Positions 1-64,000 of a stretch of 64,000 nucleotides of DNA are shown piece after piece. Numbering within the stretch: position 1 is the stretch's first letter; each line of letters begins with the position of its first letter. This DNA is from Pseudonocardia lacus. GTDB lineage: Bacteria; Actinomycetota; Actinomycetes; Mycobacteriales; Pseudonocardiaceae. Under the pieces are notes generated by a model that was not told the DNA's origin, searched no databases, and saw nothing but the letters and a program-made list of their open reading frames with translations. The position numbers were made by a program, and so were the translations under genes. The DNA lies in the NCBI RefSeq assembly GCF_018531445.1, contig NZ_JAHDTH010000015.1, positions 1-64,000 of the forward strand, in the 5' to 3' direction.

Positions 1-566
1 GGCTGCTCGCCGTCGCGCTGGCCCTCGCCGCCCTCGTGCTGGCCCTCTCCCCCGCCGAGCACGCCGCCACGGTGCCCGTGGTGGTCGCCGCGGCCGACGT
101 CCCGGTGGGCCGACTCACCCCCGCCGATCTCGTCGTGCGCGAGTGGCCGGCCGAACTGGTGCCCGAGGGCGTCGCGCACGACGTCCCGGACCTGGACGGC
201 CGGTCGCTGGTCGCCGCCGCCCGCGCCGGCGAGCCCATCACCGACGCCCGGCTGGTCGGCGCCGCCCAGGAGACCGACCCGGGCACGGCCGTCGTCCCGG
301 TCCGGCTCGCCGACCCGGCCGTGGCCGCCGTGCTCGCCCCGGGCAGCCGCGTCGACGTGGTGACCGCGGGCGAGCGACCCGACCAGCCGGTCGTGCTCAC
401 CTCCGACGCCACGGTCCGGGCCGTGCTCGACCCCGCGGCGGCGGCGCGCGCCGGTCCCGGCTCGGGCTCCGGCGCACTGCTGGTGTTGATCTCCATGCCG
501 AGGTCGGCCGCCGGGCGGGTTGCCGCCATGTCGCTAAGCGGCGCACTCGCCGTTACGCTCCGCTGA
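1..566 (+). CDS. SAF-domain protein (CpaB/RcpC-like), 3' part
   Basis: The reading frame is open from the left edge, so the true start lies upstream. The first visible residues form a hydrophobic Leu/Ala/Val stretch that looks like the end of a signal anchor. It is followed by a SAF-type domain: PVVVAAADVPVGRLTPADLV, then a conserved-looking GRSLVAAARAGEPITDARLV segment. The C-terminal half resembles the CpaB/RcpC region of Flp pilus assembly proteins. In actinobacteria such proteins are often found next to mscL without a complete pilus locus, so a pilus role is uncertain. The stop is one base before the mscL start, which suggests co-transcription. Confidence 0.7.
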   Translation, partial: LLAVALALAALVLALSPAEHAATVPVVVAAADVPVGRLTPADLVVREWPAELVPEGVAHDVPDLDGRSLVAAARAGEPITDARLVGAAQETDPGTAVVPVRLADPAVAAVLAPGSRVDVVTAGERPDQPVVLTSDATVRAVLDPAAAARAGPGSGSGALLVLISMPRSAAGRVAAMSLSGALAVTLR

Positions 567-567
567 C

Positions 568-984
568 ATGATCAAAGGGTTCAAGGACTTCCTGCTCCGC
601 GGCAACGTCATCGACCTCGCGGTGGCGGTGGTCATCGGCACGGCGTTCACGACCATCGTGACCGCCTTCACGTCCAGCATCATCGAACCCCTGATCAACG
701 CGATCACGCCCCCGGAGAGCCCCGGGCTCGGGTTCTCGATCATCTCCGGCAAGGACACCACCTACATCGACTTCGCCGCGGTGATCACGGCCGCGATCAA
801 CTTCCTGATCGTCGCCGCGGTCGTCTACTTCGTGATCGTGCTGCCGATGAACCTGATCAAGGAGCGGCGCAAGCGCGGCGAGGAGGCCGGCCCGCCCGAG
901 CCCACCGAGATCGAGCTGCTGGTGCAGATCCGCGACCTGCTGGCCGACGGGGCGCCGACGGCCAAGCCCGAAGACCACCGCTGA
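568..984 (+). CDS. mscL: Large-conductance mechanosensitive channel MscL
   Basis: This 138-residue protein has the usual MscL length and layout. The N-terminal amphipathic segment MIKGFKDFLLRGNVIDLAVA leads into TM1 (about residues 15-45), then an extracellular loop with GKDTTYIDF, TM2 (about 70-95, AAVITAAINFLIVAAVVYF) and a charged cytoplasmic helix with KERRKRGEE. The family forms a homopentameric membrane pore that opens under membrane tension and releases solutes on hypo-osmotic shock. ATG lies one base after the upstream stop. Synteny with moaB and mprAB matches mycobacterial genomes. Confidence 0.96.
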   Translation: MIKGFKDFLLRGNVIDLAVAVVIGTAFTTIVTAFTSSIIEPLINAITPPESPGLGFSIISGKDTTYIDFAAVITAAINFLIVAAVVYFVIVLPMNLIKERRKRGEEAGPPEPTEIELLVQIRDLLADGAPTAKPEDHR

Positions 985-1038
985 CCACCGCTGACGCTGG
1001 TCGCACGGCGCCTGCCGCCCACCACGGCGGCGCCCGGT

Positions 1039-1227
1039 CTACCGGTCGCGGTCGTGGTGGGGCGGGCGGTCGGCCAGCAGGTCCTCGTCCGCGCTGCGCT
1101 CCGCGACCGCGTCGCGGTCGTCGCGCTCGTCCGCGGTGGTCGCCGGCAGGACGTCGCCGAAGACCTCGGCGAGCCGCCGGCGCTGCTCCTCGGTCAGCGG
1201 CGGGCGCGGGGGCGGCTCGGCCGGCAC
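1039..1227 (-). CDS. Small charged hypothetical protein, coupled to moaB
   Basis: A 62-residue, Pro/Arg/Asp-rich ORF with no recognised domain. It contains a short predicted helix (LTEEQRRRLAEVFGDVLP) and a polar, His/Asp-rich tail. The GTG start shares its first base with the last base of the moaB stop (TAGTG), so translation is probably coupled to moaB. Length and composition give only moderate support. The start/stop overlap and the E-E-Q-R-R-x-L-A-E-V-F-G helix are the main reasons to keep it. Confidence 0.5.
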   Translation of the reverse strand: MPAEPPPRPPLTEEQRRRLAEVFGDVLPATTADERDDRDAVAERSADEDLLADRPPHHDRDR

Positions 1228-1721
1228 TAGTCGAGCCCGGACAGCTCGCTGATGACGTGGGCGACGAGCGGGGTCAGCGTGGCCATGCCGTCGCGGACGG
1301 CGGCGCGGGAGTTGGCCAGGTTGACCACCAGCGTGCTGCCGGAGACCCCGACCAGGCCGCGGGACAGGCCGGCGTCGACGGCACCGGCCGCCAACCCGGA
1401 GGCCCGGATCGCCTCGGCGATGCCGGGGATCGGGCGGTCGAGCACGCCTGCGGTGGCGTCGGCGGTGACGTCGCGCGGGGAGACGCCGGTGCCGCCGACC
1501 GTCACCACCAGGTCGACGCCGCCGATCACCGCGGTGTTGAGCGCGTTGCGGATGGCCACCGGGTCGCCGGGCACGACGACGACGGCGTCCACCACGAGCC
1601 TGGCCTCCTCGAGCAGCTCACGGACCAGCGGGCCGATCGTGTCCACGTGCTCGCCGTGGCTCACGCGGTCATCCACGATGACCACGAGCGCACGACCGAT
1701 CTGGGGAGGAGCCATCTCCAT
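1227..1721 (-). CDS. moaB: MoaB/MogA-type molybdopterin-binding protein
   Basis: The 164-residue protein is a single MoCF/MPT-binding domain. It carries a VVIVDDRVSHGEHVDTIGPLV N-terminal strand-helix and the diagnostic GGTGVSPRDVT motif near residue 90, and ends with a SGSTLVVNLA loop typical of the fold. The family adenylylates or binds molybdopterin during molybdenum cofactor synthesis; MoaB2-type paralogues in actinobacteria are of less certain activity. ATG at 1721 (or a second ATG at 1715) is preferred over a longer frame because GGAGGA lies just inside that region and homology begins with RALVVIVDD. The order mscL-moaB-mprAB is seen in Mycobacterium as Rv0985c-Rv0984-Rv0981/0982. Confidence 0.88.
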   Translation of the reverse strand: MEMAPPQIGRALVVIVDDRVSHGEHVDTIGPLVRELLEEARLVVDAVVVVPGDPVAIRNALNTAVIGGVDLVVTVGGTGVSPRDVTADATAGVLDRPIPGIAEAIRASGLAAGAVDAGLSRGLVGVSGSTLVVNLANSRAAVRDGMATLTPLVAHVISELSGLD

Positions 1722-1819
1722 GCGTGCACCGTAGCGGGGCGGGGGTCGGGCGATCAGCACCGCCCACACCGCGGCCGCGATCGGCTACCCACCCGCGGCG
1801 ACGGTGCCGTCGCCGCGGT

Positions 1820-2854
1820 TCAGCCGTCGGTCGCCGGGGCAAGCGGCAGGCGCACCTCGAAGCGGCACCCCGGCCCGGTGTTGCGCACGCGGATCTCCCC
1901 CTGGTGGGCCTGCACCAGGCCGCGGGCGATGGCCAGGCCGAGCCCGCCGCGGGAGGCGTCGCCGGGGGTGCGGGGGCCGGCGCCGCGGAACGCGACGTCG
2001 AAGACGCGGTCGAGGTCCTCGTCGGGGATGCCGCCGCAGCCGTCGTCGACGCGCAGCCAGGCTCGCTCGTGGCCGCTGTCGTCGCGCCCGGTCCCGGCCG
2101 CCACGACCACGGCGCCGTCCGGGGGCGTGTGCCGGATGGCGTTGGAGAGGAGGTTGCGCACGACCCGGGCCAGCTCGGGGTCGCTGCCGCGCACCACCGG
2201 CCACGGGTCGGTCCCGGCCGCGCGCACGTGCACCCCCTTGCGGGCCGCGACCGCGTGCTCGGCGGCGACGGCCTCGCTCACCACCTCGTGCAGCGGCACG
2301 TCCGACAGCGTCAGCCGCAGCGCGCCGGAGGTGATGCGGGAGAGCTGGAAGAGGTCCTCGACCATCGTGGTCAGCCGCTCGGTCTCGGTCCGGATGCGCA
2401 GCGCGTAGGTGGTCACCTCGTCGGGCCGCTCGACGACGCCGTCGGCGAGCGCCTCGCTCATGGCCCGGATGCCGGCCAGCGGCGTGCGCAGGTCGTGGCT
2501 CATCCAGGCGACCAGCTCGCGGCGCGACCGCTCGGCGACCAGCTCGGCCTCGCGGGCCTCGTGCAGCCACATGACGTCGCGGGCGATGCCGCGCCCGAGC
2601 AGCAGCGCGGCCGGCACGGTCACCGCGGCGACCACCGCCCCGACCCCGACGACGGTCAGCAGCGCCGGGGTGAACATGAACCCGCTGGTGCCGACCACCC
2701 CGGCCAGCGTGGCGACCACCGGCACCAGCACCAGCACGGTGGTCGCCGCGGTGATCGAGCGCCGGCGCATCCGGTGCAGCAGCCACGCGCCCAGCAGTGC
2801 CACCGGCAGCGACGAGGCGAGCGCCACCGGGACCGCGGCCAGCAGCTGGTCCAT
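1820..2854 (-). CDS. Sensor histidine kinase
   Basis: A 344-residue membrane kinase. The N-terminus holds three to four hydrophobic helices (about residues 8-27, 35-55 and 62-88) with almost no extracellular loop, so it probably senses within the membrane. It lacks an obvious HAMP. The H-box [11 protein letters not shown] places the phosphoacceptor at His120. N-box [13 protein letters not shown]1 VDDGCGGIP and G2 [11 protein letters not shown] follow, all intact. It is transcribed 12 bp downstream of the response regulator gene at 2867-3592 and forms a pair with it. The stimulus cannot be read from the sequence. Confidence 0.93.
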
Positions 2855-2866
2855 CCGCGCGCCGGC

Positions 2867-3592
2867 TCAGGCGGCCGGGTCGGGCCGCGGCCCGGCGACG
2901 CCGTCGTAGCGGTAGCCCACGCCCCAGACCGTCGCGATGCGCCGGGGCGCGCGCGGGTCCGGCTCGACCTTCTCGCGCAGCCGCCGCACGTGCACGGTGA
3001 CGGTCGACTGGTCGCCGAAGTCCCAGCCCCACACCCGCTCCAGCAGCTCGGCCCGGCTGAAAACCTGCCCCGGCCGGCGCACCAGGAAGGCCAGCAGGTC
3101 GAACTCGCGGGCGGTGAGCGGCAGCGGAGCACCGGCGAGGTGGGCCCGTCGACCGGGGACGTCCACGGTGAGGTCGCCGTCGTGCACGGGTCCGTGGTCG
3201 GCGTCGCGCGCCGGCAACTCGCGGGCGCGGCGCAACACCGAGGCCACCCGCAGCACCAGCTCGCGGGGGCTGAACGGCTTGGTGACGTAGTCGTCGGCGC
3301 CGAGCTCGAGGCCCAGCACGCGGTCCTCCTCCTCGCCCAGCGCGGTGAGCATGACGATCGGCACGCCGGCGGCGTCGCGGCGCAGCCTGCGGCAGACCTC
3401 CAGCCCGCCGAGACGGGGCAGCATCAGGTCGAGCACGACGACGTCGGGAGCCTTCTCGGCGACGGTGCGCAGGGCGTGCTCGCCGTCGCCGGAGAGCAGG
3501 ACGCGGTAGCCGGCCCGGTCGAGGTAGCGGTGCACGACGTCGCGGACGGTCACGTCGTCGTCGACGACCAGCGCCAGCGGCCGGTCGGTCAT
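2867..3592 (-). CDS. OmpR/PhoB-family response regulator
   Basis: This 241-residue regulator has a receiver domain with the acidic pair DDD at residues 11-13, phosphoacceptor Asp55 (VVLDLMLPR), Thr in the MLTA motif and Lys105 (YVTKPF). A winged-helix DNA-binding domain follows, with LTAREFDLLAFLVRRPGQVFSR and the C-terminal WGVGYRYDG signature. ATG at 3592 is chosen because homology begins with TDRPLALVVDDD; the longer upstream frame is low-complexity. It heads a two-gene operon with the histidine kinase at 1820-2854. This pair lies between moaB and mprAB, where mycobacteria carry pepD. Confidence 0.93.
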   Translation of the reverse strand: MTDRPLALVVDDDVTVRDVVHRYLDRAGYRVLLSGDGEHALRTVAEKAPDVVVLDLMLPRLGGLEVCRRLRRDAAGVPIVMLTALGEEEDRVLGLELGADDYVTKPFSPRELVLRVASVLRRARELPARDADHGPVHDGDLTVDVPGRRAHLAGAPLPLTAREFDLLAFLVRRPGQVFSRAELLERVWGWDFGDQSTVTVHVRRLREKVEPDPRAPRRIATVWGVGYRYDGVAGPRPDPAA

Positions 3593-4199
3593 CGGGCACC
3601 CACGCCGCGAGGGTAGCCGCGCAGGATCCCGTCGCCGGAGGGCCGCAGCGCCCCGTAAGCGATCGGTAAGACCCGGGCCGATGGGCCCGTCGTCACGCTG
3701 CGCAACCGGTTGTAGGCCGAACGAGGACAAGGCCGCGCCGACGTCGGGGAGGGGTCCTTCGTCGGCGCGGCCACCTTGTCTCCCGGCAGAGGGGCACCAC
3801 GGCCGGGACAACACCACGACACCAGACGACTACCCACCGCGTCAACCTCGGCGGGCATCAACGACACGAATACTGCTCGCGACGCGCGCCGACACGCCGC
3901 AGGACCGTTCGCGGCGGGCACCTGCGCCGACCGGGCCATCGTATCGAACCTGGCCAGGTCAGCCCAGGACACGACGGCGTGTCGCGCGATCGAGTGAAGC
4001 GCCACGGCCCGTCGAAGCGTTACACGGACGTGGACCCGCGCGGCGCCCAAGATCATTGGGGTGAGCCCTCGCATAGACCGTTCAGCCTCAGCAACGCAGG
4101 GCCGCACAGCCCTACCCAGAATCCACCCGTCCGAGCGACCGATGTCCGTCCACATGGGACGCATTCGCGCCGATCGCAGTCACGCGGAGTGACCACCTC
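3593..4199. other. 607-bp intergenic region without a supported gene
   Basis: Several open frames cross this stretch on both strands, but their translations are Arg/Pro/Ala-rich and show no domain, consistent start or SD. It contains the perfect inverted repeat at 3731-3772 and a small CCAA-GATCA-TTGG palindrome near 4048-4060. It must hold the promoter of the response regulator at 2867-3592 and the terminator of mprB. Confidence 0.6.
3731..3772. repeat. Perfect 13-bp inverted repeat with 16-nt loop
   Basis: GGCCGCGCCGACG at 3731-3743 is repeated in inverse at 3760-3772. The loop contains GGGGAGGGGTCC. There is no T-run on either side. It lies about 140 bp upstream of the response-regulator start, so it could be a terminator for mprAB transcription, a leader structure or an operator. 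The arms are seen directly; the function is not. Confidence 0.6.
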
Positions 4200-5699
4200 T
4201 CAGTCGCCCTCGTACCCGGCGGGGCGGCGCCCCGGGAGCCGCATCACGAGCAGCGCCCCGCCCTCGGGGGCCCGGTCGGCCCAGACCGCCCCGCCGTGGC
4301 GCAGGGCCACCTGCCGGACGATGGCCAGTCCCAGCCCCGAACCGGGCATCGTGCGCGAGGTGTCGGCGCGGTAGAAGCGGTCGAACACGTGCGGTAGGTC
4401 GGCCTCGGCGATACCCGGACCGGAGTCGGCCACCTCCAGGACCACCGACCAGTCGTCGAGCTGGCGCATCCGCAGCCGCACCCGGCCCTGCGGCGGACTC
4501 CACTTGGCCGCGTTGTCCAGCAGGTTGAGCACCGCCCGCTCCAGCGCGGTCGAGTCGCCCATCAGCACCCACGGCACCAGCTCGGGCTCGAACACGACGT
4601 CCCCGGCCCTGCGCCGGGCCCGTTCCAGCGCCCGCAGGACCACGTCGGTGAGCTCCACGGGCTCGTGCACGCGCTGCGGCGCGTCCTCGCGGGCCAGCTC
4701 GACCAGGTCGCCCACCAGCGTGGACAGCTCCGCGACCTGGGCCTGCACGTCGTCGAGGATCTCGGCGCGGTCGGACTCGGGCAGCGCGGGCGCCCCCGGC
4801 CTGCTCGCCGCGGCCAGCAGCTCCAGGTTGGTGCGCATGGAGGTCAGCGGGGTGCGCAGCTCATGGCCGGCGTCGGCGACCAGCCGGCGCTGCTGGTCCT
4901 GGGAGGCGGCCAGCGCGTCGAGCATCTCGTTGAAGCTGCGCGTCAGCCGGGCCAGCTCGTCGGAGCCGTCGACCGGGATCTGGCGCAGGTCGCCGGTGAC
5001 CGCGATCCGCTCCGCCGCCGCGGTCAGCCGGTCGACCGGGCGCAGCCCGGCGCGGGCGACCGCCATGCCGGCCAGGCCGGCCAGCACGACGCCGATGGCG
5101 CCGACGACCGGCAGCGCCACGCCGAGCCCGGTCAGCATCTGCTGGGTCGGCCCCAGCTTCTGGGCGATCACCAGCGCCCGGCCCGGGCCCGCCCCCACCG
5201 CGACCACCCGGTACTGCACGCGGTCGAGCTCGGCGGTCCGCACCGAGTACGTCTCCAGCCCGACCGCGACCTCCAGCTCCTGCTCGTCCAGCGGCGGCGC
5301 GGAGGCCTGCCGCTGGGCCGAGCTGGCCCGGCCGTCGGCGTGCAGCAGCGCGAGCCGGATGTCGCCGGCGCCCAGCACCTCGGTCGGGAGGGTCGCCAGC
5401 AGGGTGGGGTTGGCCAGCTCGCTCTGCGCGGCCGCCTGCGCCCGCTGCAGGAGGTTGGCGTCGAGGCTCTGCATGACGTTGAGCCGCACGGTGATGAACG
5501 CGGCCACCGACACCAGCACGACGACGAGCGCGGCCACCAGCGCCGCCAGGATCGCGATGCGCGAGCGCAGCGAGAAGTTGTCGAGCACCTCGATGCGCGC
5601 GACGGAGCCGTCGGAGCGCAGCCGCGGCACGGCCACCGGCACGGTCGGCCGGTCGGCCGCGGGGCCGGGGGCCTCCCGCGCGGCGCGACCGGGCCTCAC
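4200..5699 (-). CDS. mprB: Sensor kinase MprB
   Basis: A 499-residue envelope-stress kinase with the MprB architecture: TM1 at about residues 47-70, an extracytoplasmic domain to about 187, TM2 at 188-212, HAMP at about 213-265, and H-box [10 protein letters not shown] with His279. The catalytic domain has [20 protein letters not shown] and GSGLGLAIV. In mycobacteria MprB responds to surfactant and envelope stress and phosphorylates MprA. The GTG start at 5699 overlaps the mprA stop by four bases (GTGA), indicating translational coupling. A later start, near [15 protein letters not shown], is possible because the first 35 residues are low-complexity. Confidence 0.92.
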
Positions 5700-6394
5700 G
5701 GCGGCGTGTCGCGCAGCACGTAGCCGACGCCGCGCACGGTGTGGATCAGCCGCGGCTCGCCGTCGGCCTCGGTCTTGCGGCGCAGGTAGCCGATGTAGAC
5801 CTCCAGCGCGTTGCCGGTGGTCGGGAAGTCGTAGCCCCAGACCTGCTCGAGGATCTGCGCGCGGGACAGCACCCGGCGCGGGTTGGTCAGCAGCAGCTCC
5901 AGCAGGGAGAACTCGGTGCGGGTGAGGCTGATGCCGCGCTCGCCCCTGCGGACCTCGCGGGTGTCGGGGTCGAGGCTGAGGTCGCCGAACCGCAGCGTGC
6001 GGTCCTGCCCGGCCGAGGCGGCGATGTCGTCGGGCGTGCGCCTGCGCAGCAGCGCCCGCAGCCGGGCCAGCAGCTCCTCCAGGGCGAACGGCTTGGGCAG
6101 GTAGTCGTCGGCTCCGGCGTCCAGCCCGGCGACCCGGTCGGACACCGCGTCGCGCGCGGTGAGCACCAGGATGGGGAGGTCGTCGCCGCTGCCGCGCAGG
6201 CGCCGGCAGACCTCCAGGCCGTCGAGCCGGGGCATCATGACGTCCAGGACCACCGCGTCCGGGCGCTGGGCGCCGATGGCGTCGAGGGCCGCGACGCCGT
6301 CGTTGGCGAGCTCGACCTGGTAGCCGTTGAAGGCGAGGGAGCGGCGCAACGAGTCGCGGACGGCCCGATCGTCGTCGACCACGAGAATGCGCAT
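5696..6394 (-). CDS. mprA: Response regulator MprA
   Basis: The 232-residue protein matches mycobacterial MprA along its length. It has [20 protein letters not shown] at the N-terminus, phosphoacceptor Asp51 ([20 protein letters not shown]), Lys101 in YLPKPF, and a winged-helix domain ending in [19 protein letters not shown]. MprA controls envelope-stress genes and its own operon in Mycobacterium. Direct CTGAGA repeats upstream (6417-6433) fit the repeat-type MprA site and suggest autoregulation. The protease gene pepD, which follows mprAB in M. tuberculosis, is absent here. Confidence 0.96.
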
Positions 6395-6416
6395 GCGGTC
6401 AGTGTGAACCCGGCGT

Positions 6417-6433
6417 CTGAGACATGCCTGAGA
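6417..6433 (-). promoter_or_regulatory. Candidate MprA-box (direct CTGAGA repeats)
   Basis: CTGAGA occurs at 6417-6422 and again at 6428-6433, an 11-bp period. On the mprA strand this reads as TCTCAGGC and TCTCAGAC direct repeats 23-40 bp upstream of the ATG. MprA is known to bind loosely conserved 8-bp direct repeats and to autoregulate; assignment here is an inference from position and repeat design. Confidence 0.5.
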
Positions 6434-6484
6434 GGCTGCTGTGCGGAGGGTTCGATCACGGGCGCCCGGCCCGGCGGGGGCCGC

Positions 6485-7285
6485 TCAGCGCCGGGTGCGG
6501 CGGACGAACGCAGTGGTCGCGAAGGCGTAGCCGACGACGAGCAGTCCCGCGCACCAGAGCAGGCCGATCCAGCCGCTGGACCCGATCGGGGTGCCGATGA
6601 GCAGGCCGCGCACGGCCTCGACGACCGGGGTGATCGGCTGGTTCTCCCCGATCGCCCGCAGCACCGCGGGCATGCTGCTGGTCGGGACGAACGCGCTGCT
6701 CAGGTAGGGCAGGAACAGCATGAAGAAGCCGAACAGGCTCGCCGACTCGACCGTCCGAGCCAGCGCGCCGACCCCGGCGGCCAGCCAGGACAGCGCCAGC
6801 ACGTAGAGCAGCAGCAGGCCGGCCGCGAGCAGCCAGTCGGCGAGCGAGCCGGTCGGGCGGAAGCCGACGGCCAGCGCGACCAGCACGACCAGCGCGGTGG
6901 ACACCGCGTTGCGGGCCACGCTGGCCACGACGTGCCCGGTGAGCACGGCGGAGCCGCGGATCGGCAGCGAGCGCAGCCGGTCGATCATGCCGGTGGTCAG
7001 GTCGTTGGTCACCGACATCGCCGTCGACGACGCGCCGTAGCCGGTGCAGAGCACCAGGATTCCTGGCACGACGTAGTTCACGTACTCGGCCGAGCCCGCG
7101 TCGATGGCGCCGCCGAAGACGAAGACGAACAGCAGCATCATCATCACCGGCAGGACAACCGAGACGATCAGCGTGTCGAGGTTGCGCCGGGTCAGCCGGA
7201 CGCTGCGGTCGATCATCGTGAGGGAGTCGGACAGACCGGCGGCGACACCGGTGTGCACGGGTCGGACGGCGGTGGACGTGGTCAT
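6485..7285 (-). CDS. ABC-2 type exporter permease (DrrB-like)
   Basis: This 266-residue permease has six hydrophobic segments in the ABC-2 order, starting with RNLDTLIVSVVLPVMMMLLF. The family hallmark region VVPGILVLCTGYGASSTAMS is followed by a cytoplasmic RLRSLPIRGSAVL segment. It resembles daunorubicin-resistance DrrB permeases. ATG at 7285 is supported by GAGGAG five bases upstream. It follows the ATPase gene with a 17-bp gap and should form the exporter with it. The divergent TetR gene at 8329 and the double operator between them suggest drug- or metabolite-induced expression. Confidence 0.93.
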   Translation of the reverse strand: MTTSTAVRPVHTGVAAGLSDSLTMIDRSVRLTRRNLDTLIVSVVLPVMMMLLFVFVFGGAIDAGSAEYVNYVVPGILVLCTGYGASSTAMSVTNDLTTGMIDRLRSLPIRGSAVLTGHVVASVARNAVSTALVVLVALAVGFRPTGSLADWLLAAGLLLLYVLALSWLAAGVGALARTVESASLFGFFMLFLPYLSSAFVPTSSMPAVLRAIGENQPITPVVEAVRGLLIGTPIGSSGWIGLLWCAGLLVVGYAFATTAFVRRTRR

Positions 7286-7302
7286 CGTCAGCTCCTCGCG
7301 GT

Positions 7303-8241
7303 TCAGGCCGGGACGCCGGCGCGGTCGGCGGGCCGGGCGGCGGTGACGGCGCGGAACACGTCGTCGAGGGTCGGGCGGTGACCGTCGGCGCGGGCCACGT
7401 CGACGCCGGCGTCGGCGAGCCCGTCGAGCACGTGGCGCAGGTGGGCGGCGCTGCCGTCGGAGGCGACGCCCAGGACGAGCCGCTCGACGTCGACGGTCCC
7501 GGTGAGCAGGGCGGCGGCCCGGTCCAGCTCGGAGCGCCGGTCGAAGTGCAGGTCGAGCCGGGAGCCGCCGACCTCGGCCTTGAGCGAGTCGGCCGTGCCC
7601 GACGCGGCGACGCGGCCGCCGTCGACGAGCACGATCCGGTCGGCGAGCCGGTCGGCCTCCTCCAGGTACTGGGTGGTCAGCAGGATGGTCGTGCCGGCGC
7701 GGACGAGCTCGGAGACCGCGCCCCACATCGTCTCCCGGCTGGTCGGGTCGAGGCCGGTGGTCGGCTCGTCCAGGAAGATCACCCGCGGGGCGCTGACCAG
7801 GCTCATCCCCAGGTCGAGCCGGCGGCGCATGCCGCCGGAGTAGGTGCGCACGCGCCGGTCCGCGGCGTCGACGAGGTCGAAGCGCTCCAGCAGCTCGTCG
7901 GCCCGGCGGCGGGCGGCGGCCCGGCCCAGGTGCATGAGCCGCCCGACCATCACCAGGTTCTCCCGGCCGGTCTGCTCCTCGTCAACGGCCGCGTACTGGC
8001 CGGTCAGGCTGATGAGCGCGCGCACCGCGGCGGCCTCGCGCCGCACGTCGTGGCCCGCGACGCGGATCTCGCCCGCGTCGGCCCGGATCAGCGTGCTGAG
8101 GATCCGCACCATGGTGGTCTTGCCGGCGCCGTTCGGGCCGAGCAGCGCGCAGACCGTGCCCTCGCGCACCGCCAGGTCGATCCCGTCGAGCACCTTCGTC
8201 GCGCCGTAGGACTTCTCGACGCCCGCCGCTTCGATGATCAC
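7303..8241 (-). CDS. ABC exporter ATP-binding protein (DrrA-like)
   Basis: A 312-residue ATPase with Walker A GPNGAGKTT, Q-loop SLTGQYAAVDEEQTG (the DrrA-type extended form), signature TYSGGMRRRLDL, Walker B VIFLDEPTTGLDP and switch TTQYLEEAD. The C-terminal region ending in TLDDVFRAVTA is typical of the DrrA family. It powers export with the downstream permease. GTG at 8241 is preferred because AAGGGGG lies five bases upstream; GTG at 8256 is also in frame but falls inside the operator. Confidence 0.94.
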   Translation of the reverse strand: MIIEAAGVEKSYGATKVLDGIDLAVREGTVCALLGPNGAGKTTMVRILSTLIRADAGEIRVAGHDVRREAAAVRALISLTGQYAAVDEEQTGRENLVMVGRLMHLGRAAARRRADELLERFDLVDAADRRVRTYSGGMRRRLDLGMSLVSAPRVIFLDEPTTGLDPTSRETMWGAVSELVRAGTTILLTTQYLEEADRLADRIVLVDGGRVAASGTADSLKAEVGGSRLDLHFDRRSELDRAAALLTGTVDVERLVLGVASDGSAAHLRHVLDGLADAGVDVARADGHRPTLDDVFRAVTAARPADRAGVPA

Positions 8242-8254
8242 AGCTACCCCCTTC

Positions 8255-8296
8255 ACTGCGTATGTCGTACGCTAGTGAGCGTACCAGCTACGCAGT
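8255..8296. promoter_or_regulatory. Double palindromic operator for the divergent TetR/exporter pair
   Basis: Two copies of GCGTA-N5-TACGC occur at 8258-8272 and 8279-8293, with centres 21 bp apart. The whole block is itself an inverted repeat: ACTGCGTA-N4-GTACGCT, centre AGTG, then the inverse arm. Its position between the exporter ATPase and the tetR gene fits a site for two TetR dimers on one DNA face that represses both directions. Binding is inferred, not shown. Confidence 0.8.
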
Positions 8297-8328
8297 TTCG
8301 TCCGGAAGGGCACTCCTAGACTGTGTCC

Positions 8329-9066
8329 ATGCCCGATCCCGTCCCCCTCCCCGACGAGATCGCCCTGCTGTGGGGACGGCGGGAGTCGGCGCGACGCGGC
8401 CCCAAGGCCATGCTGAGCGTCGACGAGATCGTGCGGGCGGCCGTCACCGTCGCCGACGCGGACGGGCTGGCCGCGGTGTCGATGGCCAAGGTCGCCGCCG
8501 AGCTGGGCAAGTCGACGATGGCGCTCTACCGGCACGTGCGCAGCAAGGACGAACTGCTGATGCTGATGGGCGACGCCGCCCTCGCGGACCCGCCCGACCT
8601 GTCCGGCATGGACTGGCGCACCGGCCTGACCACCTGGGCGCTGTCGATCCTGGCGACGCTGCACGAGCACGGCTGGTTCGCCCAGCTCCCGGTGAACGGG
8701 CCGCCGATCGGCCCCAACAACCTCGCCTGGTTCGACTCCGCGCTCGGAGCGCTGACCGACACCCCGCTCGCCGAGCTGCAGAAGGTCGGCATCGTGCAGA
8801 ACCTGATCACCTTCGTGCACGGCGAGATGCGCCTGGGCCGCGACCTGCAGCGCAGCTACGACCGCGACCCCGACCGGTTCGGGCCGGACTACGGGCGCGC
8901 GCTGGCCGAGCTGATCGACCCGGTCCGCTTCCCGGCGCTGAGCCGGGTGGTCTCCAGCGGCGCGTTCAGCGGCCCGGAGATGATCGGCCAGGACCTGGAG
9001 GAGGACTTCCGGTTCGGGCTGGAGCTCTACCTCGACGGCGTCGAGGCGTTCATGCGGCGGAGCTAA
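8329..9066 (+). CDS. TetR-family regulator (TetR_C type) of the exporter
   Basis: A 245-residue regulator. The helix-turn-helix lies at about residues 30-75 (SMAKVAAELGKSTMALYRHVRSKDEL). The C-terminal half is the TetR_C type, with the conserved-looking LTTWALSILATLHEHGW and a TFVHGEMRLGRDL helix. It is divergent from the DrrAB-like exporter and separated from it by two tandem GCGTA-N5-TACGC palindromes, so it very likely represses both. ATG at 8329 or GTG at 8323 could start translation; neither has a well-spaced SD, and a leaderless message is possible. Confidence 0.93.
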   Translation: MPDPVPLPDEIALLWGRRESARRGPKAMLSVDEIVRAAVTVADADGLAAVSMAKVAAELGKSTMALYRHVRSKDELLMLMGDAALADPPDLSGMDWRTGLTTWALSILATLHEHGWFAQLPVNGPPIGPNNLAWFDSALGALTDTPLAELQKVGIVQNLITFVHGEMRLGRDLQRSYDRDPDRFGPDYGRALAELIDPVRFPALSRVVSSGAFSGPEMIGQDLEEDFRFGLELYLDGVEAFMRRS

Positions 9067-9788
9067 CTCTCCGCCCAGCGCGACAGGACGTCCTGGGCGT
9101 CGCCGACGACGCGGGCGTGGAACGCCGGGTCGAGCTCGCCGTCGGGGTGCAGGTCGATGTTGACGCAGAGCGCGCCCGCCTTGCGCGCGGCCGGGGCCAG
9201 CCAGGCCGCCGGGGCGACCCGCCCGGAGGTGCCGACCGCCAGGAACAGGTCGCAGTTGGCGGCCAGCGCGTGCGCGGCCGTCAGGTTGCCCGTGTCCAGG
9301 TTCTCCCCGAACAGCACGACCGCCGGCCGGGCCGAGCACCCGCACATCGGGCAGGCGGGCGGGTCGAACTCGCGGGCCTGCGCGGCGGGACCCCGCCAGC
9401 CGCAGAACGGGTCGAGGCAGCTCGCCCGCCCCGCGGAACCGTGCAACTCGACGACGCCCGGCGAGCCGGCCGCCTGGTGCAGCCCGTCGATGTTCTGGGT
9501 GATCACCGCGGCGCCCGCGGCAGCCAGCGCGCGGTGCGCCGGCGTCGGCCCGGCGCGCTCGGCGGTCTCGCGCATGCCGCCCCACACCGCCCACAGGGCG
9601 TCGACGTTGTCGGGCAGCAGGTCCGCGTGCATCGCCCGCTCCACCTCGGGCGCGATCGTCCACAGCCCGTCCGGGCCGCGGAACGTGCCCAACCCCGCCG
9701 CCACGCTGATGCCCGCCCCGGTCAGTGCGCACACCCGCAGGTACTGCCCGCGCGGCGCGACCTCCGCCAGATCCTCCACGTCACCCAT
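9063..9788 (-). CDS. Sir2-family NAD-dependent protein deacylase
   Basis: The 241-residue sirtuin has the NAD-binding GAGISVAAGLGTFRGPDGLW motif, the catalytic TQNIDGLH and HGS segments, and four zinc-binding Cys (CLDPFC and CPMCG). It ends with the typical VGTSGRVAPAAWLAP loop and VNID motif. The family removes acyl groups from lysine using NAD. The usual GIPTFRG is GLGTFRG here, an unusual Pro replacement. The ATG at 9788 has a GGGGG run directly upstream, and a GTG start at 9791 is possible. The stop overlaps the tetR stop in a tail-to-tail arrangement. Confidence 0.92.
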   Translation of the reverse strand: MGDVEDLAEVAPRGQYLRVCALTGAGISVAAGLGTFRGPDGLWTIAPEVERAMHADLLPDNVDALWAVWGGMRETAERAGPTPAHRALAAAGAAVITQNIDGLHQAAGSPGVVELHGSAGRASCLDPFCGWRGPAAQAREFDPPACPMCGCSARPAVVLFGENLDTGNLTAAHALAANCDLFLAVGTSGRVAPAAWLAPAARKAGALCVNIDLHPDGELDPAFHARVVGDAQDVLSRWAES

Positions 9789-9810
9789 CACCCCCGATTC
9801 TCCCCCTCAT

Positions 9811-9875
9811 CCGTTGAGAACGAACGTGCTGCGCGTTGTGACCGCTCACATCCACGACAACCTCGTTCTCGACGG
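9811..9875. repeat. 65-bp palindromic element, copy A (degenerate)
   Basis: The outer arms CCGTTGAGAACGA (9811-9823) and TCGTTCTCGACGG (9863-9875) pair with one mismatch. The interior pairs poorly, apart from GTTGT/ACAAC. Length and outer arms match copies B, C and D. It sits between a sirtuin start and a tetR 3' end. Confidence 0.8.
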
Positions 9876-9882
9876 GGGCGGG

Positions 9883-10533
9883 TCACGGCCCGAGGCGCAC
9901 GCCGGCCCGCGCCGCCCCGGCCAGCACCGCCGCGACGCCCTGCGCGACCTGCGCGACGAGCGCCTCCGTCGACCCGGCGAACCCCTTCGCCCGCCCGTCG
10001 AGCGGGCCGTCGACCCACAGCGACGCCAGCCCGTGCGCGAGCGCCCACAGCGCCGTGACCAACGGGCCCGGGTCGCCCGCCGGCACATCGCCCGCGCGCT
10101 GGCAGTCGGCGACGGTGTCGCAGAGGACCTGGAAGGAGCGGTCGGCCGCCTCCTTCGCCGCCTCGTCCTTGTCCGGGTGGGCCAGCTCGGGGCGGAACAT
10201 GAGGTGGAAGTAGGCGGGCTGCTCGTGGGCGAACCGCACGTAGGTCTCGGTCAACGCGGTCAACGCCGCGGATGGCGACGGCGCCGCGGCCCGGGCGTCG
10301 ACGAGCCGTTCCTCCAGCATCGCGAAGCCCTCCCCCGCGATGGCCGTCAGCAGGGCGGCGCGGTCGGGGAAGTGGTGGTAGGGCGCGCCCGGGCTGACGC
10401 CGGCCTCGCGGGCGACCCGCCGCAGGCTGACCGCCCCGATCCCCTCGGCCCGGATCAGCTCCAGGCACGCGCGCACCAGGGTCTCCCGCAACGACCCGTG
10501 GTGGTAGCTGGCGCGCGGTCGGTTGGCGGACAC
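9883..10533 (-). CDS. TetR/AcrR-family regulator
   Basis: A 216-residue repressor. The N-terminal HTH (about residues 10-55) contains YHHGSLRETLVRACLELI and VAREAGVSPGAPYHHFPDRAALL, the AcrR/TetR_N form common in actinobacteria. The C-terminal domain with FHLMFRPELAHPDKD resembles the TetR_C WHG type. GTG at 10533 is chosen because homology starts directly after it; the upstream frame is antisense to the neighbouring reductase. It is divergent from that SDR gene, 79 bp away, and probably controls it. Confidence 0.92.
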   Translation of the reverse strand: MSANRPRASYHHGSLRETLVRACLELIRAEGIGAVSLRRVAREAGVSPGAPYHHFPDRAALLTAIAGEGFAMLEERLVDARAAAPSPSAALTALTETYVRFAHEQPAYFHLMFRPELAHPDKDEAAKEAADRSFQVLCDTVADCQRAGDVPAGDPGPLVTALWALAHGLASLWVDGPLDGRAKGFAGSTEALVAQVAQGVAAVLAGAARAGVRLGP

Positions 10534-10550
10534 CCCGAGAGCGTAGGGGC

Positions 10551-10579
10551 TTGACAGGTCTATGCGGCGCTTAGATTCT
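10551..10579 (+). promoter_or_regulatory. Sigma-A type promoter of the SDR gene
   Basis: A perfect -35 box TTGACA lies at 10551-10556. A weak -10 (GATTCT) lies 17 bp later at 10574-10579, about 34 bp before the ATG. The first CGCTTAGA repeat overlaps the -10, which would allow repression. Confidence 0.6.
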
Positions 10580-10593
10580 GAACACCGCTTAGA
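10568..10593. promoter_or_regulatory. Direct CGCTTAGA repeats, candidate TetR site
   Basis: CGCTTAGA is present at 10568-10575 and 10586-10593, in the same orientation 18 bp apart. They span the predicted -10 and transcription start of the reductase gene, opposite a divergent tetR. The identity of the binding protein is inferred. Confidence 0.45.
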
Positions 10594-10612
10594 CGACTCC
10601 CTGGAGGCACCC

Positions 10613-11626
10613 ATGTCCGAGCTCGTCCTGGTCACCGGAGCCACCGGCTTCATCGCCGGGCACTGCATCGCCGAACTGCTCACGCACGGGTACGCCGTGC
10701 GCGGCACCGTCCGGCGCCTCGGCTCCGCCAAGACCGACCACCTGCGCCGCCTCGGCGGCCCGCTGGAGTTCGTCGAGGCCCGCCTGGACAGCGACGGCGG
10801 CTGGGCCGAGGCCGTGGCCGGCTGCTCAGCGGTGCTGCACGTCGCCTCTCCCTTCCCGCCCGAGGCGCCGAAGCACGAGGACGACCTCATCCGCCCCGCC
10901 GTCGACGGCACCCTGCGCGTCCTGCGCGCCGCCGCCGCGAGCGGCACGGTCCGCCGCGTCGTCCTGACCTCGTCGGTCGCCGCCGTCACCGCCGGCAACC
11001 CCCACGACGCCGCCCACCCCCTCACCGAGGCCGACTGGTCGAAGCCGGAGCAGGCCACCCCGTACGCGAAGAGCAAGACCCTCGCCGAGCGGGCCGCCTG
11101 GGAGTTCGTCGAGGAGGACGGCCGCATCGAGCTCGCCGCCATCAACCCCGGCCTCGTCCTCGGCCCCCTCCAGCACCCCGACCCCCGCTCGTCCCTGGAG
11201 ACGATCCAGCGCCTCCTCGACGGCGGCATGCCCGCCGTCCCGATGCTCGGCTTCGCCCCCGTCGACGTCCGCGACCTCGCCACCGCCCACCGGCTCGCAC
11301 TGGAGAGCCCCAAGGCCCCCGGCAACCGCTACATCTGCGCCGGCCCCCACACCTGGCTCCCCGACATGGCCCGCACCCTCGCCGCCGCCCTCAACCCCGA
11401 CGGACACCGCGTCCCCACCCGCCGACTCCCGTACTGGGCGTTCTGGCTCGCCGCCCGCTTCGACCCCACCCTCCGCATGGCCCTGGCCTTCGTCGGGCGC
11501 GAGGATCACGTCTCGTCGGCCAAGGCCGTCGACGACCTGGGCTGGACGATGCGCCCGACCGCGGAGACCGTGGTGGACACGGGGCGGAGCCTGGTGGAGC
11601 ACGGGCTGGCCAAGGGGCGCCGGTAG
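10613..11626 (+). CDS. NAD(P)-dependent SDR, dihydroflavonol-4-reductase-like
   Basis: This 337-residue extended short-chain dehydrogenase begins with the Rossmann motif VTGATGFIAGHCIAELL. Catalytic residues are visible as Ser in LTSSVAAV and YAKSK (Tyr and Lys). NPGLVLGP is the usual substrate-side loop of the DFR/cinnamoyl-CoA-reductase group. The substrate is unknown; bacterial members reduce ketones or aldehydes. ATG at 10613 has GGAGG five bases upstream; the longer frame starts before the promoter and is rejected. Divergence from a TetR suggests inducible expression. Confidence 0.92.
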   Translation: MSELVLVTGATGFIAGHCIAELLTHGYAVRGTVRRLGSAKTDHLRRLGGPLEFVEARLDSDGGWAEAVAGCSAVLHVASPFPPEAPKHEDDLIRPAVDGTLRVLRAAAASGTVRRVVLTSSVAAVTAGNPHDAAHPLTEADWSKPEQATPYAKSKTLAERAAWEFVEEDGRIELAAINPGLVLGPLQHPDPRSSLETIQRLLDGGMPAVPMLGFAPVDVRDLATAHRLALESPKAPGNRYICAGPHTWLPDMARTLAAALNPDGHRVPTRRLPYWAFWLAARFDPTLRMALAFVGREDHVSSAKAVDDLGWTMRPTAETVVDTGRSLVEHGLAKGRR

Positions 11627-11647
11627 CGGCGGCTACGATGCCCGTGC

Positions 11648-11720
11648 GCCCTCGTAGCTCAGGGGATAGAGCATCGGTTTCCTAAACCGTGTGTCGCAGG
11701 TTCGAATCCTGCCGGGGGCA
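11648..11720 (+). tRNA. tRNA-Arg (anticodon CCT)
   Basis: A 73-nt cloverleaf: acceptor GCCCTCG pairs with CGGGGGC, D-arm GCTC-AGGGGATA-GAGC, anticodon loop TTCCTAA with CCT, T-arm CGCAGGTTCGAATCCTGCC and discriminator A. CCA is not encoded. The anticodon stem has one T-T mismatch at its outermost pair. A gene-relic zone follows, consistent with a tRNA integration hotspot. Confidence 0.97.
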
Positions 11721-11804
11721 CCCTTCACCACCAGCGACGACGGCTCCCGCAAGATCCAGCCGCGAAGATCGATGGCCCTCGGGTGGCCCCTGTGTCTCGG
11801 GTGG

Positions 11805-12083
11805 GGCCATGAAGCCGGTCGCTGAGAAGGTTTGTGCCACCGGACCGCCGAGCGGTTCACGGACCACCTGGGCGACATCGGCGAGCGCGGCGACGAACGG
11901 CGCGGCGGTCGTGTCGTCCTCGCCGACGACGACGGCGAGGACCCGGTCCCGGCCGCCGGGGTGTGCTGCGGCCCGCTCGGTGAACGGGGTCAACTGCTCC
12001 CGGCACGGCGCGCAGTCCGTGGAGAGCACCGCCAATAGCGTGCCCGCGGGCAGGGACGTGGTCGACACCGCCCCGACCAGCGC
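11805..12083 (-). pseudogene. Relic of a thioredoxin-like (TlpA/MauD-type) gene
   Basis: An interior thioredoxin-fold fragment of about 90 residues is readable: VSTTSLPAGTLLAVLSTDC, the redox motif CAPC, then EQLTPFTERAAAHPGG, RVLAVVVG and FVAALADVAQVV. It has neither its own N-terminus nor the C-terminal half after GPVAQTFSATGF. Upstream it joins directly, in another frame, to an ABC-exporter fragment. It looks like the product of deletions that removed the ends of two neighbouring genes. Confidence 0.72.
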
Positions 12084-12298
12084 CCCACCGTCCCCGCCCC
12101 GACGACGTCGACGACCACCTTCGTCGACCACGCCACGGCCGCCGGCAGCAGCCCGCCGACCAGCGTGCAGGCCAGCAGGCCCAGGTAGAGCCCGCGGCCG
12201 GCGCGCCAGGACAACCGGGATGCGGCCAGCGCCTCCACCGCCGAGGCCGCGAGCGCACGTCGGCTCGGCGTACCGCCCGGTTGCCCGTGCTCACTCAG
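12084..12298 (-). pseudogene. Relic of an ABC exporter N-terminus
   Basis: About 70 residues resemble the start of a bacteriocin/lanthipeptide-type ABC exporter. RLSWRAGRGLYLGLLACTLV is followed by GGLLPAAVAWSTKVVVDVVG, the first membrane helix and the connecting segment of the transmembrane domain. The frame breaks at about 12084, where the thioredoxin-like fragment begins one frame away. There is no start codon with an SD. Exporter/thioredoxin gene pairs occur in actinobacterial RiPP and secretion loci; this is only a remnant. Confidence 0.65.
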
Positions 12299-12455
12299 GT
12301 CCCCGTCCGGTGAGGGCTCTCGGACAATTCGCCATAGGACGCGCCAATCCGCTCGTGCGGATCCTTCGAGGCTCGCACCGCGCTTTTCCACCGGAGTCGA
12401 TACGTCCGGCAGGCGGACCGCACCTCGATCGATTGCGCTGTCGACCTCAGCCCCC

Positions 12456-12623
12456 TCAGAAGTCTCGGTTGTCGACCCCCGTGGTGATCCGGACCGAATC
12501 GTTGCCGTCGCCGGCGAGCGTGGTCGTCGCCGGCGAGCCGATGACCGCACCTGACGCCACGACGATTCCGGCGACGACGGCACAGGCCGCGAGGGCGACG
12601 GCGGTTCGGATTCTGAGCAGCAC
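12456..12623 (-). CDS. Small putative exported peptide
   Basis: A 55-residue ORF with a good initiation region: GGGAGG lies eight bases before GTG at 12623. Residues 3-25 form an N-terminal basic-hydrophobic segment (LLRIRTAVALAACAVVAGIV) that could be a signal peptide or membrane anchor. The rest is short and polar, ending in GDGNDSVRITTGVDNRDF. No family is recognised. It is oriented towards the exporter relic, so it could once have been the exported partner of that locus. Confidence 0.5.
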   Translation of the reverse strand: MLLRIRTAVALAACAVVAGIVVASGAVIGSPATTTLAGDGNDSVRITTGVDNRDF

Positions 12624-12794
12624 GATGACGTCCTCCCGTTCCGCGCCCGGGAATGGCGCGTGTGGGTGCGAGTCAAGCAACGCCCGCTTCCACCCCGCTG
12701 CCGCCGCGATGCCGCACGACGCACCCCGGCCTCACCGACCGACCGCGGATGGGAGCATCGTCGGGACCGGTCCCGACCGATCGGAGGCGATGGG

Positions 12795-13280
12795 ATGGCC
12801 GCAGGGCTGTGGACCTCCGTCCTGTCGCTCGTCGGGGTCCTCGTGGGCGGCGGGCTGACGGCGTTCACCCAGCGCGCGACGCAGCGCGCGGCCGAGCGGT
12901 CGGAACTGCGGCGCCAGCGGCTGGCCACCGCGGAGGCGCGGCGGGCCGAGCTGATCCAGGCCATCAAGGAGTTCACCGTCCACGCGCAGGAGGCCGAGCG
13001 GGCTGCCTACAGCCGTCCCGATCCGTGGGGCGACGACGAGGGCGGCTGGATGACCGAGACGCAGGCCGTCATGGCCAAGCTGTGGGCGGCGGACCGGACC
13101 CTGGCCCTGCTCAGCGATCCCGTCCTGCACGCGCCACTGCACGACTACGGACGCGCCCTCAACCAAGCGGTGTGGCGGGACACCTCCGATCAGGAGGTGA
13201 ACGCGCACCTGGAGCCGCACAAGACGGCCTTCATGGTCGCGGCCCGGGCCAGCCTCGCCGCCCAGCAGCCGGCCGACTAG
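12795..13280 (+). CDS. Hypothetical protein with N-terminal membrane helix and coiled coil
   Basis: The 161-residue protein starts with a hydrophobic segment (residues 5-22, LWTSVLSLVGVLVGGGLTAF), followed by a highly charged helix rich in Ala, Arg, Glu and Gln (about residues 25-65) that should form a coiled coil. The C-terminal part is helical without a known domain. Such anchor-plus-coiled-coil proteins are common in Streptomyces and relatives, with no known function. ATG at 12795 is supported by CGGAGG seven bases upstream. It converges on the SGNH hydrolase gene, overlapping its stop by two bases. Confidence 0.75.
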   Translation: MAAGLWTSVLSLVGVLVGGGLTAFTQRATQRAAERSELRRQRLATAEARRAELIQAIKEFTVHAQEAERAAYSRPDPWGDDEGGWMTETQAVMAKLWAADRTLALLSDPVLHAPLHDYGRALNQAVWRDTSDQEVNAHLEPHKTAFMVAARASLAAQQPAD

Positions 13281-13951
13281 GCCTGGTCGGCCAGGAGGGC
13301 GCCGAGCGTCTGGACCACCAGGCTGGCGAGGACCGCTTGCCCCGTCGTGGCGAAGTGGATCCGGTCCTCGCTGAGCAGGTTCGGGCGGTCGTTCAGCGGG
13401 TGGTCCCAGGAGTCGACGACGGCCGCGCCGTGCTCGGCGGCCAGCGCGCGCGTGATGCCGTTGAGGCGGTCCACGCGGGCGCTGAAGTCGGGGAAGGCGG
13501 GGACGACGAAGGCGCGGCCGAGGGTGAACACGGTCAGCCGGGCGCCGGTTCCCTTCGCCCACGCGTACATGGCGCGGAGGTCGTCCTCGATCCGGCTCCA
13601 GTCGGGCTTGCGGCGCATGATGTCGTTGGCACCGCTGTTGAGGTGCAGGAGGTCCGGGCCGAAGGCCTCGATCCGGGCCGCCTGCTCGGCGAGCGCCTGC
13701 GCGGTCGTCGCGCCGACCCTCGCGGTGGTGAGGTGGGCGAGGTCGGGGGCGACCCGCCGCAGGATCCGCTCCACCCGCGCGGCCCACCCCAGGTCGTCGT
13801 AGCCCGGGGTCGGGTCCCCGACGCCGAGCGACAGGCTGTCGCCGAAGACGCCGAACCGCCGCCACGGGGCGCCCGCGAGGATCCGTGCGCCCGCGTCCGG
13901 GGTGAGGACGTCGGGGTCCGTCGCTTCGGTCAGCGGCCGGGACGCGGTCAT
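13277..13951 (-). CDS. SGNH/GDSL hydrolase
   Basis: A 224-residue esterase/lipase-like enzyme. Block I is FGDSLSLGVG (catalytic Ser), block III is NSGANDIMRR with the oxyanion Asn, and block V is DRIHFATTG with the Asp-His pair. Gly of block II falls in the TTARVGATT stretch. There is no signal peptide, so the enzyme is probably cytoplasmic. The ATG overlaps the transporter stop (ATGA), so the two genes form one operon under the HxlR-linked promoter. The substrate is unknown. Confidence 0.9.
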   Translation of the reverse strand: MTASRPLTEATDPDVLTPDAGARILAGAPWRRFGVFGDSLSLGVGDPTPGYDDLGWAARVERILRRVAPDLAHLTTARVGATTAQALAEQAARIEAFGPDLLHLNSGANDIMRRKPDWSRIEDDLRAMYAWAKGTGARLTVFTLGRAFVVPAFPDFSARVDRLNGITRALAAEHGAAVVDSWDHPLNDRPNLLSEDRIHFATTGQAVLASLVVQTLGALLADQA

Positions 13952-15351
13952 CGCCGGGTCACCCGGCTTCCGTGCTGCCGGATGAAGAGCGCGGCCACCG
14001 CACTGATGAGCACCAGGGCGGTGACGTAGAGCCAGCCTTCGCGGAAGGCGCCGTCGACGTGCAGGTTCGCGCGGCTGCCGAGGATCGCCACGAGGCCGGC
14101 GACGCCGAGCGCGTAGCCCGCCTGGCGGGCGGTGTTGACCACCGCGCTCCCGGTGGCGGCGTCCGCCGGGGCGAGGTCGGCGGTCGCGGCGCCGATGAGG
14201 GTGGGCATGCAGATCCCGATGCCGACGCCGATGACGATCCAGCCGGGGAGCACGTCGGTGGCCCACTGCGCTCCACCGCTGGTGGCCAGCAGCAGCGAGC
14301 CGAGCCCGAAGACCGCGAGCCCGACGGAGACCACGTACCGGGGCGGCGCGGTCGCGGCCCAGCGCTGGGTCAACGCCGCGAAGAGCGGCACGGCCAACGG
14401 GCCGGGGAGCATCGCGAGTCCCGCTTGGAGCGGGCTGTAGCCGGCCGCCGCCCCCAGCCACAGCGACACGCCCAGGAAGACAGCGCTGAACGCGCTGGTG
14501 AACAGCAGGATCGTCAGGTTCGCGACGCTGAAGCTGGGCACCCGGAACAACCGGCGCGGCAGCACCGGTTCCGGGTGCCTCCGGACCCGGTGGACCAGCA
14601 GCGCCGCGGCGAGCAGCACGAGCGCACCGGTCAGCAGCATCGGACCCGACGTCCACCCCCACTCGTCGGCCATCACCAGGCCCAGCGAGCCGGCCCCGAC
14701 GGCGACCGCGATCGCGGCCGCGCCCACCGGGTCGGGGACGCGGGCCCGCGACGACGGCGCGCTCCTGGGGATCAGGCGGGCGGCCAGCACGAGCGCGACC
14801 AGGCCGATCGGCAGGTTGATCAGGAACGCCCACCGCCACGAGAACTCGGCCAGCAGGCCCCCGACGACCGGTCCGAGCGCGCCGGCGAACGAGGAGGTGA
14901 CGGCCCAGGTCTTCACCGCGCCGGCGCGTCGCGCCTGCGGCAGCACGCTGAGGATCAGCCCGAGGCTCGCCGGGGTCAGCACCGCCGCGCCGACGGCCTG
15001 GGCGACCCGGAACCCGATCAGGACCCACAGCGACGGCGCGACCGCGCACCCGAGGCTGGCGATCGTGAACAGCCCCAGCCCGACGAGGAAGCCCTGCTTG
15101 CGCCCGTACCGGTCGGAGAGGCTGCCCGCCGGGATGAGGAACGCGGCGTAGACGACGGTGTAGCCGTTGAGGACCCAGCTGAGCTCGGCCAGCGACGACC
15201 CGGGGTAGGTCTCCCCGATCGATCGGAACGCCACGTTCACGATGAACAGGTCCAGCATCGTCATGAACGCGGCCACGCACAGCAGCACCGTCGTCCTGGT
15301 GGCCGCCTCGGTCGCGACCTCCCCGGTCGGGGGCGCCTCCCGGGTGCTCAT
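13948..15351 (-). CDS. DHA2-family MFS multidrug efflux transporter
   Basis: The 467-residue protein shows about 14 membrane segments. Motif D1-like FMTMLDLFIVNVAF, motif A GSLSDRYGRKQGFLVG, and the antiporter motif C (GALGPVVGGLLAEF) are characteristic of drug:H+ antiporters of the DHA2 (EmrB/QacA) family. ATG at 15351 begins just before the conserved REAPP...TTVLLCVAAF region. It is divergent from an HxlR regulator, with a strong inverted repeat between them. The downstream SGNH hydrolase overlaps by four bases, hinting that the operon handles an esterified compound. Confidence 0.93.
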   Translation of the reverse strand: MSTREAPPTGEVATEAATRTTVLLCVAAFMTMLDLFIVNVAFRSIGETYPGSSLAELSWVLNGYTVVYAAFLIPAGSLSDRYGRKQGFLVGLGLFTIASLGCAVAPSLWVLIGFRVAQAVGAAVLTPASLGLILSVLPQARRAGAVKTWAVTSSFAGALGPVVGGLLAEFSWRWAFLINLPIGLVALVLAARLIPRSAPSSRARVPDPVGAAAIAVAVGAGSLGLVMADEWGWTSGPMLLTGALVLLAAALLVHRVRRHPEPVLPRRLFRVPSFSVANLTILLFTSAFSAVFLGVSLWLGAAAGYSPLQAGLAMLPGPLAVPLFAALTQRWAATAPPRYVVSVGLAVFGLGSLLLATSGGAQWATDVLPGWIVIGVGIGICMPTLIGAATADLAPADAATGSAVVNTARQAGYALGVAGLVAILGSRANLHVDGAFREGWLYVTALVLISAVAALFIRQHGSRVTRR

Positions 15352-15443
15352 CGCCGGTCCCGCGGGCCGGCGCCGGCCCGCCCGAAGTCGTCGAACGTCG
15401 TCCTGGTGGCAGCGGACACCGATCCTCCCGAAGTGAGTCGAGT

Positions 15444-15481
15444 TTTCAAACCGACTCCACCCTGGAGGGGTCGGTTTGAAA
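15444..15481. promoter_or_regulatory. Inverted-repeat operator between hxlR-type and MFS genes
   Basis: TTTCAAACCGAC at 15444-15455 and its perfect inverse GTCGGTTTGAAA at 15470-15481 flank a 14-bp centre. The arms extend three bases further with one mismatch. Each arm is AT-rich compared with the surroundings. The position, 23 bp from the HxlR-type start and about 90 bp from the transporter start, fits a shared operator for the winged-helix dimer. Confidence 0.72.
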
Positions 15482-15503
15482 GCACAACCCACTGTGCGAG
15501 AAT

Positions 15504-15974
15504 GTGACCGTGCCTACAGCGCCACCGGAGGAGACCCCCAGGGACTGCACGATCGCCGACGCCCTCGATGTCGTCGGCGACCGGTGGAGCCTGCTGGTCG
15601 TGCGCGAGCTGTTCTACGCCCAGCAGCGCTTCGTCGAGATCGTGCGCAACACCGGGGCGCCGAGGGACATCGTCGCGGCGCGGCTCAAGAAGCTCGTCGA
15701 GCACGACGTGATCGCCCGCGAGCTGTACAGCGAGCGCCCGCCGCGCTACGCGTACCGGCTGACCGCCGCCGGTCGCGACCTGGCGCCCGTGCTGCTCACC
15801 CTCAAGCGCTGGGGCCACGAGCACGTCAGGGGCGGCGCCGACCCGGTGCGGTTCGACCACACCTGCGGGCACGAGTTCGTGGCCGAGGTGCACTGCACGG
15901 CGTGCGGCGACGCCTTCGCGGCGAGCCAATTGCGGCTCTCCCGGGTCGACGCACCGGCGCCCGGCACCGGGTGA
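15504..15974 (+). CDS. HxlR-family transcriptional regulator
   Basis: A 156-residue winged-helix protein with the HxlR signature: CTIADALDVVGDRWSLLVVR, then FYAQQRFVEIVRNTGAPRDIVAARLKKL and PPRYAYRLTAAGRDL. A C-terminal extension contains HTCGHEFVAEVHCTACG, a probable zinc-binding knuckle frequent in actinobacterial members. GTG at 15504 or 15510 can serve as start. It is divergent from the DHA2 transporter operon and has the inverted repeat at 15444-15481 next to its promoter, so it probably represses that operon. Confidence 0.92.
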   Translation: MTVPTAPPEETPRDCTIADALDVVGDRWSLLVVRELFYAQQRFVEIVRNTGAPRDIVAARLKKLVEHDVIARELYSERPPRYAYRLTAAGRDLAPVLLTLKRWGHEHVRGGADPVRFDHTCGHEFVAEVHCTACGDAFAASQLRLSRVDAPAPGTG

Positions 15975-16009
15975 TGCCGGGCCCTGCCGCGGGAGGCCCG
16001 GAATCAGGC

Positions 16010-16037
16010 TTGCGACAACCTCTCGACTGATTATGCT
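16010..16037 (+). promoter_or_regulatory. Promoter of the Gfo/Idh-epoxide hydrolase operon
   Basis: TTGCGA (16010-16015) and TATGCT (16032-16037) are separated by 16 bp. The expected transcription start, about seven bases after the -10, falls at the ATG of the 8-codon ORF at 16044. Confidence 0.6.
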
Positions 16038-16043
16038 CGCTGC

Positions 16044-16070
16044 ATGAGAAAAATCGCGGTGCGGCGATGA
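16044..16070 (+). CDS. Putative leaderless 8-codon leader ORF (MRKIAVRR)
   Basis: ATG at 16044 coincides with the predicted transcription start, and the ORF ends at TGA 16068-16070. The stop overlaps the next gene's ATG (ATGA at 16067-16070). It could feed ribosomes to the oxidoreductase by termination-reinitiation. It is too short for domain evidence. It might be a decayed duplicate start of the next gene, because MRKIAV is a usual Gfo/Idh N-terminus. Confidence 0.4.
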   Translation: MRKIAVRR

Positions 16071-17146
16071 GGGTCGGGATCGTCGGCGCGGGGCAGATCG
16101 CGCGGTCCTACGCGCAGGACCTGCGGCGCTCGGGGGTCGCCGAGCTCGTCGGCGTCTGCGACGTCGTCGCCGAGCGCGCCGAGGCCCTGGCCGGGGCCTT
16201 CTCGGCCCGGGCCCACACCACCCCGGACGACCTCCTGGCCGACGGCGTCGACCTGGTCGTCAACACCACCGTGTTCGCCGCCCACGCCGAGGTCACCCGG
16301 CGGTGCCTGCGTGCAGGCGCCCACGTGTACAGCGAGAAGCCGCTGGCCACGACCCCGGCGGAGGCCCGCGAGCTGCTCGACCTGGCGCGCGCGACCGGTC
16401 GTCGGCTGGGGTGCGCGCCGTGCACGCTGCTGGGCGAGGCCCAGCAGACGGCGTGGCGGCTGGTCCGCGAGGGGGCGATCGGGCGGGTCCGCACCGTGTT
16501 CGCCGAGGCGCACGGCGGGCCGCTGGAGGCGTGGCACCCGGCGCCCGAGCCGTTCTACCGGATCGGGCCGGTGGCCGACCTGGCCGTCTACCCGCTCACG
16601 CTGGTCACCGCGATGCTCGGGCCCGTGCGCACCGTGCACGCGACGGGGCGCGTGCTGCGCGACGAGCGCACGACCCTCGACGGCACCCGGTTCGCCGTGA
16701 CGACCCCGGACTTCGTCGTCGCCGTGCTCACCCTCGCCGACGGAACGACGGTCCGGCTGAGCGCCGGGTTCCACCTGCCGCGCGGCGGCCGGGGCTCGGC
16801 GACGGTCGATCTGCACGGGGACGAAGGCACGGTGCACCTGGGCGACTGGCAGCACTTCGGGGCCCCCGTCGAGCGCGCCGGCCGCGACGGCCGGTTCGCG
16901 CCGGTCCCGCTGGTCCGCGACGCCCGCGTCGACGTCGAGAACGGCCGCGGTGTGGTCGACATGATCGAGGCCGTCGCGACCGGCCGGCCGCACCGGTGCG
17001 GCGCCGAGCAGGCCGCCCACGTCGTCGACGTGCTCGCGGCGGTCGACTCCGCGGTCCGCACCGGTGAGCGGGTCGCGGTCCCCTCCGACTTCGCCCCGCC
17101 GGCGCCCCTGCCGTGGGCCGAGGCCGCCGCGGTGGGTGCCCCGTGA
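16067..17146 (+). CDS. Gfo/Idh/MocA-family oxidoreductase (first)
   Basis: A 359-residue NAD(P)-dependent oxidoreductase. It starts with the Rossmann motif VGIVGAGQIARSYAQDL. VYSEKPLA carries the family EKP Lys, and the C-terminal domain has the usual beta-sheet with HGDEGTVHLGDW. The family acts on sugars, inositols and related polyols. The ATG overlaps the stop of a short leader ORF, and the gene's own stop overlaps the GTG of the next gene (GTGA). Being co-transcribed with a second family member and an epoxide hydrolase, it probably belongs to one catabolic route of unknown substrate. Confidence 0.9.
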   Translation: MRVGIVGAGQIARSYAQDLRRSGVAELVGVCDVVAERAEALAGAFSARAHTTPDDLLADGVDLVVNTTVFAAHAEVTRRCLRAGAHVYSEKPLATTPAEARELLDLARATGRRLGCAPCTLLGEAQQTAWRLVREGAIGRVRTVFAEAHGGPLEAWHPAPEPFYRIGPVADLAVYPLTLVTAMLGPVRTVHATGRVLRDERTTLDGTRFAVTTPDFVVAVLTLADGTTVRLSAGFHLPRGGRGSATVDLHGDEGTVHLGDWQHFGAPVERAGRDGRFAPVPLVRDARVDVENGRGVVDMIEAVATGRPHRCGAEQAAHVVDVLAAVDSAVRTGERVAVPSDFAPPAPLPWAEAAAVGAP

Positions 17147-18201
17147 TCCGGCTCGCGTTCGTCGGGTGCGCGCACATCCACACGCGGGACTTCGTCGAGC
17201 GCCTGCGCCGGCGCGCCGACGTCGAGTCCTTCCGCTGGCGGGTGCAGGTCGCCGCCGTCTGGGACCACGACCGCGCGCGGGCGGAGCGGGTGGCCGCCGC
17301 GCTCGGCCCGGCGACCGCCGTCCGCACCGAGCTGCGCGAGGTGCTCGACGACCCCGCGATCGGCTCCGTGGTCATCGCCTCGGAGAACGTCCGCCACACC
17401 GAACTCGTCGCGGCGTGCGTGCGCGCGGGCAAGGACGTCTTCGTCGACAAGCCGCTGGCGGTCACGGCCGCCGACGCGCACCTGCTCGCCGACCTGATCG
17501 ACGGCAGCGGCGTCACCTTCCAGACCGGCTACCTGCGCCGCGCCGAGCCGGCCGTGCGGTTCCTGCGCGACGAGGTGCGCCGGGGCAACCTCGGCACCGT
17601 CACCGGCGCCCGGGTGCGCATCGCCCACGGGGGCGCCCTCGACGGCTGGTTCGACGACGAGTGGCGGTGGATGGCCGATCCCGCCGAGGCCGGCTTCGGC
17701 GGGTTCGGCGACGTCGCCACGCACGCCGTCGACCTGCTCTGCTGGGTCCTCGGCGACCGCTCCCCCGTCGCCAGGGTGACGGCGGCGGTCGGGTCGCTCA
17801 CCGACCGCCGACCGGGGTGCGACGAGTTCGGGGAGGGCCTGCTGGTGTTCGACGACGGGGTGATCGCCGCCGTGGCCGGGTCCTGGGTCGATCCGGGCGC
17901 GCCGGTCTCGGTCGAGGTCGCCGGCTCCCACGGGCACGCCACGTTCGCCCACGGTGAGCTGCGCTACCGCAGCGACCACGTGGACGGCGCGGACGGCCGC
18001 CGGGTCTGGACCGACCTGCCGCCGCCGCTGCCGCACGCGTTCGACCTCTACCTCGACGCGCTGCTCGGGCACCCCGTCGACGCGCTGGTGTCCGCGGGCG
18101 AGGCGGCCGACCGCGTCGCCGTCATGGAGGCGATGTACGCCGGCGCCGAGCAGGGCCGCTGGGTCGCCCCGGCCAGGCGCGGCGAGCGGGGCCGGTCGTG
18201 A
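17143..18201 (+). CDS. Gfo/Idh/MocA-family oxidoreductase (second)
   Basis: The 352-residue protein begins with IRLAFVGCAHIHTRDFVERL, a divergent dinucleotide motif with His/Ile-His in place of GxGxxG. VFVDKPLAVTAADAHLL carries the DKP form of the conserved Lys. The C-terminal domain has GGFGDVATHAVDLLCWVLGD, whose Asp/His pattern is typical of catalytic residues in this family. The GTG start overlaps the previous stop by four bases, and its stop overlaps the next GTG, so stoichiometric expression is likely. It is not a close copy of the first gene and probably performs a different step. Confidence 0.9.
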   Translation: MIRLAFVGCAHIHTRDFVERLRRRADVESFRWRVQVAAVWDHDRARAERVAAALGPATAVRTELREVLDDPAIGSVVIASENVRHTELVAACVRAGKDVFVDKPLAVTAADAHLLADLIDGSGVTFQTGYLRRAEPAVRFLRDEVRRGNLGTVTGARVRIAHGGALDGWFDDEWRWMADPAEAGFGGFGDVATHAVDLLCWVLGDRSPVARVTAAVGSLTDRRPGCDEFGEGLLVFDDGVIAAVAGSWVDPGAPVSVEVAGSHGHATFAHGELRYRSDHVDGADGRRVWTDLPPPLPHAFDLYLDALLGHPVDALVSAGEAADRVAVMEAMYAGAEQGRWVAPARRGERGRS

Positions 18202-19277
18202 GCCCGGGCCGGGACGTCGAGCCGTTCACCCCCCACGTCCCCGACGGCGAGCTGCTCGCGCTGCGGTCCCGGCTGCGCGAGACCCGCTGGCCGGATCCCG
18301 CACCGGATGCCGCGCAGGGCGTCGACCTGGAGGAGCTGCGGCAGCTGTGCGCGTACTGGGCCGACGGGTACGACTGGCGCGCCTGCGCCGCCCGGCTGGC
18401 CGCGATCGGCCAGTTCCGCACCACGATCGACGGCGTGGGCGTGCACTTCCTGCACGCGCGGTCGGCGCGCCCGGACGCGTTCCCGCTCGTCCTCACCCAC
18501 GGCTGGCCCGGTTCGGTCGTCGAGTTCCTGGACGCGATCGGGCCCCTCACCGACGCCGGCTTCGACTGCGTCGTGCCGTCGCTGCCGGGCTACGGCTGGA
18601 GCGACAAACCGGCCGAGGCCGGCTGGGGCGTGCAGCGCATCGCCGACGCGTGGGCGACCCTGATGGCCAGGCTCGGCTACCGCGCCTACGGCGCCGCGGG
18701 CAGCGACTGGGGCACCAGCGTCAGCGCCTGCCTCGGCCAGCAGGACCCCGACCACGTCGTCGGCATCCACCTGCTGCCCCCGCTGGCCCCGCGGACCGAG
18801 CCCGCCGCGGCCGACGACGACGAATCGGGGTACTCCCACCAGCAGCGCACCCGCCCGCAGACGATCGGGTACTCGCTCACCGACTCACCGGCCGGCCTGG
18901 CCGCCTGGATCGGCGAGAAGCTCGACCGCTGGACCGACCCCCGCAGCCGGCTCGGCCGCGACGCGGTCCTGGACAACCTCATGCACTACTGGCTGCCCCG
19001 CACCGGCGCGTCGGCCGCCCGGCTCTACTGGGAGAGCCTGGCCGACGTCAGCCGCTGGATCGACGGCCCGCTGACCGACGACGACCTCGTGCACGTCCCG
19101 ACCGGGTGCTCGGTCTTCCCCTACGAGCTGCAGCGGCCGACCAGGGCCGACGCCGCCCGCCGCTTCACCGACATCCGCCACTGGAACGAGCCCGAGCGCG
19201 GTGGCCACTTCGCCGCCTGGGAGCAGCCGGGGCTGTTCGCCGCCGAACTCGCCGCGTTCTTCGACCTCCTGCGCTGA
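18198..19277 (+). CDS. Epoxide hydrolase-like alpha/beta hydrolase (EHN type)
   Basis: The 359-residue protein has the N-terminal EHN domain (residues about 8-115, with LRSRLRETRWPDP and YWADGYDWRA) found in microsomal-type epoxide hydrolases. The alpha/beta hydrolase core has oxyanion motif HGWPGSVVEF, PSLPGYGWSDKP, nucleophile Asp in GSDWGTSV and catalytic His in RGGHFAAWE. It should open an epoxide or a similar ether to a diol in the cytoplasm. GTG overlaps the preceding stop (GTGA). The operon context with two polyol-type dehydrogenases suggests that the diol product is oxidised further. Confidence 0.9.
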   Translation: MSPGRDVEPFTPHVPDGELLALRSRLRETRWPDPAPDAAQGVDLEELRQLCAYWADGYDWRACAARLAAIGQFRTTIDGVGVHFLHARSARPDAFPLVLTHGWPGSVVEFLDAIGPLTDAGFDCVVPSLPGYGWSDKPAEAGWGVQRIADAWATLMARLGYRAYGAAGSDWGTSVSACLGQQDPDHVVGIHLLPPLAPRTEPAAADDDESGYSHQQRTRPQTIGYSLTDSPAGLAAWIGEKLDRWTDPRSRLGRDAVLDNLMHYWLPRTGASAARLYWESLADVSRWIDGPLTDDDLVHVPTGCSVFPYELQRPTRADAARRFTDIRHWNEPERGGHFAAWEQPGLFAAELAAFFDLLR

Positions 19278-19319
19278 CCCGCCGCGGGTATCGGACGCTG
19301 GTCGTTCGGCCTCCGGCTC

Positions 19320-19393
19320 GCGTCACGCACACCTGCTGGTCGTCGCGCACACGTGACGACATGTGCGTCGCAGCAACGAGGTGTGCGTGACGC
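19320..19393. repeat. 74-bp imperfect palindrome between convergent genes
   Basis: The outer arms CGTCACGCACACCT (19321-19334) and AGGTGTGCGTGACG (19379-19392) pair perfectly. The inner part pairs again around GCGCACACGT / ACATGTGCG. It fills the gap between the epoxide hydrolase stop and the histidine kinase stop. The design resembles the 65-bp elements, but the sequence is different. Confidence 0.75.
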
Positions 19394-19400
19394 CAACGGG

Positions 19401-20487
19401 TCAGCGCGGGGCGGGCAGGTGCACCGCGACGCGGAGCCCGCCGGCGCGCCCGGGGGTGAGCGTGAGGGTCCCGTCGTGCGCCTGCGCGATGCTCTTGACG
19501 ATCGCCAGGCCCAGGCCGATGCCCGCGTGGTCGGTGCGGACGCGGTCGGTGCCGCGGCGGAACGGCTCGGCGAGCGTCGCCACCAGCTCCGGGGCGAGCA
19601 CCTCCCCGGTGTTCTCGACGACCAGCAGCGCGCCCCCCGCGTCGACGCCCGTCGTGACGCGCACCGTGCCCCGCCCGGGCAGGTTGTGCACGATCGCGTT
19701 GTGCACGAGGTTCGTCGCCATCTGCAGCAGGAGCGCGGCCGAGCCGGTGGTGGGCGTGACGTCGCCGGAGGTCTCCACGGTGACGCCGTGCTTCTCGGCG
19801 AGGGGCAGCAGCGTCTCGGCGGCCTCGTCCGCGACGAGCGACAGGTCGACCGGCTCGCGGGTGAAGGACCGCTGCTCGGTGCGGCTGAGCAGCAGCAGCG
19901 CCTCGGTGAGGTCGATGGCCCGGCTGTTGACGACGCGGAGGCGGTCGACGAGGTCGGCGGGGTCGCCGTCGGGTTCGCTGCGGGCCACGTCGAGGAGCGT
20001 CCGGGTGATGGCCAGCGGGGTGCGCAGCTCGTGCGAGGCGTTCGCGGCGAACCTGCGCTGCTCGGCGACGTGCGCTTCGAGCCGGGCGAGCATGGAGTCG
20101 AAGGCGTCGGCGAGTTCGCGGAACTCGTCGCGGCGGCCCGGCAGCTCGATGCGGTGGGAGAGCGTCCCGGTCGCGGCCGTGCGGGTGGCGTCGGCGATGC
20201 GGGTCAGCGGAGCGAGCATCCGCCCGGCCAGGATCCAGCCCCCGACGAGGCCGAACACCAGCAGGAACACCAGCACCACGGCCGCCGCCGAGCCGAAGAC
20301 GACCGGGCCGAAGTTGTTCGGGTCGAACACCCGCAGGACGTTGGCGAAGCTGGGGGCGTACAGGCTCGGCGGCGCGACGCCCCGCAGCAGGAAGACCCAC
20401 ACGGCGGTCAGCAGCAGCACACCGGCGACCATCAGGAAGCCGGCGTAGCTCAGGGTCAGCTTCAGCCGGACGCTCAGACCGGGTGCC

Positions 20488-20495
<8 letters not shown>
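19401..20495 (-). CDS. Sensor histidine kinase of the VanY/ABC module
   Basis: The 364-residue kinase has TM1 at about residues 17-37, a short extracellular loop (about 38-64), TM2 at 65-90, HAMP to about 145, H-box NASHELRTPLA with His155, NLVHNAIVHN as N-box, VENTGE and GIGLGLAIVKSIAQ. Short-loop kinases of this kind often sense envelope-active compounds. GTG at 20495 has GGAGG six bases upstream and overlaps the regulator stop by eight bases. It probably signals to the adjacent response regulator, and so to the divergent VanY-ATPase-permease genes. Confidence 0.92.
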
Positions 20496-21165
<670 letters not shown>

Positions 21166-21201
21166 AAGTCCCCGATGCTACGAGCCGGGACATGTCGTGG
21201 A

Positions 21202-21221
21202 CGTATCGAGAACCGGATACG
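21202..21221. promoter_or_regulatory. CGTATC-N8-GATACG inverted repeat upstream of vanY-like gene
   Basis: Six-base perfect arms (21202-21207 and 21216-21221) lie midway between a response-regulator start and the VanY-like start. An operator role for the response regulator is inferred from position only. Confidence 0.45.
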
Positions 21222-21254
21222 CGCCGGCAACACCGCCCCGGCTTCGCTGGTGGC

Positions 21255-22052
21255 ATGACCCGGACGATGTGGGCGCCGCTCCCAGCCACCGATGCGTTCC
21301 CGACGCAGCCGATCCCGGTCGTCACCGGCCGGGGACGGTCCGTCCACGACCGGCGGCGGGCGCCAGGGGCCACGGGCCGGCGACATCCGCCGCCGCCCCG
21401 GCCCCAGCACCGCGTCCCGGCCGGGGGTGCGTCCCGTGGCGGACCGGCGGCGATCCTCGTCGTCGCGGCGCTGGTCGTCGCCGCGGTCGCGGTCGCACCG
21501 GCGGCCCGGTCGTGGACGACCCCGGCTCCGGTCGCACCCGGTCCGGCGACCGCGGCCCCGCCGCTCGCTCCCCCGGTGGCCGACCGTCCCGTCGGCGACC
21601 GCCTCGGAGCCGCCGACGGCGTCGTCCCCGACGGCGTGACGGTCTTCGACGACGTCCCGGCCGTCGCCAACCTCGACCCCGCCCTGCTCGACGCCCTCCG
21701 CGCGGCCGCCGAGGACGCCGAGGACGACGGCGTCGCGTTCACCGTCAACAGCGGCTGGCGCTCGCCCGGGTACCAGGAGCACCTGCTCGACGAAGCGATC
21801 TCGACCTACGGCTCGAAGGCGGAGGCCGCCCGCTGGGTCGCCACGCCCGAGACGTCCCTGCACGTCTCCGGCGAGGCGATCGACATCGGTCCGGCCGCCG
21901 CCACGGCCTGGCTGGCCGAGAACGGCGCCGGGCACGGCCTGTGCCGGGTCTACCGCAACGAACCCTGGCACTTCGAGCTCCGCCCCGACGCCCCCGACGC
22001 CGGCTGCCCGACCCTCTACGCCGACCCGACGCACGATCCGAGGACCCAGTAG
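21255..22052 (+). CDS. VanY-like D-Ala-D-Ala carboxypeptidase, membrane-anchored
   Basis: This 265-residue protein has a basic, proline-rich cytoplasmic N-terminus of about 60 residues and one membrane helix (about 63-82, AAILVVAALVVAAVAVAP). The extracellular domain is of the peptidase M15/VanY type: FTVNSGWRSPGYQEHLL, SLHVSGEAIDIG (zinc His and Asp) and EPWHFELRP (catalytic Glu and zinc His). It should trim peptidoglycan stem peptides outside the cell. ATG at 21255 or 21267. It is one base ahead of the ATPase gene (TAGTG overlap), making a vanY-ATPase-permease operon. Confidence 0.9.
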   Translation: MTRTMWAPLPATDAFPTQPIPVVTGRGRSVHDRRRAPGATGRRHPPPPRPQHRVPAGGASRGGPAAILVVAALVVAAVAVAPAARSWTTPAPVAPGPATAAPPLAPPVADRPVGDRLGAADGVVPDGVTVFDDVPAVANLDPALLDALRAAAEDAEDDGVAFTVNSGWRSPGYQEHLLDEAISTYGSKAEAARWVATPETSLHVSGEAIDIGPAAATAWLAENGAGHGLCRVYRNEPWHFELRPDAPDAGCPTLYADPTHDPRTQ

Positions 22053-22756
22053 TGACCAGCACAGCCCGCCGGGCCACCCGGGAGGCGCTCGCCGTCAGCG
22101 CGCGGGACCTGACCAAGACCTACGGCCGTGGCGACGCCCAGGTGCACGCCCTGCGCGGCATCGACCTCGACCTCGTCCGGGGCCGGTTCACCGCGATCAT
22201 GGGGCCGAGCGGGTCGGGCAAGTCCACGCTGATGCACTGCCTGGCCGGGCTCGACCAGGCCAGCGGCGGCACCGTGACCGTGGCCGGCACGGAGCTGGGC
22301 TCCCTCGACGACGACGCGCTCACCGTCTTCCGCCGCGAGCACGTCGGCTTCGTGTTCCAGGCGTTCAACCTGCTGCCGATGCTCACCGCGCTGCAGAACA
22401 TCCTGCTCCCGCTCGAACTGGGCGGCCGCCGGGTCGACGAGGAGACGCGGGAGCGCGCGCACGCCCTCGCCGAGACCCTCGGCGTGGCCGACCGGCTCGA
22501 CCACCGGCCCGCGGAGCTGTCCGGCGGCCAGCAGCAGCGGGTCGCGATCGCCCGGGCCCTGGTCACCGGACCGGACCTGCTGTTCGCCGACGAGCCCACC
22601 GGCAACCTGGACAGCGCCACGTCCGCGGAGGTGCTGGAGCACCTGCGGCGGTCGGCGCGCGAGCTCGGCCGGACCGTCGTCATGGTCACCCACGATCGGG
22701 ACGCGGCGGCCTACGCCGACGACGTCGTCACGATGCGGGACGGGCGGATCGCCTGA
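22052..22756 (+). CDS. MacB/LolD-type ABC ATPase
   Basis: A 234-residue ATPase with Walker [20 protein letters not shown]-loop [17 protein letters not shown], signature [15 protein letters not shown], Walker [14 protein letters not shown] and switch His in MVTHDRDA. These match the MacB/LolD/BceA mechanotransmission group. GTG shares a base with the upstream stop, and the stop shares a base with the permease ATG (TGATG). It pairs with the FtsX-type permease. Confidence 0.95.
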
Positions 22757-25188
22757 TGCGCACGGTCCTGCTCGCGTCGCTGCGCACCCACCTGCGCCGC
22801 TACGTCGCGGCGGCGGTCGCGGTGGTCGTCGGGGTGGCCTTCGTCGTCGTGGTCGGCGTGCTCACCGCCGGGGCGCGGGCCGGGCTCATGGACGGCTTCG
22901 GGGCGCCGTACCGCGGCGCCGACCACGTGGTCGTCGCCGATCCGGGGGTCCGGCCGCCGCGCGGCCCGTCGTGCTGCCCGGACACCCTCGACGTCGCGGC
23001 CGCGATCGCCCTCGTCGACCGCCTCGGCGACGACGCGTCCGGGCTCGGCCGGGTGCTGCTGCCGATGCAGGTGGGCGACGAGCGGGGCAGCACCACCGTG
23101 GGGCCGATCGCCGCGTCGGAGGAGCTGCGCTGGCAGGAGCTCACCGCCGGTCGCTTCCCGGCCGGCGACGGCGAGGCGGTCGTGCACGTGTGGGACGCCA
23201 CTGCCCTCGACATCGCCGTCGGCGACCGGATCCGGGTCGGCGCGGACGCCACCGAACTGGCGGTGGTCGGTCTCGTCAACTCGCCCTCCACCGAGTCCCA
23301 GGCTTCGGTGTACGTCGCCTGGGCGCAGTACCTGCACTGGCGCGAGCACCCCCTGTTCCACATCGGCAAGATCGCGGTGCGCGGGGACGTCGGGCCCGTC
23401 CCGGAGGGCGCGGTGGCGCGCACGGCGGAGGAGCACGTCACCGAGGGCCTGGCCGGGCTCAGCAACGACACCGACGCGTACGCGCTGATGGGCGTGCTGT
23501 TCGCCGCCGTCGCGCTCGTCGTGGCCGGCCTGGTCGTGGCGAACACGTTCGCCATCCTGTTCGCCCAGCGGATGCGCGACTTCGCCCTGCTGCGCTGCGT
23601 CGGCGCCACCCGCCGACAGGTGCTCGGGTCGGTGCGCCGGGAGGCGCTCGCCGTCGGGGCGCTCGCGTCGCTGATCGGGGTGCCGGTCGGCGGCGGCCTC
23701 GGCTACGGGCTCATCGCCCTGGTCAACGCGGTCGCGCCGACGACCCCGATGGGTGTCCCCGGGCTGCCCGTGCCCTGGCTGCTGGCCGGGTTCGCGGTCG
23801 GCACGCTGGTCACCGCGGTCGCGTCCTGGCTGCCGACCCGGGGCGTGGTCCGGGTGAGCCCGCTGGCGGCGCTGCGCCCGGAGTCCGCGGTCGACGCGCG
23901 CACGGCCACCGGCCGCTCGCGGCTCGCGCTCGCCGCGTCCGGGCTGGTCGTCGGGACGGTCCTGCTCGGGGTGGCGATCGCCCGCCGCGACACCATGGTC
24001 ATGGTGGCCGGCGGGGCGGCGTTCTTCGGCGGCGTGCTGCTGCTCGGGCCGGTGGTCGTCCCCCGGATGGTCCGGGTCGCCGGGGCGCTGCTCGGGCCCG
24101 CCGGCAGGCTGGCGACCGAGAACGCCGTGCGCAACCCCCGCCGCACCGCCACCACCACCGCCGCCCTGCTGATCGGCGTCACCCTGACGACCGCCGTGCT
24201 CACCGGGCTGGCGACCTACGGCGCGGCGCTGGACGAGACGACCAACCGCAACCACCCCGTCGACGTGGCGCTCGGCTCGACCGCCGCGCCGCTGCCCGCC
24301 GACCTCCTCGACCAGGTGCGGGGCACCACCGGCGTGGAACGGGCCATCGCCGTGCACGGCGCCGTGGCCCGGGTCGACGGCCTCGCCCACCCGATCCCGG
24401 TCGTCAGCGCACCCGACGCGGCGCACGTGGCCCGCGACGGCGGCGGGTTCGCCCGGGTGGAACCGGGCACGATCCGGCTCGACCTGGGCTCGTTCCGCGA
24501 CCTGGGGATCGAGCCCGGCGACCGGGTCGCGGTGCGCGTCGGCGACCGGCGCGTCGAGCTGCGGGTCATCTCCCTCTCGGGCTGGGGCAACGCCGGCCTC
24601 GTCGCGCCCGAGGACCTCGCCCGGCTCGTCGACACCCCCGAGCCGCGGGCCGTCTGGGTGCGCACCGCCCCTGACGCCGACCCGCTCCGGCTCGTCGACG
24701 ACCTGACCGGCCTGGCCGCCGGGGCCGGCGCCGGCGTGGAGGACCAACTGCAGGCCCGCGCCGTGCAGCAGCGGGAGCTGGACGTCCTCACCTGGTCGGT
24801 GCTCGGGCTGCTCGGCGTCTCGGTGGCGATCGCCCTGGTCGGGATCGGGAACACGCTGGGGCTGTCGGTCCTCGAACGCGCACGCGAGCACGCGATGCTG
24901 CGCGCGCTGGGCCTGACGCGCCGGCAGCTGCGGCGGATGCTGGCCGCGGAGGCGGCGCTGATGGCGGTGGTGGCCACCCTGCTCGGCACCACCATCGGCG
25001 TCGCGTTCGCCTGGGTCACCCACGAGACGCTCATCAAGCAGGCACTGACCCGCGCCACACTGCAGATCCCCTGGCCCTCCCTCGGCGCCGTCGTCCTGGT
25101 CGCCGCGCTGGCCGGGGTGCTGGCCTCCGTCGTCCCGGCGCGGCGGGCCGCGCGGGTGACCCCGGCCGCGGGGCTGACCCACGACTGA
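22756..25188 (+). CDS. FtsX-family ABC permease with two FtsX domains
   Basis: An 810-residue permease. A first helix (about residues 15-37) is followed by a MacB-like extracytoplasmic domain to about 245, then FtsX domain 1 (about 250-375, with ALLRCVGATRRQV), a helical pair, a second extracytoplasmic region (about 490-680) and FtsX domain 2 (about 690-805, with HAMLRALGLTRRQLRRML). Proteins of this length and duplication occur in actinobacterial systems that extract or sense lipids and antimicrobial peptides. It overlaps the ATPase gene by one base. Position downstream of a sensor pair and VanY suggests a cell-wall-stress resistance module. Confidence 0.93.
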   Translation: MRTVLLASLRTHLRRYVAAAVAVVVGVAFVVVVGVLTAGARAGLMDGFGAPYRGADHVVVADPGVRPPRGPSCCPDTLDVAAAIALVDRLGDDASGLGRVLLPMQVGDERGSTTVGPIAASEELRWQELTAGRFPAGDGEAVVHVWDATALDIAVGDRIRVGADATELAVVGLVNSPSTESQASVYVAWAQYLHWREHPLFHIGKIAVRGDVGPVPEGAVARTAEEHVTEGLAGLSNDTDAYALMGVLFAAVALVVAGLVVANTFAILFAQRMRDFALLRCVGATRRQVLGSVRREALAVGALASLIGVPVGGGLGYGLIALVNAVAPTTPMGVPGLPVPWLLAGFAVGTLVTAVASWLPTRGVVRVSPLAALRPESAVDARTATGRSRLALAASGLVVGTVLLGVAIARRDTMVMVAGGAAFFGGVLLLGPVVVPRMVRVAGALLGPAGRLATENAVRNPRRTATTTAALLIGVTLTTAVLTGLATYGAALDETTNRNHPVDVALGSTAAPLPADLLDQVRGTTGVERAIAVHGAVARVDGLAHPIPVVSAPDAAHVARDGGGFARVEPGTIRLDLGSFRDLGIEPGDRVAVRVGDRRVELRVISLSGWGNAGLVAPEDLARLVDTPEPRAVWVRTAPDADPLRLVDDLTGLAAGAGAGVEDQLQARAVQQRELDVLTWSVLGLLGVSVAIALVGIGNTLGLSVLERAREHAMLRALGLTRRQLRRMLAAEAALMAVVATLLGTTIGVAFAWVTHETLIKQALTRATLQIPWPSLGAVVLVAALAGVLASVVPARRAARVTPAAGLTHD

Positions 25189-25263
25189 CACCGGTGGTCG
25201 GCGTCCCACCGCTGGGCCGGGACGCGGAGCAGGACACCCGGATCCGGATCGGGAGGCACGATC

Positions 25264-25452
25264 ATGAGCACGAGCGATCCGGGACGGCCGGAGCGGCCGG
25301 AGCGGCCCGGGCCCACAGCGGATGATCTGTTCGGAGCCGGCGAGCCCATCCGCTCGGCTGACGACCTCGCCCGCGACGGCGTCTTCGACGACGGCGAGGT
25401 CGAGGACTTCCTGGCCGACCTCTACGCGATGCGCCGCTCGGAGGTCGCCTGA
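25264..25452 (+). CDS. Putative antitoxin-like small protein (orphan)
   Basis: This 62-residue acidic protein has a Pro-rich N-terminus and the core RSADDLARDGVFDDGEVEDF followed by LADLYAMRRSEVA. It is recognised mainly by context: it sits two bases upstream of a broken PIN-domain ORF, where an antitoxin or accessory gene would be. ATG at 25264 has GGGAGG seven bases ahead. Because the toxin is frameshifted and truncated, any antitoxin role is now redundant. Confidence 0.6.
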   Translation: MSTSDPGRPERPERPGPTADDLFGAGEPIRSADDLARDGVFDDGEVEDFLADLYAMRRSEVA

Positions 25453-25454
25453 CG

Positions 25455-25605
25455 ATGCGCCGTGTCGTCGTCGACACCGATGTCGCCCCGCTCGGCCTCA
25501 AGCGCCGCCTCCCCCGGTTCTGCTGCGGCAACTGATCGCGGCATCACCTTCGTCACCCTGGGCGAACTGACGCGCTGGGCCGCCAGGCGGCCGCTCAGCC
25601 CGTCG
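25455..25605 (+). pseudogene. Broken PIN-domain (VapC-like) toxin
   Basis: The frame starts MRRVVVDTDVAPLGLKRRLP, matching the first strand and catalytic Asp of PIN toxins, then stops after 26 codons. In a second frame the sequence resumes as RGITFVTLGELTRWAARR, the next conserved PIN segment (the acidic Glu in GEL). The rest of the domain is missing, and the 3' end of a MarR gene begins at 25595 on the other strand. A deletion plus a frameshift has destroyed the toxin. Confidence 0.78.
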
Positions 25606-26026
25606 GCGCGTCCGAGGACCGCAGGCCGTGCGAGAGCCGGCGCAGGAGTTCGTCGAGGGCCACCTTGTCGGGGCCGAGGATCTCCTGGAACTGCTCCTGC
25701 ACCCCGGCGGCGGCGATGTCCCAGCCGGCCAGCGCCTTCCGGCCGCGGGCGGTGGCGAAGACCAGCACGCGCCTGCGGTCCTCGTCGTCGACGCGGCGCA
25801 GCACCAGGTTGGCCGAGACCATGCGGTCGACGAGCTTGGACAGCTTCGGGGCGAGCAGCAGGGCGTGCTCGGCGACGACGTTCATCGGGCAGCCGCCCCG
25901 CTCGGCGAGCAGCGACAGGATCCGCCACTGGTCGATGTCGGCGCCCGCGGCGCGCAGGGCGTCGTCGAGGCGCTGGGTGGCGGCGCGTTCGACGATCGAG
26001 AGCAGGCGCAGCGATTCGTCGCTCAC
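25595..26026 (-). CDS. MarR-family transcriptional regulator
   Basis: A 143-residue winged-helix regulator. RAAGADIDQWRILSLLAERGG, VVAEHALLLAPKLSKLVDRM and VDDEDRRRVLVFATARGRKAL form the typical MarR recognition helix and wing. GTG at 26026 begins SDESLRLLSIVERAATQRLD, the first dimerisation helix; longer frames run into the divergent gene. It is divergent from the AmiC-like gene by 60 bp. It probably regulates the amide locus, by analogy with regulators beside formamidase genes. Confidence 0.9.
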   Translation of the reverse strand: MSDESLRLLSIVERAATQRLDDALRAAGADIDQWRILSLLAERGGCPMNVVAEHALLLAPKLSKLVDRMVSANLVLRRVDDEDRRRVLVFATARGRKALAGWDIAAAGVQEQFQEILGPDKVALDELLRRLSHGLRSSDAPTG

Positions 26027-26038
26027 TCGATCCCGATC

Positions 26039-26066
26039 CTCCGAACGGAGCAGCTCGCGGGCTGCG
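26039..26066. promoter_or_regulatory. Two short palindromes between marR and amiC-like genes
   Basis: CTCCG-AA-CGGAG (26039-26050) is followed directly by GCAGC-TCGCGG-GCTGC (26051-26066). They occupy the 60-bp divergent gap and could be MarR operators. Short GC-rich palindromes arise by chance in this genome, so support is modest. Confidence 0.35.
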
Positions 26067-26086
26067 GATGTGGCTAGCGTGGCCGG

Positions 26087-27181
26087 ATGGCCCGCTACGA
26101 GGCCCTTCAGCATCCCACGTCGCCCGGCCGCGGACCGGACGTGTTGAACATGGCGCTGGTCATCCCGCTGCAGGGGCCGGCCGGCATCTTCGGGCCGTCC
26201 TGCGAGAGCTGCGGCGAGCTGGCCATGGAGGAGGTCAACGCCGAGGGCGGCGTGCTCGGCCGGGAGCTGAACCTCGTCCCGGTCGACGGCGGCGCGGGGC
26301 CGGCCGCGGTGGCCCGCGAGGTCGACGCGCTGCTCAAGGCGGGCGCGGTCGAGGCGGTGACGGGCTGGCACATCTCGGCCGTGCGGGAGGCCGTCGCCCC
26401 GGTGATCGACGGCCGGGTGCCCTACGCGTACACCGCGCTCTACGAGGGCGGCGAGCACCGGCCGGGGGTGTTCCTCACCGGCGAGACGCCCGACCTGCAG
26501 CTGGGTCCGGCGCTGGACTGGTTCGCCGGGGCGGCCGGGGCCCGGCGGTGGACGATCGTCGGCGACGACTACGTCTGGCCGCGCCGCTCGGCCGCGGTGG
26601 CGCGGCGCTTCCTGCGCCGGATCGGCGGCACCGTCTGCGACGAGATGTACGTGCCGCTGGGCACGACCGACTTCGGGCCCGTGCTGAAGCGCGTGGAGCG
26701 CAGCGGCTGCGACGCCGTCCTGATGCTGCTCATCGGCGCCGACGCCGTCGAGTTCAACCGGGCGTTCAGCGCGCTCGGCCTGGACCGCGACATGCTGCGG
26801 TTCAGCTCCCTGATCGACGAGAACGTGCTGCTCGCCTCCGGCGCCGACAACACCCGCGGGCTGATGACCTCGGCGGGCTACTTCGAGGACCTCACCACCA
26901 CGTCGAGCCTGGACTTCGCGGCGGCGTACTTCCGCCGCTTCGGCGCCGACGCTCCGGTGCTCAACAGCCTGGGCGAGTCCTGCTACGAGGGGGTGCGGCT
27001 GCTCACTGCGCTCATGCGGCGGGCGGGTTCGACGGCGGTCCGGCCGATGATGTCGGTGGCCGAGGGGCTGTCGTACGAGAGCCCGCGCGGCACCGTGCAG
27101 ATCCGCGACCGGCACCTGCGCCAGCGCGTGTTCCTGGCCGTGGCCGACGGCCTGACCTGGGACGTCATCCAGCAGCTCTGA
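26087..27181 (+). CDS. AmiC/UrtA-like amide-binding protein, cytoplasmic
   Basis: The 364-residue protein has the periplasmic-binding-protein type I fold of the AmiC/leucine-binding group: MALVIPLQGPAGIFGPSCES, LAMEEVNAEGGVLGRELNLV, VEAVTGWHISAVREAVAPVI and IVGDDYVWPRRSAAVARRF. It lacks a signal peptide or lipobox, so it is probably a cytoplasmic ligand sensor like AmiC, rather than a transport binding protein. It lies between a MarR gene and the FmdB-FmdA-AmiS genes and likely senses short amides. Confidence 0.86.
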   Translation: MARYEALQHPTSPGRGPDVLNMALVIPLQGPAGIFGPSCESCGELAMEEVNAEGGVLGRELNLVPVDGGAGPAAVAREVDALLKAGAVEAVTGWHISAVREAVAPVIDGRVPYAYTALYEGGEHRPGVFLTGETPDLQLGPALDWFAGAAGARRWTIVGDDYVWPRRSAAVARRFLRRIGGTVCDEMYVPLGTTDFGPVLKRVERSGCDAVLMLLIGADAVEFNRAFSALGLDRDMLRFSSLIDENVLLASGADNTRGLMTSAGYFEDLTTTSSLDFAAAYFRRFGADAPVLNSLGESCYEGVRLLTALMRRAGSTAVRPMMSVAEGLSYESPRGTVQIRDRHLRQRVFLAVADGLTWDVIQQL

Positions 27182-27194
27182 CCGGCGAGGCCCG

Positions 27195-27223
27195 TTGACA
27201 CCGGCCTGCTCAGTCGTTACTTT
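27195..27223 (+). promoter_or_regulatory. Promoter of the fmdB-fmdA-amiS genes
   Basis: TTGACA (27195-27200) and TACTTT (27218-27223) are spaced by 17 bp. Transcription from about 27230 would give a 40-nt leader that includes an AT-rich GAAATTATTTC palindrome and the CGTCAA-TG-TTGACG palindrome. The AT-rich composition contrasts with the surroundings. Confidence 0.62.
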
Positions 27224-27245
27224 CCAGAGAAATTATTTCCGCGCT

Positions 27246-27259
27246 CGTCAATGTTGACG
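27246..27259 (+). promoter_or_regulatory. CGTCAA-TG-TTGACG palindrome in the fmdB leader
   Basis: Perfect six-base arms surround a TG centre, 11 bases before the fmdB ATG and just after the predicted transcription start. It is a good candidate operator; the protein is unknown. Confidence 0.45.
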
Positions 27260-27270
27260 GTGAGGACCCG

Positions 27271-27558
27271 ATGGCGACCTACACCTACCGCTGCGAAGTC
27301 GACGGCCCGCTCGACGTCCGCCGGCCGATCGGCACGGCCCCGGCGACGGTCCCGTGCCCGGCCTGCGGCGCGACCGCGCCGCGCATGATCACGGCGCCGA
27401 TGCTGGGGCTCGCCGACCGCGGCCGGATGGCCCTCATCGACCGGTCCGAGGCGTCCCGGACCGACCCGGCCGTCGTGTCGGCGGTCCCGGCCGCACCCCG
27501 GGCGCGCCGCGCGGCGCCGCGGCTGGACCCGCGCACGCGCCACCTGCCGCGCCCCTGA
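27271..27558 (+). CDS. FmdB-family zinc-ribbon protein
   Basis: A 95-residue protein whose N-terminal 40 residues are an FmdB zinc ribbon: TYTYRCEVDGPLDVRRPIG and VPCPACGATAPR. Only three of the usual four Cys are present, because the first knuckle is CEVD instead of CxxC. The remainder is Ala/Arg/Pro-rich and probably unstructured. FmdB-like genes accompany formamidase genes and are thought to regulate or assist them. GAGGA lies upstream of the ATG. The damaged zinc site makes its activity uncertain. Confidence 0.82.
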   Translation: MATYTYRCEVDGPLDVRRPIGTAPATVPCPACGATAPRMITAPMLGLADRGRMALIDRSEASRTDPAVVSAVPAAPRARRAAPRLDPRTRHLPRP

Positions 27559-27646
27559 CCCCAGGCGGCCCCGCGGCCGCGACCCGATCGGCCCACCCGT
27601 CGGTGGGCCTGCTCGACCGTGCCGTCCACGAGAGAGGTGCTCCCGC

Positions 27647-28900
27647 ATGCCCGAGGTCGTGTTCCCGCTCGACTCCCAGAAGAAGTTCACCGAGCAGCGC
27701 ATCGTCGGCCACAACCGCTGGCACCCCGACATCCCGGCGCTGGTGCACGTCAAGCCCGGCGACAGCTTCCGCGTGCACTGCCGCGAGTGGTTCGACGGCG
27801 CCATCCACAACGACGACTCCGCCGACGACATCCTCAACGCGCCACTGCCCGGCGTGCACGTGCTGTCCGGCCCGATCGCCGTCGAGGGCGCCGAACCGGG
27901 CGACCTGCTCATCGTCGACATCCTCGACGTCGGCCCGATCCCCCAGGAGGACTCCGGCCCGCTCGCCGGCCAGGGCTGGGGCTACACGGGTGTCTTCGCC
28001 ACCCGCAACGGCGGCGGGTTCCTGACCGAGCAGTTCCCGGACGCCTACAAGGTCGTCTGGGACTTCCAGGGCGGCCGGGCCACGTCGCGGCACGTGCCGG
28101 GCGTCTCGTTCACCGGCATCGTGCACCCCGGGCTGATGGGCACCGCTCCGTCGGCGCAACTGCTGGCCAGGTGGAACGCCCGCGAGCAGGCCCTCATCGA
28201 CACCGACCCGGACCGGGTGCCGCCGCTGGCGCTGCCGCCCAACCCCGACTCGGCGATCCTGGGCAGCCTGCGCGGCGACGAGTTCGACCGGGTCGCCGCC
28301 GAGGCGGCCCGCACCGCGCCGCCGCGCGAGAACGGCGGCAACCAGGACATCAAGAACCTCACCAAGGGCTCCCGGGTCTTCTACCCCGTCTTCGTCGACG
28401 GCGCCAAGCTCTCGATGGGCGACCTGCACTTCTCCCAGGGCGACGGCGAGATCACCTTCTGCGGGGCGATCGAGATGGGCGGGTTCATGGACCTGCACGT
28501 CGACCTGATCAAGGGCGGCATGGCGACCTACGGGGTCAGCGAGAACGCGATCTTCATGCCGGGCAACGTCGACCCGCGCTACGACCAGTGGCTCGCGTTC
28601 TCCGGCACGTCGGTGACGCTCTCCGGTGAGCAGCGCTACCTCGACTCGCACCTGTCGTACCAGCGGGCCTGCCTGCACGCCATCGACTACCTGCAGAAGT
28701 TCGGCTACAGCGACATCCAGGCCTACATGATCCTGGGCGCCGCGCCGATCGAGGGCCGGCTGTCGGGCGTCGTCGACATCCCGAACTCGTGCTCGACGGT
28801 CTACCTCCCGACCGCCATCTTCGACATCGACGTGCGGCCCAGCGCGAACGGGCCGCAGCAGATCGACCCCGGTCAGGGCGTCCCCGTGGCGAGGGCCTGA
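27647..28900 (+). CDS. fmdA: Acetamidase/formamidase
   Basis: A 417-residue enzyme of the acetamidase/formamidase family, full length. Recognisable blocks are HNRWHPDIPALVHVKPGD, CREWFDGAIHNDDSADDI, PGVHVLSGPIAVEGAEPGD, SFTGIVHPGLMGTAPS and FMDLHVDLIKGGMATYG. It hydrolyses formamide and short aliphatic amides to ammonia and the acid. GAGAGG lies about ten bases before the ATG. It is preceded by fmdB and followed by an AmiS/UreI-type channel gene, so the product ammonia probably serves as a nitrogen source. Confidence 0.95.
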   Translation: MPEVVFPLDSQKKFTEQRIVGHNRWHPDIPALVHVKPGDSFRVHCREWFDGAIHNDDSADDILNAPLPGVHVLSGPIAVEGAEPGDLLIVDILDVGPIPQEDSGPLAGQGWGYTGVFATRNGGGFLTEQFPDAYKVVWDFQGGRATSRHVPGVSFTGIVHPGLMGTAPSAQLLARWNAREQALIDTDPDRVPPLALPPNPDSAILGSLRGDEFDRVAAEAARTAPPRENGGNQDIKNLTKGSRVFYPVFVDGAKLSMGDLHFSQGDGEITFCGAIEMGGFMDLHVDLIKGGMATYGVSENAIFMPGNVDPRYDQWLAFSGTSVTLSGEQRYLDSHLSYQRACLHAIDYLQKFGYSDIQAYMILGAAPIEGRLSGVVDIPNSCSTVYLPTAIFDIDVRPSANGPQQIDPGQGVPVARA

Positions 28901-28911
28901 CCCCTCCCCTC

Positions 28912-28946
28912 CCGGTGCCGGGCGGCGCGCGGCCGCCCGGCACCGG
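28912..28946 (+). terminator. 14-bp hairpin between fmdA and the AmiS/UreI gene
   Basis: CCGGTGCCGGGCGG (28912-28925) and its perfect inverse (28933-28946) enclose a 7-nt loop. There is no T-run. Located 12 bp after fmdA, it could attenuate read-through into the channel gene or protect the fmdA mRNA end. Confidence 0.65.
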
Positions 28947-28979
28947 CCCACCCGTGTACCCCGAGAAAGGGGACGTGCC

Positions 28980-29618
28980 ATGGGATCCGTCGGGCTGCTC
29001 TTCGTCGGCGCCGTGCTGTTCATCAACGGCGTGATGCTGCTGGGCTGGGTGGACGCCAAGTCCGCGGCGCCGATCAACTTCTTCGTCGGCGCGCTGCAGA
29101 TCATCACCCCGACCTACCTGATCTTCACCGCGGACGGCGACGCCGACACGATCCTGTCGGCGGCCGGGCTGTACCTGTTCGCCTTCACCTACCTCTACGT
29201 CGGGCTGAACCTCACCTTCGACCTCGACGGCACCGGGCTGGGCTACTTCTGCCTGTTCGTGTTCTTGTCCGCGCTCGTCTACTCCGGACTGAACTTCACC
29301 CGCTTCGCCGACCCCGGCTTCGGCGTCATCTGGTTGCACTGGGCGTTCCTGTGGCTGCTGTTCTTCCTGGTCCTCGGGCTGCGCCGGGAGAGCCTGGGCC
29401 GCTACACCGGGGCCGTCTGCGCGATCCAGGGCTGGGTGACGGGGTGGGTGCCGGCGCTGCTGCTGCTCACCGGCGGCTACGCCGCGCTCGCGACGCCGTT
29501 GGCCGTGGTGCTCGCGGTGTTCGGCGTCGTCGTCTACGGGGGGCTCTTCGTCGTGATGGTGCGGCGGGCGGGCCACCGGGACGCGCCGGTCGCGCCGGAC
29601 CGGCACGTCCCGGCCTGA
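28980..29618 (+). CDS. AmiS/UreI-family amide or urea channel
   Basis: The 212-residue protein has about seven hydrophobic helices. GSVGLLFVGAVLFINGVMLL, APINFFVGALQIITPTYLIF and AGLYLFAFTYLYVGLNLTFD are the AmiS/UreI signature segments. The family allows urea or short amides to cross the membrane. AAAGGGG lies about nine bases upstream of the ATG. Following fmdA, it presumably imports the amide substrate. Confidence 0.94.
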   Translation: MGSVGLLFVGAVLFINGVMLLGWVDAKSAAPINFFVGALQIITPTYLIFTADGDADTILSAAGLYLFAFTYLYVGLNLTFDLDGTGLGYFCLFVFLSALVYSGLNFTRFADPGFGVIWLHWAFLWLLFFLVLGLRRESLGRYTGAVCAIQGWVTGWVPALLLLTGGYAALATPLAVVLAVFGVVVYGGLFVVMVRRAGHRDAPVAPDRHVPA

Positions 29619-29738
29619 GCGCCGGGTCTCGCGCCTGGCACGGCTCGGGTCTACGCTGCGGAACAGGTGCGCCGGGAAGTCTGGTCGGCTCCGATTTCCC
29701 GTGCCCCGGGCCAAGCCCGGGCCGACCGAGGCGGCACC

Positions 29739-31010
29739 GTGCGCATCCTGATCACCACCTTCGGCACCCGCGGCGACATCCAGCCCTACGTCGCGCTCGG
29801 CGGCGCCCTCCGGGCCCGCGGCCACGAGGTGGCGCTGGCCGTCCCGGAGGGCTTCCGCGACCTGGTCACCGGCGCCGGGCTGGCCCTGCACCCCGCGGGC
29901 TCGCGCATGCTGACCACGCTGCAGGACGTCATGCCGGAGCTGAGCGGGCCGCGCGACGCGCTGCGGACGCTGGGCGTGATGCGGGAGGCGATGCGCGAGC
30001 ACTTCGACGAGCAGTGGGCGGCGGCGCTGGCCAGCCGGCCAGAACTGATCGTCCACCACCCCAAGTGCCTGGCCGGACCGCACATGGCCGAGGCGCTCGG
30101 GGTGCCCGGGGTGCTGTCGATCCCGCTGCCCTTCTACACCCCGACGCGGGCGCACCCGATCCCGTTCCTCGGCGGCGCCTCGCTGGGTGGCTGGGGCAAC
30201 CGCGCCTCCTACCTGTTCCCCCGCATCGCCACCGTCATGTACGGCGCGATGATCAACGACTTCCGGCGCCGCGTGGGGCTGGGCCGCACCGGCCGGCTCG
30301 CCGACCCGTTGCGCAACCCGGACGGGTCGCCGGTCACCGTGCTCTACCCGTACAGCCGCCACGTCGTGCCGGTGCCGGCCGACTACCCGCCGTCCGCGCA
30401 CGTGACCGGCTACTGGTTCCTGCCGGCCGACGCCGGCTGGCGACCCGACGCCCGGCTCACCGACTTCCTGGCCGCCGGCGACCCGCCGGTCTACGTGGGG
30501 TTCGGCTCGATGGGCTTCGGCAAGGGAGCCGACCAGCGGCGGGAGGCGGTGCTCGGCGCGCTGCGCGCGAACGGCGTGCGCGGGATCGTCGCCACCGGGT
30601 GGGGCGGGCTGACCGCGGGCGACGCGCCCACCGACGACGTCCTCGTCGTCGACGCCGTGCCGCACGACTGGCTCTTCGACCGGGTCGCCGCCGTCGTGCA
30701 CCACGGCGGCGCCGGCTCCACCGCGGCCGGCCTGCGCGCCGGGAAGCCGACGCTGATCTGCCCGTTCCTCGGCGACCAGCCGTTCTGGGGTGCCCGGGTG
30801 CACGCGGCGGGCGCCGGCCCGCGGCCACTGCCCGCCCGGAAGCTGGCCGCAGGCCTGACCCGGCGCCTCGGCGAACTCGTCGAGCACGAGTCCTACCGGC
30901 GCCGCGCGGCCGCGATCGGGGAGTTGATCCGGGCCGAGGACGGGACGGGCACGGCGGTCGAGGTCCTGGAGCGGCTGGTCCGATCCGGCCCGACCCGTGC
31001 CTCGGCGTGA
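29739..31010 (+). CDS. GT1-family glycosyltransferase (sterol/macrolide type)
   Basis: The 423-residue enzyme begins MRILITTFGTRGDIQPYVAL, the signature of the sterol 3-beta-glucosyltransferase/MGT group. The C-terminal nucleotide-sugar site contains VYVGFGSMGFG, VPHDWLFDRVAAVVHHGGAG and LRAGKPTLICPFLGDQPFWG. It should transfer a sugar from a UDP- or TDP-donor to a hydrophobic acceptor, either a lipid or a natural product. GTG at 29739 is chosen because homology starts exactly there; GAGG lies upstream. The neighbours give no acceptor hint. Confidence 0.93.
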   Translation: MRILITTFGTRGDIQPYVALGGALRARGHEVALAVPEGFRDLVTGAGLALHPAGSRMLTTLQDVMPELSGPRDALRTLGVMREAMREHFDEQWAAALASRPELIVHHPKCLAGPHMAEALGVPGVLSIPLPFYTPTRAHPIPFLGGASLGGWGNRASYLFPRIATVMYGAMINDFRRRVGLGRTGRLADPLRNPDGSPVTVLYPYSRHVVPVPADYPPSAHVTGYWFLPADAGWRPDARLTDFLAAGDPPVYVGFGSMGFGKGADQRREAVLGALRANGVRGIVATGWGGLTAGDAPTDDVLVVDAVPHDWLFDRVAAVVHHGGAGSTAAGLRAGKPTLICPFLGDQPFWGARVHAAGAGPRPLPARKLAAGLTRRLGELVEHESYRRRAAAIGELIRAEDGTGTAVEVLERLVRSGPTRASA

Positions 31011-31095
31011 CCGGGACCGCTCCAAAGTCTTTGCCCAAGGGCAACTATCGGTCACCCTGGGGGACGACAACGCCGTCAGCCCAACAGGGAGCGCG

Positions 31096-32478
31096 ATGAT
31101 CCACGGACCCGTCACCGGTGGCGACCACGGCTGGGCCTTCGGCCGGCCGATCCTCGACCTCGCCGAGCACGGCTACGTCGAGGAGGAGTTCTTCCTCTCC
31201 GGCGACGCCACCACCTACCGCCCCGTCGTGGGCACCGAACTGGGCCGCGACGGGCTGTGGCGCGTCGAGCCCAAGGGCACGCTGCCGTTCACCACCCGGC
31301 TGCTCGTCTACCGGCCCGCCGACCCCGAGCGGTTCAACGGCACCGCGGTCGTTTGCTGGAACAACGTCACCGCGGGCTACGAGCTGTTCCACGGCGAGAC
31401 CCCGGAGATCATCGAGGGCGGGTACGCCTTCGTCGGCGCCACCGTGCAGCGCGTCGGCGTGCACGGCTTCCCGGCCGCCCCGCAGGGCCTCGCCGCATGG
31501 GATCCGGGGCGCTACGGATCGCTCGACATCCCGACCGACGACTGCTCCTACGACATCTTCTCCCAGGTCGGACGGGCCGTCGGCGCCAACCGCGACCGCT
31601 CGGGAATCGACCCGCTCGGCGGGCTCGACGTGCAGCGGGTGATCGCACTCGGCGCCTCCCAGTCGGCCGGCAGGCTGTCGACCTACGTCAACGCGATCCA
31701 CCCGCTCGGCCGCGTCTTCGACGGCTTCATCCTGCAGATCTACTTCGGCGCCGGCACCCCGCTGGAAGGCGGCGACCGCACCGTGGCACCCGCCGCCGTC
31801 CCCGGCCCGGCCCGGCTGCCGCGCGGCGCCAACCTGCTCCGCGAGCTCGACGTGCCGGTCATGGTGGTCAACTCCGAGCTGGAGGCGATCGCCTGCCACT
31901 CCGTGCGCCAACCCGACACCGACCGCGTCGTCACCTGGGAGTCGGCCGGCACCACGCACGTCGCGGTGCAGTCGCAGCTGCTGCGCAACCGCAAGTACCG
32001 GCGCGACTTCGGCGTCGCCCCGCCGCCCGAGCCCGAGCGGATGAACCGCATCGCGATCACCCCGCTCTACGACGCGGCGCTGCACCACATGAACCGCTGG
32101 GCCGGCGGCGGCGCCCCGGCCCCGAGCCAGCCGCTGGTCGAGTTCGCCGGCGCCGAGCCGACCGTGGTCCGCGACGAGCACGGCATCGCCCGCGGCGGCA
32201 TCCGGCTGCCGCAGGTCGAGGCCCCGGTGGCCACCAACAGCTCGGTCCCGCTGAGCACCGACTTCGTCGGCGCGCTCCGCGGCTCCAACGACCCCTTCAC
32301 CCGGGAGAAGCTCGACGCGCTCTACGGCGACGAGACCGGCTACCTGGCCCGCTTCGAGGCGGCGGCGCAGCGGGCGGTCGAGGCCGGGGTGCTGCTGCCC
32401 CGCGACGTCGCCCCCGCGGTCGCGGAGGCCGCCGAGGAGTACCGGCGGGCCTGCGCCACGGACCGCGTCCCGACCTGA
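31096..32478 (+). CDS. Alpha/beta hydrolase domain-containing protein
   Basis: This 460-residue protein belongs to a large actinobacterial group annotated as alpha/beta hydrolase domain-containing. Characteristic stretches are YVEEEFFLSGDATTY, FTTRLLVYRPADPERFNGT, VVCWNNVTAGYE and the nucleophile elbow GASQSAGRLSTYVNAIHP with the catalytic Ser. A C-terminal His is probably that in WESAGTTHVAVQ. The substrate is not known. ATG at 31096 has AGGGAG five bases upstream; the longer frame lacks homology. Confidence 0.85.
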   Translation: MIHGPVTGGDHGWAFGRPILDLAEHGYVEEEFFLSGDATTYRPVVGTELGRDGLWRVEPKGTLPFTTRLLVYRPADPERFNGTAVVCWNNVTAGYELFHGETPEIIEGGYAFVGATVQRVGVHGFPAAPQGLAAWDPGRYGSLDIPTDDCSYDIFSQVGRAVGANRDRSGIDPLGGLDVQRVIALGASQSAGRLSTYVNAIHPLGRVFDGFILQIYFGAGTPLEGGDRTVAPAAVPGPARLPRGANLLRELDVPVMVVNSELEAIACHSVRQPDTDRVVTWESAGTTHVAVQSQLLRNRKYRRDFGVAPPPEPERMNRIAITPLYDAALHHMNRWAGGGAPAPSQPLVEFAGAEPTVVRDEHGIARGGIRLPQVEAPVATNSSVPLSTDFVGALRGSNDPFTREKLDALYGDETGYLARFEAAAQRAVEAGVLLPRDVAPAVAEAAEEYRRACATDRVPT

Positions 32479-32496
32479 CCCCGCCCCGTGGCGGGG
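32479..32496 (+). terminator. GC hairpin directly after the alpha/beta hydrolase gene
   Basis: CCCCGCC-CCGT-GGCGGGG, a seven-pair stem with a four-base loop, begins at the base after the stop codon. A G-run follows, and there is no T-run. Confidence 0.55.
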
Positions 32497-32503
32497 GGCT
32501 GGT

Positions 32504-32554
32504 GGACGAGAGTGGCTTTCGCCCGACGAGGCCGGACGAAAGCCGCGCTCGTCC
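32504..32554. repeat. 51-bp imperfect palindrome
   Basis: Arms of 22 nt (32504-32525 and 32533-32554) pair with three mismatches around a 7-nt loop. Both ends read GGACGAG...CTCGTCC with GGCTTTCG inside. It lies in the convergent gap, ahead of a second, smaller hairpin and the 65-bp copy B. Confidence 0.7.
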
Positions 32555-32583
32555 CGCGCCGCGCGCTGCCCGGGGACGGCGCC

Positions 32584-32614
32584 GGGTTGGACGAAAGCGG
32601 TTCTCGTCCAATCC
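32584..32614. repeat. 31-bp palindrome related to the previous one
   Basis: TTGGACGA (32587-32594) pairs with TCGTCCAA (32604-32611) around AAGCGGTTC, with GG/CC outer pairs beyond a wobble. It shares GGACGAAAGC with the 51-bp element and TTCTCG with the 65-bp family. Confidence 0.6.
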
Positions 32615-32639
32615 GCCGCTGACCCCCGCGCCCGCGGTC

Positions 32640-32704
32640 CCGTCGAGAACGAAGTTGTGGTGATCAACAGGGCTTGTTGATCACGACAACGTCGTTCTCG
32701 ACGG
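32640..32704. repeat. 65-bp palindromic element, copy B
   Basis: Nearly perfect hairpin: 30-nt arms with two mismatches and a five-base GGGCT loop. The outer arm is CCGTCGAGAACGA and the inner stem TGATCAACA/TGTTGATCA. The last codons and the TGA of the adjoining minus-strand membrane-protein gene (32681-32683) lie in its right arm. Confidence 0.9.
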
Positions 32705-33067
32705 GGGAGCCAGGGCGGGGGCGGCCAGGAGCAGGAGGGCCGGCGGGAGGAAGGCTCCGCCGATGCCGAGTCCGAGCAGCAGGCCCCACCCGCCGATCGC
32801 CGCCGCGGCGAGCAGGTCGACGGCGGTGCGCCGGGCCAGCGGTGGGACTACGGCCGCGACGACGGGGACGCCGAGCAGGTAGATCGCCGCCGGACCGGAG
32901 TCCTGGACCGCGAACGGCGTGAGCAGGCCGGCGGTCAGGACGACGATCGCCGCGGCGGCCAGCCGGACGGTGCGGCGGGCATCGGCGGGGCGGGCGACCA
33001 CCAGCAGGACGGCCGCCGCCACCGCCCCGCCGAGCGCGGTGACCATCGCGATGCCGACCATGGACAC
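32681..33067 (-). CDS. Small four-helix membrane protein
   Basis: A 128-residue hydrophobic protein with about four membrane helices: residues 4-24, 35-54, 62-80 and 86-118. No domain is recognised. GTG at 33067, or the ATG two codons later, can start it. The last nine or so residues (ending SRTTLS) and the stop are encoded by the 65-bp repeat copy B, so the present C-terminus was created or altered by the repeat. Confidence 0.7.
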   Translation of the reverse strand: MSMVGIAMVTALGGAVAAAVLLVVARPADARRTVRLAAAAIVVLTAGLLTPFAVQDSGPAAIYLLGVPVVAAVVPPLARRTAVDLLAAAAIGGWGLLLGLGIGGAFLPPALLLLAAPALAPPSRTTLS

Positions 33068-33142
33068 CCCCTGCCCCCAGCGCAGGTTAGCCCCGCGCCA
33101 CCCGGTCCGTAACCAGCCGCTCGCACTCGGCGATGATCAGGA

Positions 33143-33526
33143 GTGACCCGCTCCCCGCGCTTCGCCACCACCATCGCCCTGCCCCTGCTCGTGCTGGCCG
33201 GCTGCGCCGCCGCCGCACCCGCCATCGCACCCGTCGCGGCCGCCCCGGCCACGGCCGCCGGGAAGTCCGCGACCGCGCCGCTGACGCCGTCGGAACTGGC
33301 GTTCGTCGAGCGGGTCGGGGCGGTCTCGCCCGCTCTCGCGCAGCGGCCCGAGCAGGCCGTCGGCCGGGGCGAGAGCATCTGCTTCGGCCTGCGGAACGAC
33401 TCGCCGGCCGACAAGCTCGCCGCCGACGCCGCCGAGCGGTTCGGCGGTGACGGCGTCGAACTCTCCGACGCCGACGCCACGAAGATCGTCGACGCGGCGC
33501 GGGAGACGCTCTGCGCGGCCGGCTGA
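33143..33526 (+). CDS. DUF732-like lipoprotein
   Basis: The 127-residue protein has a lipoprotein signal: RSPRFATTIALPLLVLAGC, with the lipobox LAGC at about residues 18-21. After an Ala-rich linker, the domain LTPSELAFVERVGAVSPAL, GESICFGLRND and ARETLCAAG has two Cys. This is the pattern of DUF732, a small actinobacterial secreted domain with a likely disulfide. Its function is unknown. AGGA overlaps the region just before GTG. It stands alone between two unrelated genes. Confidence 0.82.
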   Translation: MTRSPRFATTIALPLLVLAGCAAAAPAIAPVAAAPATAAGKSATAPLTPSELAFVERVGAVSPALAQRPEQAVGRGESICFGLRNDSPADKLAADAAERFGGDGVELSDADATKIVDAARETLCAAG

Positions 33527-33531
33527 CCGGG

Positions 33532-34701
33532 TCAGGCCAGGTCGGGGATCAGCTCGCCGACGAGCCGGATGCTCCTCATCACCGCCTCGTGCGGGATGCC
33601 GCCGATCTGCTGCAGGCACATCATCCGGTCGATCCCCAGGTCGGCGTAGGCCCGCAGCTTCTTGCGGCAGGTCTCCGGGCTGCCGACGATCAGCGAGTCC
33701 TGGGCGCTCAGGACCGTGAAGACCTCGTCGTCCGACACCGCCTCGCCCTGCAGGATCCGGGCGATCAGCAGGTTCGCCTCGGTCGGCGCGTCGCGCACCT
33801 CGGAGCGCAGGAACTCGCCGGTGAGGCCGCCGCCGTCGGGGGCGGCCACGATCTCGGCGTGGCGCGCGGTGGCCCGCACGAACTCGCCGGCCGCCTCGAA
33901 GAAGGTCAGCGCCGTCACCGTGTACCAGGCCGCGGCCGCGGCGGCGCCGTTGCGCATGGCCTCCTCGTCGGTGTCGGCGCAGTGCACGAAGGTGAAGAAG
34001 CCGACCTGGTCGTTGACGAACGCCCCGACCGGGTCGGTGCACGCGGCCGCGGCCGCCCGGTACAGCTCGACCAGCCGGCCGGCGCGCTCCAGCGACTGCC
34101 ACATCGTGGTGCCCAGCACGCCGACCCCGCGCCGGCCCGCCTCCTCGAACGACGGCGGGGTCGCCGCCGCCTGCCACAACGGCGGGTGGGGCCGCTGCAG
34201 CGGCTTCGGGGAAATGGGGACGTCGTGGATGCGGTAGTGCTCGCTCTCGTAGGAGAAGCGCTCCGACGTCCACATCCGGGGCACCATTTCGAACGCCTGC
34301 CCGGTCTGGGCGCGGGCGTCGTCGGGCTCGATACCGAACAGGCGCCATTCCGGGATCGTCGAGCGGGTCAGGCCGAGCTCGACCCGGCCGCCGCTCAGGT
34401 GGTCCAGCGTGGCGGCCCGTTCAGCGATGCGGATGGGGTGGTTGAAGCGGCCCGGGGCGAGCACGGCCGAATGCCCGAGCCGGATCCGGCTGGTCCGCTG
34501 CGACAGGGCCGCGAGCATGAGTTCGGGCGCCGAGGAGAGGCTGAACTCCCCCGCACCGTGGTGCTCGACCTGCCACCAGCACCCGTAGCCGAGCTCGTCG
34601 GCGAGGACGGCCTGCTCGAGAGCCCGGGAGAACCGCAGCTGCTCGTGGCCCTCCGGCCACGGTCGGGGGTTCTGGATCTCGTTGAACAGGTCGATCTTCA
34701 T
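33532..34701 (-). CDS. LLM-class flavin-dependent oxidoreductase
   Basis: A 389-residue luciferase-like monooxygenase. LADELGYGCWWQVEHHGAGE, SRIRLGHSAVLAPGRFNHPI, DHLSGGRVELGLTRS and WQAAATPPSFEEAGRRGVGV are typical of the bacterial luciferase fold that binds FMN or F420. The C-terminal VGSPETCRKKLRAYADLGID is also a family feature. Such enzymes oxygenate small organics; the substrate is not evident. ATG at 34701 has GGAGG upstream. The HxlR gene further upstream in the same orientation may regulate it. Confidence 0.92.
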   Translation of the reverse strand: MKIDLFNEIQNPRPWPEGHEQLRFSRALEQAVLADELGYGCWWQVEHHGAGEFSLSSAPELMLAALSQRTSRIRLGHSAVLAPGRFNHPIRIAERAATLDHLSGGRVELGLTRSTIPEWRLFGIEPDDARAQTGQAFEMVPRMWTSERFSYESEHYRIHDVPISPKPLQRPHPPLWQAAATPPSFEEAGRRGVGVLGTTMWQSLERAGRLVELYRAAAAACTDPVGAFVNDQVGFFTFVHCADTDEEAMRNGAAAAAAWYTVTALTFFEAAGEFVRATARHAEIVAAPDGGGLTGEFLRSEVRDAPTEANLLIARILQGEAVSDDEVFTVLSAQDSLIVGSPETCRKKLRAYADLGIDRMMCLQQIGGIPHEAVMRSIRLVGELIPDLA

Positions 34702-34861
34702 CGGGCCTCCGCCGCTCGTCCTGCGAGCAATGAACCAGCGACCGCGGCGTCTCCGCCACAAAGTCGCACGCTCGGTCCACGGGCCGGAACGGCCGGTCAT
34801 CAATCGCGCGCGAACGGGGTCGACGGAAACACCATCGGGCGATTGCCGGCGGTTCGCCCCA

Positions 34862-34879
34862 GCCATTTCCCGGAATGGC
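34862..34879 (-). terminator. Short hairpin after the HxlR gene
   Basis: GCCATT-TCCCGG-AATGGC lies 10 bp beyond the HxlR-type stop. The six-pair stem has AT pairs near the loop. It is a weak candidate terminator in a 188-bp gap that shows nothing else convincing. Confidence 0.35.
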
Positions 34880-34889
34880 GTGGAACAGC

Positions 34890-35390
34890 TCAGGAGTCGG
34901 CCAGGACCCCCGGCGGGACGAGCGCGTCGCGCGTGCCCTTCCACGGCTTGACCCACGTCATGCGCTCGGGGACGAGGGGCTCGCCGCAGGCGCTGCACAC
35001 CTCCCCGCGCGCGGTCTCGCTGCCGCACGTCCGGTGGATCATCGCCATGTGCCCGCCACCGGCCGGCATCGCCGTGTGCCGCTCGCCCCACAGCGCGAGC
35101 AACTGCAGGACGGGCAGCAGCTCGGCCGCGGCCTCGGTGGCCGCGTAGCCCTGGCGCGTGCGCCCGCCGCTGTCGTAGTCGACGCGGACCAGCAGGCCGG
35201 CGTCGACCATGGCGTGCAGGCGGCGGCTGAGCACCGCCTCGGAGATGCCGAGACCGTCGCGCAGCGAGTCGAAGCGGCCGCGGCCGTGCAGCACGTCGCG
35301 GATGATCAGCAGGACCCAGCCGTCGCCGAGCACGTCCAGCGAGCGGCGGATCGGGCACATGTCGTCGGACCAGTCGGATCGCAGGGGCAT
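34890..35390 (-). CDS. HxlR-family regulator with zinc-knuckle tail
   Basis: A 166-residue winged-helix protein: CPIRRSLDVLGDGWVLLIIR, RGRFDSLRDGLGISEAVLSR and QGYAATEAAAELLPVLQLLA. The C-terminal extension carries CGSETARGEVCSACGEPLVP, a probable zinc site, as in the other HxlR protein of this window. ATG at 35390. It is divergent from the split MFS gene at 35465, and its promoter region has an AGC-ATATA-GCT palindrome near 35432-35442. It probably controls the MFS gene and possibly the monooxygenase. Confidence 0.9.
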   Translation of the reverse strand: MPLRSDWSDDMCPIRRSLDVLGDGWVLLIIRDVLHGRGRFDSLRDGLGISEAVLSRRLHAMVDAGLLVRVDYDSGGRTRQGYAATEAAAELLPVLQLLALWGERHTAMPAGGGHMAMIHRTCGSETARGEVCSACGEPLVPERMTWVKPWKGTRDALVPPGVLADS

Positions 35391-35464
35391 GGCCGTTCCC
35401 GTCAGCTCGTTCCTCGGTTAGGCTGCCGCGAGCATATAGCTTCGTTCAAGAAAGTCAGGAATCC

Positions 35465-36789
35465 ATGGCGTCACGGTCAGACGAGCGCGCACCCCACCGG
35501 TCCCGCGTCCACCCGGCGTGGTGGGTGGCGGCCGTCGCGTTCCTGGCGCTGCTGGGGGCCGCGGGCTTCCGCGGCGCACCCGGCGCCCTGATGGTGCCGC
35601 TGCACGACGAGTTCGGCTGGTCGACCAGCGTCATGTCACTGGCCGTGAGCATCAACCTGGTGCTCTTCGGGCTCGTCGCGCCCTTCGCCGCCGCCCTGAT
35701 GGACCGCTTCGGGATGCGCCGGGTCATCTCCGCGGCCCTGGTCCTGGTGGCGCTCGGCTCCGGCGGCAGCATCGTCATGACGGCCTCCTGGCAGCTGCTG
35801 GTGTTCTGGGGCCTGCTGATCGGCACCGGCACCGGGGCGATGGCGCTGGTGTTCGCGGCGACCATCGCCAACCGGTGGTTCGTCGAGCGCCGCGGCCTCG
35901 TCATGGGCGTGCTCACCGCCGGCTCGGCCACCGGGCAGCTGGTGATCCTGCCCCCGGTCGCCGCGCTCGCCGAGAACGTCGCTGGCGGGCGGCGTCGCTG
36001 GTCATCGCCGCGTCGGCGCTCGCCGTCGCGCCGCTGGTGTGGTGGATCGTCCGCGACTTCCCCGACGAGCGCGGCGTCCTGCCCTACGGCGCCGACCCGG
36101 CCACCTACGTCGCCCCGACGCGGGCCGTGGGCGGCGCGGTCCGGCGCGCCGTCGAGGGCCTGGCCTTCGCGTCCCGCCGGCGGGCGTTCTGGGCGCTGGC
36201 GGTCGCGTTCGCGATCTGCGGGGCGACCACCAACGGGCTCATCGGCATCCACTTCATCCCCTCGGCCCACGACCACGGGATGTCCGCCACCACCGCCGCC
36301 GGCCTGCTGGCCCTGGTGGGGATCTTCGACATCGCCGGCACGATCGCCTCCGGCTGGCTGACCGACAAGTTCGACCCGCGCAAGCTGCTGGTCGGCTACT
36401 ACACGTTCCGCGGCGTCGGCCTGCTCATACTGCCCTGGCTGCTGTCCGACGAGGTGCACCCGAGCATGGTCCTGTTCGTGGTCATCTACGGCCTCGACTG
36501 GGTCGCCACGGTCCCGCCGACCGCCGCCCTGTGCCGGGAGATCTTCGGCGAGCGCGGCACGATCGTCTTCGGCTGGGTGTTCGCCTCCCACCAGATCGGC
36601 GCCGCCGTCGCCGCGTTCGGCGCCGGCGTCATCCGCGACACCTTCGGCGCCTACACCTACGCCTGGTGGGGCGGGGCCGCGATGTGCGCGATCGCGGCCG
36701 CGCTGTCGGTGGTCGCGCGGGAGCACCGGCGCCGGCCCGGGAAGACCCCGGAGGCGACCAGGACGCCGGACGCGGGAGCGCGTTCGTGA
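35465..36789 (+). pseudogene. MFS transporter split by a frameshift
   Basis: The first frame (from ATG 35465) encodes six MFS helices: WWVAAVAFLALLGAAGFRG, motif-A-like MDRFGMRRV, and so on to LPPVAALAENV. Near 35978-35990 the homology continues only in another frame as WRAASLVIAASALAVAPLVW, then RAFWALAVAFAICGATTNGL through to a full C-terminal half ending at 36789. A single-base deletion in the helix 6/7 region explains it (a GGC TGG or similar expected). The combined product is about 440 residues, an OFA/monocarboxylate-like MFS. It may be a real pseudogene or a sequencing error. Confidence 0.85.
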
Positions 36790-36839
36790 CCGCTGACACG
36801 AGTTCCGGGTCAGGGCGGTGTACTCCTATCGTGTGAGCC

Positions 36840-38420
36840 ATGGTGGGGACGGGTAGGCACGCGGCTACCGGCCGTGGTCGACGTGCGCCGCGTCCCGCGC
36901 CGGGCGAGCACGGTCGCCGGCCCGCGCACCGGGCCGCCACCAGCACGGACGACGCCGGGCCGCGGACGGCGTCGGGTCGCCGCGTCCAGGTCGTCGGGGC
37001 GCTGCTCGGCGCGGTGGTCGGGGTCGTCGTCTGCTGGCTGATGCAGCGGGCGCTGGGCGACGACGCGCTGATCACCGTCAGCTACGCGCGGACGCTCGCG
37101 GAGTCCGGGACGTGGGGCGTGTTCCCCGGCATCACGGCGAACACCCAGACCAGCCCGCTGAACGCGTGGCTGCTGGCCGCCGGCATGGTGCTCGTCGACC
37201 AGCCGCTGCTGGTGGCGTCCGGGTTCGCGGTGCTGTGCCTGGCCGCGTGCGGGTGGCTCGCGGTGGGGCTCGCGCGTCGGGTGGGCGTCGCGCCCGCCGG
37301 GGGGTGGCTGACGGTCGCCGTCATCGCGACCTCGCCCGTGCTGTCCGCGACCATCGGCCTGGAGGCCTACCTGGGTGCCGCGGTCCTGCTGGGGCTCGCC
37401 CAGGCCGCGCTGGGCGGTCGCGTGGTCGTCACCGGGGTGCTGTGCGGGCTGGCCGTGCTCACCCGGCCCGACCTGGCCGTACCCGCCGCCGTCCTCGCGC
37501 TGGGCCTGCTCACGGCACCGAAGACCCGCTGGCGACGGGTCGGGGGGCTCGCGGCCGCCGCCGGGCTGGCCGCGCTGGTCGCGCTGCCCTGGCACGTCTG
37601 GTCGTGGTTCCACCTCGGCGGGGCGGTTCCGGACACGACGTGGGTACGCACCGACGACAGCTCGGGGCTCACGATCCTGCCCGCGGTGCTCGGGTGGCTG
37701 CGGGCCTTCCCCCTGGTGACGGGGGCGAGCGCGGTGCCCGTCGTGCTCGCCGTGGTGGCGGCCGTCGTCGCGGCCGTGCGCCCGCGGCGGCGCTGGGCGG
37801 TCGCGGTGCTGCTGCTCGTGGCGGCCGGGTGGGCGCACCTGGGCGCGCTCGAACTGATCGGCGCGCAGGGCGCCGGCTGGTACTACGGGCCGGCCGTGGC
37901 GTGCTCGGCCGCGGCGCTCGGCGTCGCCGTCGGCGCGGCGGGTCGGCCGGTGTTGGCGGGGGTGGGCAGCGGGGTCGTCGTGCTGGCGGCCTGCGCCGGG
38001 GTCGCGACGTCCGGGGCGCTGCCGTGGACGTCCGCGCCGCTCGTCGCGAACCTGGCCCTGACCTCGGAGTACGCCGCCGTCGCCGCGGAGCTGCCCGCGC
38101 TGACCGGCGGCGAGCCGATCAGCGGGCCCGGGGAGCTCGGCGCGCTGGCCTACTACGCGGCACCGGTCGCGACGCTGGACTTCCTCAGCGAACCGGCCCG
38201 CACCGACCGGGTCATGCGCGCCCGCGCCGCCGAGGGCGGGCTGCGCGCCGAGCTCATGCGGCTCAACGGGCTCCACCGCCGCAGCCCGCCGCCGATCGAC
38301 ACCCCGTGGAGCCTCGACTTCGTCGACCCCGCCGCGGCGACCGGGCGGGTGGTCCGGGTGTGGGAGGTCGAAGGGCCGCTGGGCGGGCGCAGCCCGCTGG
38401 TGCTGACGCACCGGGGCTGA
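36840..38420 (+). CDS. GT-C-like multi-span membrane glycosyltransferase
   Basis: The 526-residue protein has a basic N-terminus of about 45 residues, then 10-12 membrane helices and a C-terminal extracellular tail. The first loop contains GDDALITVSYARTLAESG and NTQTSPLNAWLLAAG, the Asp-Asp (or DD-x-x-I-T) first-loop motif of GT-C enzymes such as AftB-like arabinosyl- and mannosyltransferases that use polyprenyl-phosphate sugars. Acceptor and sugar are unknown. It converges on a secreted beta-helix gene, with a strong hairpin between them. Confidence 0.8.
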   Translation: MVGTGRHAATGRGRRAPRPAPGEHGRRPAHRAATSTDDAGPRTASGRRVQVVGALLGAVVGVVVCWLMQRALGDDALITVSYARTLAESGTWGVFPGITANTQTSPLNAWLLAAGMVLVDQPLLVASGFAVLCLAACGWLAVGLARRVGVAPAGGWLTVAVIATSPVLSATIGLEAYLGAAVLLGLAQAALGGRVVVTGVLCGLAVLTRPDLAVPAAVLALGLLTAPKTRWRRVGGLAAAAGLAALVALPWHVWSWFHLGGAVPDTTWVRTDDSSGLTILPAVLGWLRAFPLVTGASAVPVVLAVVAAVVAAVRPRRRWAVAVLLLVAAGWAHLGALELIGAQGAGWYYGPAVACSAAALGVAVGAAGRPVLAGVGSGVVVLAACAGVATSGALPWTSAPLVANLALTSEYAAVAAELPALTGGEPISGPGELGALAYYAAPVATLDFLSEPARTDRVMRARAAEGGLRAELMRLNGLHRRSPPPIDTPWSLDFVDPAAATGRVVRVWEVEGPLGGRSPLVLTHRG

Positions 38421-38430
38421 GACCGGCCCG

Positions 38431-38462
38431 GGTGCGGCACCCCGTGACCTGGGTGCCGCACC
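38431..38462. terminator. 12-bp hairpin between convergent genes
   Basis: GGTGCGGCACCC (38431-38442) and its perfect inverse (38451-38462) with an 8-nt loop lie between the GT-C stop and the beta-helix stop. It can serve as a bidirectional terminator. Confidence 0.75.
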
Positions 38463-38470
38463 GGACGGGG

Positions 38471-39604
38471 CTACAGGGTGCCGTCGTCGGCCAGGGTGCC
38501 GGAGGAGAGGGTGACGCCCTCGCCGACCTGGCGGGGGATGGTGACCTCGCTGACCAGGTTGCCGGTCGAGACGACCTCCAGGCTCTCCGCGCTGCCCCGC
38601 TGGTAGTCCAGGCCGATGCCCTCGCCGTTGCCGCGGATGGCGTTGCCGGTCACGCTCACGAACGCGTTCGCGTAGTTGCCGCGCACGTGCAGGAACGTGC
38701 CGCTGCCGTCGTTGAACTTGAAGATGCGGTTGCTGGAGATCGTGCTGGCCGCACCGCCCTGGACGGCGGCGTAGATGCCGTAGGTGCCGAAGTCCTCGAT
38801 GTAGTTGTCGTGCACCGAGGACCCGTAGAGCCGGTTCATGGCCAGCCCGGTCTCGCCGTCGACGCCGTAGATGTGGTTGCCGGTGATCAGCCAGCCGGCG
38901 GTGTTGTCCATCGAGACGCCGTCGCTGCCGGTCCCGGCGATGTAGTTGTCGGCGAGCTGCCAGTCGGTGACGCTGTTGCCCGGGTCGTCCACGTTGACGC
39001 CGTGGCGGCCCGACCGGTTGATCTGCATGCTGGCGATCCGGCCGTTGACCTGGGTGTTGGTCAACCGGGTGCCGTTGGCCGACACGCTGGTCACCCGGAC
39101 GCCGTCGCGGGCGCTTCCGTTGATCTCGATGTCCTCGACGGTCGTCTGCCAGGAGCGCAGCACGATCGAGTCGCCCGCGGTCGGGTTGTTCGCGACGTTG
39201 CCGTTGATCGTCAGCGTCCGCAGGGTGATCGGCAGGCCGGTGGTGGAGGAGTTGTCCACCCAGCTGTCGCTGGCGAAGATCGCCGGCAGGTTGGCCCCGT
39301 CGGCCTGCTTGATCTGCGTGCCGGTGCGGGAGCCGCCGCGGTAGGTGCGGTTGCCCAGCAGCTTGATCGTCTCGTTGACCAGGCACGGGCCGTTGAAGAC
39401 GATCTCGTCGCCGGGCTTGCTCGCCGCGATCCGGTTGTTGATGAGCCGGGCGTCCGTCAGCGTGTTGGTGCACGGCACCGTGCGCGTGGCCAGCACGGCC
39501 GGGGCCAGCGGCGCGTCCGGCGGCTGCGGCGGCGGAGGCTGCGCCGGCGAGAAGGAGAGCGTGGCGGCCACCGCGGCGGCGGCCAGGGCGATGAGGCTCT
39601 GCAC
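38471..39604 (-). CDS. Secreted right-handed beta-helix protein, paralogue 1
   Basis: A 377-residue exported protein: the signal peptide is about residues 1-20, followed by a Pro-rich linker (PAQPPPPQPPDAP). The rest is a parallel beta-helix with repeated N-G/N-x-I rungs such as GDEIVFNG, TLTINGN, VEDIEINGSARDGVRV, NHIYGVDGE and NYIEDFGTYGIYA. The fold is shared by pectin lyases and polysaccharide epimerases; no catalytic Asp trio is obvious. GTG at 39604 is preceded by AGGAG with an eight-base spacer, identical in the paralogue at 45530-46672. The partner is probably a cell-wall or exopolysaccharide glycan. Confidence 0.85.
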   Translation of the reverse strand: MQSLIALAAAAVAATLSFSPAQPPPPQPPDAPLAPAVLATRTVPCTNTLTDARLINNRIAASKPGDEIVFNGPCLVNETIKLLGNRTYRGGSRTGTQIKQADGANLPAIFASDSWVDNSSTTGLPITLRTLTINGNVANNPTAGDSIVLRSWQTTVEDIEINGSARDGVRVTSVSANGTRLTNTQVNGRIASMQINRSGRHGVNVDDPGNSVTDWQLADNYIAGTGSDGVSMDNTAGWLITGNHIYGVDGETGLAMNRLYGSSVHDNYIEDFGTYGIYAAVQGGAASTISSNRIFKFNDGSGTFLHVRGNYANAFVSVTGNAIRGNGEGIGLDYQRGSAESLEVVSTGNLVSEVTIPRQVGEGVTLSSGTLADDGTL

Positions 39605-39897
39605 GTTCGGTACTCCTGTCCGTTCGACTGCGCGCCCGTCGCCGGAGTGCGGCCCGACCGGTGAGCGCGCGTGCGCCATCACCGGGCGGGCGGGGAGCAG
39701 CCGGACCGGGGAGCGGGTGCCAGACGCCTCGATCGGATGTTCGTCGACGGGCGGACCCGCTCCTGACCGCCCGTCCGGCACCGCCGTCGACGAGCTCCTG
39801 CGCGGGCCCCACCCGTCGGTCCCCCGACACGACCGAGTGAAAGGCTGTCTACGTATCGTGACGGGCGGTCGCGGCGTTACCGGTTCGACACAGGGCC
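39605..39897 (-). other. Long leader region of beta-helix paralogue 1
   Basis: No ORF is supported on either strand. The promoter element shared with paralogue 2 lies at its far end (39847-39879), so the mRNA leader should be about 230-240 nt. The first 40 bases before the GTG, including TACCGAAC and the AGGAG, are almost identical in both paralogues. Confidence 0.6.
39847..39879 (-). promoter_or_regulatory. Shared upstream element of beta-helix paralogue 1
   Basis: On the minus strand this reads TAACGC, 15 bases, CGATACGTAGAC. The same two blocks occur upstream of paralogue 2 with a 14-base spacer. The CGATACGTAGAC block lies 243 bp before the GTG. The layout suggests -35 and -10 boxes of a dedicated sigma factor or an operator with a promoter. 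Confidence 0.6.
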
Positions 39898-39962
39898 CCG
39901 TCGAGAACGAACTTGTCGTGATCGACAGGGCGGGATTATAACGACAAGTTCGTTCTCGACGG
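39898..39962. repeat. 65-bp palindromic element, copy C
   Basis: Perfect 22-bp inverted arms (39898-39919 and 39941-39962) with a 21-nt loop. The outer arm is CCGTCGAGAACGA, continuing ACTTGTCGT. It lies just after the DUF2007 gene stop and before the promoter of the beta-helix gene. Confidence 0.92.
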
Positions 39963-39976
39963 TAGGGGCGGCCGGG

Positions 39977-40192
39977 TCAGCGGGGTGCGGTGCCGAGCAG
40001 GCCGGCGTCGACCAGGAGCCAGCGGGCGTCGTCGAGCCGGTCGTCGGGCACCAGCAGCCGGGGTTGCATCCCGCCCACCGCGAGGTCGCTGTCGTGACGG
40101 TCGGCCACGTGGTGATCGATGCCGGAACCGGCCAGCAGCGCCGAGGCGAAGCTCAACAGCACCTGGTCCGCGGTCCGCAACAGCTCCACCAT
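39977..40192 (-). CDS. DUF2007-type putative signal-transducing protein
   Basis: A 71-residue single-domain protein: MVELLRTADQVLLSFASALL, GIDHHVADRHDS, GMQPRLLVPDDRLDDARWLL. This is the full-length DUF2007 pattern, which resembles a PII-like small alpha/beta fold. In actinobacteria it commonly sits beside methyltransferase genes. It is divergent from a class I methyltransferase with a 77-bp gap. A role in regulation is suggested by the family name only. Confidence 0.85.
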   Translation of the reverse strand: MVELLRTADQVLLSFASALLAGSGIDHHVADRHDSDLAVGGMQPRLLVPDDRLDDARWLLVDAGLLGTAPR

Positions 40193-40269
40193 GACCCCGA
40201 CCGTACTGACGCGGCGGGTCCCTGTCGTGCGCCTTTACCGCGCCGACGCCGGCTTGACCTCACGTCGAC

Positions 40270-41025
40270 ATGAAGCACGAGGCTCCGGGCGTGCCCACTC
40301 CCCCTGCTTCCCTCGCCCGGCTCGACCTCGCCGACGCCCTGCCCGCCGCCGCCCGGCTGCGGGCGCGCTCCTACGACCTGCTCGCCGTCCCGCCCGGCGC
40401 GGCGGTGGTCGACGTCGGCTGCGGGTCCGGGCTCGCCGTCGCCGAACTCGTCGCGCGGGGCGTGCGCGCGATCGGCGTGGACCCCGATCCGGCGGTGCTC
40501 GCGGTGGCCGCCGGGCGCCGACCCGGCCACGACTTCCGCCGGTCCGACGCGTACGCGCTGCCGCTGGCGGACGGTGAGGTCGCCGGGTACCGGGCCGACA
40601 AGGTCTTCCACCTGCTCGACGACCCGGCCCGGGCGCTGGCCGAGGCCCGGCGCGTGCTGGCGCCCGGCGGTCGCGTCGTGCTGACCGGCCAGGACTGGGA
40701 CGCGATCGTCGTCGACTCCGACGACCCGGGGACGACGCGGGCCCTCCTGCGCGCTCGCGCGGACGCGATGCCGGCTCCGCGGTCCGCGCGCGCCTACCGC
40801 GCGACCCTGCTGGACAACGGGTTCACCGACGTCATGGTCGAGGCCCGGGTCAGCGTGTTCACCGACCCGGCGGTGGCGCTCCCGATGCTGGAGGGGTACG
40901 CGGGCGCGCCCGTCGAGGGGGCGGGCGCCTGGATGGACGAGCAGCGGCGGCGGGCGCGGGACGGGCGGGTGCTGGTCGCCGTCCCGGTGTTCCTGGCCGC
41001 GGCCACGGCACCGGGCGCGGTGTGA
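40270..41025 (+). CDS. Class I SAM-dependent methyltransferase
   Basis: The 251-residue enzyme has motif I VVDVGCGSGLAVAELVARG, the acidic end of strand 2 (AIGVDPDPAVL), motif II ALPLADGEVAGYRADKVFHL and motif III RRVLAPGGRVVLTGQDWD. These are typical of the Methyltransf_11/25 group. The N-terminus (ARLDLADALPAAARLRARSY) is a short helical cap. The acceptor is unknown. Divergent from the DUF2007 gene. Confidence 0.88.
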   Translation: MKHEAPGVPTPPASLARLDLADALPAAARLRARSYDLLAVPPGAAVVDVGCGSGLAVAELVARGVRAIGVDPDPAVLAVAAGRRPGHDFRRSDAYALPLADGEVAGYRADKVFHLLDDPARALAEARRVLAPGGRVVLTGQDWDAIVVDSDDPGTTRALLRARADAMPAPRSARAYRATLLDNGFTDVMVEARVSVFTDPAVALPMLEGYAGAPVEGAGAWMDEQRRRARDGRVLVAVPVFLAAATAPGAV

Positions 41026-41037
41026 GCGGGTCCAGCC

Positions 41038-41226
41038 TCACCGCGCCCTGGCGCGCACGGCCCGCACCAGCAGCCACACGCCGCCGACCAGGCACACCAG
41101 GCCGATCACCAGCCACAGCCGGGACCCGGTCATGAAGCTGCCACCCAGCAGGCCGGCGCCCTGCAGGGTCCAGACCGCGCCGACCAGGGCCAGGACCACG
41201 CCGAGGGCGGGGAGGAGGAAGCGCAT
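41038..41226 (-). CDS. Small two-helix membrane protein
   Basis: A 62-residue protein with two hydrophobic helices (residues 3-24 and 37-55) linked by LGGSFMTGSRLW, ending in RAVRARAR. The MRFLLPALGVVLALVGAVWT opening and GGSFMTG loop are shared by a common family of unannotated actinobacterial membrane proteins. Function unknown. It is separated from the DinB-like gene by 62 bp in the same orientation. Confidence 0.7.
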   Translation of the reverse strand: MRFLLPALGVVLALVGAVWTLQGAGLLGGSFMTGSRLWLVIGLVCLVGGVWLLVRAVRARAR

Positions 41227-41288
41227 CCCGCGATGATGCCCGCCCGGGCCCCATCGCCGCCGACCGGCGAGGAGCAACGCCGGCGGCG

Positions 41289-41762
41289 CTACCGGTCGAT
41301 CTCGCCGTCGATCTGCTCGCGGATGATGTCGGCGTGCCCGGCGTGCCGGGCGGTCTCCTGCAGGAGGTGCGCCAGCACCCAGCGCAGCGTCGGCGGATCG
41401 TCCTGCCCCGCGTTCCGGCAGGCGTCGTCGAGGTCCGCGGACTCGACGACGGAATCGACGCGCGCCCACCCCGCGCGGTACGCGTCGAGGGCGGCGGCCA
41501 CGGTGTCGTCCGGTCCGACGGCGTCGTCGGGGATCGCCGGGGCCTTGCCGGCGAAACGCTCCTCGACCCACCTCGACTCGACCCACGCCATGTGCCGGAC
41601 GAGCCGCAGCAGCGAGGTGCCGCTCGGGACGAGTGCGCGCCGGGCGTCCCATTCGTCCACCCCGTCCACCTGGCGGACCAGTGACTCCCGCTGGAGCTGG
41701 AGCAGGGCGCGGAGCACACGACGGTCGTCGCCGTCGACCCGAGGGGGTTCGCCATCGGCCAC
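41289..41762 (-). CDS. DinB/DUF664-family protein
   Basis: A 157-residue protein of the DinB four-helix bundle fold. RALLQLQRESLVRQVDGVDE, TSLLRLVRHMAWVESRWVEE with the first His, and LRWVLAHLLQETARHAGHAD with the HxxxxH-like metal triad (His in AHLLQETARHAGH). Family members are metal-dependent and include mycothiol-dependent transferases in actinobacteria. GTG at 41762. The exact substrate cannot be assigned. Confidence 0.88.
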   Translation of the reverse strand: MADGEPPRVDGDDRRVLRALLQLQRESLVRQVDGVDEWDARRALVPSGTSLLRLVRHMAWVESRWVEERFAGKAPAIPDDAVGPDDTVAAALDAYRAGWARVDSVVESADLDDACRNAGQDDPPTLRWVLAHLLQETARHAGHADIIREQIDGEIDR

Positions 41763-41839
41763 GGGTCGGACGCTACGCGCCCGCGCCGCCCACCGGGCCC
41801 CGTCGCGGGGATCGGGACGTGTTCACGCCCGGGAACGCG

Positions 41840-41869
41840 GACGCGCCCCCACCGTGGCGAGGGCGCGTC
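41840..41869 (-). terminator. Hairpin after the small membrane protein gene
   Basis: GACGCGCCC (41840-41848) and GGGCGCGTC (41861-41869) flank a 12-nt loop, about 20 bp beyond the stop of the 63-residue membrane ORF. Confidence 0.5.
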
Positions 41870-41887
41870 GGGAGCGGACCGGAATCG

Positions 41888-42079
41888 TCAGCGGACGGGG
41901 CGGCGGCGCGAGTAGCTGCGCACCTTCACCGGCCCGCCGCCGACGCCGCCGAGGTGCAGCGCCAGGCACAGCAGCCCGGCAAGCATCAGGACCTCGGCGG
42001 TGATGACCGAGAGGCTGAGCCCGAAGAGGGCGAAGAGCAGTGCGAGGCCGAACAGAACAGCGGAGATGATCGCGGTCAC
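41888..42079 (-). CDS. Small membrane protein
   Basis: A 63-residue protein with two overlapping hydrophobic helices (about residues 4-22 and 25-45) and a basic tail, VKVRSYSRRRPVR. GGGAGG lies eight bases before GTG at 42079, a strong initiation signal for this genome. No family is recognised. It is divergent from the amidase gene. Confidence 0.65.
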   Translation of the reverse strand: MTAIISAVLFGLALLFALFGLSLSVITAEVLMLAGLLCLALHLGGVGGGPVKVRSYSRRRPVR

Positions 42080-42196
42080 GGGTTTCCTCCCGGTCGAGGG
42101 CCACGACGGCCTGGGACGCTCGGGAGCTGAGTGCCCACTTCGCGCGACGCCGAATCACACTCCGTGAAACCCCGCCGGCCCCCGTCGCCCGGCCCG

Positions 42197-42226
42197 TTGA
42201 CAGGTTCTCCGCGGCGCTCCTACGTT
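42197..42226 (+). promoter_or_regulatory. Promoter of the amidase gene
   Basis: TTGACA (42197-42202) and TACGTT (42221-42226), spacer 18. The predicted start, near 42233, would leave a 32-nt leader with GAGGAGT ahead of the GTG. Confidence 0.6.
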
Positions 42227-42264
42227 CCGGCTGGTAGGCCCCCGCCTCGTCCCGAGGAGTCACC

Positions 42265-43803
42265 GTGCCGATCCCGCCCCCCGATGCCGCCCGCCTCGCC
42301 GCGTTGAGCGAGCACTACTCGTTCGGCCTCACCCCCGAGGAGCTGGAGGTGTTCGGCCCGGCCGTCGCCTCGACGTTCGCCTCCTCCGAACGGGTCGCGG
42401 AGCTGTACGCGGCCGGCGCCCCGCAGCCGCCGGAGCGGGCGTGGTCGGAGCCCGCCGACAACCCGCTCGGCGCCTGGTACGTCACGACGTCGATCGAGGG
42501 CGCGGCCGCGGGCCCGCTCGCCGGCCGCACGGTCGCGATCAAGGACAACGTCGCGGTGGCCGGGGTGCCGATGATGAACGGCTCGCGGACGGTGGAGGGC
42601 TTCGTGCCCTCCCGCGACGCCACCGTCGTCACCCGGCTGCTGGAGGCGGGCGCGACGATCGCCGGCAAGGCCGTGTGCGAGGACCTGTGCTTCTCCGGGG
42701 GCAGCTTCACCTCGCACCCGGGCCCGGTGCGCAACCCGTGGGACCCGACGCGCAACGCGGGCGGCTCGTCGAGCGGCAGCGCGGTGCTGGTGGCCACCGG
42801 GGAGGTCGACCTGGCCCTGGGCGGCGACCAGGGCGGCTCGGTGCGCATCCCGAGCGCGTTCAGCGGGACCGTCGGGCACAAGCCCACGCACGGCCTCGTG
42901 CCCTACACCGGGGCGTTCCCGATCGAGCAGACGATCGACCACCTCGGCCCGATGACCCGCACGGTCGCCGACGCCGCGCTGATGCTGGGCGTGCTGGCCG
43001 GTGTCGACGGGTTCGACCCCCGCCAGCCGACGGCGCTGGAACCGGTCGACTACCTGGCCGCGCTGCAGGGACCGGTCGCGGGGCTGCGGGTCGGCGTGGT
43101 CGCGGAGGGGTTCGGCACGCCGGTGTCCGAGCCCGGCGTCGACGACGCCGTCCACGCGGCGGTCGACGTGCTGCGCGGGGCCGGACTGGTCGCGCAGGAC
43201 GTGTCGGTCCCCTGGCACGCCGACGCGATGGCCGTCTGGAACGTGATCGCCACCGAGGGCGCCGCCCTGCAGATGCTCGACGGCAACGGCTACGGCATGA
43301 ACTGGCAGGGCCTCTACGACCCGGAGCTGATCGCGCACTTCGCCAGGGGCCGGGCGACGCACGGGGCGCAGCTGTCCAAGACGGTGAAGCTGGTCGGGCT
43401 GTCCGGCCGGTACACGTTCGAGCTGGGCGGCGGGCGGTACTACGCGATGGCCCGCAACCTCGCGCTGGAGCTGCGCCGGGCCTACGACGACGCACTGGCC
43501 ACCCACGACGTGCTGGTGATGCCGACGCTGCCGTTCGTGGCCCAGCCGCTGGTGGGGCTGGACGCCCCGCTGGAGCAGTACCTGCCGACGGCGCTGTCGA
43601 TGATCGGCAACTGCGCGCCGTTCGACGTCAGCGGCCACCCTGCGTGCACGGTGCCGGCGGGCCTGGTCGGCGGCCTGCCGGCCGGGCTGATGATCGTCGG
43701 GCGGCGGTTCGACGACGCCACCGTGCTGCGCGTGGCGCACGCGTTCGAGCAGGCGGTGGGCGGGTTCCCGGCGCCGCGACCGGCGGCGGCGAGCACCGCC
43801 TGA
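42265..43803 (+). CDS. Amidase signature family enzyme
   Basis: The 512-residue amidase has a helical N-terminal extension (about residues 1-75, as in actinobacterial enantioselective amidases), the catalytic Lys in GRTVAIKDNVAVAG, the signature NAGGSSSGSAVLVATGEVDL with the cis-Ser, and nucleophile Ser in GGDQGGSVRIPSAFSG. The triad Lys-Ser-Ser is complete. It hydrolyses carboxamides. GTG at 42265 has GAGGAG nine bases upstream. An Nramp-like transporter gene follows 146 bp later after a small hairpin. Confidence 0.94.
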   Translation: MPIPPPDAARLAALSEHYSFGLTPEELEVFGPAVASTFASSERVAELYAAGAPQPPERAWSEPADNPLGAWYVTTSIEGAAAGPLAGRTVAIKDNVAVAGVPMMNGSRTVEGFVPSRDATVVTRLLEAGATIAGKAVCEDLCFSGGSFTSHPGPVRNPWDPTRNAGGSSSGSAVLVATGEVDLALGGDQGGSVRIPSAFSGTVGHKPTHGLVPYTGAFPIEQTIDHLGPMTRTVADAALMLGVLAGVDGFDPRQPTALEPVDYLAALQGPVAGLRVGVVAEGFGTPVSEPGVDDAVHAAVDVLRGAGLVAQDVSVPWHADAMAVWNVIATEGAALQMLDGNGYGMNWQGLYDPELIAHFARGRATHGAQLSKTVKLVGLSGRYTFELGGGRYYAMARNLALELRRAYDDALATHDVLVMPTLPFVAQPLVGLDAPLEQYLPTALSMIGNCAPFDVSGHPACTVPAGLVGGLPAGLMIVGRRFDDATVLRVAHAFEQAVGGFPAPRPAAASTA

Positions 43804-43819
43804 CCGCACATACGTGCGG
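43804..43819 (+). terminator. Small hairpin right after the amidase stop
   Basis: CCGCAC-ATAC-GTGCGG begins one base after the TGA. The six-pair stem has a four-base loop and no T-run. Confidence 0.5.
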
Positions 43820-43949
43820 ATGCGCAAGATCTGCTCGCCCGGAGCCCTCGTGACGGGCCGGCGTGATCTGGGACACTCCGTGCGCACGGGACGCCGGTCC
43901 GGCTCCGCGGGGGCAGTCGGTGGCGTCCCCGGACGCGCTAGGAGGCGCG

Positions 43950-45380
43950 GTGGCCGAGAAGACCCAGACCACCCTTCCGAGCAAGTACCTACCGCCGGTC
44001 GACTTCCGCGACCTGCCAGAACCGGTTCCCCTGCGCAAGGTCGCCGGGGCGAGCGTCATCATCCTGGCCACGGCCATCGGCTCCGGCGAGGTGATCCTCT
44101 GGCCCTACATCACCTCGCAGGTCGGCTTCATCTTCATGTGGGCCGCCGTGGTGGGTTTCGGCATCCAGTTCGTGCTCAACATGGAGATCGAGCGCTACAC
44201 GCTGGCCACCGGTGAGTCCGCCATCACCGGTTTCACCCGGTTCTGGAAGCCGTGGTGGTGGCTGTTCGTGGTCTTCGCGCTGCTGCAGAACCTCTGGCCC
44301 GGCTGGGCCACCGGCGCGGCCACCACCGCGACGTTCGTGTTCGGGCTCGGCGATGACGCGCCGATCGTCCCGATCACCATCGCGGCGCTGATCGCCATCG
44401 GCCTCACGTTGACCCTGTCGCCGGTGGTGTACCAGGCCGTGGAGAAGATCCAGGGCGTCCTGGTGGTGCTGATCATGCTGTTCGTGCTGGTCGCCATCCC
44501 GACCGCCACCGCCGGGGCGTCGTGGGGCGCGCTGGTCACCGACGGCGTCGGCTTCCCCGTCGGGCAGTCGGACCTGACCATCGCCCTGCTGCTCGGGGCG
44601 CTGGCCTTCGCCGGCGCCGGCGGGGCGAACAACCTGGTGCAGAGCAACTACATCCGCGACAAGGGCATGGGGATGGGCCGGCACATGCCCCGGATCGTCT
44701 CCCCGATCACCGGCCACGAGGAGGCCAGGCCCTCGCTGGGCTTCATGTTCCCGACCGACGCCGAGAACATGCGGCGCTGGCGGGGCTGGTGGAAGGTGGC
44801 GAACTGGGAGCAGTTCATCACCTTCTTCCTCATCGGCGTCGCGTCGCTGGTGGTGCTGGCGGTGCTGGCGCACTCCACGCTCGGCGTCGGCCAGGTGCAG
44901 GAGCGCGACCTCGCCTTCCTGCGGCTGGAGGGCGAGGTCCTGTCCGAGACCGTGGCGCCGTGGTTCGGCACCGCGTTCTGGATCGCCGTCACCATCGCGC
45001 TCTTCACCACCAACCTCGGCATCCTCGACTACACCAGCCGCCTGATCGCCGACCAGTTCAAGATCAACGCCCTGCGGGACAGCGCGGTCTGGACCGAGAG
45101 CCGGATCTACGCCGCGACCGTCTGGCTCATGATCGCGGTGGGCTCGACGATCCTGCTGGTGGGCGTCGACCGGCCGTTCCTGCTCGTGGTGATCGCGTCC
45201 TCGATCGCGGGCGTGCAGATGTTCATCTACTCCGGGCTGCTGATCCTGCTGAACCGGCGGGCGCTGCCGGCGGAGCTGAAGGTCCGCGGGTTCCGGCTGG
45301 CCGTGCTGGGGCTGTCGTTCCTGTTCTTCGGCTTCCTGTCGGTGCTGCTCGTCCTCGACGAGTTGGGGCTCACCGGTTGA
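43950..45380 (+). CDS. Nramp-family transporter-like protein
   Basis: A 476-residue protein with about 11 membrane helices. TM1 contains IILATAIGSGEVILWPYITS, which takes the place of the DPGN metal motif of true Nramp Mn/Fe carriers. GAGGANNLVQSNYIRDKGMG and the TM9-11 region match the Nramp-related group of actinobacteria. Loss of DPGN suggests a substrate other than Mn or Fe, possibly Mg or an organic cation. GTG at 43950 has GGAGG four bases upstream. The next, tiny ORF overlaps its stop. Confidence 0.85.
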   Translation: MAEKTQTTLPSKYLPPVDFRDLPEPVPLRKVAGASVIILATAIGSGEVILWPYITSQVGFIFMWAAVVGFGIQFVLNMEIERYTLATGESAITGFTRFWKPWWWLFVVFALLQNLWPGWATGAATTATFVFGLGDDAPIVPITIAALIAIGLTLTLSPVVYQAVEKIQGVLVVLIMLFVLVAIPTATAGASWGALVTDGVGFPVGQSDLTIALLLGALAFAGAGGANNLVQSNYIRDKGMGMGRHMPRIVSPITGHEEARPSLGFMFPTDAENMRRWRGWWKVANWEQFITFFLIGVASLVVLAVLAHSTLGVGQVQERDLAFLRLEGEVLSETVAPWFGTAFWIAVTIALFTTNLGILDYTSRLIADQFKINALRDSAVWTESRIYAATVWLMIAVGSTILLVGVDRPFLLVVIASSIAGVQMFIYSGLLILLNRRALPAELKVRGFRLAVLGLSFLFFGFLSVLLVLDELGLTG

Positions 45381-45469
45381 CGGTGCGGCAGCTGTGGCTG
45401 CGGGTGCTCACGGCCATGACGATCTGGCTGGTCCTCATCGGGCTGATGTGGCTGGTCGGGATCATCTGA
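45377..45469 (+). CDS. 30-residue single-helix membrane peptide
   Basis: TTG at 45377 overlaps the transporter stop (TTGA); GTG at 45383 is an alternative in frame. The peptide starts with a short basic segment (VRQLWLR), followed by one strong helix, MTIWLVLIGLMWLVGII. Size, overlap and topology are those of small regulatory subunits of bacterial transporters. No family is recognised. The hairpin at 45475 starts six bases after its stop. Confidence 0.6.
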   Translation: MTVRQLWLRVLTAMTIWLVLIGLMWLVGII

Positions 45470-45474
45470 CCGGC

Positions 45475-45512
45475 CGGTCGGGCCGGGCGCGCGCGTGCGC
45501 CCGACCCGACCG
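45475..45512. terminator. 16-bp hairpin between convergent genes
   Basis: The arms at 45475-45490 and 45497-45512 pair with a single mismatch around a 6-nt loop (GCGCGT). It separates the transporter peptide from beta-helix paralogue 2 and can terminate both. Confidence 0.8.
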
Positions 45513-45529
45513 GGTGACGGGCGCGCCGC

Positions 45530-46672
45530 TCAGATGCCGCCGAGCGCGGCGAACTGCCCCGAGCTGACGACGACGCCCGGGCCGACCTGGATCGGGATCG
45601 CCACCTCGGTGACCAGGTTGCCGGCCGAGACGACCTCCAGGCTGTTCGCGTTGCCCTTGATGTAGTCCAGCCCGACCCCGCCGCCGTTGCCGCGGATGGC
45701 GTTGCCGGTCACCGCGACCTTGCCGTCGCCGTAGTTGCCCTCGACGCGCAGGAACGTGCCGTCGCCGTCGTTGAACTTGAAGATGCGGTTGTTGGAGATG
45801 GTGCTGGCCGCGTCGCCCTGGACGCGGGCGATGAGCCCGACGGTGCCGAAGTCCTCGATGTAGTTGTCGCTGATGCCGGTGCCGTAGATGCGGTTGGCGC
45901 GCAGGCCGTAGTTGCCGTCGACGCCGTAGATGTGGTTGCCGGTGATCATCCAGCCGGCCGCGTTGTCGAGCGAGACGCCGTAGCCGCCGGTGCCGGCGAC
46001 GTAGTTGTCGGCGAACTGCCAGTCGGTGACGCTGTTGCCCGGGTCCTCCACGTACAGCCCGCTGCCGCCGGAGTCGTTGATCTGCATGCTGGCGATGCGG
46101 CCGTTGACCTGGGTGTTGGTGATGCGGGTGCCGTTCTGCGACAGGCTGGTGACCCGCACGCCGTGGCGCTTGCTGCCGTTGATCTCGATGTCCTCGACCT
46201 GGGTCTGCCAGGAGCGGATGACGATCGAGTCCTTGGCGTTCGGGTTGTTCTCGACGTTGCCGTCGACGGTCAGCGTCCGCAGCGCGAACGGCAGGCCCGT
46301 GGTCGTGGTGTTGTCCAGGTAGCCGTCGCTGGCGAAGATCGCGTCGAGGTTGGCCCCGTCGGCCTGCTTGATGACGGTGCCGGTGCGCGAGCCGCCGCGG
46401 TAGGTGCGCCCGCCGATCAGCTTGATCGTCTTGTTGATCAGGCAGGTGCCGTCGAAGATGATCTCGTCGCCGGGCTGGCTCTGGGCGATCCGGCGGTTGA
46501 TCGAGTCGGCGTCGCGCAGGCTGTTGCGGCACGGCACGGTCCGCTCCGCCACGGACAGCTTCTGCGGGCCGTCCAGCGGCACCGGCGGCACCGGCCCCGG
46601 AGGCGGCTGCGCCGGGGAGAAGGAGAGCGCCGCCGCTACGGCGGCGGTGGCGAGCGCAACGAGGCTTGGCAC
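45530..46672 (-). CDS. Secreted right-handed beta-helix protein, paralogue 2
   Basis: The 380-residue protein is a close paralogue of the one at 38471-39604: same signal peptide pattern (SLVALATAAVAAALSFSPAQ), Pro linker and beta-helix rungs (GDEIIFDG, TLTVDGN, VEDIEINGSKRHGVRV, NYIEDFGTVGLIA), with most positions identical. It differs mainly in surface residues and at the C-terminus. The GTG at 46672 has the same AGGAGTACCGAAC initiation context. Both genes share a promoter-like element about 240 bp upstream, so they are probably co-regulated surface or wall-glycan proteins. Confidence 0.86.
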   Translation of the reverse strand: MPSLVALATAAVAAALSFSPAQPPPGPVPPVPLDGPQKLSVAERTVPCRNSLRDADSINRRIAQSQPGDEIIFDGTCLINKTIKLIGGRTYRGGSRTGTVIKQADGANLDAIFASDGYLDNTTTTGLPFALRTLTVDGNVENNPNAKDSIVIRSWQTQVEDIEINGSKRHGVRVTSLSQNGTRITNTQVNGRIASMQINDSGGSGLYVEDPGNSVTDWQFADNYVAGTGGYGVSLDNAAGWMITGNHIYGVDGNYGLRANRIYGTGISDNYIEDFGTVGLIARVQGDAASTISNNRIFKFNDGDGTFLRVEGNYGDGKVAVTGNAIRGNGGGVGLDYIKGNANSLEVVSAGNLVTEVAIPIQVGPGVVVSSGQFAALGGI

Positions 46673-47101
46673 GTTCGGTACTCCTGTCGGTCGGTCGCGC
46701 GCCCGCGGCCGGGACCGGCGCCGTGCGGGCACGGGCCGGGGACGCTGGGGAGCGCCGACCGGAGGAGCGTGGGTCTGGCCCCGACCGGGGTTGCGCCGGG
46801 CGGGGACGCGAACCCGCCGCGGCGTCCCGCCCGACCGGTGCGCGACCGACCGCGCGCGGGCTCGCCGTGCACGGGCTCCGCGTCGTCCCCGACAGACCGA
46901 TCGAGAAGCCGTCTACGTATCGACCGGGTGACCCCCGCGTTAGCAACTCTCCGTCGATCGGATCATCACCGCTGGTCGTCGGCCCTGCGGGATTTCCCCC
47001 GACCGCTCGCGCGAGATGATCGTCCGGTCACCCGGGGTGCCGTACGCTCCCGCTGCCCCGCCGGCCCACCGGTGTCCGCCGCCGAAGAACAGGAGCACCC
47101 G
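46673..47101. other. Long leader of beta-helix paralogue 2 and upstream region of the reductase gene
   Basis: No ORF is supported. The shared promoter element lies at 46911-46942, giving a leader of about 235 nt on the minus strand. The remaining 150 bp, up to the ferric-reductase-like ATG at 47102, should hold that gene's promoter, but no clear boxes are seen. Confidence 0.55.
46911..46942 (-). promoter_or_regulatory. Shared upstream element of beta-helix paralogue 2
   Basis: On the minus strand TAACGC, 14 bases, CGATACGTAGAC. It matches the element upstream of paralogue 1 in both blocks; the CGATACGTAGAC block lies 239 bp ahead of its GTG. Flanking bases (CCCCGACA, GACCGA) are also conserved. 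Confidence 0.6.
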
Positions 47102-48436
47102 ATGACGGCGACGAGCCCTCCGGTCCCCCGCGTCGCGACGACCCCCGCCCAGACCGCCCGCCTGGTGCTGGGCGGGTTCGTGCTCGCCAACCTGCTGCTC
47201 GTCGAGGTCCTGTTCGTCGCCTACGGCACCGGCAAGAACGGCATCCTGACGATCGCGAAGTTCTTCGGGCTGCACGCCGGGCTGATCCTGATGGTGCAGC
47301 TGGTGCTGATCGCCCGGCTGCCGTGGCTGGACCGGCGCGTCGGCATGGACCGGCTCACCGCGTGGCACCGCTGGGTCGGCTTCGGCCTGTTCTGGACGGT
47401 GCTGCTGCACGCGTCGTTCATCATCGCCGGCTACGGGGCGCTGTACTCGATGACGCCGCTGGCCACCTGGCTGAGCCTGGCCGCGGTGCCCGCCTCGCTG
47501 TTCGGCATGGTCGCCGCGACGATCATCGTCGTGGTGGCCGCGACCTCGGTCCGCTACGCGCGGCGGCGCATGTCCTACGAGGCGTGGCACGCCGTGCACT
47601 TCCTGCTCTACATCACGATCGCCCTCGGCGTGACCCACCAGCTCCTGGAGGGCACCACGTTCCCGGGCTCGCCGATCGCCGCGGGCTACTGGTGGACGCT
47701 GTGGGCGCTGGTGATCCTCGCGCTGCTCGTCGGGCGGATCGGGGTGCCGGTCTGGCGCAACCTCCGCCACCGGTACCGGGTGGCGGCGGTCGTGCCGGAG
47801 TCCGACGACGTCGTCTCCGTCCACATCACCGGCCGCGACCTGCACCGGCTGCCGGCCAGGGCCGGGCAGTTCATGATCTGGCGCTTCGTCGGCCACAACC
47901 CGTGGTGGCAGGCCAACCCGTTCTCGCTGTCCGCCGCCCCCGACGGGCGCTCCCTGCGGCTGACCGCGAAGGCCGCGGGCAAGACCAGCGCCGGGCTGCG
48001 GAACGTCCCGGTCGGCTCCCGGGTGTTCATCGAGGGCCCCTACGGCGCGTTCACCGGGATGCACCGCGTCCGCCCCGGCGCGCTGCTGATCGCCGGCGGT
48101 GTGGGCGTGACGCCGGTCCGCGCGCTGCTGGAGGAGGGCACCGGCCCCACCGTGGTGCTCTACCGGGCGCGCTCCACCACCGACGCGGTGCTGCTCGGCG
48201 AGATCCAGGAGCTGGCCCGGTCCCGCGGCGCCCAGCTCCACGTGCTGACGGGCCGGACGGTCCCGGGCAACTCGCCGTTCGACCCGGGCAACCTGCTGGC
48301 CCTGGTGCCCGACATCGTCGAGCGCGAGGTCTTCGTCTGCGGCCCGCCGGCCATGACCGAGGCGGTGCTGAAGAGCGTGCGGGCGCTGGGGGTGCCGGCC
48401 CGGCAGGTGCACGCCGAGCGCTTCGGCCTCGGGTAG
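47102..48436 (+). CDS. Ferric-reductase-like transmembrane flavoprotein
   Basis: The 444-residue protein has five to six membrane helices in residues 20-225, with paired His (AWHRWVGFGLFWTVLLHASF and AWHAVHFLLYITIALGVTHQ) that could bind haem, as in the FRD/YedZ-type domain. A ferredoxin-reductase module follows: FAD site NPFSLSAAPDG, and NAD site IAGGVGVTPVRALLEEG with C-terminal VFVCGPPAMTEAVLKSV. It should pass electrons from NAD(P)H through FAD and haem across the membrane. ATG at 47102 is the first one followed by homology. Confidence 0.92.
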   Translation: MTATSPPVPRVATTPAQTARLVLGGFVLANLLLVEVLFVAYGTGKNGILTIAKFFGLHAGLILMVQLVLIARLPWLDRRVGMDRLTAWHRWVGFGLFWTVLLHASFIIAGYGALYSMTPLATWLSLAAVPASLFGMVAATIIVVVAATSVRYARRRMSYEAWHAVHFLLYITIALGVTHQLLEGTTFPGSPIAAGYWWTLWALVILALLVGRIGVPVWRNLRHRYRVAAVVPESDDVVSVHITGRDLHRLPARAGQFMIWRFVGHNPWWQANPFSLSAAPDGRSLRLTAKAAGKTSAGLRNVPVGSRVFIEGPYGAFTGMHRVRPGALLIAGGVGVTPVRALLEEGTGPTVVLYRARSTTDAVLLGEIQELARSRGAQLHVLTGRTVPGNSPFDPGNLLALVPDIVEREVFVCGPPAMTEAVLKSVRALGVPARQVHAERFGLG

Positions 48437-48616
48437 GGCGCCGGCGCCCCGGTCGTCCGGCGCGTGGCGCGGCCGGCGGGCGAGCTCGGTCGCATCGTGC
48501 GCGGCGTCGCCGATGACGGCGCGCGCGGATGTCGGCGATGAGCATTAAGCTCGACGTCATCCATCCGCCGTGGCCCCCGCGGAAGCGACCTGTGACGTGC
48601 ACGCGGAAGGGGCAGC

Positions 48617-49000
48617 ATGAGCGGGGTGTTCGACGTCGCCGACGTCGTCGACGTGCCGGGGCCGGGCCGGCGCGGGGTGGTGCTGACGGCGCGCGCCGAC
48701 CTCGACATCGCCAGCGAGGCCGCGGCCCGCACCCAGATCACCGGGCCCGCGGTACGCGACGCCGACGCCGTGCTGCTCGACCTCACCCTGGTCTTCGTCG
48801 GGGCCGCCGCGATCCGCTGCGTCGACGACGCCACGGCGCGGTTCCCGGCGGTGGCCCTGGTCGGGGCGCCGCGCTGGATGGCCGACCTGTCCGCCCTGGC
48901 CGGCATCGGGCCGCTGTCGTTCGCCCGGACCGTGCCGGAGGCGGTGGCCGCGCTGCGGGCCGCCGACCGCGGGCCCACCCCGCTGGTCGACGACCACTAG
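48617..49000 (+). CDS. STAS-like (anti-anti-sigma) domain protein lacking the phospho-Ser
   Basis: A 127-residue protein with STAS-like layout: RGVVLTARADLDIASEAAAR, DAVLLDLTLVFVGAAAIRCV, FPAVALVGAPRWMADLSALA and FARTVPEAVAALRA. The segment where anti-anti-sigma factors have D-S-S/T-G reads VGAAAIRC, so the phosphorylatable Ser is absent. It may be a phosphorylation-independent partner of an RsbW-type kinase, or a pseudo-STAS. GGAAGGGG lies about five bases before the ATG. It converges on the oxidoreductase gene. Confidence 0.7.
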   Translation: MSGVFDVADVVDVPGPGRRGVVLTARADLDIASEAAARTQITGPAVRDADAVLLDLTLVFVGAAAIRCVDDATARFPAVALVGAPRWMADLSALAGIGPLSFARTVPEAVAALRAADRGPTPLVDDH

Positions 49001-49007
49001 CCGGCGG

Positions 49008-50051
49008 TCAGCCGGGCGCGGCGGCGCGCAGCTGCGCCGGCACCTCCCGGTCGAGCGCGGCGTCGGCCAGCGCCGGGCCGAGCACCGGGGCGAACTTGAA
49101 CAGGTTGTCGCCCCACACGACGACCACCGCCCCGGCGACCGCGGCGCGGACGCCGTCGCCGAGCCCGGGCGGGGAGGCGCAGTAGACGGTCTCCACGACC
49201 TCGGGCAGCGCCCCGGTCACGTGCTCGGCGACGTAGGCGGTCACCAGCTCCCGGGAACGCAGCTCGACGGCCTCGCGGCCGGACTCCCAGCTCTCGTCGA
49301 GCTGGTCGGAGTGCGCGCCGATCGCCCAGCGGCCCGGCCCGACGAGGTGGCCGTAGCTGCCGAACCCGGGGCGCCAGCTCCCGGAGCGGTCGATCCAGGC
49401 CGGCGGGACGGCGCCGGGGTCGCGCAGCGCGAAGGTGAAGCGGGTGTGGTGGACCAGCGCGTCGGGCACCGCGACGCCCACCTGCGCGGCCAGCGCCGGC
49501 GTCCCCGTGCCGGCGGCGACCACCACGGCGTCGAAGGTCGCGGTTCGCGTCGCGGAGGCCACCTCGACCACACCACCGACGGGGCGCAACTCCTCGACGG
49601 TCTCGCCGATCAGCGCGGGGCCGACCACGTCGAGCAGGAAGCGGCCGGTGTCGGCGGCCCGGACGACCCCGCCGGTCGGGTCGCGCAGGAACGGCCCGCC
49701 CGCCGCGGCGGCGGGGAGCGCGGGCGGCGCATCGGTGACCTCGAAGGGCGCGCCGGCCGCGGACATGGCGGCGGCCCAGGCGTCGATGTCGCCGCTGACG
49801 ACCGTGCCCTCGTCGCCGACGAGGGGCCGCCCGGCCCGTTCGCCCCATGCGCTCCACCGCTCCCGTGCCCGCGCGGCCCACTCGACGAGCTCGGGGCGCT
49901 GGTGGGCGAGGCGGAAGATGCGGGTGTCGCCGACCGAACGCGCCGCCATCGGCGCCCCCGACTCGTAGCAGCCCACATCGTGGCCCCTGACCAGCAGTTC
50001 GGCAGCGGTGGCCAGCCCGACGACCCCGGCCCCGATCACGGCGATCCGCAC
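49008..50051 (-). CDS. FAD-dependent oxidoreductase (DAO/SolA-like)
   Basis: This 347-residue flavoprotein of the D-amino-acid-oxidase/sarcosine-oxidase fold begins RIAVIGAGVVGLATAAELLV (FAD Rossmann motif), then GDTRIFRLAHQRPELVEWA, the region typical of monomeric sarcosine/N-methyltryptophan oxidases. [20 protein letters not shown] is the second FAD segment, and VVVVWGDNLFKFAPVLGPAL the C-terminal FAD/substrate loop. It probably oxidises an N-methylated or secondary amine. GTG at 50051 is chosen because the Rossmann motif starts directly after it. A CRP-type palindrome lies 60 bp upstream. Confidence 0.9.
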   Translation of the reverse strand: MRIAVIGAGVVGLATAAELLVRGHDVGCYESGAPMAARSVGDTRIFRLAHQRPELVEWAARARERWSAWGERAGRPLVGDEGTVVSGDIDAWAAAMSAAGAPFEVTDAPPALPAAAAGGPFLRDPTGGVVRAADTGRFLLDVVGPALIGETVEELRPVGGVVEVASATRTATFDAVVVAAGTGTPALAAQVGVAVPDALVHHTRFTFALRDPGAVPPAWIDRSGSWRPGFGSYGHLVGPGRWAIGAHSDQLDESWESGREAVELRSRELVTAYVAEHVTGALPEVVETVYCASPPGLGDGVRAAVAGAVVVVWGDNLFKFAPVLGPALADAALDREVPAQLRAAAPG

Positions 50052-50100
50052 GGGGACCGACGATAACGGCGGGCCCGTACGGCCCAGCCACTTACCGAAC

Positions 50101-50126
50101 GTCACAAAAATGTGACCCATGCCACA
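50101..50126. promoter_or_regulatory. Overlapping CRP/GlxR-like palindromes
   Basis: GTCACA-AAAA-TGTGAC (50101-50116) overlaps TGTGA-CCCATG-CCACA (50111-50126), one base from the TGTGA-N6-TCACA consensus of CRP-family regulators such as GlxR. It lies 50-75 bp upstream of the oxidoreductase GTG. Confidence 0.5.
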
Positions 50127-50195
50127 TGTTGTAACGATCACTGGCCCGACTGCCACGGCAAAGACCGCTTTACGCGCTCCAGGAACGGTCGACGG

Positions 50196-50208
50196 TCACG
50201 AATTGTGA
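50196..50208. promoter_or_regulatory. TCACGAATTGTGA palindrome
   Basis: TCAC-GAATT-GTGA. The same 13-bp design returns at 50321-50333 as TCAC-GAACA-GTGA, so the two probably bind one regulator. Confidence 0.4.
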
Positions 50209-50320
50209 TCGATTGTGGGCGAGCGGGCACCGGCGCGGACGATTCCGGCCCCGGAAACACGAGAGAGCCGTTCGGGGCATCGCCCTAGCGCTAATGGTCC
50301 CCATTCGGCTACAACGTGGC

Positions 50321-50333
50321 TCACGAACAGTGA
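50321..50333. promoter_or_regulatory. TCACGAACAGTGA palindrome
   Basis: Second copy of the TCACGAA-NN-GTGA design, 125 bp downstream of the first and 172 bp before the flippase-kinase ATG. Confidence 0.4.
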
Positions 50334-50504
50334 TGACGGAGCGCCCAGCAACCGCTACGGAAAGTTTCTCTCCGCAGGCCGACGGATTGGTGCGAGCGCA
50401 CAGAAACCGGACACCCGCGGCTGTTGCGGTGAACCAGGTGATCGATCCCGACGTGAAGCCTCGGCGAACGAGCGGGTCCTGGCAGGTTGCTAGAGTCCGG
50501 CGCC

Positions 50505-52910
50505 ATGACGACGGCGGAGCGGCAGGTCGTGGTTCCCGCCCCCGGCGCCACACCTCGACCGGAGACCCGCGGACGGCCCGGGGGGCGCCTCGCGCCCGCC
50601 CACCGCGACGGGCTCGCCCTGGTGCTGAGCTCCGGTCTGACCTCGGCGGTCGGACTGCTCTACTGGGTCATCGCCGCGCGCCTCTTCCCGCCGGCCGTGC
50701 TGGGCGTCAACCAGGTCGCGCTGAACACGATGATGCTGCTCGGCAGCGTGGCGCACCTGAACATGACCTACGCGCTGCTGCGGTTCGTGCCCGTCGCCGG
50801 CCTGGCGGCCCGCAGGCTGGTCGGCTTCGGCTACCTCGCCGCCATCATCTTCGCCGCGATCGTCGGCGGGGTCTTCGCGCTCGGCGCCGGGGTGTGGGCC
50901 CCCCAGCTCGTCGAGGGCTGGGGCCACGGCCGGCTGATCGTGTTCTTCCTGGTCGCAACGCCCGTCTGGTCGCTGTTCGTGATCCAGGACTTCGTGCTCA
51001 CCGCGGTCAAGAGGGCCACCGCCGTCCCCGCCGAGAACGCCGTCTTCTCGGTGCTCAAGATCGCTCTGCTGCTGGTGGCCTTCGTGGGCGCCGTCGACGG
51101 CGGCATCGCGATCTCCTGGGTCATCTCGACCGCCGTGATCGTGCTGGGGATCAACGTCTGGCTGCTGCTCAAGGTGCTGCCGGCGCACGGCCGGGCCACC
51201 GTCTCCGACGCCACCCCGATCACCCTCGGTGGCTTCACCCGGTTCATCCGCGCCGACTACGCCGGCGCCGTGCTGTGGCAGTGCGCCCTGTTCGGCCTAC
51301 CGCTGCTCGTCCTGGCCCGGCTGGATGCCGAGTCCGCGGCCGTCTACGGCATCGTCTGGACGATCTCCCAGGCGCTCTACACCGTCTCCTCCGGCATGGG
51401 CCAGTCGATGGTGGCGCACAGCGCCTCCGACCTGGCCGGCCTGGAGAAGGCCCGCAAGGCCATGGTGCGCCGGGCGATGACGCTGGTCGTCCCGGTCGCC
51501 GCGGTCGTCTCCATCGGCGCGCCGCTGTGGCTGATGGTCTTCGGCGACCACTACGCGGCCAACGGCTCGATGGCGCTGATCCTGGCCTCGCTGTCGGCGA
51601 TCCCGAACGTCATCACCGCCTCGACGGTCAACGCCGCGCGCGTGCGCCAGCGCATGGGCGTGCTGTTCGGGGTGCCGGCCACGCTCGCGGTGTCGGTCAT
51701 CCTCGGGTCCTGGCTGCTGATGCCGCACATCGGCATCACCGCGGTCGGCCTGTCCTGGCTGGTCGCCCAGACCCTGATGGCCATCGGCATCCTGATCGCC
51801 ACCGCGCCGTGGCTGCCGCCGCTGCTGAGCACCCGCATCGACGCCATGCGCAGCGCGGCGCTGGTGCGCCGGGTCCGCCCGCTGGCCCACGAGCACAACG
51901 CCGCGTCCCCGGAGGAGTGGGACCTCGGCGAGCTGATCGCCGGCAAGTCCGACTCCATCGTCATCGACTTCAAGAACCTCTCCGGTGGCACCGGCGCGCT
52001 GCTCAAGGCCGCCGACAGCGTCGCGGGGCGCTCGCAGCTGCTCCGCCAGACCGAGGTGCTCGACCGCCTGCACGCCGACACCCGCCTCGGCGGCTGGCGG
52101 TCGCTGGTGCCCACCATCGAGCGCGCCGGCTACGTCGGCGGCAGCTACTGCATCGTGGAGGCCCGGCTGCCGGGCGAGCGCGGCGTCGGGGCGCTCTACG
52201 ACCTGAGCCGCACCCGCCGGTTCCGCTCCAGCGCGATCGCCACGATCTCGGAGTTCCACCGGCTCACCTCCACGCCGGTGGTCGCCGGCGACGCCCAGCT
52301 GGTCCGCTGGATCCACGAGCCGATGGCCGAGGTCGTCGGGGCGCTGCCCAAGGCCCACCGGCCGGCCGCGCTCGCCCTGGCCGACCTGCTCGCCGACCAC
52401 GTCCGCGGCGCCGTGGTGGCCACCGGGTGGGCGCACGGCGACTACACCCCCGACAACGTCCTCACCGACCCGGCCGGCCAGGTCGTCGCCGTCATCGACT
52501 GGTGCCAGGCCGACGAGCTGGGCATGCCGCTGATGGACGTCAGCGGCTTCCACCTGGTGGCCACGTTCATGGTCACCGACGGCGCCGAGCTGGGCGCGAC
52601 CGTGCTCAACCGGCTCACCGACATCCGCCCCGCCGACCACCAGCTCTTCGCCCGCACCCAGCGGATGCTGGGCAGCGACGTGCTCGACAGCCGGGTCGTG
52701 ATGCTCCTGGGCTGGCTCATGCACGTGGCCCACAACATCGAGAAGTCGTCGCAGTTCGCGGCCAACCCGCTGTGGGTGCGCCGCAACCTGGTCACGGTGG
52801 TGCAGGGGGCGCCGGAGCTGCTGTCGCGGCCGTCGCGCCCGGCGCGGCGGCACCGGCCGCAGCCGCAGCAGCTGTTCGTGCCGCCGACGAACGGCCGCGT
52901 GTCACTCTGA
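50505..52910 (+). CDS. Polysaccharide flippase fused to an APH-type kinase domain
   Basis: An 801-residue two-part protein. Residues about 40-445 form 12-14 membrane helices of the MOP/polysaccharide-transport (Wzx/MATE-like) type: LSSGLTSAVGLLYWVIAARL, LPLLVLARLDAESAAVYGIV and so on. Residues about 480-780 are a cytoplasmic aminoglycoside-phosphotransferase/choline-kinase-like domain with LSGGTGALLKAAD (nucleotide Lys), catalytic loop WAHGDYTPDNVL near residue 645 and metal motif VIDWCQAD near 664. The catalytic Asp and Asn are kept, so the kinase could be active. It may phosphorylate or sense a lipid-linked sugar. ATG at 50505; the LtaS-like gene follows by 98 bp. Confidence 0.88.
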   Translation: MTTAERQVVVPAPGATPRPETRGRPGGRLAPAHRDGLALVLSSGLTSAVGLLYWVIAARLFPPAVLGVNQVALNTMMLLGSVAHLNMTYALLRFVPVAGLAARRLVGFGYLAAIIFAAIVGGVFALGAGVWAPQLVEGWGHGRLIVFFLVATPVWSLFVIQDFVLTAVKRATAVPAENAVFSVLKIALLLVAFVGAVDGGIAISWVISTAVIVLGINVWLLLKVLPAHGRATVSDATPITLGGFTRFIRADYAGAVLWQCALFGLPLLVLARLDAESAAVYGIVWTISQALYTVSSGMGQSMVAHSASDLAGLEKARKAMVRRAMTLVVPVAAVVSIGAPLWLMVFGDHYAANGSMALILASLSAIPNVITASTVNAARVRQRMGVLFGVPATLAVSVILGSWLLMPHIGITAVGLSWLVAQTLMAIGILIATAPWLPPLLSTRIDAMRSAALVRRVRPLAHEHNAASPEEWDLGELIAGKSDSIVIDFKNLSGGTGALLKAADSVAGRSQLLRQTEVLDRLHADTRLGGWRSLVPTIERAGYVGGSYCIVEARLPGERGVGALYDLSRTRRFRSSAIATISEFHRLTSTPVVAGDAQLVRWIHEPMAEVVGALPKAHRPAALALADLLADHVRGAVVATGWAHGDYTPDNVLTDPAGQVVAVIDWCQADELGMPLMDVSGFHLVATFMVTDGAELGATVLNRLTDIRPADHQLFARTQRMLGSDVLDSRVVMLLGWLMHVAHNIEKSSQFAANPLWVRRNLVTVVQGAPELLSRPSRPARRHRPQPQQLFVPPTNGRVSL

Positions 52911-53008
52911 CCGGGACCTGCCGGCCGCCCGGTCACACCGGGTTGCCATGATGTTCTCCCACAGCACCGGCGCCCTCCCGGTCGTGCCACGGACAGAAGG
53001 ACCCGGTC

Positions 53009-54763
53009 TTGTCGCTGCTCTCCCACTTCCGCCGGTCGTCGACCACGGAGCGGGACGACACGGCGGTCGCCGACGCCCGCGTCGACACCGACGCTGACAC
53101 CGACGGCGCTGACACCGACGGCGCCGTGGAGCCGCAGCGCCCCCGCCGGCCCGTGCTGATCGCGCTCGCGTGGCTGCTCACCACCCTGGCCGCGCTGCTC
53201 GTGCTGGTCGCGCTGCTCGCGCCGGGCCGGCTGGCCGACCTGACCGTCGGCGCCTTCCTGCGGCTGCCGGTCGAGGCCATCGTCTGCCTCGCGGTGCTGC
53301 TCCTGCTGCCCGTGCGGGCGCGGCGGGTGCTCGCGCCGGTGCTGGGATTCGTGCTGGCCGTGCTGCTCATCCTGCGGATCCTCGACCTCGGCTTCCTGTC
53401 CGTGCTCGACCGCGAGTTCAACGTGCTGGTCGACTGGAAGCAGCTCGGCGACGCGCTCAACGTCCTGCGCGACTCGATCGGCGAGACCGCCACGACCGCC
53501 GCCACGGTCGGCGCCATCGCCCTGGCCGTCGCGCTGATGGTCCTGCTCCCGCTGGCGGTCAACCGGCTGACCCGGCTCGCCGGCCGGCGCCGGCCGCTCG
53601 CGCTGCGGGTGCTGGCCGTCGCCGCCCCGGTGTGGCTCGTCTGCGCCCTGCTCGGCGTGCAGGTCGTCCCGGGCGTCCCGGTCGCCTCGGCCAACGCGGC
53701 CGACATGCTGACCGACCGCAGCGTCCAGGTCGTCAGCAGCATCCGCGACCGCTACGTCTTCGCCGACGAGATCGCCGTCGACGCCTACCGCGACACCCCC
53801 GGCGACCAGCTCCTCACCGCGCTGCGCGGCAAGGACGTGCTGTTCACGTTCATCGAGAGCTACGGCCGCAGCGCGCTGGAGAACCCCGAGTACGCGCCGG
53901 AGATGAACGCGCTGCTCGACCGGGGCACCCAGCGCCTCGCCGCGGCCGGCTTCACCGCCCGCACCGGCTACCTGACCTCCTCGACGTCCGGCGGCAACAG
54001 CTGGCTCGCCCACGCCGCCCTGATGGCCGGCGTGTGGACCAACGACCAGCAGCGCTACAACCAGGTCGTGCAGACCGACCGCCTCACCCTGAACAAGGCG
54101 TTCGGCAAGGCGGGCTGGCGGACCGTCGGCGTGATGCCGGGCATCACCAAGGAGTGGCCGGAGGGCCGCTTCTTCGGCTACCAGCACCTCTACGACAAGC
54201 CCACCCTCGACTACCACGGCCCCAACTTCGGCTGGGGCCCCATCCCCGACCAGTTCACGATGAAGCGGCTGCACGAAGGCGAGCTCAGCACCCCCGGCCA
54301 CCCGCCGGTGATGGCCGAGATCGCCCTCGTCTCCAGCCACTGGCCGTGGGCCCCGCTGCCGCGCACCGTCGGCTGGGACGAACTCGGCGACGGCTCGATC
54401 TTCAACCCGCAGATCGCCGAGGGCCTCACCTACGAGGAGGTCTGGGCCGACGAGTCCCGCGTGCGCGCGGAGTACCGCCGCTCGCTGGAGTACACGATGG
54501 AGACCGTGATCTCCTACGCCGAGACCTACGGCGACGACAACACCGTGATGGTCGTCCTCGGCGACCACCAGCCGGCCCCGAACATCACCGGCGAAGGCGC
54601 CGGCCGTGATGTGCCCATCACGATCCTGGCCCGCGACCCCGCCGTTCTGGACCGCATCGCCGACTGGGGCTGGCGCGACGGCCTCGCCCCGGCCCCGGAC
54701 TCCCCGGTGTGGCGGATGGACGAGTTCCGCGACCGGTTCCTGGCGGCGTACGGGCCCGGTTAG
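53009..54763 (+). CDS. LtaS-like membrane sulfatase/phosphotransferase
   Basis: The 584-residue protein has an acidic cytoplasmic N-terminus with Asp-Thr/Ala repeats (about residues 15-45), five membrane helices (about 48-72, 80-100, 105-130, 155-178 and 195-215) and an extracellular sulfatase-fold domain (about 265-560). [45 protein letters not shown] and [14 protein letters not shown] are metal- and nucleophile-site motifs of the LtaS/phosphoglycerol-transferase group. It probably decorates an envelope glycan with a phospho-group, acting with the upstream flippase. TTG at 53009 has AAGGA about nine bases upstream. Confidence 0.86.
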
Positions 54764-55752
54764 AGCCGCCTTCGGCGGCTTCTTGGGGCCTCCGGCGGCT
54801 CCTGCGCGGCGGGCGGGTCGTCGTCGCAGAGTTTGTGTGCTCGTCGCAGGGGCCGCGGCCTCTGCGAGGAGTAGGCGGACTCTGCGACGTGGGCGGGCGC
54901 GGGTGTCCGGGCGCCGGTGCGCTCCGCGCCGACGCCGGCGGCAACGACGAACGCCAGCCCGACGACCGCCCCCGTGCCGGGCACCTGGTGCAGCACCAGC
55001 AGACCGATCACCAGCGCGATCGCCGGCTCCAGGCTCATCAACGTGCCGAACGCCGCCGCCGTCAGCCGCCGCAGCGCCAGCAGTTCCAGGCAGAACGGGA
55101 TCACCGGCAGCAGCGCCGCGATCCCGAGCCCGGCCAGCACCAGCTCGGCGGTGAGCTCCCCGAACACCGACGGGCCGGCCACCGCCGTGGCGAGCAGCCC
55201 GGCGACCGGCATCGACACCGCCAGCCCTCGGATGCCGGTGACCTCGTCGCCGACCCGCTGGGTCAGCACGATGTAGGCGGCCCAGCAGACCGCGGCGCCG
55301 AGCGCGAACCCGACGCCGAGCAGGTCGACGTCCCCGTGCCAGGGCTCGGTCAGCAGCAGGACGCCGACGGCGGCGAACGCCGGCCACAGCAGCCGCCTGG
55401 CGCCCCCGCGGCCGCGGAACACCGCCACCGCGAGCGGTCCGAGGAACTCCAGGGCGCTCGCGGTGCCCAGCGGCAGCCGCGCGACGGCGGCCATGAACAG
55501 CATGGTCACCCCGCCGGTGACGATCCCGAGCGCGACGCAGGCCAGGAAGCCGGAGCGGGTGAACCACGACGGGCGGGGGCGCACGACGACCGCGAACAGC
55601 ACGCCCGCCCAGGCCAGCCGGAGCCAGGCCACGCCGTCGGGGTCGAGCTGGTCGAGCAGCCCGACCGACACGGCCAGGCCCAGCTGCACGCAGGTCATGG
55701 CGGCGACGGCGAGGGTGGCGCCGGTGCGGCCGGCGGCGGGGGGTGGGGTCAC
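54760..55752 (-). CDS. EamA/RhtA-type DMT exporter
   Basis: A 330-residue drug/metabolite transporter with ten helices in two EamA repeats. [59 protein letters not shown] and [20 protein letters not shown] match RhtA-type threonine/homoserine exporters. GTG at 55752 is preferred; the longer frame reads through the divergent operator. The last 50 residues (from about [17 protein letters not shown]) are encoded by a 68-bp palindrome and flanking DNA and do not belong to the family. It is divergent from a LysR gene, the usual arrangement for LysE/RhtA-type exporters. Confidence 0.9.
54764..54784 (+). terminator. Hairpin with short T-run after the sulfatase gene
   Basis: AGCCGCC-TTC-GGCGGCT followed by TCTT starts at the base after the stop. 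It overlaps the 3' end of the convergent EamA gene. Confidence 0.75.
54822..54889. repeat. 68-bp imperfect palindrome inside the EamA gene 3' end
   Basis: Two 33-nt arms meet at a 2-nt centre. The outer 11 bases, CGTCGCAGAGT/ACTCTGCGACG, pair perfectly, and the inner CGCAG/CTGCG and GGCC pair again; eight mismatches lie between. It encodes part of the extra C-terminal tail of the EamA protein. Confidence 0.75.
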
Positions 55753-55783
55753 CGATCCAGTAGACGTCCCACAAACCGTCCAG

Positions 55784-55804
55784 GTCCACGCGCTGATCGT
55801 GGAC
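55784..55804. promoter_or_regulatory. LysR-type operator: GTCCACG-N7-CGTGGAC
   Basis: Seven-base perfect arms lie in the 68-bp divergent gap. ACAAACCGT also occurs twice, at 55771-55779 and 55804-55812 approximately. The spacing fits a LysR regulatory region for the EamA gene. Confidence 0.55.
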
Positions 55805-55820
55805 AAACCGTTCGTCGAAG

Positions 55821-56735
55821 ATGGACGATTCGGTGGTGGAGACCCGCCGCCTGCAGTTCCTCCTCGAACTGGCCCGTCTCGGGTCCATGCGCGCGGTGGC
55901 CGAGGAGATGCACGTCACCACCTCCACGGTGTCCCAGCAGATCGCGGTGCTGGCGCGCGAGGTCGGCACCGCGCTCGTCGAGCCGGTGGGGCGCAGGGTG
56001 CGGCTCACCCCGGCCGGGCGCAGGCTGGCCGAGCACGCCGTCACCATCCAGGCCGCGGTGGAGGCGGCCCGGCTCGACCTCGATCCGAGCTGCGAGCCCA
56101 CCGGAACGCTGCGGGTCGCCGCGTTCGAGACCGCCATCCGCCGCACCCTGCTGCCCATCGCCTTCGACCTCGCCGTCGACCGTCCCGGGCTGCGGCTGCT
56201 GTTCCACGAGCACGAGCCGGACGAGGCGTTCGCCCTGCTCGCCGCCGACCGCGTCGACCTCGCCCTCGTCTACGACTACGACCTCGCCCCCGCGCCGTTC
56301 GACGCGTCGCTGGCGGCCACGCCGCTGTGGACGGCGCCGTGGTCGCTCGCGGTCCCGGCCGCCGACGAGGTGCCGGCCGGCACGGCGCTGGACGCCTTCG
56401 CCGCCCAGCGGGACCGCGACTGGATCGTCAACTCGCGCGGGACCGCCGACGAGCGGGCCGTGCGGACCGTGGCCTCGATGGCGGGCTTCGAGCCGCGGAT
56501 CGTCCAGCGCATCGACCACCTCGACCTGGTCCAGGACATGATCGCCGGCGGGTTCGGGGTCGGGCTGCTGCCCGCGGCGCTGCCCCTGCGACCGGAGGTC
56601 CGGCTGATCGCGCTGCACGACCCGCGGGTGGTGCTGCGGTCGTACGCGGTGCACCGCCGCGGCCGGGCCGACTGGCCGCCGCTGGCCCTGCTGCTGCGCC
56701 TGCTCGTCGACCGGTCGGGCACCGGCGTCCCGTAG
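55821..56735 (+). CDS. LysR-family transcriptional regulator
   Basis: The 304-residue regulator has an N-terminal winged HTH ([40 protein letters not shown]) and a LysR substrate-binding domain from about residue 90 ([52 protein letters not shown]). It resembles ArgP/IciA-like and actinobacterial exporter activators. ATG at 55821. Divergent from the EamA exporter, it most likely activates it when the exported amino acid or metabolite accumulates. Confidence 0.93.
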
Positions 56736-56824
56736 CGGAGCGCGCGAGCGCGGACCGGCGGGAGCGCGCGCCCGATCATCACCCGAGCCCGGGCACACCC
56801 ACCGATGACCAGGCCGGTCGGGCG

Positions 56825-58528
56825 TCAGCCGGGCACCGCCGCCAGTTCGGGGTCCTCCTCGCCGTTCTCCGGCACGACCTCCAGGAGCCCGCGCTCGCGC
56901 ACGACCCGCACCGAGAGCGTCTTGTAGCCGACCTCGTCGAACATCACCGTCAGCTCCTGCGCGTCCGAGGACACCACCACGCCACGGCCCCACTCGACGT
57001 GGCGGACGCTGCCGTTCACCGGGAAGTCGGCGTTCTGCTCCGTCGCCTCGGTGGCGGTGCCGGCGTCGCACCGGTCGCAGTTGCCGCAGCTCCGGGAGAG
57101 CCGCTCGCCGAAGTAGCCGAGCAGGAACCGGCGCCGGCAGTCGGTGGTCTCGGCGTAGCCGCGCATCATCTCGATCCGCGAGCGGACCAGCTGCTGGCGG
57201 GTCTCGGCGACCTCGACGGCCCGGCGCACGGCGTCCTCGGGGGCGGTGCGGTCGTCGAGGTACTCCAGCCCGCCGTCCTCGGCCGTGACCAGGACGCCGG
57301 CCTCCTCCAGCAGGTTGATCGCGCGCGTGCGCCTCGCCGGGGAGGCGTCGACCTCGTCGGCCAGCCGGGTCGGGAGCATCGGGCCGTCGTGCCGCGCCAC
57401 GGCGCGGGCCACCTCGCGCAGCGCGTCCTCGGGGGCCCTGGCGGCGGTCAGGAAGCGCTGCAGGCCGAGGTCCTCCGGGCGGTAGTGCAGCTCGACGACG
57501 GCCGGCTCGCCGTCCCGGCCCGCCCGCCCGACCTGCTGGTAGTAGGAGTCCAGCGACTCCGGCACCGAGGCGTGCACGACGTAGCGCACGCCGGGCTTGT
57601 CGATGCCCATGCCGAACGCCGACGTCGCCACCACGACGTCCAGCTCGTCGGCCAGGAACTGCTCGTGCACGCGCTCGCGGTCGGCCCTGCCCATCCCCGC
57701 GTGGTACGCCGCGGCGCGCAGGCCCTGCGCGGCCAGCGCCTCCGCGTAGGACTCGGCGTCCTTGCGGGTCGCCACGTAGAGCAGGCCGCCGCGGGTGCCG
57801 GGACCGGCGTCGAGCTCGCGCACCCTGGCCAGCACCCCGCGGCGCTTCGCGTCCTCCTCCAGCGCGGTGACGACGCCCAGGTGCAGGTTGGGCCGGTCGA
57901 ACCCGCCGACCACCTCGCGGTGCCCGCGCAGGCCGAGCCGGGTCACGATGTCGCGGCGCACCGGCAGCGCGGCGGTCGCCGTCATCGCGACCACCGTCGG
58001 GTGCCCCAGGCGCTCGACGACCTGGCCGAGGCGCAGGTAGTCGGGGCGGAAGTCGTGGCCCCACGCCGAGACGCAGTGCGCCTCGTCCACCACGAACAGC
58101 CCGATCCGCAGCTCGGCGAGCCGCTCGACGGTCTCCGGATTGGCCAGCTGCTCGGGCGCCAGGAACAGGTACCCGGCCTCGCCCTCGCGGACCGCCCGCC
58201 AGGCCTCCTCCCGCTCGGCGGGCCGCTGGGCGGAGTTCACCGCCACCGCGCCCGGCGCCCGGGTGTCGCCGATCGACCCCACCTGGTCGCGCTGCAGCGC
58301 CAGCAGCGGCGACACCACCAGCGTCGGGCCGTCGACCAGCAGGGCAGGGACCTGGTAGATCGCGCTCTTGCCGAACCCGGTGGGCAGCACGACGAGCACG
58401 TCGTGGCCGGCCACCACGTGCGCCATCGCGGCCCGCTGCTCGTCGCGCAGGCGCGACCAGCCGAACGTCCGATCGGCGACCCGTTGCAGCTTCCGCCCGT
58501 GCCACCGCGCCCGCATCCGCTCCCACAC
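56825..58528 (-). CDS. recQ: RecQ-family ATP-dependent DNA helicase, copy 1
   Basis: The 567-residue helicase has motif I PTGFGKSAIYQVPALL, motif II VVDEAHCVSAWGHDFRP, motif III MTATAALPVRRDIV, motif VI YYQQVGRAGRDGEP, and a zinc cluster (CRRRFLLGYFGERLSRSCGN with CDRCD). The C-terminus is a short DUF3553-like beta domain (GSVRHVEWGRGVVVSSDAQE). No HRDC domain is present. It unwinds DNA in recombination repair. GTG at 58528 or ATG at 58516. It follows a very similar gene by 52 bp; the intact motifs suggest that both are functional. Confidence 0.93.
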   Translation of the reverse strand: MWERMRARWHGRKLQRVADRTFGWSRLRDEQRAAMAHVVAGHDVLVVLPTGFGKSAIYQVPALLVDGPTLVVSPLLALQRDQVGSIGDTRAPGAVAVNSAQRPAEREEAWRAVREGEAGYLFLAPEQLANPETVERLAELRIGLFVVDEAHCVSAWGHDFRPDYLRLGQVVERLGHPTVVAMTATAALPVRRDIVTRLGLRGHREVVGGFDRPNLHLGVVTALEEDAKRRGVLARVRELDAGPGTRGGLLYVATRKDAESYAEALAAQGLRAAAYHAGMGRADRERVHEQFLADELDVVVATSAFGMGIDKPGVRYVVHASVPESLDSYYQQVGRAGRDGEPAVVELHYRPEDLGLQRFLTAARAPEDALREVARAVARHDGPMLPTRLADEVDASPARRTRAINLLEEAGVLVTAEDGGLEYLDDRTAPEDAVRRAVEVAETRQQLVRSRIEMMRGYAETTDCRRRFLLGYFGERLSRSCGNCDRCDAGTATEATEQNADFPVNGSVRHVEWGRGVVVSSDAQELTVMFDEVGYKTLSVRVVRERGLLEVVPENGEEDPELAAVPG

Positions 58529-58580
58529 GCAGGCGCTCTACCCGGGTCGCCCGATCGGGGAAACCCGGTGCGCCCAGCGG

Positions 58581-60230
58581 TCAGCCGGCGCCGACGACGT
58601 GCAGCAGCTCGCGGTCCCGGACCACCTGCAGCGCGAGGGTCTTGTAACCGACCTCCTCGAACAGCACCGTCAGCTCGTCCTGGTCGGAGGAGACCACCAC
58701 ACCGGGGCCCCACTCGGCGTGCCGGACGGTGCTGCTGACCGGGAACTCCTCGCTCTCGCTGAGGCTGTCCTCGGCGGTGCCGGCGTCGCAGGTGTCGCAG
58801 TTGCCGCAGCGCCGCGGCAGCGGCTCGCCGAAGTAGCCGAGCAGGAACCGGCGCCGGCAGTCGGTGGTCTCGGCGTAGCCGCGCATCATCTCGATCCGCG
58901 AGCGGACCAGCTGCTGGCGGGTCTCGGCGACCTCTACCGCGCGCTCCACGGCCTCCGCGGGCCGGGTGTCCTCGTCGAGGTACTCCAGCCGGCCCTTCTC
59001 CGTGGTGGCCAGGGCCCCGGCCTCTTCGAGGAGGTTGACCGCGCGCGTCCGCTTGACCGGGGAGACGTCGACCTCGGCCTTGAGGTCGGCCGGCTTCACC
59101 GGCCCGTCGTGGCGCTCCACCGCCTTCGCGACCTGCGCCAGCGCGTCCTCGGGTGCCTTCGCGGCGGTCAGGAAGCGCTGCAGGTTGAGGTCCTCCGGGC
59201 GGTAGTGCAGCTCGACGACGGCCGGTTCGCCGTCGCGGCCGGCCCGCCCGACCTGCTGGTAGTAGGAGTCCAGGGACTCCGGCGCCGAGGCGTGCAGGAC
59301 GTAGCGGACGTCGGGCTTGTCGATGCCCATGCCGAACGCCGAGGTCGCCACCACGACGTCCAGGTCGTCGGCCAGGAACCGTTCGTGCACCCGCTCCCGG
59401 TCGGCCTTGCGCATGCCGGCGTGGTACGCCTCGGCGCGCATCCCCTCGCCGGACAGCGCCTCGGCGTAGGACTCGGCGTCCTTGCGCGTGGCCACGTAGA
59501 CCAGGCCGCCGTGGGTGACCGGGTCGGCGTCCAGCTCGCGGGTGCGGGCGACGACCTCGCGGCGCTTCGCGTCGTCGTCGAGGGCGGTGACGACGGTGAG
59601 GTGCAGGTTGGGCCGGTCGAAGCTGGCGATCACCTCGCGGTGCTCGCGCAGGCCGAGCCGCTCGACGATGTCGCGGCGCACGGGCAGCGCGGCGGTCGCC
59701 GTCAAGGCGATCACCGTCGGGTGCCCGAGGCGCGCGATGACGTGGCCCACCCGCAGGTAGTCGGGCCGGAAGTCGTGGCCCCACGCCGAGACGCAGTGCG
59801 CCTCGTCCACCACGAACAGCCCGATCCCGATGCCGGCCAGCCGCTCGACGGTCTCCTCGTTGGCCAGCTGCTCGGGAGCCAGGAACAGGTACTCGGCCTC
59901 GCCCTCGCGCACCGCGCGCCAGGCCTCTTCCCGCTCGGACGCGCGCTGGGCCGAGTTCACCGCGACCGCGTCCGGCGCCCGGGTGTCCTCGATCGACTCC
60001 ACCTGGTCCTGCTGCAGGGCCAGCAGCGGCGACACGACCAGCGTCGGACCCTCGGTGAGCACCGTGGGGACCTGGTAGATCGCGCTCTTGCCGGCCCCGG
60101 TGGGCAGCACGACGAGCACGTCGTGGCCGGCCACGACGTGCTCCATGGCCGCCCGCTGGTCGCCGGTCAGCCGGGACCATCCGAAGGTCCGGTCGGCCAC
60201 CCGCTGCAACTCGTCGTTCCGCTTCGACAC
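58581..60230 (-). CDS. recQ: RecQ-family ATP-dependent DNA helicase, copy 2
   Basis: The 549-residue helicase is built like copy 1 and is identical to it over long blocks, for example VVDEAHCVSAWGHDFRPDYL. Walker A is PTGAGKSAIYQVPTVL (copy 1 has Phe for Ala), and the zinc cluster is CRRRFLLGYFGEPLPRRCGN with CDTCD. The C-terminal DUF3553-like domain ends earlier. The tandem pair shares even its intergenic hairpin, so it arose by duplication. GTG at 60230. Copy 2 is upstream and probably drives expression of copy 1. Confidence 0.93.
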   Translation of the reverse strand: MSKRNDELQRVADRTFGWSRLTGDQRAAMEHVVAGHDVLVVLPTGAGKSAIYQVPTVLTEGPTLVVSPLLALQQDQVESIEDTRAPDAVAVNSAQRASEREEAWRAVREGEAEYLFLAPEQLANEETVERLAGIGIGLFVVDEAHCVSAWGHDFRPDYLRVGHVIARLGHPTVIALTATAALPVRRDIVERLGLREHREVIASFDRPNLHLTVVTALDDDAKRREVVARTRELDADPVTHGGLVYVATRKDAESYAEALSGEGMRAEAYHAGMRKADRERVHERFLADDLDVVVATSAFGMGIDKPDVRYVLHASAPESLDSYYQQVGRAGRDGEPAVVELHYRPEDLNLQRFLTAAKAPEDALAQVAKAVERHDGPVKPADLKAEVDVSPVKRTRAVNLLEEAGALATTEKGRLEYLDEDTRPAEAVERAVEVAETRQQLVRSRIEMMRGYAETTDCRRRFLLGYFGEPLPRRCGNCDTCDAGTAEDSLSESEEFPVSSTVRHAEWGPGVVVSSDQDELTVLFEEVGYKTLALQVVRDRELLHVVGAG

Positions 60231-60249
60231 GCGCCCAACTACCCGGGGC

Positions 60250-60268
60250 GCCGGGTCGGAAACCCGGC
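60250..60268 (-). terminator. Hairpin between the PPOX gene and recQ copy 2
   Basis: GCCGGGT-CGGAA-ACCCGGC, a perfect seven-pair stem, lies just after the PPOX stop. A related, longer hairpin with ACCGGGT/ACCCGGG lies between the two recQ genes at about 58547-58573. Confidence 0.55.
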
Positions 60269-60273
60269 CGCGG

Positions 60274-60696
60274 TCAGCGGGCCGTCCAGCCCGTCCAGCG
60301 GGTCGGCGTCACCACCAGCACGGGGCCGGCCGGCGGCGCCGCGGCGTAGGGCCGGTACTTGCCGACCAGCGCGGCCAGCGCGCGGTCGCGCAGGCCACCG
60401 TCGTGGTGCACGGCGGCGGTGCCGTCCACCCGCACCCACCACAGCTGCGACCAGTCGTCGGCGTAGTGGTCGGCGACGAGACCGACGCGCGGGTCGCGCT
60501 CGACGTCGGCCAGCCGGGCCAGCCGGGTGGTGGTCTTGGGCTTGACCTGGTCGACGGCCGAGCACACCAGGCCGTCGACGACCACGAACGTCACCGGGAC
60601 CAGGCGCGGGGTGCCGTCGGCGCGCAGCGTCGCCAGCCGGGCCGCCGGGGCTGCGGTGAAACGGGCGAGCCGGTCGGCCGGGGCGAGGTCGGGCAC
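60274..60696 (-). CDS. PPOX-class F420-dependent oxidoreductase
   Basis: The 140-residue split-barrel flavoprotein has ARLATLRADGTPRLVPVTFV, VDGLVCSAVDQVKPKTTTRL, VERDPRVGLVADHYADDWSQ and LWWVRVDGTAAV. These match the TIGR03668-type actinobacterial group assigned to F420 binding. It reduces small aromatic or tetrapyrrole-like substrates by hydride transfer; the physiological substrate is unknown. GTG at 60696 is chosen because family similarity starts there; the longer frame is low-complexity. Confidence 0.9.
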   Translation of the reverse strand: MPDLAPADRLARFTAAPAARLATLRADGTPRLVPVTFVVVDGLVCSAVDQVKPKTTTRLARLADVERDPRVGLVADHYADDWSQLWWVRVDGTAAVHHDGGLRDRALAALVGKYRPYAAAPPAGPVLVVTPTRWTGWTAR

Positions 60697-61050
60697 CCGT
60701 CCAGTGTGGCCCACCGACCGGCGGCCCACGGGAATCCGCCCGGGGAACTTTGTCGGAACGGCCCGTCGCAATCGACCCCCGACGATTCCCCCGCGGCGAC
60801 CGGGCCGTTCCGCAAGCGACGCTACACGCGCTCGGGGACGACGGACGCGACCGCGCCGGACGGGGCGGACCGCTCGACCGCGCCGGACGCCCGCCCGCGC
60901 GTCAACAACGGGCCGCTCGTCGCAGCGACCCGCTCCGCTGCAGGTCGGAGGCGGTGCAACGGTTGGCATGAACCCGCCACGGCGGGACAGCGGACCGCAC
61001 AACCGCGGTCACGCAGCGCGTTGCGGCGGGCCCACCGGCCGGACGCGAAC
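60697..61050. other. Gene-free region with inverted and direct repeats
   Basis: No ORF is supported. It contains an imperfect inverted repeat (60754-60769 with 60796-60812) and the 15-bp direct repeat CGACCGCGCCGGACG at 60848-60862 and 60875-60889. The strong hairpin at 61051-61087 follows. Scrambled Arg/Pro-rich translations suggest decayed or structural DNA. Confidence 0.55.
60754..60812. repeat. Imperfect inverted repeat, 16-17-nt arms
   Basis: CGGAACGGCCCGTCGC at 60754-60769 and its inverse at 60796-60812 (one extra base) flank a 26-nt centre with an inner AATCG/CGATT pair. It lies upstream of the PPOX gene start. Confidence 0.6.
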
Positions 61051-61087
61051 GGGCTGCGGGAATCGCCGACGGCGATTCCCGCAGCCC
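61051..61087 (-). terminator. Perfect 17-bp terminator hairpin of the CNNM operon
   Basis: GGGCTGCGGGAATCGCC (61051-61067) and its exact inverse (61071-61087) enclose a 3-nt GAC loop, six bases beyond the stop of the CNNM gene. Very stable; no T-run. Confidence 0.85.
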
Positions 61088-61092
61088 CCGGC

Positions 61093-62127
61093 TCAGCGGC
61101 CGCCGGTGTCGTCGAGCAATTGGGGGTCGGGCAGCAGCCGGTCGAGCAGGTCCTGCATCGTGACCATTCCCAGCAGCCGGTCGCCGTCCTCGACGAGCGC
61201 GAACTGGGCGCGCCCGCGGCGCAGCGTGCTCAGCGCGTCGTGCACGGGCACGTCGCCGGGCAGGGTGGGCGCCGGGCGCATCAGCTGCTCGGCGGTCGCC
61301 GTCGGCTCGGCGGCCAGGGTGTCGCGGACGTGCACGACGCCGACCGGCTCCCCGGCCCGGCGCACGAGCAGCCGCAGGTGCCCGCTGTCCCGGGAGACCT
61401 CCCGCACCCGGTCGACGGCGTCGTCGGCCTCGACCGCGCTGATCTCCGCCGCGGGCCGCACCAGCGTGCGCAGGGTGGCGGTGTCCAGCTCCAGCGCGGC
61501 GAGCAGCTGGTCGCGGCGCTCGCGGTCGAGCGCACCGGCCCGCGCCGAGTGGTCGACCAGCTCGCGCAGCGTCTCCGGGTTGCGCCCGGCCGCGACCTCG
61601 TCCACCGGCTCCACGCCGACGGCCCGCAGGCAGCCGTTGGCCATCCCGTTGAGCGCCACCAGCAGCGGCCGCGTGACGACCATGAACGCGCGCATCGGCA
61701 GGGCCAGCAGCGTCGCCGAGCGCTCGGGGTGCGCGATGGCCCACGACTTGGGCGCCATCTCCCCCACCACCAGGTGCAGGAACGTCACCACCAGCAGCGA
61801 CAGCACGAACGCGAGCACGTCGGCGGTGGCGGCGGGCAGGCCCCAGCCCTCGAACAACGGCAGGAACAGGTCGTGCACCGCGGGCTTGGCCACGGCGCCG
61901 AGCCCCAGGGTGCACAGGGTGATGCCCAGCTGCGAGCCGGCCAGCAGCAGCGACAGGTCGCGGGAGCTGCGCAGCGCGGCGCGGGCGGACGCGCTCGTCC
62001 GCGCGGCCTCCTCCAGCCGGTAGCGGCGGGCCGCGACCAGCGCGAACTCGATCGCCACGAAGAACGCGCTCAGCGCGATGAGGGCGACCCCGACCACGAG
62101 CGAGCCGACCGGTCCGATCCCGCTCAC
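61093..62127 (-). CDS. CNNM/CorC (HlyC)-type transporter-associated protein, second gene
   Basis: A 344-residue protein with an N-terminal DUF21/CNNM membrane domain (residues about 1-190: VGVALIALSAFFVAIEFALV, GSQLGITLCTLGLGAVAKPA, LHLVVGEMAPKSWAIAHPER) and a pair of CBS domains (about 205-330: LMRPAPTLPGDVPVHDALST, LLGMVTMQDLL). It lacks the C-terminal CorC_HlyC domain, unlike its upstream partner. Proteins of this family influence Mg/Co transport. GTG at 62127 overlaps the upstream stop (GTGA). Confidence 0.92.
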   Translation of the reverse strand: MSGIGPVGSLVVGVALIALSAFFVAIEFALVAARRYRLEEAARTSASARAALRSSRDLSLLLAGSQLGITLCTLGLGAVAKPAVHDLFLPLFEGWGLPAATADVLAFVLSLLVVTFLHLVVGEMAPKSWAIAHPERSATLLALPMRAFMVVTRPLLVALNGMANGCLRAVGVEPVDEVAAGRNPETLRELVDHSARAGALDRERRDQLLAALELDTATLRTLVRPAAEISAVEADDAVDRVREVSRDSGHLRLLVRRAGEPVGVVHVRDTLAAEPTATAEQLMRPAPTLPGDVPVHDALSTLRRGRAQFALVEDGDRLLGMVTMQDLLDRLLPDPQLLDDTGGR

Positions 62128-63500
62128 GACGGACTCCCTTCGGTGCCGCCTCCGCGCGCGGGTTCGTGGTCCGACCAGCGCAGCTCGATCGTCTCGGCGA
62201 CACGGCGGGCCACCGTGCGCACCGTCAGCACCAGCACCCGCTCCGGCTCGTCGGTGGCCCCGCGCAGCGCCAGCTCGACGGTGTCGCCCGGCTCGGGCAG
62301 CCGACCGAGGCAGCTGGTGAGCAGCCCGCCGATGGTCGTGTAGTCGCCGTGCGGCAGGTCGTGGTCGATCACCCGCTCCACCTCGTCGACGTGCATCGCC
62401 CCGGCCACCTGCCACCCGTCGCGGCGCGCCGTCGGCCCGGTGTCGACACCGGCCGGGTCGTGCTCGTCGGTGATCTCCCCGACCAGCTCCTCGGCCACGT
62501 CCTCGGCGGTGATCACGCCGGCCAGCCCGCCGTACTCGTCGAGCACGCAGGCCAGCTCGTCGCCCGAGCCGCGCAGCTGCTCCAGCAGCGCGGTCAGCGG
62601 CAGCGACTCCGGCACGAACATCGGGGGCCGCATGACGTCACGCGCGGTGCGGTGGGTCCCGGCCGGGGTGAGGGCGAGGACGTCGCGCAGGTGCACGATC
62701 CCGACGACGTCGTCGACGCCGTCGCCGGTGACGGGGTAGCGGGAGTGGCCGTGCGCCATCCGCGCCACCAGGTCGGCCAGCGGCAGGTCGGCGACCACCG
62801 TGTCGACGCGCGGGCGCGGGATCATCGCCTCGCGCGCGGTGCGGTCGGTGAAGTCGAGCACCCGGTCGAGCAGCGTCGACAACCCCGCCGGCAGCTCACC
62901 CTGCTCGCGCGACTCGTCGATGATCGCCTCGAGGTCGCGCGGGGTGGCGGCGTGCTCGACGTCGTGCACCGGCTCGATCCGCACGGCCCGCAGCAGCAGG
63001 TTGGACGCGGCGTCGAAGACGCGGATCAGCCAGCCGAGCACCTTGAGGTAGATGAGGGTGGACAGGGCCAGCGCCCGGGCGACCTCGTCGGGACGGGCGA
63101 TGGCGAGGTTCTTGGGGAACAGCTCCCCCATGACCATCTGCACGACGGTCGCGAGCAGCAGCGCCGCGACGGTGCCGACGACCACGCCGACCCCGGTCGG
63201 CACGCCGGCCACGCCGAGCAGCTCGCCGACCCCTTCGCCGATCATCGGCTCGGCCACGTACCCGACCACCAGCCCGGTGACGGTGATACCCAGCTGGGCG
63301 CCGGAGAGCATGAACGACGTGCGCTTGGTGACCTCCAGCGCCCGCCGGGCACCCACGTCGCCGCCGGCCGCCGCGGCCCGCAGGCGCGAGCGGTCGACGG
63401 CCATGAAGCCGAACTCCTGGGCGACGAAGTACCCGGTCAGCGCGCTGATCGCGATGACGACGAGCACGCCGAGCAGGACCGTGAGGACGGTACCGGTCAT
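62124..63500 (-). CDS. CNNM/CorC (HlyC)-type transporter-associated protein, first gene
   Basis: The 458-residue protein has DUF21 (about residues 5-200: SALTGYFVAQEFGFMAVDRS, GAQLGITVTGLVVGYVAEPM, VVQMVMGELFPKNLAIARPD), two CBS domains (about 215-340: REAMIPRPRVDTVVADLPLA, GIVHLRDVLAL) and a C-terminal CorC_HlyC domain (about 355-440: VAGAMHVDEVERVIDHDLPH, TIGGLLTSCLGRLPEPGDTV). ATG at 63500. The neighbouring gene encodes a shorter homologue, so the two may form a hetero-oligomer for Mg or Co efflux. Confidence 0.93.
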   Translation of the reverse strand: MTGTVLTVLLGVLVVIAISALTGYFVAQEFGFMAVDRSRLRAAAAGGDVGARRALEVTKRTSFMLSGAQLGITVTGLVVGYVAEPMIGEGVGELLGVAGVPTGVGVVVGTVAALLLATVVQMVMGELFPKNLAIARPDEVARALALSTLIYLKVLGWLIRVFDAASNLLLRAVRIEPVHDVEHAATPRDLEAIIDESREQGELPAGLSTLLDRVLDFTDRTAREAMIPRPRVDTVVADLPLADLVARMAHGHSRYPVTGDGVDDVVGIVHLRDVLALTPAGTHRTARDVMRPPMFVPESLPLTALLEQLRGSGDELACVLDEYGGLAGVITAEDVAEELVGEITDEHDPAGVDTGPTARRDGWQVAGAMHVDEVERVIDHDLPHGDYTTIGGLLTSCLGRLPEPGDTVELALRGATDEPERVLVLTVRTVARRVAETIELRWSDHEPARGGGTEGSPS

Positions 63501-63676
63501 CGCGGCGCCCCCGGGGGCCGCGAGCCGTCGGATCGGTGGTGGGCCCGGCGGCTCGCGCCGATACTGGGGGGGTCGTCCATGTCCTCTTCCGGGTGAGCGA
63601 TCTGTCCGATTCCTACCATTACCACGGACGGCCCCACCACAACCCCGTTCCCGGACGCAACTCATTGCCCGTCCCC

Positions 63677-63741
63677 CCGTCGAGAACGAAGTTGTCGTGA
63701 TCAACAGGGCCTGTGGATCACCACAACTTCGTTCTCGACGG
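63677..63741. repeat. 65-bp palindromic element, copy D
   Basis: 31-nt arms with two mismatches and a 3-nt GGC loop. The outer arm CCGTCGAGAACGA and inner GTGATC match copy B closely. Unlike the others, it lies upstream of a gene, 15 bp before the aldehyde dehydrogenase GTG. Confidence 0.92.
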
Positions 63742-63756
63742 GCCTAGGGTGGGCCG

Positions 63757-64000
63757 GTGAGCGCGCAGACGATCGACGTCATCGAGCCGGCGACCGAACA
63801 GGTGCTGGAGAGCGTCGAGGCCACCGACCCCGGCGAGCTGGACGCGATCGTCACCCGGGCCCGCGCCGCCCAGCGCGAGTGGCACGCGGCCGCGCCGCGC
63901 GACCGCGCGCAGGCCCTGCGCCGCATCGCCGACGGCCTGGAGGCCGAGCTCGACGAGCTGGCCCGGCTGGAGGCCCGCAACGTCGGCATGCCGATCGGCG
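63757..64000 (+). CDS. Aldehyde dehydrogenase family protein, 5' part
   Basis: GTG at 63757 opens a frame that runs off the right edge. The 81 visible residues are the usual ALDH N-terminus: TIDVIEPATEQVLESVEATD, then ELDAIVTRARAAQREWHAAA and RDRAQALRRIADGLEAELDE, followed by LARLEARNVGMPIG. The family oxidises aldehydes to acids with NAD(P). The catalytic Cys and Glu are outside the window. A 65-bp palindrome ends 15 bp before the start and would lie in the leader or promoter. Confidence 0.9.
   Translation, partial: MSAQTIDVIEPATEQVLESVEATDPGELDAIVTRARAAQREWHAAAPRDRAQALRRIADGLEAELDELARLEARNVGMPIG

Follow-up and report, generated by a model that had tools for sequence, protein, structure and literature searches.

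Several described systems bring a kinase or kinase-like protein together with the export of lipid-linked glycans. In mycobacteria, the MurJ/MviN flippase carries a domain, ActPs3, that is a pseudokinase of the Ser/Thr-kinase family, defective in binding ATP and Mg (PMC12599244). In Actinoplanes missouriensis, PMC13390465 describes squashed sporangia upon deletion of wpsI, which encodes a protein-kinase-like protein; the same phenotype follows deletion of wpsG (Wzx), of wpsJ (Wzy), and of four other genes of the wps cluster. WbdD of Escherichia coli O9a phosphorylates a polyprenol-linked glycan and thereby halts its growth (PMC3482155). In the available sections of PMC12419801, APH-like kinases and flippases are named only as gene context of lipocones. 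No publication describing a fusion of the two, as reported here for Pseudonocardia, was found in the open-licence PMC literature.

Architecture of the fusion protein

The window analyzed here is a 64,000-nucleotide stretch of DNA from Pseudonocardia lacus (genome G000, contig C56, in an assembly of 8.06 Mb in 501 contigs). Positions 50505 to 52910 of its plus strand hold a single open frame of 801 aa (protein P0001), which starts with ATG at 50505, ends with TGA at 52908 to 52910, and contains no internal stop codons. The frame, Pfam, and a structure model confirm what the earlier note had proposed for this frame, namely, a flippase and an APH-type kinase in one protein. An assembly join was rejected as the origin of the fusion because a 92% identical copy is present in a second genome (G015) and a single intact frame occurs in 22/62 Pseudonocardia genomes. 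In comparison with P. humida, the membrane half has a dN/dS of 0.29 and the kinase half one of 0.25, so that purifying selection appears to act on each. The full-protein AlphaFold2 model, built with 20 aligned sequences, has a mean pLDDT of 82 and a pTM of 0.67. PADLOC returned no anti-phage match for P0001 or P0002 at an E value of 0.001, and an anti-phage system was rejected on that ground.

The membrane half (50595 to 51800, plus strand; residues 31 to 432) is modeled with 12 transmembrane helices, as in the MOP fold of Wzx-type flippases. Structure searches with this half returned WzxE (Z 32.9, rmsd 3.5 over 389 residues, 13% identity), a second WzxE match (Z 32.7), and MurJ (Z 29.7, rmsd 3.3 over 384 residues) ahead of the best MATE transporter (Z 27.7); below Z 27.7 the WzxE, MurJ, and MATE families interleave, and conformation influences the order of the matches. 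The model supports the assignment of the membrane half as a flippase, which we predict to be of the Wzx type with lipid-linked oligosaccharides as its cargo. Among profile databases, Pfam made no flippase call in P0001, with a sub-threshold TCAD9 match besides the APH kinase, and at E values up to 1 it matched Polysacc_synt weakly in 6/40 and MatE weakly in 2/40 aligned relatives. In NCBIfam, neither the fusion nor its membrane part has a model of its own; P0001 drew only macrolide-kinase matches, far below the cut-off, and only kinase models were matched over the 40 rows. Hydropathy analysis shows 12 peaks before residue 445, but their placement differs from the model (residues 87 to 126 are split and 275 to 306 are missed), so the count of charges by loop supports the topology only approximately. 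Arginines R104, R379, and R381 are invariant in the 20 rows of alignment A3, which excludes L106 and L112 (alignment A4 excludes L112, L114, and L115). Since twelve helices place the C terminus on the same side as the N terminus, which is the cytoplasm in MOP flippases, we infer by analogy that the C terminus of the fusion is cytoplasmic.

In the structure model, a linker helix (51819 to 51893, plus strand; residues 439 to 463) joins the last membrane helix to the kinase. The APH-fold kinase domain spans 51918 to 52826 on the plus strand (residues 472 to 774), as indicated by Pfam, the kinase model, and structure matches; the Pfam APH match itself (PF01636) covers residues 513 to 704 with 38.9 bits against a cut-off of 23.2. 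The catalytic loop HGDYTPDN occupies residues 644 to 651 (52434 to 52457, plus strand), VIDW begins at residue 663, with the predicted metal-binding D665 and W666 of the IDW motif at 52497 to 52502 (plus strand), and K501, the candidate ATP-anchoring lysine within ALLKA, lies at 52005 to 52007 (plus strand). These positions were compared across 44 fused and unfused kinase domains with matches of more than 240 profile positions, where the 12 domains labeled "single" include L081 and L096 from frame-broken fusions. H644, D646, N651, D665, and W666 are retained in 44/44 domains, and position 501 is lysine in 42/44 and arginine in 2/44 (L072 and L124); the alignment of HGDYTPDN, VIDW, and K501 omits six pieces of frame-broken copies (L044, L085, L095, and L096). 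The HGDxxxxN loop and IDW motif that the earlier note had read from one sequence are intact, their H, D, and N and their D and W residues hold across the 44 kinases, and the motifs of the nucleotide site are unbroken. The intact catalytic motifs argue against a pseudokinase. An NPxWxRRN stretch toward the C terminus is common to the aligned family members of the kinase.

Modeled alone, the kinase half reaches a pLDDT of 91. For the APH fold given to residues 449 to 774, the best structure matches have Z scores of 17.7 to 17.9, with antibiotic kinases tied; these include, both at Z 17.7, APH(4)-Ia (rmsd 3.4 over 269 residues) and APH(3'')-Id (rmsd 3.6 over 244 residues). That antibiotic kinases are the closest structures says little about the substrate. 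The best reading of the intact motifs and the APH fold is that the kinase half is predicted to be catalytically competent.

Distribution of fused and unfused kinases

The fusion is not unique to the window genome and recurs in related genera. At E values of 1e-15 or better, the kinase was found in 35/390 genomes of the family, comprising 28 Pseudonocardia, 6 of genus g27, and 1 of genus g31. Within Pseudonocardia (28/62 genomes with the kinase), 22 genomes carry an intact fusion, 4 a frame-broken one (G020, G062, G063, and G075), and 2 a lone kinase only (G003 and G019), so that the fusion, intact or broken, is present in 26/62. In g27, the fused frame lies beside a second flippase gene in 5/5 neighborhoods examined; the neighborhood of the sixth match, which begins at base 6 of a contig of G173, was left out. 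The g31 frame encodes 877 aa and contains both the flippase and the kinase halves. A scan with one conserved kinase peptide pattern, which reaches close relatives only, assigned 21/21 named loci to Pseudonocardia. The earlier note had raised the prospect of a widely present fusion with a known role; wide presence was found, and the open-licence PMC literature yielded no known role.

An even sample of the phylum (396 genomes) contained a 791-aa fusion in one distant actinobacterium, G566, in a cluster that also holds glycosyltransferase, deacetylase, and GNAT/FemAB-like genes. In the flippase tree, which was built from matches of more than 330 profile positions (L085 was dropped as the same gene as L044, and L044 and L095 were counted as fused), the G566 fusion sits on a long branch and does not group with the fusions of the Pseudonocardiaceae. 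This tree requires 4 changes between the fused and unfused labels, and the kinase tree, where L124 is weakly placed on a long branch, requires 5. The G566 fusion probably arose independently; this origin is likely, not proven, because the flippases were placed by a quick tree in which some branches (L124 and L048) are long.

Unfused relatives of the kinase were found in at least 14 genomes, a number that is a lower bound because scoring in each genome was limited to a few top candidates (the best 5 in the family and the best 2 in the wider searches, at E values of 1e-15 to 1e-20). Five of these are Pseudonocardia (G020, along with its broken fusion; G068 and G071, along with intact fusions; G003; and G019), and nine are not (G586, G496, G593, G780, G500, G834, G911, G039, and G920). 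Neighborhoods were drawn with a simple codon-bias gene caller that misses genes in lower-GC genomes (e.g., L134 to L136). In 8/14 genomes, no more than 10 kb separates the unfused kinase from a flippase of the fusion's family: G039 (1.0 kb), G496 (2.0 kb), G834 (3.1 kb), G911 (3.2 kb), G586 (4.0 kb), G071 (5.0 kb), G068 (7.2 kb; here the kinase match contains a stop codon), and G020, where the two genes are less than 100 bp (<0.1 kb) apart and are preceded by deacetylase and HAD-type genes. Pfam detected a polysaccharide deacetylase in 7/8 of these loci, the eighth (G068) being assigned one by clustering with the deacetylase of L078, and a family-2 glycosyltransferase in 6/6 of those scanned; GNAT/FemAB-like genes are near the unfused kinase in G039 and G834. 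No flippase was called in the remaining flank in G003, G019, G593, and G920, where the contig ends or is short, and the unfused kinases of G500 and G780 are not near a flippase, although in G780 the contig ends 2 kb from the kinase. As a control, the window genome has 39 further APH matches (in some cases several fragments of a single gene), and none is on a contig that carries a flippase of the fusion's family; the control is weak because the contigs are short.

The clade of the fusion flippases also contains a clade of 16 unfused rows, and G001 and G016 have a flippase of the fusion's clade without a kinase match. The kinase would therefore be dispensable for flipping as such, and the kinase-free flippases suggest that its role is cargo modification or regulation and that flipping does not require it.

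Several arrangements were observed among these relatives. In one genome (L044/L085, P. asaccharolytica; L053), the fusion is frame-broken inside the kinase, and a separate, adjacent unfused kinase-flippase pair is present. L053 also has, at 12786 to 15668, a single 960-aa frame that combines an FtsW/RodA-type protein with a penicillin-binding transpeptidase. An oxidoreductase, whose N terminus we take to be GMC-family-like, adjoins a flippase-only relative of the same clade at eight loci (L052, L054, L055, L060, L061, L063, L064, and L067). In other actinobacteria, related flippases are followed in frame by 11 to 14 further hydrophobic segments (L129, 6958 to 10743; L130, 9433 to 13431; L131, 9346 to 12993; and L144, 9184 to 12750); these proteins total 1,188 to 1,332 aa and are possibly Wzx-Wzy (flippase-polymerase) fusions.

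Genes adjacent to the fusion

A GDSL hydrolase gene is directly downstream of the fusion in nine Pseudonocardia genomes, and a gene for an S-adenosylmethionine decarboxylase/spermidine synthase is upstream in eight genomes; the frame-broken fusion of G075 is included in both counts. Polyamine genes precede the fusion at L041, L044, and L079 to L084, most of which have an ornithine-type decarboxylase as well.

In six genomes (G170, G217, G221, G197, G061, and G071), the gene immediately upstream of the fusion encodes a protein with a HAD-phosphatase half, and in G061 and G197 it overlaps the fusion gene by 4 bp. The protein is ∼440 aa in G061 and G071 and 519 to 855 aa, as called, in four g27 genomes; its HAD part was recognized by Pfam in 2/6 cases, and the other four are homologous by alignment. 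The longest copies, including that of the unfused G020 cluster, have an extra N-terminal half, for which a PRTase match was seen in L053 (G020) alone, at 25.3 bits, just under the cut-off of 26.3; structure searches matched the HAD half only. Loci that encode this protein directly or nearly upstream of a kinase or fusion include L122 (4120 to 6687), L053 (5293 to 7980), L087 (7511 to 8836), and L089 (3 to 1334). We presume that the protein may be a dual-domain ribofuranosyltransferase, and either ribofuranosyl transfer or a kinase-phosphatase pair is possible for this neighbor.

In the window, a gene for an LtaS-like sulfatase-fold enzyme (53009 to 54763, plus strand; 584 aa; Pfam Sulfatase, 27.9 bits) lies ∼0.1 kb downstream of the fusion, and the earlier note had suggested that the pair could build a phosphate-decorated surface polymer. 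The distribution of this gene across genomes did not sustain the idea. It adjoins the fusion in 2/26 fusion-bearing genomes, G000 and G015 only (both at ∼0.1 kb), is found at distances of 4.3 and 5.8 kb in two further genomes, and has no match at an E value of 1e-10 in 4/26. In total, it occurs in 55/62 genomes, being equally common with the fusion (22/26) and without it (33/36; Fisher P = 0.44). An LtaS-coupled polymer pathway was rejected because neither conserved linkage nor co-occurrence was found; judged by this genomic distribution, the LtaS-like neighbor is incidental rather than a conserved partner. A consensus scan detected no terminator or promoter between the two genes and was uninformative.

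Elsewhere in the window, tandem paralogous genes on the minus strand (56825 to 58528 and 58581 to 60230) encode proteins of 567 and 549 aa that form one blastp cluster and that we take to resemble RecQ-type helicases. Two other minus-strand genes (38471 to 39604 and 45530 to 46732) encode proteins with similar N termini, including an FSPAQPPP stretch, and are perhaps paralogous secreted proteins.

Proposed function and comparison with known systems

We propose, with a probability of roughly 0.5, that a lipid-linked oligosaccharide is phosphorylated by the kinase at the cytoplasmic face, ahead of its export. The acceptor would be a hydroxyl of a sugar, or of a substituent, in the lipid-linked repeat unit, and a nucleotide would supply the phosphate; once phosphorylated, the unit would be moved outward by the flippase, and the exported units would polymerize to form an anionic polysaccharide at the surface or outside the cell. 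Being fused, the kinase would sit at the entrance of the flippase, which would couple modification to export; on this reading, the phosphorylation-coupled export suggested in the earlier note may hold. A more tentative extension is that phosphorylation licenses flipping, such that a flippase with its own substrate kinase would set the charge of the polysaccharide at export. The two folds, the retained motifs, the repeated association of kinase and flippase, and the G566 fusion were all counted in favor of a kinase acting on the cargo. A link between the kinase and glycan export is supported at the sequence level because the unfused relatives lie inside polysaccharide clusters, and WpsI offers, by analogy, the precedent of a Wzx/Wzy pathway that requires a kinase-like gene. 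Counting against a cargo kinase, the fusion in the window is outside any recognizable polysaccharide cluster, and its neighbors vary between genomes; the kinase-free flippases of the clade, the unfused kinases of G500 and G780, and the stop codon in the G068 kinase match were weighed on the same side. If the kinase does act on the flippase cargo, the protein would represent a built-in modification checkpoint in the export of lipid-linked oligosaccharides, in which substrate selection is a poorly understood step. It would also provide a first function for an APH subfamily found in actinobacterial polysaccharide clusters and predict phosphorylated polysaccharides for the actinobacterial clusters that contain the kinase.

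The kinase might instead be a gate or regulator that phosphorylates the flippase or another protein, or senses ATP or a sugar, and thereby opens or closes export. This reading is unlikely, given that APH-fold enzymes act mostly on small molecules, that small-molecule kinases are its closest folds, and that the unfused kinases sit among glycan-modifying genes (a deacetylase, with the GNAT/FemAB-like genes of G039 and G834). Fusion to a transporter would nevertheless suit a regulatory module, and mycobacterial MviN has a regulatory C-terminal kinase-like domain (PMC12599244).

A kinase that makes or salvages a small precursor of the same pathway, such as a free sugar or polyol phosphate, and is fused for co-expression only would agree with APH-fold relatives that include homoserine and fructosamine-type kinases among the structure matches and with the HAD-phosphatase-half protein encoded directly upstream in six genomes. 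A soluble metabolite, however, needs no fusion to a membrane flippase, and the separate, probably independent fusion in G566 also speaks against this reading, which we regard as quite unlikely. Phosphorylation of the polyprenol carrier, with the carrier lipid fed back to the pathway, would explain the physical link to the carrier of a lipid-linked substrate, and the APH fold does include kinases of lipid-like alcohols, one being the 25-hydroxy steroid kinase (Z 16.2); we know of no polyprenol kinase of the APH fold, however, and sugar-acting genes surround the unfused copies, which makes this reading improbable. Least probable, and only barely credible, is a resistance device in which an antibiotic is phosphorylated and then exported: the kinase fold is closest to aminoglycoside and macrolide kinases, and the MOP group includes MATE drug exporters that match the membrane half with Z scores up to 27.7, but WzxE (32.9 and 32.7) and MurJ (29.7) outscore them, and the unfused copies are located in polysaccharide clusters.

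Set against known systems, the fusion protein resembles the WzxE lipid III flippase and the Wzx family of MOP flippases in its 12-helix fold (Z 32.9 over 389 residues) and in its unfused flippase relatives, which adjoin glycosyltransferases and a deacetylase; unlike WzxE, it has a C-terminal kinase, and the two share only 13% identity. APH(3'), APH(4), and other PF01636 kinases have the fold and catalytic motifs in common with the fusion kinase, which differs in being joined to a flippase and in keeping the NPxWxRRN stretch C-terminally. In the wps-1 cluster of A. missouriensis (PMC13390465), kinase-like and Wzx genes likewise occur together and give the same deletion phenotype, although WpsG and WpsI are separate genes; the comparison is drawn at the level of the cluster and its phenotypes. 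WbdD is a more distant analogue, in that its kinase acts on a polyprenol-linked glycan destined for export (PMC3482155); it combines a eukaryotic-like kinase with a methyltransferase, belongs to an ABC-transporter pathway, acts as a chain terminator, and is separate from the exporter. The nearest published idea (PMC12599244) is the mycobacterial MurJ/MviN protein, which is also an actinobacterial MOP flippase with a C-terminal kinase-like domain (ActPs3). The fusion had been set apart from this pseudokinase in the earlier note as belonging to a different kinase family with its catalytic residues kept, and the comparison agrees: the domain of the fusion is of the APH family and its motifs are intact rather than degraded, whereas the MviN domain belongs to another kinase family and is dead.
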